Virus record (IMG/VR): IMGVR_UViG_3300020438_000001
Span: 64,001 to 87,235 of that record
DNA: 23,235 nucleotides
From: a virus
Direction: 5' to 3' (one strand)
Part shown: in pieces, positions 1-23,235 of the stretch
Numbering within the stretch: position 1 is the first letter of the stretch
How the letters are laid out: every line of letters starts with the position of its first letter
The notes under the pieces: model-generated
Seen by the model: only the letters and a program-made list of their open reading frames with translations
The model's database searches: none
Told to the model about the DNA's origin: nothing
Position numbers and translations under genes: made by a program

Positions 1-411
1 TTTACGCTTTTCTTTAATCTTTAAATTATCTTTCTTAGCATCTTGTTCTGCATCGTATATTACATACTCTGCTTTAGGCCAAGAGGTTAATTCATTTACT
101 GAATTAGCTACACGGTTACTAGCCATTAAAATTTTATAATCTATAAAATCTCGTGGTCTATCTAATATTAAGGGTTTATCCTTATCATTAAGAATTACTG
201 TATAGTCTCTCCAATACTCGGAATACTTTCCAAGAGTACCCGGCTTCATTTGCAATTTTAGTTCAAGATCCTTTTCTTCCTTTTCTGTAAGACCGGTTTC
301 ATAGCCTCCTCTTCCGAGAGAAGCTATGACCGTATCTTTACATTTAGGGAATCTGCTGAATCCTGACCAAGATTGTCTTTCCAAAGCCTTTAAAATTACT
401 TTTCCTTTCAT
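1..411 (-). CDS. Partial protein downstream of the capsid gene, likely structural (3' end outside window)
   Basis: The reading frame opens at an ATG at 411 and stays open to base 1, giving 137 visible residues with no stop, so the C-terminus lies outside the window. It starts MKGKVILKALERQSW and becomes Lys/Glu/Asp-rich near the visible end. No catalytic motif, signal peptide or membrane segment is visible. It begins 21 bases after the capsid stop on the same strand, the usual place for a head-completion, neck or auxiliary virion protein. I do not recognise the family; the structural role is inferred from position only. Confidence 0.75.
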   Translation of the reverse strand, partial: MKGKVILKALERQSWSGFSRFPKCKDTVIASLGRGGYETGLTEKEEKDLELKLQMKPGTLGKYSEYWRDYTVILNDKDKPLILDRPRDFIDYKILMASNRVANSVNELTSWPKAEYVIYDAEQDAKKDNLKIKEKRK

Positions 412-432
412 GTTTAATATTTAAATTATTTA

Positions 433-1881
433 CTAGTTACTCGCTACTTTCGTACAGATTAACTCGCCACATGCCATAGGATTTTTAATCATGATTCCAC
501 ACTCAGTTAACATGTGTACTGAATAACCGTCAAGATTATCAGAACGCATAGTGTTAACAGATTTAGCTGTATTTCCAAATGGATCTACAGAACCTGCAGT
601 GTGCCACATCATATCCTTAGAATCTTTTTTATGAACAGCTTGGATGTTTGATTCTCCACCTGCCATACCAAAGTCAAGGAATGTGAATCTGTAAGACTCA
701 ATAGGTCTTCCAGTATCTGCATGTAATTGTCTGTTAATAACTGTGTTATCATATAATGGTAAATGCTTAAGAGTAATCTTAGTACCATTTAATCCTAGAT
801 AAGTTTTGAATTGTCCACCTAGAGACAAGTTTTGCCCGCTACCAGTAATGAATGTTGAATCTACAAGAGTCCAATTTGAAGCTGCAGTTTTCATAGCTCT
901 GTCGAATTCTGCGAATCCATACTCACCTGTAAATGCAACAAACTCTCTAGAAGACTCAGGCATCACATTATAAGAAAGATCAATTAAGAAATCTCTGATA
1001 ATACCTTCTGATAAATCAGAATAGTAACGTCTGTTTGCTGGAGCAATTTGCTCTCTAATTCCAGCACCTTCGTAAACTGGAAGACCGTTGTTACCTAACA
1101 TATCTGTAATTCCATTAGAATTAGCAGAGAATGTAGAGTACCAGTATGATCTTTCAATCTCTCTGTACCACTGAGCCATTGCTTCCCATTCAGCGTATCT
1201 TGTCCACACTGTAGTTTTCTTACCTGGGTTAGCTGGGTCAGCTAGTTGTATAACAAGAGCATCAGTTGCTGCTGATCTTGTTACTGTATAAGACTTACGT
1301 AAAGTCGATAAATGATTTCTCATTTTAAATGGAGCACTAAATGTAGTGTTACCACCAGTAGAGAATTCAGGAACTGTAGTGTACTCTTTCGAGAACTCAG
1401 AACCAGAATCAATCAATAGTGGATCCATAAATTTAGCTGGGTCTGGACTAGTTAGTTTTAACGTGTAAATCCAGTCTGAGCCATCAAAATATGGGTCTTC
1501 CATTACTCTTACTCTGTAAGATCTGTCATCCGCAACCAATACTTCTTGGTTAGCGAACCATTTTTCTCCGAACTTAACTCGGAAAGTTGTTCTATTTAAA
1601 CCTGGTGTTACTCCACCATCGCCTAAATTTCCAGTCACTGGAACTGCCTTCTCGTCATCTCCTTGTAAATGCCAGTCATACTCTCTGTTACCGATTTCAT
1701 TAGATCTACCCATTCCACTTGTTAAATACTGGATAGGGTTAGAACCTTGCATACCGAAGATACGAGTAACCAATGTACTCATTACTTCAGGCTCAGTTAA
1801 ATATGCTGACGAAAGGTGATTTTGTTGGGTCAATCCCGAATGCCATTTTGTTTTGTAAAGTTGCAATCCGTTTATAGCCAT
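433..1881 (-). CDS. Major capsid protein (probable)
   Basis: This 482-aa protein is called major capsid protein from position, size and composition: it is the last gene of a terminase, portal, transglycosylase, scaffold, capsid series, directly follows the acidic scaffold candidate, and has the approximately 480 to 500 aa length usual for crAss-like capsid proteins. It is rich in aromatic residues and beta-type sequence, has no signal peptide or membrane segment, and contains few cysteines. It should form the icosahedral shell with an HK97-type fold (family knowledge, not visible directly). The ATG at 1881 lies 32 bases after the scaffold stop, with an A-rich leader and no strong Shine-Dalgarno. 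The alternative, another abundant head protein, is less likely given the gene order. Confidence 0.85.
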   Translation of the reverse strand: MAINGLQLYKTKWHSGLTQQNHLSSAYLTEPEVMSTLVTRIFGMQGSNPIQYLTSGMGRSNEIGNREYDWHLQGDDEKAVPVTGNLGDGGVTPGLNRTTFRVKFGEKWFANQEVLVADDRSYRVRVMEDPYFDGSDWIYTLKLTSPDPAKFMDPLLIDSGSEFSKEYTTVPEFSTGGNTTFSAPFKMRNHLSTLRKSYTVTRSAATDALVIQLADPANPGKKTTVWTRYAEWEAMAQWYREIERSYWYSTFSANSNGITDMLGNNGLPVYEGAGIREQIAPANRRYYSDLSEGIIRDFLIDLSYNVMPESSREFVAFTGEYGFAEFDRAMKTAASNWTLVDSTFITGSGQNLSLGGQFKTYLGLNGTKITLKHLPLYDNTVINRQLHADTGRPIESYRFTFLDFGMAGGESNIQAVHKKDSKDMMWHTAGSVDPFGNTAKSVNTMRSDNLDGYSVHMLTECGIMIKNPMACGELICTKVASN

Positions 1882-1912
1882 TCACTTTTTCTTTTTTAGT
1901 TATTAAATTATT

Positions 1913-3118
1913 TTACTTATTAAGCGCGTTTGCAAACAAGCTAAAATCAATATCACTATTGGTTGCTTTAGTACGTGTTTTACTTTTCAGTTTACGAGTA
2001 GATACACCACTCGCACGTTCTAAGCTAGCTCTCAATGATGAAGTCGCTTTAGTTCTAGCCTTCTTCTCAACTTGTTTAAAATCGAACTTGTTATAATATA
2101 GCCAAGCCATCTTTAACTGAGAATCTTTATCAGCTTCAGAATCTGAAACTAATCGAGTTTTCCCCGTCTTTCTATCTACCTTAGTTATATAGTTATAGAA
2201 ATCCTTTTTTGATTTTTTATTGATAGCAAATCCAGCGATTTCATCTCTTGATTCAATATCGTCTTTTAAACTAGACAAGAAAGTTTGATACTCTTCTTTC
2301 TTTGTCTCTTCTGCTTTTTCTTGATCTGCTAATAATGTAGCACGATCTTTTACTTGTAAGTCTTTTAATTTAGCTAAAGCACGTTTAGCTTTTTTAGCAA
2401 TAAGTCCTCCGTCTGTAAAGTCTTTTACATCTTCCATTATCTCTTCATTGCTATATCCTTCTTTACGCATCAATTCAGCTACTAGTTGCTTTTGAAGATT
2501 TTCTTTTCCATCAATCATCTTAACATCTATTTTACTAAAATCTACATCGCTTGTAGCTTTTACAAACTTAGAAGGATCTCCACCTTTTTCTATATAAGTT
2601 AAAAACTCTTTAGCTAAAGGTTCTAAATCTTCTTTATATTTTTCTACTCCTTTTGTAATTTCATTCTGGATAACTTTTGCGAACCCTTCTTCAGTGTCCT
2701 CAAATTCCTCAGAATCAAAATCAACAATACCTTCTTCTTTTAAGAAATTAGCAACAACTCCAATCTGAGAAACTTCGTCCTCACTTGATTCTTCTGCTTC
2801 TAATTCTTCTTCTGTTACCTCACCTTCAGGTATTTCTTTTTTATATTGGATTTCTAAATTATCCGCAGATAATTCTTCTTTAGGAGATTCTTCTTTCTCC
2901 TCTTCTTTTTTATCATCCATACTTTCTGGAGCATCAGATTCGTCTTCCAACTTATTACCTGGAGTTAAATCTACTATTCCTGTATCTGATCCTAATTTAT
3001 CGAGGTCATCAGATGGTACCTCTGTTACTTCTTTTACCTCTATATTTTCAGCAGGCATTATATCAGCTGCTAAATTTTTAAATCCCTCTAGTGAATTTTC
3101 GTTCGTTTCTGTTGACAT
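1913..3118 (-). CDS. Head scaffolding protein (probable)
   Basis: This 401-aa protein is highly charged. The first approximately 170 residues are dominated by Glu and Asp runs, the middle is helical and Lys/Glu-rich, and the last approximately 60 residues are basic with Thr/Lys/Ser-rich segments. Such an acidic, coiled N-terminal part with a basic C-terminal tail is typical of phage scaffolding proteins, which line the procapsid interior and bind capsid subunits through the basic tail. It sits immediately upstream of the capsid gene in transcription order, the standard place for a scaffold. No protease triad is evident, so a scaffold/protease fusion is not supported. A weak hairpin and a possible -7 box lie just upstream. 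Confidence 0.72.
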   Translation of the reverse strand: MSTETNENSLEGFKNLAADIMPAENIEVKEVTEVPSDDLDKLGSDTGIVDLTPGNKLEDESDAPESMDDKKEEEKEESPKEELSADNLEIQYKKEIPEGEVTEEELEAEESSEDEVSQIGVVANFLKEEGIVDFDSEEFEDTEEGFAKVIQNEITKGVEKYKEDLEPLAKEFLTYIEKGGDPSKFVKATSDVDFSKIDVKMIDGKENLQKQLVAELMRKEGYSNEEIMEDVKDFTDGGLIAKKAKRALAKLKDLQVKDRATLLADQEKAEETKKEEYQTFLSSLKDDIESRDEIAGFAINKKSKKDFYNYITKVDRKTGKTRLVSDSEADKDSQLKMAWLYYNKFDFKQVEKKARTKATSSLRASLERASGVSTRKLKSKTRTKATNSDIDFSLFANALNK

Positions 3119-3140
3119 AGTTTATTTTTTTAAGAATTTA

Positions 3141-3148
3141 CAAAAATA
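3141..3148 (-). promoter_or_regulatory. Possible late internal promoter -7 box (TATTTTTG)
   Basis: On the minus strand this octamer reads TATTTTTG, matching the Bacteroidota -7 consensus TAnnTTTG. It lies about 23 bases before the scaffold ATG, within TATATTTTTGTA, a 12-mer that also occurs before the portal gene. No clear -33 TTTG is seen, only T/A-rich DNA, so the call is tentative. Confidence 0.4.
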
Positions 3149-3165
3149 TATTTAATTAATTACAT

Positions 3166-3184
3166 AAAAAAACCTTTTGAAAGG
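3166..3184 (-). terminator. Weak Rho-independent terminator candidate after the transglycosylase gene
   Basis: Read on the minus strand, CCTTTCAAAAGG can form a 4 to 5 bp hairpin followed by seven T residues. It lies 38 bases after the stop of the transglycosylase gene and before the scaffold. The stem is short, so it is likely partial at best and may set relative levels of early-packaging and capsid genes. Confidence 0.4.
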
Positions 3185-3221
3185 AAAAAATAAATTTTTT
3201 ATTGTTTATTATAGCGTTTTA

Positions 3222-4370
3222 TCAATATCTATACTCTAGATTTTTATTTTTATATCTATCAAAACCATAATTTACATTATGCCATTTAGATGTTACCTGC
3301 CCACGCTTGTTTTTATATGAAGTTGAATAATCTTTTTTATATGTAACTCTATCCATATTCCATAAAACATACATCTTAGTTTCTTTGTTCATGTTCTTAT
3401 ACCAAGTCTCCCATCCTGCCTTTTTATCTTTAGCAGATAACTTTTTCCAAAACTTATCAAAGTTACCTGGTCCCATATTATAAGCAGCAAAGGTTCTAGC
3501 TTTTCTTTCTTCTTTAGTTGTAGCTGATTTTACATTTTCTCTATCTTCATATATGTAATCCATGTAACGTCTTTGTGCTAATGATTGAGCAGCTACATCT
3601 GTTATCTTAGCTGTTTCTGGAATCCATCCTTTTTCTTTTGCCCATTTAAAAGTACTTGGTAAAAACTGTGCTATACCCATAGCGCCTTTAGGAGATACTT
3701 TAGAATTATCTCCTGTAGATTCTTTATAGATTTGAGCTGTAAACTCAGCATCAGTAAAATAAGGATTAGTATAAGAATTTAATTGCTTATTTACTAAATC
3801 TTGATTTATTGCATTATATGTTTTATTGCCCCATATACCATCATTAGCAATATCAAAACCATCTGTAATAACTAGATCTTGAGTCCCTTTAATAAATTCA
3901 GAATCTTCAGATTTTTCTCTATACTGCTTTATATCTGCCCACCCACTTTTATTTAAAAGAAACTTTATTTTTTCTGGGGTCTTTACCGTTACAGTTCCAG
4001 AGTCTGGGTCTATTGGAGTCCATACTGGATTATCATCAGATTGTAAATCTATAACAGGCGGTGTTACTGTTGTTGTATCTGTTGGATCACCTCCATTTTC
4101 ATAAAATTTTATTTCTGTTTCACCTGGCATTTTATATACATAATCTCCACTTGGAGTAGGAGCTTCACTACCCCCCATTTGTACACCAGGAACATATTGT
4201 GGATTATATGGACTAATTAAAGATCCGTCTGTTAAATGAGTCATCCCCATACCAGTAATATCTTCTCTACCTCCAGTCCAATCTCCTCCCATAGAATATC
4301 TTCTTTCTACTTTCTTAGAAGCATTTTTATAGGACATGTCCCTTAAATATTCATTATAGAATCTACCCAT
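3222..4370 (-). CDS. Virion-associated lytic transglycosylase (SLT-type)
   Basis: The 382-aa protein has a C-terminal lysozyme-like SLT domain from about residue 205 to 345. The likely catalytic Glu217 lies in IYKESTGD, followed by the family motif GAMGIAQFLPSTF (229-241) and AYNMGPGN (296-303). A short DGIWGNKTYNAIN segment (177-189) resembles a peptidoglycan-binding repeat. The N-terminal approximately 130 residues are Gly/Pro/Thr-rich and probably a virion anchor. Enzymes of this family cleave the MurNAc-GlcNAc bond with formation of 1,6-anhydro-muramic acid. The gene's first 8 bases overlap the portal stop, in the middle of the head genes, so it more likely helps cell-wall penetration at infection than final lysis. 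No signal peptide is present. Confidence 0.85.
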   Translation of the reverse strand: MGRFYNEYLRDMSYKNASKKVERRYSMGGDWTGGREDITGMGMTHLTDGSLISPYNPQYVPGVQMGGSEAPTPSGDYVYKMPGETEIKFYENGGDPTDTTTVTPPVIDLQSDDNPVWTPIDPDSGTVTVKTPEKIKFLLNKSGWADIKQYREKSEDSEFIKGTQDLVITDGFDIANDGIWGNKTYNAINQDLVNKQLNSYTNPYFTDAEFTAQIYKESTGDNSKVSPKGAMGIAQFLPSTFKWAKEKGWIPETAKITDVAAQSLAQRRYMDYIYEDRENVKSATTKEERKARTFAAYNMGPGNFDKFWKKLSAKDKKAGWETWYKNMNKETKMYVLWNMDRVTYKKDYSTSYKNKRGQVTSKWHNVNYGFDRYKNKNLEYRY

Positions 4371-6846
4371 TAGTTGGCTTATTATTTGCGGCTTTACGTT
4401 TTATAGCTTCCTCTGCTTTATTAGATCTTCTTTTTTCTTGTAGCTCTTCTTTCTTAAGACCCAATTCACTTTGCATTTTTTCTCTGTCCATCTGTACCTT
4501 AGCTTGTTCCGTAGCTTGTTTAGCCCCGTCTTCTGCTTCTTTACGATCTACGTATCCATCATTATTTTCATCTGCATCAATCATTTTAGCTTCTGCATTT
4601 ATTCTGGCTACTTCAATTCTTGTTTGATTATCCATTGTAGTTCGCTGATCCTCTCTATCCTCTTTCATCATTTCAAATTGCTGCTTAGCTTGTTCAACTT
4701 GTTGTGCTGATTTTGCTTCAGCCTGCTGATTTTCTTGAGCTTTTTGCTCAGCCTTAGCTTGTGAAGCTTCTAGTTCTTTTTTAACTTTAACTATGGAATC
4801 AGAGTTTAATATTTTAGCAACATCAGAGAATGATACAACTCCTGCCTGTAGTGCAGATTGAGCTAGTCCTTTGAGTGTTTCTAAAGCTTTATCATCTTTA
4901 GCTGAGTTAGAAACAAATACTCCATAACTAGAATTAGTAAATCCATCTGCTTCAATATTTAAAAAAGTTCTTTGCATATCGTCTCCAATATACTGTATCT
5001 TTTTTCCATTTCTATAACTCATTTTAGCCACATCTACTAGTGCGCTTAATACTCTTTTCTTACATTCATTATGATTATAGAACCAATATTCTGTAATATG
5101 AGAAGATTGTGTAACAGCTCTTTCAGTATTTCCAACTAATTCTGATGAAGTTACTTGACCTTGTCTTTGTCTACTTACTCCAGAAAGTTCTCCGAGTTCA
5201 GTTTTAATTTGATCTAATAGTTGTACATGAGTATTTATATAATTACCCATAGAAAGATCTACACTTTGGAATTGATTAAAAGGTGCTTGATCTCTAGATC
5301 TATTACCTTCTTCCCTAGAATTAATAAACATTACTCCCATAGATTCTAAGTAGTACATCCATTTAGAAACATCCCATCCTTCAGAAGAAGGTATTTGAGA
5401 TATATCCATTAATGCAACTTTACCTTTAGATTTAGCAATAGCTAATTCAGTTCTATAATAAATAATATTATATAAGTATTGGAAAGGTTTCATACGATCT
5501 ATTAAAGAAATAGATTCTGAATTTCTTTCATTATAAATATATCCTACATATCCTGACTTTACATCACTAGGATTATTCATATCTCTACGTTGATTTTTCT
5601 TCGGCTGGATATTAACATAAATATCTTCTGCTATTTTAGTACCTTCCCAATATTCATTTACCCAATACCATTTTAATTCTACACCATCAAAAAACCAAAC
5701 ATCTCCTTTCTTTTCTGCATACTCAGGTATTTCAAAAATTTCATCTACTATATCTTGTTGTTCTATTCCTGCTTCATCAGTATAAGTAACTAAACCAATC
5801 TTTCTCATAGATTTCCATTCAACCTGTATTACTCTTATCATACCATCTCGTCTATAAGATCTAATAGCTGCAGGATCAAAAGTTCCATTTCCTACTGTAT
5901 CTAATACTCTATCTACATTAACAATATTAAATTCACTATAAGGATAATTAACTCCTCCTTGGTCTGTTCCTCTATTTGTTCCGCTCTCTAATCTGTCTAA
6001 ATCTTTAGGTGTTAATGACTGATAATATTCATCCATAACAGTAGATAAGGTTAACCATCTTTCTTCAATTACTGCTTGAGACTCTTCAATGTATGGAGAA
6101 TCAGGATCTAGTATTACTCGAATATCTAATGGATTACATACTCTTACTGTAGGATTTCCTGAAATATCTCCTACCCAATAAATTTCTTCTCCAGCTATAA
6201 GTGCGTCTTTAAACCCCTGATTAAACTTAACTTCTAAGTCATCTTCTCTCACGAGATATTCTAAAATACGTTGTGCTACTGTTTCTCGTATATCTTGATA
6301 ATCATAATTAATATACTTTTCAATTTCAGCGGGGGTTTTTGGTTTAGACATTGCTGCCTTTTCTGGATCTGTTTCTGCAAGCTGTTGTTGTTCTTGCATC
6401 TGAGCTTCTTGTTCTTGAGGAGGTACTACAACAGAATATAAAAATTCCATTAACATATCTTTCTTCATAGCTTCAAGTCTAGATATAGCATCGGGATCAT
6501 GAGAAACTACTTTAAAATTAAATGGTCTTTTTATTTCTTCTCCCATGAGTAATTGTAACTTAGGAGAGATAATATCATAGTGTTGCATTTTAGCTGGGAA
6601 CTCAGCTTCATTTACACCAAAAGGATTTAGAACGTACTGAAAATCTCCCTGGTCTAACTTTCCATTATATAGATCATAGTTAACTTGTTTTCTATAACGA
6701 GAAGATCTACCATTGTATTCCATCTCACTATATGTAATTTTTTCTAACTCATCTATACAAGTTTGTCCCCACTTTTTCCCTTTAGCGCTCCTAGACAGTT
6801 TTTGTCTTGGCAAGTCTGCTAATACATATGCTCCGTTATTTTCCAT
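4363..6846 (-). CDS. Portal protein
   Basis: This 827-aa protein directly follows the terminase and matches the size of crAss-like and P22-like portals (about 700 to 850 aa). It starts with an N-terminal arm, has a Gln-rich insertion near residues 145-160, a central core, and a segment GVSRQRQGQVTSSELVG before the long helix region, as is usual for portal stem and wing parts. From about residue 690 to the end it is a Gln/Glu/Lys-rich coiled coil resembling a barrel domain. That tail holds the sequence DENNDGYVDRKE at 759-770, a complete EF-hand loop pattern. The portal forms the dodecameric ring through which DNA is packaged. The ATG is chosen because it is the first in the frame, with a T/A-rich intergenic gap upstream. 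Confidence 0.88.
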   Translation of the reverse strand: MENNGAYVLADLPRQKLSRSAKGKKWGQTCIDELEKITYSEMEYNGRSSRYRKQVNYDLYNGKLDQGDFQYVLNPFGVNEAEFPAKMQHYDIISPKLQLLMGEEIKRPFNFKVVSHDPDAISRLEAMKKDMLMEFLYSVVVPPQEQEAQMQEQQQLAETDPEKAAMSKPKTPAEIEKYINYDYQDIRETVAQRILEYLVREDDLEVKFNQGFKDALIAGEEIYWVGDISGNPTVRVCNPLDIRVILDPDSPYIEESQAVIEERWLTLSTVMDEYYQSLTPKDLDRLESGTNRGTDQGGVNYPYSEFNIVNVDRVLDTVGNGTFDPAAIRSYRRDGMIRVIQVEWKSMRKIGLVTYTDEAGIEQQDIVDEIFEIPEYAEKKGDVWFFDGVELKWYWVNEYWEGTKIAEDIYVNIQPKKNQRRDMNNPSDVKSGYVGYIYNERNSESISLIDRMKPFQYLYNIIYYRTELAIAKSKGKVALMDISQIPSSEGWDVSKWMYYLESMGVMFINSREEGNRSRDQAPFNQFQSVDLSMGNYINTHVQLLDQIKTELGELSGVSRQRQGQVTSSELVGNTERAVTQSSHITEYWFYNHNECKKRVLSALVDVAKMSYRNGKKIQYIGDDMQRTFLNIEADGFTNSSYGVFVSNSAKDDKALETLKGLAQSALQAGVVSFSDVAKILNSDSIVKVKKELEASQAKAEQKAQENQQAEAKSAQQVEQAKQQFEMMKEDREDQRTTMDNQTRIEVARINAEAKMIDADENNDGYVDRKEAEDGAKQATEQAKVQMDREKMQSELGLKKEELQEKRRSNKAEEAIKRKAANNKPTNG

Positions 6847-6867
6847 TAAGTACTCTTTTTCAACCTA

Positions 6868-6875
6868 CAAAAATA
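6868..6875 (-). promoter_or_regulatory. Possible late internal promoter -7 box before the portal gene
   Basis: The minus strand reads TATTTTTG inside TATATATTTTTGTA, fitting TAnnTTTG. It lies in the 56-base gap between the terminase stop and the portal ATG, 22 bases from the ATG. The same 12-mer TATATTTTTGTA precedes the scaffold gene. There is no clear -33 element. Confidence 0.4.
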
Positions 6876-6902
6876 TATAATTTATTTTAATAATCCACTA
6901 GT

Positions 6903-8915
6903 TTACCATACTTTTCTTTTTTTAAAGTGGTTTGTACGCCAAAATTTATCATTTTGCCCATAATCAAACTGACTCTCAAGGTCTATATGATAGTTTTCAT
7001 GGCTATGTAAAATACACAACATAAATGCTATCGCCCTATCAAAGTTCCCCTGTTTATCATAAGCAATTAATTCTTTTAGTAACGGAATAGATAAAATAGA
7101 ATGTAGGTTTAGTTTATCCCCTTCATCTGTATCCGCTCTTTTTTCTAACAACCAATCCCTTAAATAAATTTCAGCTTGTATTTTAATAGGCTCACTCATG
7201 TGTACCCCATAGCCTCTACTTACAGTAGATCGGTTTACAATATCTTTTAATATACTTGGTTGAGATTTTAATAAATCTAAACATTTCTTTTGCTCAAAGT
7301 ATATCTTCAAACCTTTTAAGTTATTCTCATACAAGGTTTGCGCATTATAATATGTAAGAAGTTTTCTTATATTCTCATAATATTCTTTTGCGGTTTCTGG
7401 TCTTCCTGTGTATTCTGCTACAGGTAAGTTATATGTTTTATCAAACTTCTGGAAAGTTTTATATATAAACGTACTTCCAAGAGAGCTTGTTGTAGAACTG
7501 TCTTGATCATAAGGGTCAGTCCCTCCTATATATAATCCAAATGGAATTGCATCTGAATTTTTATCATGGTAAGGATGCTCCCAAATAACAATACATCCTG
7601 TTTTATCTTCATTAGGTTTTAATGGGAATTTATTAATAGGCTTAAGTTCATTATTAGGCATCCACTTTACTTTATCTTTTTCCCAATAAAGTTCTCCAAC
7701 CATTGCCATATCTTGAGCTTTCTTTGTAGTTTCAATTTCTGCTAACCATGAATTAAGCTCAATAGTTGGAAATATATTCCCGCTTGTTTTTAAGAATGCT
7801 TCCCTAGGTGTTTTAGGAGATTGTGTAATATATTTTTCCCATGTAGATCTTGAATCTGTAGTTTTTAAAATCTGACGTTCTTGATCTAAAAATGTTTCAG
7901 CCGCCTCTCTATTTGAATTACCTTGATCATCAACCATATTAACAACTTCTCCATCTGGCATTGTAACCTTTCCAGGCTTATACCACATATCATCAATAAA
8001 GAATCCTGCATTAGTTCCTGCTCCTCCATCATCCCAAATATTCTCATAAGGTCTTAACCAATACTTTTCTGGGTTATAAAACATCTCTGCAAAATCATTA
8101 GATCCTCCATCCATGTCACCCCCCGTTCCAAATATTAGTGGCATACCAATCATAACATTACCATCTCTAAATACTGGTGCTGTTACCATATACGCATTTA
8201 TAAGATTAGGAAATTTTCCAGCCTCCTCGAATAACATTAAATCTGCTGTTTTACCAATAGCTGCCGAGAAGTTATCCTTAAATGTTAATGTAAATATTTC
8301 GCTATTATATCCATTCCACACTTCTTGTCCATCTACTACTTCTTTAAATCTAGCTTTAACAAAATCTCTTCTATCTGGATTTCTACGCTTTGCCCACGCA
8401 GTATGCTTGTTAATAAAGTTTAACATTTCAAATGCCATACTCATAGTTGCATTAGAATATTCATTTAAATATGCACCAATTATACTTGTAGAATCCCTGA
8501 AAAAATTATATTGATATACACATAATGCACCATTTTTATATGAGAATCCTTTTCGTCGAGCTTTAGCTACAATAATACCTTGACCATTTTCTCTAGCAAT
8601 TTCACATTCCATAAAATAGTAATAATCCATATCTAAAAAAGAAGGGAATGTTAACACTTTCCTTTCTATTTTTCCTTGCTTAACTGTTGCTTTTATTTGT
8701 GTAAAATTTAAATAAAAATAATGGGCACCCGTAATTCTGACTCCACCTACTTCAAATCCTTCCATACATCTTCTCGTCTGTTCTTCCCAATATTCTCTAT
8801 AAGCATAAGTACCTGCAGGCGAGTTAGTATAATAACCATTTTTTATAAATGATTTTGCCTCACAAGAAAACTCTCGTGTATTAACAAACTCGGGTACTAT
8901 TTGAAAATGATTCAT
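6903..8915 (-). CDS. terL: Terminase large subunit (DNA packaging ATPase/nuclease)
   Basis: The 670-aa protein shows the two-domain terminase layout. The ATPase has a variant Walker A, AKARRKGFSYKNGA, at about 117-130 and a Walker B ending in two acids, ADLMLFEEAG, at about 224-233. A Gly-rich GTGGDMDGGS segment at about 263-272 is in the position of the coupling motif. The C-terminal RNase H-like nuclease begins near LYIGGTDPYDQD at about 463-474, where the first Asp would bind metal. The protein packages DNA into the prohead through the portal and cuts the concatemer. The next gene in transcription is the portal. No small terminase is evident in the window. The length is normal for crAss-like phages. 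Confidence 0.93.
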   Translation of the reverse strand: MNHFQIVPEFVNTREFSCEAKSFIKNGYYTNSPAGTYAYREYWEEQTRRCMEGFEVGGVRITGAHYFYLNFTQIKATVKQGKIERKVLTFPSFLDMDYYYFMECEIARENGQGIIVAKARRKGFSYKNGALCVYQYNFFRDSTSIIGAYLNEYSNATMSMAFEMLNFINKHTAWAKRRNPDRRDFVKARFKEVVDGQEVWNGYNSEIFTLTFKDNFSAAIGKTADLMLFEEAGKFPNLINAYMVTAPVFRDGNVMIGMPLIFGTGGDMDGGSNDFAEMFYNPEKYWLRPYENIWDDGGAGTNAGFFIDDMWYKPGKVTMPDGEVVNMVDDQGNSNREAAETFLDQERQILKTTDSRSTWEKYITQSPKTPREAFLKTSGNIFPTIELNSWLAEIETTKKAQDMAMVGELYWEKDKVKWMPNNELKPINKFPLKPNEDKTGCIVIWEHPYHDKNSDAIPFGLYIGGTDPYDQDSSTTSSLGSTFIYKTFQKFDKTYNLPVAEYTGRPETAKEYYENIRKLLTYYNAQTLYENNLKGLKIYFEQKKCLDLLKSQPSILKDIVNRSTVSRGYGVHMSEPIKIQAEIYLRDWLLEKRADTDEGDKLNLHSILSIPLLKELIAYDKQGNFDRAIAFMLCILHSHENYHIDLESQFDYGQNDKFWRTNHFKKRKVW

Positions 8916-8916
8916 A

Positions 8917-9246
8917 TTATTTTAATCTATATATTGCAGAAAAAGAATTACCTAATGGTGTTCTTACCATTAGCTTGTATCCAGGAGATAAGAAAATATC
9001 ATCATCAGTAAACTCTAAAGATGATCCGTTTAAAACTAAAATATCTTTACAGATAAAGAATTGTTCAGCAGTAGGAGCTCTAGCTTCTAAATATATATCT
9101 AAAGTTAATGGTACAGTTAAAATATTAGTTATTCTTAGAAATCTAATATCTTTACCATCAAAAGGAATTTCATATTCACCACTAGGACCTGCTTGATTAT
9201 ATAATCTATTAACTCTTGTACTTTCTCTTGCTGTATTGTATGACAT
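8917..9246 (-). CDS. Small beta-rich protein of unknown function, probably structural
   Basis: This 109-aa protein lies between the fibre-like gene and terL, one base before the terL start. It is rich in alternating hydrophobic and polar residues and contains segments such as RFLRITNILTVPLTLDIYLE, suggesting a compact beta sandwich. There are no membrane segments and only one Cys. I do not recognise the family. The location in the virion block suggests a head, neck or fibre-associated protein, and the tight packing suggests it is translated together with terL. Confidence 0.7.
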   Translation of the reverse strand: MSYNTARESTRVNRLYNQAGPSGEYEIPFDGKDIRFLRITNILTVPLTLDIYLEARAPTAEQFFICKDILVLNGSSLEFTDDDIFLSPGYKLMVRTPLGNSFSAIYRLK

Positions 9247-9258
9247 TATTTTATTATT

Positions 9259-10275
9259 TTATGTATATGTTTGATCTACATTCGTTCTTAAATTTAGTAC
9301 ATTTACTAGTGTATATTCAACTTGAAAATACATAGTGGGTTGAGTAGCAGCACCTATAACAGAAGGAGTAGCTAACAATAAAGGTTTATTTGTTACTGGA
9401 CCATAGGGTACTCCATAAGGATTATTACTTTCAGCATTTATTGTTACTTGATACCACCAAGATTGTGGATTCATAGAAATAATTACTTGTCTTGGAACTC
9501 CTCCAATAAATCTAGAAGTATTTGCTCCTGCGGTTGCTAGCCACCCAAATTCTATAGGATAGGTACCAGCATTCCATCCTGATCCGTTAGTTCCTATTTT
9601 ATTTACAAATATATTTCTAATATACATTATTTGATTTGGTCCTGGTGTAGGTGTAAGAGCTAAACCATTTGCAAACCCAGCGCCTGTAGGCCATCCACCC
9701 TGTTCTATTTTTGTTGTATAGATTCTACTTGCTTGTACAACTTTTCCGTTTTTACCAAAACCAGTTGTAGTTTTAAGTAAGTTCTCTTCAAAATCCAGTC
9801 CTAAAAAATTACTATCTTTAGTGTATGCGCCCATCTTAACATATCTAGGTCCTACACCACCATCAACAAAAAAGTTTTGTTCATTAGTTACTCCAATGTT
9901 TAATTCATTTCTTGCTCTTAATGTTCCATTTACATCCATAGCAGATCCAGGAGTTTGTGTTCTAAAACCAACATTTCTATTTACAGTATCTAAATATAAT
10001 GTTTCTTGACTTGTAGCATCAGAACCCATTTTTATAACACTTCCAGTATCTGTAATTTCAGAATCACCTAATGTTGTTGCATTTGTCCACTTAGCAACAG
10101 TATCCCCTGTTCCAGTTCCTTGTACAGTTCCAGCAGCCATAGGAGTAGTACCTAATTTACCATCAGATTCTACAACAACTACATCTGTAGAAGTAGACGT
10201 ATCTAGTTTTTTTAAATATACATACCATCTAAAAGTAGCTATCCACTCAAATAAATATTCTCCTATTCTTTTCAT
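9259..10275 (-). CDS. Tail-fibre-like / host-recognition structural protein (probable)
   Basis: The start is placed at the ATG at 10275, which overlaps the endolysin stop as ATGA; an upstream TTG in frame would add five residues. The 338-aa protein begins with a short hydrophobic/aromatic stretch (GEYLFEWIATFRWYVYL), then Gly/Thr/Ser-rich repeats (GTGTGDTVAKWTNATTLG) and the pattern LYLDTVNRNVGFRTQ...AMDVNGTLRARNELNIG, which is common in trimeric fibres and other beta-rich appendage proteins. The C-terminal approximately 170 residues form a separate Gly/Asn/Trp-rich beta domain that could bind a receptor. The N-terminal hydrophobic piece could be an attachment segment. Function is inferred from composition and context. 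Confidence 0.68.
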   Translation of the reverse strand: MKRIGEYLFEWIATFRWYVYLKKLDTSTSTDVVVVESDGKLGTTPMAAGTVQGTGTGDTVAKWTNATTLGDSEITDTGSVIKMGSDATSQETLYLDTVNRNVGFRTQTPGSAMDVNGTLRARNELNIGVTNEQNFFVDGGVGPRYVKMGAYTKDSNFLGLDFEENLLKTTTGFGKNGKVVQASRIYTTKIEQGGWPTGAGFANGLALTPTPGPNQIMYIRNIFVNKIGTNGSGWNAGTYPIEFGWLATAGANTSRFIGGVPRQVIISMNPQSWWYQVTINAESNNPYGVPYGPVTNKPLLLATPSVIGAATQPTMYFQVEYTLVNVLNLRTNVDQTYT

Positions 10276-10790
10276 AATCTTGGCCCGCAATCTGGAGATA
10301 ATCCTCCGGTTCTTGTTTCATGCTTTTCTGTATGCATATATTTAGTTTTTCCAAATTCATCTTTATATGCTACAGTTAACTTCCTTCTATTTTTTCTATG
10401 AGTTACAAAGCTAACATGAATCCAATTAGGATTATTATCATCTCCAAATTCCCATATCATTTGATCAAAAAGAAGATTATTTTTTATATAGTGATACATC
10501 TCAGCATTTGTTTTGTGCCCAAATGTATCATCAATATCCATTGCCTGACCTTTCATATGCTGTGAAGTTTTAGATCCTCCAATAGCAGTATTTAATTTTT
10601 TACCTCTAAAAAAACTATTAATTTTTATTGGTCCTCCTACCCATTCTCTTAAAGGTTCAAATACATTCTCTGCAATTTCCATCATACATTTTAACTGATC
10701 TGGCCCAGGAGTATTATCTATTCCTCTTCGCAATGCTGTTCTACTATAGATGCCTTCTTTATAACTTACATGATCACTTATTTTTGTCAT
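10272..10790 (-). CDS. Peptidase M15 endolysin (cell-wall amidopeptidase)
   Basis: The protein is taken as 172 aa from the ATG at 10790. It starts MTKISDHVSYKEG...TALRRGIDNTPGPDQ, the usual N-terminus of phage M15-type D-Ala-D-Ala or L-Ala-D-Glu peptidases. The zinc motif SQHMKGQAMDID supplies the His and Asp ligands, and WIHVSF near the C-terminal end supplies the last His. The frame stays open upstream to 10952, but those 54 extra residues are a low-complexity Lys/Leu stretch overlapping the CDGTH micro-gene and are not typical of the family. The gene follows that micro-gene after one base (TAA A ATG) and overlaps the fibre gene by 4 bases. It probably cuts peptide stems of peptidoglycan at lysis; no signal peptide is seen, so a holin would be needed. 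Confidence 0.87.
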   Translation of the reverse strand: MTKISDHVSYKEGIYSRTALRRGIDNTPGPDQLKCMMEIAENVFEPLREWVGGPIKINSFFRGKKLNTAIGGSKTSQHMKGQAMDIDDTFGHKTNAEMYHYIKNNLLFDQMIWEFGDDNNPNWIHVSFVTHRKNRRKLTVAYKDEFGKTKYMHTEKHETRTGGLSPDCGPRL

Positions 10791-10791
10791 T

Positions 10792-10962
10792 TTAGCAGCA
10801 TTTAGTTCCACACCATCCGAGTTGGATTTTATTTCCTGTAATTTTACAGACTCCTTTACAGACTGCTTCTTTAACTTTTGTAAGAGTACTTTTAATTTTT
10901 TCATGAGTGCCATCACACCATCCTTCCAAATTACTTGTTTGTCCACATTCACATTTTTTCAT
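10792..10962 (-). CDS. CDGSH-type (CDGTH) cysteine-rich micro-protein
   Basis: A 56-codon frame from the ATG at 10962 encodes a protein starting MKKCECGQTSNLEGWCDGTH. The CxC followed by CDGTH closely matches the iron-sulfur CDGSH signature C-x-C-x2-(S/T)-x3-P-x-C-D-G-(S/A/T)-H; the spacer is one residue longer and the Pro is absent. Five further Cys follow (CKGVC, WCG, KCC at the C-terminus). If the family assignment holds, three Cys and one His bind a 2Fe-2S cluster. It overlaps the end of the preceding 44-aa gene by 14 bases and stops one base before the endolysin ATG, so it is embedded in the lysis cassette. The function is unknown; the motif is seen, the cluster is inference. Confidence 0.72.
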   Translation of the reverse strand: MKKCECGQTSNLEGWCDGTHEKIKSTLTKVKEAVCKGVCKITGNKIQLGWCGTKCC

Positions 10963-11083
10963 TATTATTATTTTTTAATTTATACATTATATACCCCAAC
11001 ATAGGAGTACCCATCAATAGTGTTAATAAACTAGGATGTGGTTCCCCACATAATCCTAGTGCGTGTCTTAAAAATTCCCACAT
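10949..11083 (-). CDS. 44-aa small hydrophobic protein of the lysis region
   Basis: The ATG at 11083 opens a frame of 44 residues starting MWEFLRHALGLCGEPHPSLL. A hydrophobic stretch with Pro and Gly (LLTLLMGTPMLGYIMYKL) is followed by an Asn/Lys-rich tail. It begins two bases after the stop of the 74-aa membrane protein and overlaps the CDGTH gene by 14 bases, typical of coupled translation. It is probably membrane-associated, and its place just ahead of the endolysin makes it a candidate for the lysis accessory set. No family is recognised with certainty. Confidence 0.62.
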   Translation of the reverse strand: MWEFLRHALGLCGEPHPSLLTLLMGTPMLGYIMYKLKNNNNEKM

Positions 11084-11085
11084 AT

Positions 11086-11310
11086 TTATTTTTTTGCAAA
11101 TTTTTCTAATCCTGCAATTCCAAAACATCCTAATACGAGGACAAGGAATGAGTCATAAACAAATTCATTAATTACTAAATCTTTTCCTATCCAACCTGTA
11201 AGCAGGTCAGCCAACATGATTAAAACCATAATACAAAAAGCAATAAAACCTACTATTGTTTTTTCGTTCCAATCATTATTATTTTTAAATATTTCTATAA
11301 ATTTACTCAT
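11086..11310 (-). CDS. 74-aa membrane protein, holin candidate
   Basis: The start is set at the ATG at 11310 (MSKFIEIFKNNND); the frame is open further upstream, but that region has Cys-rich, low-quality sequence and lies in the coding space of the neighbouring micro-gene. Two hydrophobic segments are visible: roughly residues 18-36 (VGFIAFCIMVLIMLADLL) and 50-68 (VYDSFLVLVLGCFGIAGL), with a charged N-terminus and a Lys-rich end. Two helices and about 75 residues fit small phage holins, and the endolysin lies about 300 bases downstream in the same operon. The holin role is inferred; other membrane roles are possible. Confidence 0.68.
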   Translation of the reverse strand: MSKFIEIFKNNNDWNEKTIVGFIAFCIMVLIMLADLLTGWIGKDLVINEFVYDSFLVLVLGCFGIAGLEKFAKK

Positions 11311-11321
11311 TATTTTATATT

Positions 11322-11423
11322 TTATATTATTGTTCCTAACAAATACATAACAACCATAACAGCAATATATACACCTAAAATCTTCCAACCTAATACCTCT
11401 TGTTCTTTATTGTTGTGATTCAT
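11322..11423 (-). CDS. 33-aa single-helix membrane micro-protein
   Basis: A short frame from the ATG at 11423 encodes MNHNNKEQEVLGWKILGVYI and continues to LLGTII, ending in TAA. The N-terminal part is polar and the last approximately 20 residues (from GWKILGVYIAVMVVMYLLG) form one transmembrane helix. Its first 17 bases overlap the end of the preceding gene in another frame, and it lies 11 bases before the 74-aa membrane protein. Size and context resemble other small lysis or envelope-acting phage proteins, but no function can be assigned. Confidence 0.5.
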   Translation of the reverse strand: MNHNNKEQEVLGWKILGVYIAVMVVMYLLGTII

Positions 11424-11646
11424 TTTTTAACTTTGTTAATTCAGCACACTTTTCATATTCTTCTGTTTCAATAAAGTATTCAATCATTGCATCATAATCA
11501 GGTTTTTCTTTTTCAATATTAAAAGGTAAACATACTTCATCTGCAAGATCCATTAAATTTTCAAATGTAAACTTACCAGTTAATATAGCATATGCATTTC
11601 GCATAGCTTCATCTAATATTTCTGAATCATATCTCTCTTTCGGCAT
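11407..11646 (-). CDS. Hypothetical 79-aa acidic protein
   Basis: The start is placed at the ATG at 11646 (MPKERYDSEILDEAMRNAYA); an upstream GTG in frame would add seven residues deep inside the preceding gene. The protein is helical and acidic (EKEKPDYDAMIEYFIETEEYEKC) with two Cys, no membrane segment and no recognised motif. It overlaps its upstream neighbour by 20 bases and its downstream micro-gene by 17, so it belongs to the same transcript. The function is unknown. Confidence 0.65.
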   Translation of the reverse strand: MPKERYDSEILDEAMRNAYAILTGKFTFENLMDLADEVCLPFNIEKEKPDYDAMIEYFIETEEYEKCAELTKLKNESQQ

Positions 11647-11872
11647 ATTGTATTTTCTTTTTAACACTGCTTATCATTTTTTCTAGGTATCTGGAAAACA
11701 TTTCGGAAGGCATCCATTCTAATGTTAGGATCGCTTTACCGTGGTAGAACAATACATTTCCATATACATCTATTGTTTCTTCTCCTCCTACTTTTCGGGT
11801 TAATAGTTTTTTATTATCCTTAGCAGGTCTAAACCCATAGTGCTCTACTAATTGTTTTCTTGTAATTGCCAT
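11627..11872 (-). CDS. Hypothetical 81-aa protein
   Basis: The protein starts MAITRKQLVEHYGFRPAKDN, has a beta-type middle (ETIDVYGNVLFYHGKAILTL) and a basic helical C-terminus (MFSRYLEKMISSVKKKIQYA). No known motif is seen. It starts one base after the stop of the upstream holin-like gene and overlaps the next gene by 20 bases. Small proteins of this appearance are common in tail or lysis regions of Bacteroidota phages, but I cannot name a family. Confidence 0.65.
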   Translation of the reverse strand: MAITRKQLVEHYGFRPAKDNKKLLTRKVGGEETIDVYGNVLFYHGKAILTLEWMPSEMFSRYLEKMISSVKKKIQYAEREI

Positions 11873-11873
11873 A

Positions 11874-12083
11874 TCATTTTTTGTTTCTTATATATTCTAA
11901 AATTATATCTATTTTCTTTTTTATTTCTTCCATATTGTCGGCATTCTTTTCGTGATGTTTAGAGAAAGTATTTTTAACTTCTCTAATACTAAAAAAGAAA
12001 AAATTATATAAAGCATATAAAGCTCCTAGTAATAATACTAGTGGTAATCCATAACCTTCTATTAATTGTAAAATATTTTCCAT
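11874..12083 (-). CDS. 69-aa membrane-anchored coiled-coil protein, possible holin
   Basis: An N-terminal hydrophobic helix (residues about 8-33, YGLPLVLLLGALYALYNFFF) is followed by a charged, probably coiled-coil tail (KHHEKNADNMEEIKKKIDII). One membrane helix plus a cytoplasmic charged tail fits the layout of some small phage holins and haemolysin-like proteins. Two bases separate it from its upstream neighbour, which has the same architecture, so the pair may act together at the inner membrane. The holin label is a guess from topology. Confidence 0.62.
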   Translation of the reverse strand: MENILQLIEGYGLPLVLLLGALYALYNFFFFSIREVKNTFSKHHEKNADNMEEIKKKIDIILEYIRNKK

Positions 12084-12085
12084 TA

Positions 12086-12307
12086 TTAATTATTTTTACA
12101 TCCTTCAATTTTTGCTAACTCTTTTTCTAGTTCAACTATACGATCATCATTATCATTAATGATCTTAATTTTTTTTTCTAATCTTTTTTCTAACACGAGT
12201 ATATCTTCTCCAAGTTGTACAATTTGACTATATGCTATACCCATACTAAAAATAACTCCCATTATCCATATTATATTACCTATGCTTATAGTAAAATCTT
12301 TTTTCAT
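12086..12307 (-). CDS. 73-aa membrane-anchored coiled-coil protein, possible spanin-like
   Basis: Residues about 7-27 form a hydrophobic helix (SIGNIIWIMGVIFSMGIAYS), followed by a heptad-like, charged segment (VLEKRLEKKIKIINDNDDRI) that ends in a Cys near the C-terminus (KIEGCKNN). This N-in anchor with a periplasmic coiled coil resembles an inner-membrane spanin, but no matching lipoprotein partner is certain. The ATG overlaps the stop of the upstream Cys-cluster gene as TAATG, suggesting coupled translation. Confidence 0.6.
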   Translation of the reverse strand: MKKDFTISIGNIIWIMGVIFSMGIAYSQIVQLGEDILVLEKRLEKKIKIINDNDDRIVELEKELAKIEGCKNN

Positions 12308-12726
12308 TAATTAGCTATTTTTGGCCATCTATTATCAGGACAATCAGATGTTTTCCATCCTGCTTTAACTGATAATACACAACCACACTTTGTACAAGTT
12401 CCTTCAGATCTAAACGGACATCTTTCACAAATTCCTAGTCTAGCTGCCATTTGATCTTTAGTTACCTTACTCATTCCATCAGCTACGTGATTAGCTAAAG
12501 CCTCTCCTAAATTTAAAGCCTTAGTAAATAAAGAAGGTGATTTTTGCTGTTTATTTTTTTCCTTCTCGGCTTTCTCCCTTTCCTGATTTTCTTTTGTGTG
12601 TGGAAAAGGTTTGCCCGCATTTATTTGAGGAGGAACTGCTTCGTATCCTAATTTACTATTTACTAAAGACGAATAAGTTTTGTTACTCGTTGCTGGTTTT
12701 TTATTTTTATTACATCCACATCCCAT
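12307..12726 (-). CDS. Zinc-type Cys-cluster protein, 139 aa
   Basis: The N-terminus reads MGCGCNKNKK, then a Lys/Glu/Gln-rich linker, then a C-terminal Cys cluster: Cys100-x2-Cys103, Cys111-x2-Cys114-x-Cys116 and Cys129, within ICERCPFRSEG and TKCGCVLSVKAGWKTSDCPD. The spacing suggests a zinc ribbon. Proteins with this type of C-terminal cluster are frequent in phages of several groups, but their function is not known to me. Six C-terminal Cys and two at the N-terminus make it the second most Cys-rich product of the operon. It is not a classic lipoprotein because no signal helix precedes the Cys. Confidence 0.72.
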   Translation of the reverse strand: MGCGCNKNKKPATSNKTYSSLVNSKLGYEAVPPQINAGKPFPHTKENQEREKAEKEKNKQQKSPSLFTKALNLGEALANHVADGMSKVTKDQMAARLGICERCPFRSEGTCTKCGCVLSVKAGWKTSDCPDNRWPKIAN

Positions 12727-12743
12727 AATTTCTTATTTTTTAT

Positions 12744-13283
12744 TTAACGCTCAAACATTCCTATCTCACCTCCACCCCGGACACGAGAATCTGTTTTAAC
12801 TTCTTTTTTAATTCTTGTTTCTAATTTATCTAAACTATCTACAATGGTTCCTACTTTCTCTAAATTATATGCTACATCTTTAGCAGTATAAACAGGTTTA
12901 CCATTATCATCCATTCTAAGAAAATCTATATTCTCAAAATATCCAGCTAATTTATCTGATGCTCCTTTAGCTGCTCTCATGAGTCTCATTGTGTGAGTCT
13001 CTTGGAGTTCTCTATATGTCTTCATAGCTAATAAAATTTCTGGAGTTTCTTTCCATTTTTTATCACCTATAAAATCTGCTACTACTACTTCCCTTTTTTT
13101 ATTTGCAGGATACACTGCATAAGGGCTATTATAATCACACATAAAATATATGTATGATATTGCTTGTGTAGCTTTTTCTTTTCCTTTTGTCTTATCCCCT
13201 TTCCATATTTTATGAAAACATGGTAAAGCTATTGAATCCGGGTTAAGTACTATATTTCCATTTTTTAAATCAAATAATGACAT
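12744..13283 (-). CDS. Conserved-looking 179-aa phage protein, unknown function
   Basis: The protein starts MSLFDLKNGNIVLNPDSIAL and contains the patch DKTKGKEKATQAISYIYFMC followed by DYNSPYAVYPANKKR, then a long helical C-terminal half with a basic end (RVRGGGEIGMFER). No catalytic motif, signal or membrane helix is apparent. It is the first gene downstream of the large Cys-rich protein, 11 bases after it. I believe similar proteins occur in structural regions of other Bacteroidota phages, but this is memory, not checked, and I give no function. Confidence 0.7.
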   Translation of the reverse strand: MSLFDLKNGNIVLNPDSIALPCFHKIWKGDKTKGKEKATQAISYIYFMCDYNSPYAVYPANKKREVVVADFIGDKKWKETPEILLAMKTYRELQETHTMRLMRAAKGASDKLAGYFENIDFLRMDDNGKPVYTAKDVAYNLEKVGTIVDSLDKLETRIKKEVKTDSRVRGGGEIGMFER

Positions 13284-13294
13284 ATCTTTTTCTT

Positions 13295-14950
13295 TTAATA
13301 ATTTCCATTATCTCCACACTCTTCACAATTTTGCGCGCCTTCACACGGACAATCAGGATCTGGTTCAGGATCTGGGTCTGGTGGTGGCGGAGGCGGTGGT
13401 GAACAACAAGTAGCACTGTAATTTGGATCACCTGTAATACAATTAAGTGGTGGATTTCCTAGAACCTGTCCGCTAATATTCATATCTGGATAACTATTCC
13501 CTCCTCCTGAAAAATTAGTTATTTCACATGTGTAGTTACCCACAGCGTGTCCCCAAGATTCCCAACATATTAAACTAAATGAAGTAACACCAGCAGGAGG
13601 ATTACCTGTTCCGAATGTAAGAATAGATGTACCTGCTACACCATCTTTAACTCCACTAGTTACAATATTTCCACCCCCATCTTTTACAGTCCAAGTAAAT
13701 GTAGAATTATTACCACTATTACATGCGCCTATGGCTTGAATTTCCCATCCTATTTTTCCGTCTGAATTATTACCTGTACAATTTCCACTTGCATTCTGGC
13801 AATTCTGGCAGAACTGACTATTACAAGAAGACCCTTGGAAAGTACAAGAAACTCCAGCAGCCCAACCTCCACAACCATTTAGATTCATACATGAATGTGA
13901 TGTGGTACCTATGTAAGCATAATGCCCATTACTTGGATTTACGGATGGAATATTAGGATCCGCCGCTAGTGCAGCTACGAAGGAATGAATATCATCAGTA
14001 TTTGAGCCCGCATAGCCTGCAATTATCATATCATTCATAAAGTCTTGCCATATTTGCCAAGTATATCCATTAAACTGAGCATAAGGAGATGCTGCTGGTA
14101 TACCGCCTAGGCTAAATTTCCACAGAACTACCATAGAATTTCCTCCAGGAGTATTTTCACAAAAAGTAGTTTGTCCTGGTAAATTTATACACCCCATCCA
14201 TTTTATCTTGTTTACTGGGGTAGTCTGTAATCCGTTTGCCGAATCTGATATATGACATAATGCTTGAAGATGTGATGATATTCCTGGACACTCTGCAGTT
14301 CCACCACAAATACCCGGAGTAGATGGAAGACCACCTCCTGGACAGTTACCAACACTACACGCATCATCACAATGATAACATGTGTCAGAAAAATCAACTA
14401 GACCATCAGTACAAGTCCAGTCTGCAGCAGGTCCTGATCCTGGAGGCCAACTTGTTCCGAAAGGAGCATTTGGGTCAACTGGATTTTGTGCTATCCATTC
14501 ATCATATGTATATTCATTTACTTCACCTGTACCAGCTATATGCTCTCTTAATGCTATTGCTTTAGAAGCTTTTTCATTAGCTCTCCTTGTTTTTCTAGCC
14601 TCTTGAGCTTTTGTCTGATCTATACCACTTGCTGTAGTGTCTACATGATCAGGTATATGATTAGTTGGAGTATATTCACTAGTTGTACCAAATACCGCAT
14701 TCCATTCAGATGCAGTATATCCTTTTATTTTAACTGCATTTAACCCCATACCATTTAGTGCAAGATCATCAGGATTCTCTTCCCTATTAAAAGGATCTAA
14801 TATAGATCCCTGAGCTGCGCTATCTAGATTAGTATGCTTGTAAGTACCATTTAATAGAATAATATCCAAAAACGCTTGAGCTTTGGATATAGATTCTTGC
14901 GTATCCATCTCTATAGAGCCTACCCCCGGTATTTCAATTAAATTTGCCAT
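13295..14950 (-). CDS. Large cysteine-rich, proline-tailed virion protein (fibre/spike candidate)
   Basis: The 551-aa protein has three parts. Residues 1 to about 165 are soluble and helical, with a basic segment (ARKTRRANEKASKAIALREH). Residues about 170 to 500 hold more than 25 Cys, many as CxxC or CxC-like pairs, mixed with Gly, Asn, Ser and Trp in beta-type sequence. The end has a run of seven Pro, then alternating Asp/Pro, then Cys pairs (CPCEGAQNCEECGDNGNY). No signal peptide is seen, as expected for a virion protein. It probably is an exposed, cross-linked or metal-binding appendage. The ATG overlaps the stop of the upstream gene by one base. Receptor binding is only a guess. Confidence 0.72.
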   Translation of the reverse strand: MANLIEIPGVGSIEMDTQESISKAQAFLDIILLNGTYKHTNLDSAAQGSILDPFNREENPDDLALNGMGLNAVKIKGYTASEWNAVFGTTSEYTPTNHIPDHVDTTASGIDQTKAQEARKTRRANEKASKAIALREHIAGTGEVNEYTYDEWIAQNPVDPNAPFGTSWPPGSGPAADWTCTDGLVDFSDTCYHCDDACSVGNCPGGGLPSTPGICGGTAECPGISSHLQALCHISDSANGLQTTPVNKIKWMGCINLPGQTTFCENTPGGNSMVVLWKFSLGGIPAASPYAQFNGYTWQIWQDFMNDMIIAGYAGSNTDDIHSFVAALAADPNIPSVNPSNGHYAYIGTTSHSCMNLNGCGGWAAGVSCTFQGSSCNSQFCQNCQNASGNCTGNNSDGKIGWEIQAIGACNSGNNSTFTWTVKDGGGNIVTSGVKDGVAGTSILTFGTGNPPAGVTSFSLICWESWGHAVGNYTCEITNFSGGGNSYPDMNISGQVLGNPPLNCITGDPNYSATCCSPPPPPPPDPDPEPDPDCPCEGAQNCEECGDNGNY

Positions 14951-15213
14951 TAAGCGAATGCAAAGCCACTTTGTTTTATTCCATCATCTAATCCTATAAC
15001 ATTACCAAATGCAGGAACTGGGACATAAGGCCCCATAACTAAACCTACATTAATAGCTTCTATTTCTTTTTTACGAGACTCTGCTGCTGATTGATATGCT
15101 CTTGACCCTTTCTCATCTCTTGCAAGAATTGCTGCTTCTAGCTGCTGTAATAATTGGGCCTGCTCTATCTCTAACTCTGCTACTATTCCTATTGATTGTC
15201 CTGTTTGTGGCAT
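14950..15213 (-). CDS. Hypothetical 87-aa protein with coiled-coil N-terminal half
   Basis: The N-terminal half is a Glu/Gln/Leu-rich helix (VAELEIEQAQLLQQLEAAIL) ending in a charged stretch (SRKKEIEAIN); the C-terminal half is Gly/Pro/Val-rich (VMGPYVPVPAFGNVIGLDDG) and looks unstructured or beta. Both ends are coupled to neighbours by one-base TAATG overlaps. It could be a small assembly or linker protein for the Cys-rich product that follows. No family is recognised. Confidence 0.68.
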   Translation of the reverse strand: MPQTGQSIGIVAELEIEQAQLLQQLEAAILARDEKGSRAYQSAAESRKKEIEAINVGLVMGPYVPVPAFGNVIGLDDGIKQSGFAFA

Positions 15214-15419
15214 TACTCTGTATTTTTATTTATTATATATAATCTTTTAGGTTTTACCTTAAATACGCCAAAGTGATGTAATCTTACTTTAGCGCATTTA
15301 CCTTCTGCAATTTTATCTTGAACAAATTTAAATTGCGATTTAACTATACTCTCTACCACATAGGGTGGTAAATCATATTCATTTGCTAGTTGTTGAATTA
15401 AATCCTTTTCATCGTTCAT
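15213..15419 (-). CDS. HU/IHF-like DNA-binding protein
   Basis: This 68-aa protein matches the N-terminal and central parts of HU/IHF: helix 1 (KDLIQQLANEYDLPPYVVES), helix 2 (IVKSQFKFVQDKIAEGK) and then the signature VRLHHFGVFKVKPKR, corresponding to the family's L-x-G-F-G-x-F-x-V-x-x-R. It ends where the DNA-wrapping arm would begin, so the arm is short or absent compared with the 90-aa bacterial proteins. HU/IHF-like genes within the structural operon are a known trait of crAss-like phages. The product may bend or compact DNA during packaging or serve inside the virion. Its stop overlaps the next ATG by one base. Confidence 0.82.
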   Translation of the reverse strand: MNDEKDLIQQLANEYDLPPYVVESIVKSQFKFVQDKIAEGKCAKVRLHHFGVFKVKPKRLYIINKNTE

Positions 15420-15422
15420 ATC

Positions 15423-15755
15423 CTACTTACATCTTCTATAAAAAACTGCATCTCCGCCGCCTACGTCACATGATTCAATATTCATTTCAAATCTCTGCGT
15501 ATATCTCATATCAAATGCTATACTTGTAGCAGGGAGCGTACCTACAAGACCTGTATCTAACCATGGTACTCCTTTCCAAACAATACTAGTTAGCGTTATT
15601 ATTGCTGGTGTAGTAGACACCATCATAACATAATCACCAGCTGGTAAAGTGCCTCCTTTACGTACAAGCACTGCACCACACCCACAACCTGGATCTGATG
15701 AATTGGTTTGTTTATTTATTGCAGATATTAGTTTACTATTATTCGTTATTGCCAT
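15423..15755 (-). CDS. Hypothetical 110-aa beta-rich protein, probably structural
   Basis: The protein starts MAITNNSKLISAINKQTNSS and contains a DPGCGCGAVLVRKGG patch followed by beta-type sequence (YVMMVSTTPAIITLTSIVWK) and a C-terminal ESCDVGGGDAVFYRRCK. Four Cys in total could pair. No membrane helix is present. It lies between the tRNA and the HU/IHF-like gene in the late operon. A small virion or decoration protein is plausible from position; the family is unknown. Confidence 0.68.
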   Translation of the reverse strand: MAITNNSKLISAINKQTNSSDPGCGCGAVLVRKGGTLPAGDYVMMVSTTPAIITLTSIVWKGVPWLDTGLVGTLPATSIAFDMRYTQRFEMNIESCDVGGGDAVFYRRCK

Positions 15756-15777
15756 TATTCTTTCTTTATTAAATTAG

Positions 15778-15849
15778 TAGCGGGTGAAGGAATCGAACCT
15801 CCGTTTATGGCTAATGAAACCATCGAGTTTACCATTACTCTAACCCGCG
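15778..15849 (-). tRNA. tRNA with CAU anticodon (Met type, or Ile2)
   Basis: On the minus strand a complete cloverleaf can be drawn: acceptor CGCGGGT/ACCCGCT (six pairs with an unpaired C1-T72 end), D-arm GAGT-AATGGTAA-ACTC, anticodon arm ATGGT-TTCATTA-GCCAT with anticodon CAT, a four-base variable loop and T-arm GGAGG-TTCGATT-CCTTC. The discriminator is A and CCA is not encoded. The mismatch at 1-72 resembles initiators, but the anticodon stem lacks the three G-C pairs of initiators, so elongator Met or a lysidine-type Ile2 are open. Base 37 is T instead of the usual A. The 5' end overlaps the stop region of the upstream gene by 10 bases. Confidence 0.9.
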
Positions 15850-16199
15850 ATATTTTTAAAGTGAGTTGTATCTGGTGCTATAAGCCCGTTATCATCCCAC
15901 TTATCTCTGTTTACAAAAAATTCCGCGAAATCAAACTGATCTTTCCACGGTTCTCTATTTTTAAGCCCCAATCCTGAAACTGCTGTGTATAATCTACCTG
16001 CTAATGCCCCAGAAGGATCATATATTTCCCATAATCTTCTAGGGGTACCATCACGCAATTCTTTCATGTAATGTATTGAAAGACCATGTTTATTTACATA
16101 ATCTCTTGCTATATCTTCGTTAACTACAGAAGACGATACCTGAAAGTTATTACACGCATGTGGTATTATCTCCTCAATTTTATTTTCTTCATCTGCCAT
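15840..16199 (-). CDS. Hypothetical 119-aa protein, first gene of the late operon
   Basis: The protein starts MADEENKIEEIIPHACNNFQ and includes SGALAGRLYTAVSGLGLKNR, which has a loose resemblance to nucleotide-binding loops but no true Walker pattern. No membrane segment is present. It follows the divergent intergenic region and its -7 box, so it should be the first translated product of the leftward transcript. Its TAG stop (15840-15842) lies inside the tRNA acceptor and position 8-9 region, so tRNA excision would cut the end of its coding sequence. The function is unknown. Confidence 0.72.
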   Translation of the reverse strand: MADEENKIEEIIPHACNNFQVSSSVVNEDIARDYVNKHGLSIHYMKELRDGTPRRLWEIYDPSGALAGRLYTAVSGLGLKNREPWKDQFDFAEFFVNRDKWDDNGLIAPDTTHFKNIAG

Positions 16200-16249
16200 T
16201 CACTTATGTTTTAGCTATAGTTATAACACTATATCTCTTAATTCAGATG

Positions 16250-16257
16250 CAAAGATA
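16250..16257 (-). promoter_or_regulatory. Late (leftward) promoter -7 box, TATCTTTG
   Basis: Read on the minus strand, TATCTTTG is an exact match to the Bacteroidota -7 consensus TAnnTTTG. It lies in the 120-bp divergent region, 51 bases before the ATG of the first leftward gene. The bases upstream are almost pure A/T, with no clear -33 TTTG. The same octamer followed by C (TATCTTTGC) occurs before the tRNA-like element and RNR gene on the other side of the window. The rightward transcript must also begin here, but no equally good box was found for it. Confidence 0.6.
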
Positions 16258-16319
16258 TATAAAAATAATCTATAAAATATAATTTTTTATAAAAAATATT
16301 TTTTAAGAGGTATTCAGAG

Positions 16320-16703
16320 ATGCAGACCATTATTGAAAACTCCCCCCGGTCAACAAAGAAGATTGAATCCCCCCACGTCGAAATTGATTTAGATCTATCA
16401 CCTTTTCTGAAGATAGATATGGTAGATACAATTCAACCTATCACTACTTCACAGACTGTTTCTACACCTGTTACTACGCAGGTGAAGTACACTAGTGTTG
16501 ATGGACCTTATACTCGTAAAAGAGATGGTGCATCAATCATGTACCTGAGACAGGATGAGACTGTAAGGTTCGACCCTGAGACAGGAGAGATGTTCGATGA
16601 CAGTAAGTCTAGAATGTTACTCTATACTCCGGAGAGAATGGAACAGTGCAAGGAGATACTATCCACTATAGGATACATCTACCGTACTGTTACAACGAAG
16701 TAG
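16320..16703 (+). CDS. Hypothetical 127-aa protein, first gene of the rightward operon
   Basis: The ATG at 16320 is preceded by AAGAGG ten bases upstream, one of the few Shine-Dalgarno-like sites here. The N-terminal half is Ser/Thr/Pro-rich and probably disordered (PITTSQTVSTPVTTQVKYTS); the C-terminal half looks folded (YLRQDETVRFDPETGEMFDD). No known motif or membrane helix is seen. As first gene after the divergent region it is probably expressed early and may act on the host, but that is inference from position. Confidence 0.7.
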   Translation: MQTIIENSPRSTKKIESPHVEIDLDLSPFLKIDMVDTIQPITTSQTVSTPVTTQVKYTSVDGPYTRKRDGASIMYLRQDETVRFDPETGEMFDDSKSRMLLYTPERMEQCKEILSTIGYIYRTVTTK

Positions 16704-16770
16704 TGGGAACTAACTATCCAGCCAGATAGAGTTCAGAAGTCATTATACACTTCTTTAATCAGTATGATAC
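16704..16770 (+). other. Two short hairpins after the first rightward gene
   Basis: Directly after the stop, CTATC (16714-16718) pairs with GATAG (16725-16729), and AGAAGT (16735-16740) pairs with ACTTCT (16749-16754) over an 8-base loop, the second being followed by TTTAATC. They may stabilise the mRNA end or act as a weak terminator ahead of the strong one at 16771. Confidence 0.4.
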
Positions 16771-16830
16771 ACCACTCATCCCTTGACTAAGCAACTACGG
16801 CTAAATTTGGATGAGTGGTTTCTTTTTTTT
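16771..16830 (+). terminator. Strong Rho-independent terminator (module A)
   Basis: ACCACTCATCC (16771-16781) pairs with GGATGAGTGGT (16809-16819) over 11 bp with a 27-base loop, followed by TTTCTTTTTTTT. It ends the transcript of the first rightward gene. A TTG-initiated frame beginning inside the loop at 16783 is open into the next gene but would place its first 34 codons over the terminator and conserved motif. Confidence 0.85.
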
Positions 16831-16855
16831 ATTCAGATCTATTTACCTTTACTTA
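16831..16855 (+). promoter_or_regulatory. Conserved post-terminator motif, copy A (candidate promoter)
   Basis: Directly after the T-run comes ATTCAGATCT then ATTTACCTTTACTTA. Copies B and C after two further terminators match it as ATTyArATCyA, three variable bases, then ACCTTTACTnA (the third variable base is G in B and C). The copy lies 30 bases before the next gene's ATG. Position after a terminator and before a gene suggests a promoter, but it does not match TAnnTTTG, so a different recognition factor is possible. Confidence 0.5.
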
Positions 16856-16884
16856 GTAAGGATATTAATTTAAAAGATAAAGAT

Positions 16885-17133
16885 ATGCATATTTTAGAAG
16901 ATGTGAAGTCGACACTTAAACACAGACAAGAGGAATTATTTAAACTAGGTAAGAAGGCTGAGACATTAAACTCTCTTACTAGAACATTGTTAGAGTCACT
17001 ACAAACACTCTTAAGAGAGGGTGATATGTCTTACAATTATGATGATAGAAAGCGTATGAAGGCTAAGACTGATGAGTTAATCTCAGGTATTAATGCTAAT
17101 CTACAGATAGAAGACATGATGGAAGAGAGTTAG
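16885..17133 (+). CDS. Hypothetical 82-aa coiled-coil protein
   Basis: The start is set at the ATG at 16885 (MHILEDVKSTLKHRQEELFK); upstream in-frame codons run through the terminator and motif. The whole protein appears alpha-helical and charged, with a heptad-like pattern (LFKLGKKAETLNSLTRTLLE) and a Lys/Arg patch (DDRKRMKAKTDELI), and ends IEDMMEES. No catalytic motif. The TAG stop lies in the loop of the next terminator, so coding and termination share bases. The function is unknown; a small regulator or adaptor is possible. Confidence 0.65.
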   Translation: MHILEDVKSTLKHRQEELFKLGKKAETLNSLTRTLLESLQTLLREGDMSYNYDDRKRMKAKTDELISGINANLQIEDMMEES

Positions 17134-17147
17134 TCTCTCTTTTTTTT
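17123..17147 (+). terminator. Rho-independent terminator (module B), overlapping a gene end
   Basis: AAGAGAG (17123-17129) pairs with CTCTCTT (17135-17141) around the loop TTAGT, followed by a T-tract to 17147. The last codons and TAG stop of the 82-aa gene form the 5' stem and loop. Confidence 0.82.
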
Positions 17148-17171
17148 ATTTAGATCCAAGACCTTTACTTA
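17148..17171 (+). promoter_or_regulatory. Conserved post-terminator motif, copy B
   Basis: The motif ATTTAGATCC followed by AAGACCTTTACTTA starts right after the T-tract, as in copy A. No ORF follows before the next terminator 56 bases on, so if it is a promoter it makes a short untranslated RNA. Confidence 0.5.
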
Positions 17172-17276
17172 ATTTTGGTAAGCTAGTTTAATAATCTAGT
17201 GTTGAGTATGTGTGTGTGAGACACAGTAAGGACAGTATTACGACCTCTGAGTAAATGTAAGAGTTTACTGTCTTTA
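17172..17276 (+). ncRNA. Possible small RNA between motif B and terminator C
   Basis: About 105 bases lie between candidate promoter B and terminator C without a credible ORF. They contain CTAG-flanked and GTGTGT-rich sequence (GTATGTGTGTGT, also found after motif C) and the terminator stem. If motif B starts transcription, the product would be a short terminated RNA. This is inference from the bracketing signals only. Confidence 0.35.
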
Positions 17277-17283
17277 TTTTTTT
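17228..17283 (+). terminator. Rho-independent terminator (module C)
   Basis: AAGGACAGTA (17228-17237) pairs with TACTGTCTTT (17266-17275), 10 bp including one G-T, followed by ATTTTTTT. An alternative inner hairpin AGTAAA/TTTACT (17250-17255 with 17264-17269) shares the 3' strand, so two exclusive folds are possible. Confidence 0.7.
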
Positions 17284-17308
17284 ATTTAAATCTATGACCT
17301 TTACTAAA
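17284..17308 (+). promoter_or_regulatory. Conserved post-terminator motif, copy C
   Basis: The motif ATTTAAATCT followed by ATGACCTTTACTAAA begins right after the T-tract, as in copies A and B. It precedes a leader of about 255 bases and the 241-aa gene. Confidence 0.5.
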
Positions 17309-17564
17309 GTGTGGTATGTGTGTGTATCATTCGTCTACTTGTATCTCGAATTACATTCCTATTCGTGTGTAAAACAACTCAACACTTAAAGAACTAAACG
17401 ATTTAACGAAAATAAGAGTACTCTTAGACACTGTATACTCATACACCTACCATTTTAACTAACATTTTAATCATTGTTATTACAGTATATTACTATATAT
17501 ATAGCCAAAGTTGTGATAACACCAAAACCGAAGAGTACAATGTGTAAACCGTACAAAAGAAACA
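17309..17564 (+). promoter_or_regulatory. Long untranslated leader of the 241-aa gene
   Basis: No ORF of note is present. ATTCG at 17329 and at 17361 can each pair with the single CGAAT at 17347, giving two mutually exclusive hairpins. A GTATGTGTGTGT repeat occurs near the start. Further on, TTG (about 17474) and TATATATA (about 17500) could form a second promoter. The length and alternative pairing suggest post-transcriptional control or high expression; none is proven. Confidence 0.35.
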
Positions 17565-18290
17565 ATGGATCAAAACAGAGTAAAACAATTCGTAGCAAAC
17601 TTACCAGAAAATGAATGTGCAGCTATCTCTTTAACTCGTATTAAAGACGACAAGAAAACAGGTGCAAAAACATTTCAAATAGAGTTTGGACAGAAATTAA
17701 CTGATACAAAAGTATCAACAGCTTCAGGTACTAATTTTGTACAACTAGCACAAGCGTCTAACCCTTCATTCTCTCCTTCTTCAGGTTGTAGAAGACATTG
17801 GTTAAACTTTATGGAGCCTGAGTTAAAACAGTATTTCCCTAATCTTGATATGAATGCAGTAAGTCAATTACCTATCAGAACAAGTTCAAGTGCAGGACCA
17901 GGAATATTTATTGGAGAAACTAGTCCGAGTATTACACATAATGGATTACAAAAGTATTACAGAATATGTGTGAACGAGGTGTTTGAATCAGATGCCAACG
18001 ATTATGAACTCAATAACATTGAGAAAGAGGCAAAGAAAGCAGGTGCAACAGGTAGATTCATCAAAGGTATGAACCCTGAAACAAATGCAGTAGAACATGT
18101 GTTCAGTAGAACATTATTGAAAGCTGCAACAAGAAATGAAGACGGTACATATACTAACGAGAACGGGTGGAAACACAACGAAATCGCAGAGTATGTGGCT
18201 GCTGATAATCCTTATCAAGACGGTGTTGTTGTCAACACTGAAACAGGAGAAATAACAGATGCTGTTACATCTCTCCCTTCATTATCTTAA
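17565..18290 (+). CDS. Unknown 241-aa protein, probably a well-expressed early product
   Basis: The protein starts MDQNRVKQFVANLPENECAA and is soluble, with Asn/Thr/Glu-rich sequence. It has a conserved-looking middle (SGCRRHWLNFMEPELKQYF), a C-terminal half with a GRFIKGMNPETNAVEH segment, and an acidic end (DNPYQDGVVVNTETGEITDA). The acidic tail and size would fit a single-stranded DNA-binding protein, but no OB-fold signature can be shown, so I do not assign it. It has its own long leader and is followed by a strong terminator, an arrangement seen for highly expressed, separately controlled genes. Confidence 0.75.
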   Translation: MDQNRVKQFVANLPENECAAISLTRIKDDKKTGAKTFQIEFGQKLTDTKVSTASGTNFVQLAQASNPSFSPSSGCRRHWLNFMEPELKQYFPNLDMNAVSQLPIRTSSSAGPGIFIGETSPSITHNGLQKYYRICVNEVFESDANDYELNNIEKEAKKAGATGRFIKGMNPETNAVEHVFSRTLLKAATRNEDGTYTNENGWKHNEIAEYVAADNPYQDGVVVNTETGEITDAVTSLPSLS

Positions 18291-18311
18291 TGATTAAACT
18301 GGCTGGAATAT

Positions 18312-18356
18312 GAACTTGAGAGTGTGTGATGCACTCTCTTGTTCTTCCTTTTTCTT
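18312..18356 (+). terminator. Rho-independent terminator after the 241-aa gene
   Basis: GAGAGTG (18318-18324) pairs with CACTCTC (18332-18338) around TGTGATG; outer GAAC (18312-18315) pairs with GTTC (18341-18344). The tail is TTCCTTTTTCTT. It lies 22 bases after the stop of the 241-aa gene. Confidence 0.82.
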
Positions 18357-18379
18357 AACAATAAAAAATATATAATCAA

Positions 18380-18613
18380 ATGAAATCAATTTTAAAACAC
18401 TTAATAGATACATTGTTTGTATCATTATTATACATCGGAGTAATAGTATTTCCATTATTTGTACTGTTAAATATCTTAGGTCCGTGTGACCTTGGTAGTG
18501 GAATAACAAACTTAGTAGCTATTATATTTGCAGTAATATTTACTATTGCGTGTAGACTAGCTATCAGAGAGGCAAGAATTAACCATAATCGTGGTGAAAG
18601 ATTCTTGTTTTAA
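18380..18613 (+). CDS. 77-aa two-helix membrane protein, unknown
   Basis: Two hydrophobic segments are seen: residues about 11-32 (TLFVSLLYIGVIVFPLFVLL) and about 42-60 (ITNLVAIIFAVIFTIACRLA), followed by a basic tail (REARINHNRGERFLF). Both ends are basic, so the termini probably face the cytoplasm. It follows a terminator and precedes the structured RNA region. It could be an early membrane protein affecting the host envelope, such as superinfection exclusion, but nothing in the sequence proves this. Confidence 0.68.
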   Translation: MKSILKHLIDTLFVSLLYIGVIVFPLFVLLNILGPCDLGSGITNLVAIIFAVIFTIACRLAIREARINHNRGERFLF

Positions 18614-18619
18614 AAATAC

Positions 18620-18689
18620 TGGAGCTTTATCTAATTGAGTGGTCGAACTCATTAGGACAGACAGGTTTGATCTCCTGTCTGTTGCTCCG
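18620..18689 (+). ncRNA. Candidate compact three-way-junction RNA
   Basis: Three helices fit with almost no unpaired junction: P1 TGGAGC/GCTCCG (18620-18625 with 18684-18689), P2 CTAA and TGAGT with ACTCATTAG (18631-18640 with 18647-18655, one bulged T), and P3 GACAGACAGG/CCTGTCTGTT (18656-18665 with 18674-18683). Only five bases (TTTAT) are free at the junction. The loop of P2 (GGTCGA) can pair over six bases with TTGATC in the loop of P3. The loops resemble tRNA D- and T-loops, but no anticodon arm exists, so it is not a normal tRNA. The function is unknown. Confidence 0.55.
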
Positions 18690-18712
18690 TACGATATTTT
18701 TAATCAGAAGAA

Positions 18713-18727
18713 TTGGAGCCAGGGGCT
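18713..18727 (+). repeat. Short hairpin repeat, copy 1 (TTGGAGCC...GGCT)
   Basis: TTGG is followed by AGCC-AGG-GGCT, a 4-bp stem with a 3-base loop. A second copy, TTGG then AGCC-TAG-GGCT, lies at 18927-18941 in the loop of the long stem. The two copies share the stem and position after TTGG. Confidence 0.5.
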
Positions 18728-18903
18728 ACATTTACTAATCAGGAACGATTAGCCAATATTTATATTGGGTATGTAAAGTTGGTCACGGATTACTCTTGAA
18801 TAAGAGTCCATTCTACGCATCTATAAAATTACTTTGATAGAGGCATGAATGAGTAATGTATTGATAGTAATTCGAATCCTCCGCACCTCTTTTGATTGAA
18901 TCT

Positions 18904-18970
18904 GTATGAGTCAGTAATAGTATTGCTTGGAGCCTAGGGCTTAGGGTTAACGCTATTACTAGACTTATGC
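18904..18970 (+). ncRNA. Long imperfect hairpin (17 bp) with repeat hairpin in its loop
   Basis: GTATGAGTC (18904-18912) pairs with GACTTATGC (18962-18970), and AGTAATAG (18913-18920) pairs with CTATTACT (18953-18960), with one bulged A at 18961. The 32-base loop contains repeat hairpin copy 2 (AGCC-TAG-GGCT) and the palindrome GTTAAC. It is not followed by a clear T-run, so it is not a standard terminator. It lies 37 bases before the next gene and could protect or process the transcript. Confidence 0.55.
18927..18941 (+). repeat. Short hairpin repeat, copy 2
   Basis: TTGG followed by AGCC-TAG-GGCT repeats the hairpin at 18713, with one changed and one shifted loop base. It sits in the apical loop of the 17-bp stem. 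Confidence 0.5.
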
Positions 18971-19006
18971 TTAAAATAAATGTTTAATTTAAAATAATAG
19001 AATAAA

Positions 19007-19270
19007 ATGGTAATAGATAATCATATAATATTATATTTGCTGATGTTTGTTTTTGGTGTAGTTGTGGGTATTTATATTATGACTCAAGTAGAAGCTGAGC
19101 AGAACGATAAATTAATGACTAACATTCTTGAAATGGACGATAACATTCAGACATATAAGGAAGAAGTAGATAAGCTAATTGTAGCTAAAAGAAATGTTGA
19201 GATAGAGCTCAAGTTATATAAAATAAAGGATGAACAGCTTAAAGAAGTGGGTAAATTCCTTGAATCATGA
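19007..19270 (+). CDS. 87-aa membrane-anchored coiled-coil protein
   Basis: One N-terminal hydrophobic helix (residues about 7-26, IILYLLMFVFGVVVGIYIMT) is followed by an acidic, heptad-like coiled coil (EMDDNIQTYKEEVDKLIVAK) to the C-terminus. The ATG is preceded by AATAGAATAAAA, the same A-rich leader as before the RNR gene, which may be the local ribosome-binding context. The stop overlaps the next ATG as ATGA. The role is unknown; an envelope-anchored scaffold is possible. Confidence 0.68.
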   Translation: MVIDNHIILYLLMFVFGVVVGIYIMTQVEAEQNDKLMTNILEMDDNIQTYKEEVDKLIVAKRNVEIELKLYKIKDEQLKEVGKFLES

Positions 19271-19494
19271 GTAAATATCAACATATAATCGATGAAATTT
19301 CACCTAAAAAGTGTGAAACAGTAACAAAACCAAGATCTAATTGGCGTGAAAAGGTTTATCCACCGCCAACAATCTGGGTTAGTGAAGAAACAGTAAAAAA
19401 AGAAAGAAAGTATGGCAAAAGAAAGCAAAAAAAAGAAAGAAAACAAGTGGAAAAGTTATGGTGTCCCCATTGCGGAACCATTATCAGGAAATAA
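19267..19494 (+). CDS. 75-aa basic protein with C-terminal CxxC knuckle
   Basis: The protein has a Lys/Arg-rich middle (KYGKRKQKKERKQVEKL) and ends WCPHCGTIIRK, a single CPxCG knuckle like half of a zinc ribbon; another Cys lies near residue 16. Basic charge plus a knuckle suggest nucleic-acid or protein binding, and dimer formation might complete a zinc site. It starts by ATGA overlap with the upstream gene and shares its last 83 bases with the next gene in another frame. The function is unknown. Confidence 0.6.
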   Translation: MSKYQHIIDEISPKKCETVTKPRSNWREKVYPPPTIWVSEETVKKERKYGKRKQKKERKQVEKLWCPHCGTIIRK

Positions 19495-19627
19495 GGACTC
19501 TGCATTTTTTGATATTGACCTAGATCCTCAGCGTAAAGAGGATGAATCTTATGAAGACTATAAGATAAGACAAAAACAGGTTAAAAAAAGAATAAAAATT
19601 CATCTAAGGGGTAAGAAAGTTAACTAA
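19412..19627 (+). CDS. 71-aa charged protein overlapping its upstream neighbour by 83 bases
   Basis: It starts MAKESKKKKENKWKSYGVPI and continues through an acidic and aromatic part (FFDIDLDPQRKEDESYEDYK) to a basic end (RIKIHLRGKKVN). The segment DESYEDYKIRQKQVKKRIKI looks like a conserved phage helix, which supports this frame downstream of 19494. The first 27 codons use the same DNA as the CPxCG end of the upstream gene. A later start is possible but no in-frame Met follows. The function is unknown. Confidence 0.6.
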   Translation: MAKESKKKKENKWKSYGVPIAEPLSGNKDSAFFDIDLDPQRKEDESYEDYKIRQKQVKKRIKIHLRGKKVN

Positions 19628-19633
19628 TTTAGT

Positions 19634-19641
19634 TATCTTTG
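19634..19641 (+). promoter_or_regulatory. Promoter -7 box for the tRNA-like element and RNR (TATCTTTG)
   Basis: TATCTTTG is an exact TAnnTTTG match and, with its next base, TATCTTTGC is identical to the late leftward box at 16257-16250. It lies just after the stop of the 71-aa gene, 46 bases before the tRNA-like element and 174 before the RNR start. A GTTAAC lies near the -33 position, a weak match to TTTG. Confidence 0.6.
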
Positions 19642-19686
19642 CTACCCTTTTGGAAACTCAACACTACTCAAAATACAATGTATTAT

Positions 19687-19779
19687 AGAGTAGGCAATGT
19701 TGGAATGTGCTTCAAAGAGAGAGTAACCATGGTGCTCGAAACAGAATTCTGTTTTTAGGTTCGACTCCTAGCTACTCTG
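19687..19779 (+). tRNA. tRNA-like element with long variable arm; possibly a decayed tRNA
   Basis: The acceptor AGAGTAG/CTACTCT pairs over seven bases (19687-19693 with 19772-19778), the T-arm is canonical (TTAGG-TTCGACT-CCTAG, 19755-19771), and AAACAG/CTGTTT (19739-19754) makes a class II-like variable arm. GAGTA/TGCTC (19721-19737) makes an anticodon arm with loop ACCATGG, giving CAT, but base 33 is C instead of T. The part between acceptor and anticodon arm is 27 bases, too long for a normal D-arm, with only a 3-bp GCA/TGC stem. Its class II arm does not fit a Met anticodon. It may be non-functional or have another role. Confidence 0.5.
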
Positions 19780-19814
19780 TAATACATTTATAAACATAAT
19801 AAAATAGAATAAAA

Positions 19815-21668
19815 ATGGAAGTATCTAATCAGATATTGAGCGACATCGTCGTCTTTAATAAATACGCCAAGTTCCTACCCTCACTAGGTAGGAGAGAAAC
19901 ATTTAGTGAAATATGTAATCGTTATGGAGATATGATGATTGCTAAACATCCTCACATGGAAAAGGATATAAAAGAAGCCATGAAAGCAGTAAAAGAAAGA
20001 AAATTATTACCTTCGATGAGGGCTATGCAATTCGCGGGAGTTGCTATAACTAAGTCAGAATCAAGGATTTATAACTGTGCGTATTTACCAATAGATGACT
20101 ATAGAGCATTCTCTGAGATCATGTTCCTTTTACTAGGAGGAACAGGTGTTGGATACTCTGTACAATTCAAACACGTAAGAAATTTACCAGAAATAGTTAA
20201 ACCTATGAAAACCCAAAAATATGTAATTGGGGATTCAATAGAAGGTTGGGCTGATTCTGTACGACATCTAATCGGAAGCTATCTGGGGATTAGGAAGACG
20301 AAGCCAGTTTTTGACTTCTCTGACATTCGTCCGAAAGGGTCCCGATTAGTAACAGCTGGTGGTAAAGCACCAGGACCTGAGCCACTTAAAGTGTGCTTAT
20401 TTCATTTAGAAACATTATTAAACAGAAAAGAAACAGGAAGTTCTCTTACTCCCCTGGAGGTGCACGATATGGTATGTTATATTGCCGACGCAGTGCTTGC
20501 AGGAGGTATTAGGAGAGCGGCATTGATCTCATTATTCTCAATGGATGATGAAGAGATGCTAACAAGTAAATATGGAAATTGGTGGGAGCTTAATCCTCAA
20601 CGAGGAAGGGCTAACAACAGTGCAGTAATTCGTAGACACCGCATCACTAAAGTTGAATTCAATAGGTTTTGGAAAAAAGTTAAAGAATCTAACGCTGGTG
20701 AGCCAGGTATGTATTTCACTAATAATAGTGATTATGGTACAAACCCTTGCTGTGAAATTGCTCTAAAACCATTTCAATTTTGTAATCTAACCGAGGTTAA
20801 CGTTTCAAATATTGAGTCACAAGAAGATTTATCGAATCGTGTTAAACTAGCATCATTACTGGGTACTCTACAGGCTAGTTTCACGGATTTCCATTATCTT
20901 CGACCAATATGGAGAACAACAACTGAGAATGACGCCTTAATTGGTGTCGGGATGACAGGAATAGGAAGTGGTACAATTTTGAAGTATGATTTAGAATCAG
21001 CAGCGAAAGTTGCAAATGAAGCTAATGAGCACTATGCAAAATTATTAGGAGTGAATAAAGCATCGAGGGTAACTACTATCAAACCTTCAGGTACTACGAG
21101 TTGTGTATTAGGGACATCTTCAGGGATCCATGCATGGCATAACGACTATTACATTAGACGTATGCAATGTACAAAGGATGAGGATTTATATAAATATTTG
21201 GCCAAAGCTCATCCTGAGTTGGTAGCTGATATGAAATTAATACCAAACTCTGCAGTGATTGAGATCCCTCAAAAGGCTCCTGCTAATTCCATTTTACGAC
21301 ATAAAGAAACAGCTCTTGAATTACTTGAAAGGATTAAATTATTTAATCTTGATTGGGTAAGACAGGGACATCGTTCAGGTGATAATACTAACAATGTATC
21401 AGCTACTGTATCCATTAAAGAAAAAGAATGGAAAGAAGTAGGTGAGTGGATGTGGGCTAACAGAGACACATTCAATGGTTTAAGTATACTACCATACGAT
21501 GGAGGATCATATACTCAAGCACCATTCGAAAACATATCAAAATCAAAATACTATTCAATGATTAATTCATTGAAAGCTATTGACTTACGTAAAATCAAAG
21601 AATTAGATGATAATACGACGAGGAGCCAAGAAATAGCATGTGCAGGCGGGTCTTGTGAAATAGTATAA
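19815..21668 (+). CDS. nrdJ: Class II (B12-dependent) ribonucleotide reductase
   Basis: This 617-aa protein resembles the monomeric adenosylcobalamin-dependent ribonucleoside-triphosphate reductase. By family alignment, Cys88 (IYNCAYLP) and Cys323 would be the active-site disulfide pair and Cys312 in NPCCEI the thiyl radical Cys, with Glu314 as catalytic acid; the Cys312-Cys323 spacing equals that of the Lactobacillus enzyme. Further blocks are LGGTGVGYSV, GSRLVTAGGKAPGP, GGIRRAALIS, TIKPSGTTSC and GHRSGDNTNNVSA. The end CAGGSC (609-614) is the C-terminal redox pair. It is shorter than the approximately 740-aa bacterial enzyme. It converts NTPs to dNTPs for phage replication and needs no small subunit or oxygen. 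The ATG follows an A-rich leader. Confidence 0.93.
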   Translation: MEVSNQILSDIVVFNKYAKFLPSLGRRETFSEICNRYGDMMIAKHPHMEKDIKEAMKAVKERKLLPSMRAMQFAGVAITKSESRIYNCAYLPIDDYRAFSEIMFLLLGGTGVGYSVQFKHVRNLPEIVKPMKTQKYVIGDSIEGWADSVRHLIGSYLGIRKTKPVFDFSDIRPKGSRLVTAGGKAPGPEPLKVCLFHLETLLNRKETGSSLTPLEVHDMVCYIADAVLAGGIRRAALISLFSMDDEEMLTSKYGNWWELNPQRGRANNSAVIRRHRITKVEFNRFWKKVKESNAGEPGMYFTNNSDYGTNPCCEIALKPFQFCNLTEVNVSNIESQEDLSNRVKLASLLGTLQASFTDFHYLRPIWRTTTENDALIGVGMTGIGSGTILKYDLESAAKVANEANEHYAKLLGVNKASRVTTIKPSGTTSCVLGTSSGIHAWHNDYYIRRMQCTKDEDLYKYLAKAHPELVADMKLIPNSAVIEIPQKAPANSILRHKETALELLERIKLFNLDWVRQGHRSGDNTNNVSATVSIKEKEWKEVGEWMWANRDTFNGLSILPYDGGSYTQAPFENISKSKYYSMINSLKAIDLRKIKELDDNTTRSQEIACAGGSCEIV

Positions 21669-21718
21669 GCATAAAAAATCAGACTACAGGCATAGTTATT
21701 AATTTAAAACGATATTTT

Positions 21719-21799
21719 ATGTTACAAATAATAGTAATTGGACTAACCATAGGACTTTGTTGTCTCGCATGGGCAGTCCTATTTGGAAATGAAGAATAA
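21719..21799 (+). CDS. 26-aa membrane micro-protein
   Basis: A short frame MLQIIVIGLTIGLCCLAWAV continues to LFGNEE and stops. It is almost wholly hydrophobic with two adjacent Cys and an acidic end. The TAA shares a base with the next ATG (TAATG), which argues for real, coupled translation. It lies 50 bases after the RNR stop. Very short ORFs can be chance, so confidence is limited. Confidence 0.5.
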   Translation: MLQIIVIGLTIGLCCLAWAVLFGNEE

Positions 21800-21990
21800 T
21801 GGGACATATGAACTGGATTTCAACCTTGACTGCTGACGACATTCAAGTAATGAAAGTAAAAACGCAATTCTTAACTGATAGTGATAATGTAATTTTTCAA
21901 GATCAGAAGTATACCGTCTCTTATTTAAAAGCAGTAATTAAAGTCTGGGAAACTAATATAATTGACCCAGAATTATTAGATAATGTATAA
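21799..21990 (+). CDS. Hypothetical 63-aa protein
   Basis: It starts MGHMNWISTLTADDIQVMKV and runs to NIIDPELLDNV. The composition is mixed with a central beta-like stretch (SDNVIFQDQKYTVSYLKAVI). There is no membrane helix, Cys or known motif. It lies between the micro-protein, with a one-base overlap, and the polymerase, 16 bases ahead, in the replication operon. It may be a small accessory factor; the function is unknown. Confidence 0.65.
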   Translation: MGHMNWISTLTADDIQVMKVKTQFLTDSDNVIFQDQKYTVSYLKAVIKVWETNIIDPELLDNV

Positions 21991-22006
21991 TTAAAAATGA
22001 ATAGAT

Positions 22007-23235
22007 ATGATAAAGTTAATCTGCGCGCACAAGAGTATAGACTCTATGTTCGAGTGTGCAACAATGGATGAAGCTGTAAATTATCTATCTGATCAAACTG
22101 TACTTGGCGTCGATACTGAAACATCAGGCAAATGCTTTACCTCTAAAAAGGTAGTGATGTTTCAGATCGGTACTAAGGACGTTCAATACGTTATTGATAC
22201 AAGATATATTGGTATTGAACCTCTTATTCCAATTCTGGAAAATCCTAATATTGTGAAGATATTTCACAACATTAAATTTGATTATAAGTTTCTGAAAGCG
22301 CAGTGGGGTACGGATATTAAAAATCCATACGACACTATGTTAGCTGAAGGTGTGATTAATTGTGGTAAACTTAAAGTAGGTTACTCACTTAATGCACTGA
22401 CACAGAGATACTTAGATAAAGAATTGAACAAAGAAGTTCGTAACAAGTTTGTAGGACTAGATGGTAAACCTTTCAACACTGAACAAATATTATATGGTGC
22501 TGAAGACGTTGAACATTTATTGGACATTAGATTATTACAATTAGTAAAAGTTAAAGAATTAGACCTTGAGAAGGTTCTGCACTTAGAGAATAATGCAGCT
22601 TTAGCTTTTGCTGATATAGAATTTAACGGACTATGTTTTGATTCAAAGGCATGGCTAGCAATAGCTGATGACACTGAAGAAATCGTAAAAGTTATGGAAA
22701 GTGATTTAGATGAAATGATATATGCATTAAACCTCAACAAGTTTATAAAAAGATCATTTCAAACTGACATGTTTATTGAACCCGAAGAGATTCGTAAAAT
22801 AGACATTAAGTGGTCAAGTCCTACACAAGTATTACAAGTATTTAAAGAGTATGGTTTAGATATAGAAAAAGTTAATGCTTTTGAACTATCACGTCATAAA
22901 AATAAAGCTTTCGTTACCAAGTACTTACGTTACAAAGAAAAACAAAAGGTTGTCTCAACCTATGGTAAATCTTTTCTTAAATATGTAATGAAGGATGGTA
23001 AGGTTAGAACTAGTTTCTGGCAAATACTAAATACTGGTCGTGTATCAAGCGGTATGAAATCAGATAATAAACCTAACATGCAGAATATACCTGCGGATAA
23101 TAAATTCAGAAATTGTTTTAAAGCAAGGGATGGATACTCATTAGTTTCCGTGGACTATTCAGGTCAAGAGTTAGGAATTATAGCTTCGGGGTCTAAAGAC
23201 CCTGTATGGATGAAAGCACGTAAAGAGGAGGCAGA
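22007..23235 (+). CDS. Family A DNA polymerase with 3'-5' exonuclease domain (partial, cut by window end)
   Basis: The frame opens at the ATG at 22007 and stays open to the last base, giving 409 visible residues. The N-terminal proofreading exonuclease has all three motifs: Exo I VDTET (Asp36, Glu38), Exo II HNIKFDYKF (Asp92) and Exo III YGAEDVEHLLD (Tyr163, Asp167). The polymerase domain begins with TGRVSSGMKS...KPNMQNIPA and reaches motif A, VDYSGQELG (Asp383), in place of the usual DYSQIELR. Motifs B and C lie outside the window. No 5'-3' nuclease domain precedes it, so the layout is that of T7-like and other phage replicative polymerases. A start at 21997 gives a short closed frame and is rejected. 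Confidence 0.93.
   Translation, partial: MIKLICAHKSIDSMFECATMDEAVNYLSDQTVLGVDTETSGKCFTSKKVVMFQIGTKDVQYVIDTRYIGIEPLIPILENPNIVKIFHNIKFDYKFLKAQWGTDIKNPYDTMLAEGVINCGKLKVGYSLNALTQRYLDKELNKEVRNKFVGLDGKPFNTEQILYGAEDVEHLLDIRLLQLVKVKELDLEKVLHLENNAALAFADIEFNGLCFDSKAWLAIADDTEEIVKVMESDLDEMIYALNLNKFIKRSFQTDMFIEPEEIRKIDIKWSSPTQVLQVFKEYGLDIEKVNAFELSRHKNKAFVTKYLRYKEKQKVVSTYGKSFLKYVMKDGKVRTSFWQILNTGRVSSGMKSDNKPNMQNIPADNKFRNCFKARDGYSLVSVDYSGQELGIIASGSKDPVWMKARKEEA

Follow-up and report, generated by a model that had tools for sequence, protein, structure and literature searches.

A CDGSH-like microprotein family in phages

A 56-aa open reading frame (ORF) that adjoins the M15 endolysin gene of a crAss-like phage is, judging by its conservation, a genuine phage gene, as the earlier note on this DNA had proposed. 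Its product belongs to a large, widespread phage family without a name, which consists mostly of stand-alone proteins of ~21 to 60 aa. The explanation that best accounts for the data overall, and that we consider rather probable, is that of a metal-binding phage microprotein with a variant of the CDGSH loop, acting as an adaptor or regulator late in infection.

The analyzed DNA (the window; 23,235 nucleotides) is a portion of an 87,235-base virus record that encodes a Crassvirus major capsid protein (Pfam ID PF23898, E = 2.7e-144) with at most 44% identity to gut crAss-like phages. Its lysis region contains the following features:

10272..10790, minus strand: M15 peptidase endolysin, 172 aa (Pfam ID PF08291, E = 1.1e-14; phrog_894 endolysin, E = 1e-26)
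10962..10792, minus strand: CDGTH microprotein gene, 56 aa, ATG at 10962 and TAA at 10792-10794; homologues in L001-L014
10795..10860, minus strand: Cys-rich C-terminal half of the microprotein, with C35, C39, C51, C55, and C56 (A1 alignment)
10903..10953, minus strand: Cys3His motif C4-E-C6-G-Q-T-x4-G-x-C16-D-G-T-H20 (CxC-x9-CDGTH), from the sequence, IMG/VR scans, and A2 alignment invariants
10949..11083, minus strand: 44-aa ORF (MWEFLRHALGLCGEPHPSLL...), overlaps the microprotein start; found in L030, missing from most close relatives
11086..11310, minus strand: putative holin, 74-aa membrane protein just upstream, conserved in relatives
11322..11423, minus strand: single-helix membrane peptide, 33 aa, upstream of the holin-like gene

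The microprotein sequence begins with MKKCECGQTSNLEGWCDGTH (full translation, MKKCECGQTSNLEGWCDGTHEKIKSTLTKVKEAVCKGVCKITGNKIQLGWCGTKCC). The ORF lies where the earlier note had placed it, at positions 10792 to 10962, on the minus strand, with an ATG start and a TAA stop. The stop was correctly described as ending one base ahead of the endolysin start (TAA at 10792-10794 versus ATG at 10790), and the reported overlap with the upstream 44-aa ORF (11083..10949) amounts to 14 nt. In its longer reading, the holin-like gene shows a weak match to the phrog_689 holin (E = 0.094).

Conservation and distribution of the motif

A scan of IMG/VR found in-frame matches to CxC..(S/T)x4GxCDG(S/T)H in at least 119 contigs, nearly all of them within ORFs, and two out-of-frame patterns of comparable specificity (gaps of 9 and 12 versus 13 bases) had no matches in IMG/VR. 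The 92 distinct proteins of up to ~60 residues among the matches listed are mostly stand-alone, 21 to 30 aa in length, and include three from bacterial genomes. Their consensus is K-C-x-C-G-(N/K/Q)-T-x-(N/D)-P-(N/D/E)-G-x-C-D-G-(S/T)-H; among these 92 listed sequences, the first Cys is preceded by Lys in 48, by Gln in 20, and by Pro in 8, and position 4 is Gly in 91, even though the first scan did not impose it. Since the positions written into a search motif are bound to be found, the ligands were freed one by one. His, when left free in the IMG/VR pattern, was still found in 117 of the 120 matches listed, and the first Cys in 117 of 118; the four exceptions resemble chance matches, judged by their sequences. 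The Cys and His positions on whose conservation the earlier note had staked its reading are retained in relatives: close homologues occupy the same slot in ~10 crAss-like phages (A1 alignment), and the four ligands are invariant in the A2 alignment. At the Ser/Thr positions, codons from both Ser boxes and for Thr occur but none for Arg, Cys, or Trp, which the pattern also permits; at position 16, nine codons are spread over TCN, AGY, and ACN. This codon usage and the invariance of the ligands show that selection acts on a protein, and specifically on these residues.

The earlier note had regarded the protein as unusual; it turns out to be one of many and not unique to the window phage. The expectation that automatic annotation would likely miss the gene was borne out: searches of Pfam, NCBIfam, and PHROG with the microprotein identified no family, yet these very short genes occur on so many viral contigs and often adjoin lysis genes. 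A tblastn comparison of two members with 50,697 phage records returned only random-looking matches, such short queries being near the detection limit, and the literature search found no paper that describes the family or links CDGSH to phage lysis or viromes. The loop is rare overall in the cellular genomes sampled, being sporadic in Brevibacillaceae (5 of 39 genomes) and found in none of the 397 other Bacillota genomes sampled. Stand-alone members of 25 to 26 aa are seen in Brevibacillus and Paenibacillus genomes (L094-L097 and L216-L220); in the two bacterial loci inspected by eye, L095 and L097, no obvious prophage surrounds the member.

Relationship to CDGSH proteins and the nature of the metal center

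CISDs are defined by the signature PhiCXCXX(S/T)XXXPPhiCDG(S/T/A)H together with an N-strand, a P motif, and a beta-sandwich pairing two loops, and are described as requiring a beta-sandwich dimer (Lin et al. 2011, PMC3174974). In the CISD/NEET family (Pfam ID PF09360), especially its prokaryotic types 3, 4, and 6 (3tbo, 3tbm, and 3tbn), the CxCGx(S/T)...CDG(S/T)H ligands and second shell come in the same order as in the phage proteins. The latter possess all four ligands of the 17-residue CISD motif (C2, C4, C13, and H17) and the complete second shell of (S/T)7, D14, G15, and (S/T/A)16, which was partly imposed by the search pattern. However, the near-identity to CDGSH claimed in the earlier note is not supported as worded. 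The stretch from CxC to the next Cys is x9 in the window protein (CECGQTSNLEGWCDGTH) versus x8 in canonical CDGSH, which makes the loop one residue longer, and the conserved Pro is replaced by x-Gly (the scan imposed this Gly, which is nevertheless present in the A1 alignment too). In place of the hydrophobic Phi1, the first Cys is usually preceded by Lys or Gln, and the N-strand, the P motif, and the beta-sandwich dimerization module are all missing; in the window protein, the motif begins at residue 4. Going by their sequences, the phage proteins alone cannot form the CISD beta-sandwich dimer.

The window protein has no match to Pfam PF09360, and its best relative scores 15.7 bits versus a gathering score of 29.5. 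In a search of the PDB with a profile built from 72 family members, CDGSH proteins rank first (3tbn, E = 7.6e-5; 3tbm, E = 0.0033), and the alignment opens a gap of one residue in the loop. The AlphaFold2 model of the window protein (mean pLDDT of 82) has an ordered loop, a helix at residues 19-42, and no strand of three or more residues. Foldseek/VIA searches with it gave no significant fold match, the top Foldseek PDB match being the type 4 CISD 3tbm (rmsd of 1.5 over 22 alignment columns, E = 4), a resemblance that is only suggestive. Because they depart from CISDs in spacing, proline, Phi1, fold, and Pfam score, the phage proteins are not CISDs as defined, nor canonical members of the CISD/NEET family; to judge from the shared motif, they act like, or descend from, the CDGSH loop.

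What stands of the possible iron-sulfur or zinc protein in a lysis cassette that the earlier note had envisaged is a real, conserved small cassette gene with a CDGSH-like Cys3His site that very probably binds metal, be it 2Fe-2S or zinc; its identification as a canonical CISD does not stand. Conservation of the second shell favors [2Fe-2S], whereas the tiny size and the missing dimer module favor zinc. In the former case, the microprotein would be a minimal [2Fe-2S] protein with a CDGSH-type cluster, its second module coming from self-association or a partner, and might sense redox state or oxygen/NO within the lysis cassette. We put this forward tentatively: the ligands and second-shell residues shared with CISDs, the profile match to 3tbn and 3tbm, and the superposition of the model loop on 3tbm speak for it, but the proteins lack the Phi1, P11, spacing, N-strand, and P motif of CISDs (PMC3174974) and fall under the Pfam cutoff, and AlphaFold may merely recall the CDGSH loop.

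In the latter case, which is conceivable but by no means assured, the loop would be a zinc knuckle holding one Zn(II) in the Cys3His site, like the short SEC-C tail of SecA, and would work as a small protein-interaction tag, either stand-alone or terminal. The SEC-C motif, the C-terminal zinc-binding tail of SecA, comprises ~20 residues with a metal site of the CxC-x8-C(H/C) type and is a modular element found at protein termini. As described here from general knowledge, it is like the phage loop in size (~20 residues), modular use, and terminal placement but differs from it in spacing and last ligands and lacks the CDGSH signature. A zinc knuckle would also fit proteins of 21 to 26 aa that are too small for the NEET fold, the terminal, modular use of the loop (for example, C-terminal in XkdF-like proteases and N-terminal in a 103-aa protein), its extra residue, and the loss of the proline. 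However, an invariant second shell of Asp-Gly-Ser/Thr is not required by a zinc knuckle (the invariance of the Asp and Gly has been tested only in part, as both were fixed in the search pattern). The arrangement of Ser/Thr, Gly, and CDG(S/T)H reproduces that of the [2Fe-2S] loop, and CDGSH proteins head the PDB profile search. With a cluster in the loop, these would count among the smallest Fe-S proteins in nature and would point to phages that adjust lysis to metal or redox conditions; with zinc, the loop would be a widespread minimal interaction tag.

Reading frame and endolysin start

That the 56-aa ORF is no gene but a frame accidentally open within an N-terminal extension of the endolysin from GTG 10952 is most improbable. 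The +1 frame does stay open in every close relative, with similar dN/dS, but such an extension is impossible for 61 of the 67 other endolysins of the family, in which an in-frame stop lies no more than 13 codons ahead of the conserved start. In addition, the motif is found again in unrelated DNA contexts, its codons varying synonymously, and chance alone predicts an open +1 frame. The dN/dS values among the closest relatives (0.51 for the microprotein frame versus 0.58 for the overlapping +1 frame) do not separate the two frames and are uninformative in this clade because the frames are entangled. The openness of the +1 frame needs no explanation, since after shuffling of the synonymous codons of the microprotein it stays open with a probability of 0.33 to 0.86. 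The GTG at 10952 was rejected as the endolysin start because of the upstream stops and the chance expectation of an open frame, in agreement with the earlier note, which had preferred the start at 10790.

Lysis cassettes and fused copies

An M15 hidden Markov model (HMM) was built from 80 endolysin loci and then run on the motif loci. In 22 of the 25 distinct M15-bearing loci, the microprotein gene is located within 450 nt of the M15 endolysin gene on the same strand (expected for random positions, 5.3; P = 1.5e-13), upstream in 11 cases and downstream in 11. Clustering of the neighbors revealed a recurrent set that consists of a 46-aa membrane protein, a 136-aa membrane/coiled-coil protein, a 59-aa membrane peptide, the M15 endolysin, and a holin (phrog_3427, E = 1e-12); firm family matches exist for just the endolysin and the holin, the remaining three being classed as lysis genes from their position. 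In 62 of the 101 stand-alone loci, one or more of these five genes lie within three genes of the microprotein gene, and in 43 at least two do (counts that include duplicates). This recurrent same-strand linkage to endolysin and holin genes marks the microprotein as a predicted component of the phage lysis cassette. Its gene lies in or adjoins known M15-peptidase cassettes (phrog_894 endolysin, phrog_3427 holin), and the microprotein itself is covered by no PHROG.

The role of the loop is not confined to lysis, because no lysis gene was recognized near 39 of the 101 stand-alone members and nearly all of the fused ones. XkdF-like prohead proteases (Pfam ID PF14550, E = 1.7e-12) carry a CDGSH-like loop as a C-terminal tail:

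L122, 1914-3677, plus strand: XkdF-like protease with the loop tail
L202, 2511-4082, plus strand: XkdF-like protease with the loop tail
L138, 4374-5693, minus strand: XkdF-like protease with the loop tail

The loop also forms the N-terminus of a 103-aa protein and is found within proteins that are similar in one segment to a prohead-protease inhibitor (phrog_8608, E = 9e-5).

Inspection by eye of L028 and L037 showed, ahead of the holin-like gene, an exported thioredoxin-like protein of ~131 to 137 aa and a 92-aa membrane/coiled-coil protein that is possibly spanin-like. A second cell-wall enzyme is encoded in the window outside the lysis cassette, a 382-aa protein (3222-4370, minus strand) with a transglycosylase SLT domain (E = 2.4e-11).

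Proposed role

We propose that the microprotein binds one metal center through its 17-residue Cys3His loop, CxCGx(S/T)x4GxCDG(S/T)H, which would be a variant of the CDGSH [2Fe-2S]-binding loop, one residue longer and without the NEET dimer fold; in crAss-like phages of the window's group, a helical Cys-rich tail would be attached to this loop. The gene is probably coexpressed with those for the holin-like protein and the endolysin, and its position suggests a role in lysis. More speculatively, its place in a late cassette, the invariant site, and the modular reuse of the loop lead us to regard the product as most likely a small adaptor or regulator of lysis or other late proteins in late infection, for example, through metal- or redox-dependent binding of lysis membrane proteins or of the zinc-dependent M15 endolysin. 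Control of this endolysin is one concrete, if speculative, possibility, and it cannot be the sole role because copies without M15 exist. A bolder proposal, which we consider rather unlikely, is that of an undescribed family that packs a complete metal center, possibly [2Fe-2S], into ~20 residues and acts as a recurrent metal- or redox-sensitive controller of lysis that has also been grafted onto capsid-maturation proteases.

The Cys-rich C-terminal half

The earlier note had counted six extra cysteines past the motif; there are five (listed above). In relatives of the L006 type, a Cys occupies every fourth residue of the C-terminal half (positions 35, 39, 43, 47, 51, and 55), a spacing that would line them up along one side of a helix, and the window copy lacks two of these. 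In L028, L030, and L037, the same slot holds a protein of 37 to 39 aa that resembles only the Cys-rich half (one pairwise comparison gave 50% over 22 residues, with E = 7e-5) and has no CDGTH loop. The 56-aa protein looks like a composite of two modules because its Cys-rich half occurs separately in these loci. A reading of the L028-type Cys-rich protein as a lipoprotein or spanin was dropped on inspection by eye, as it has no proper lipobox. In the microprotein of L010 (4829-4996), the N-terminal half is of the window type and the C-terminal half of the L006 type, an apparent recombination inside a 168-nt gene.

Other cysteine-containing proteins were observed as well. In the window, a 139-aa protein (12307-12726, minus strand; Pfam DUF6171, E = 5e-7) has the N-terminus MGCGCNKNK and a Cys4-type segment (CERCPFRSEGTCTKCGC), and a cysteine-laden 551-aa protein (13295-14950, minus strand) has the stretch PPPPPPPDPDPEPDPDCPCEG near its C-terminus. 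A 96-aa protein in L190 (3130-3417, plus strand) contains two Cys-His loops, CGCGRSPTGKCIGWH (CxC-x7-CxGxH) near the N-terminus and CICGRTQDPNGNCDGSH near the C-terminus, which suggests a wider class of variable loop length.
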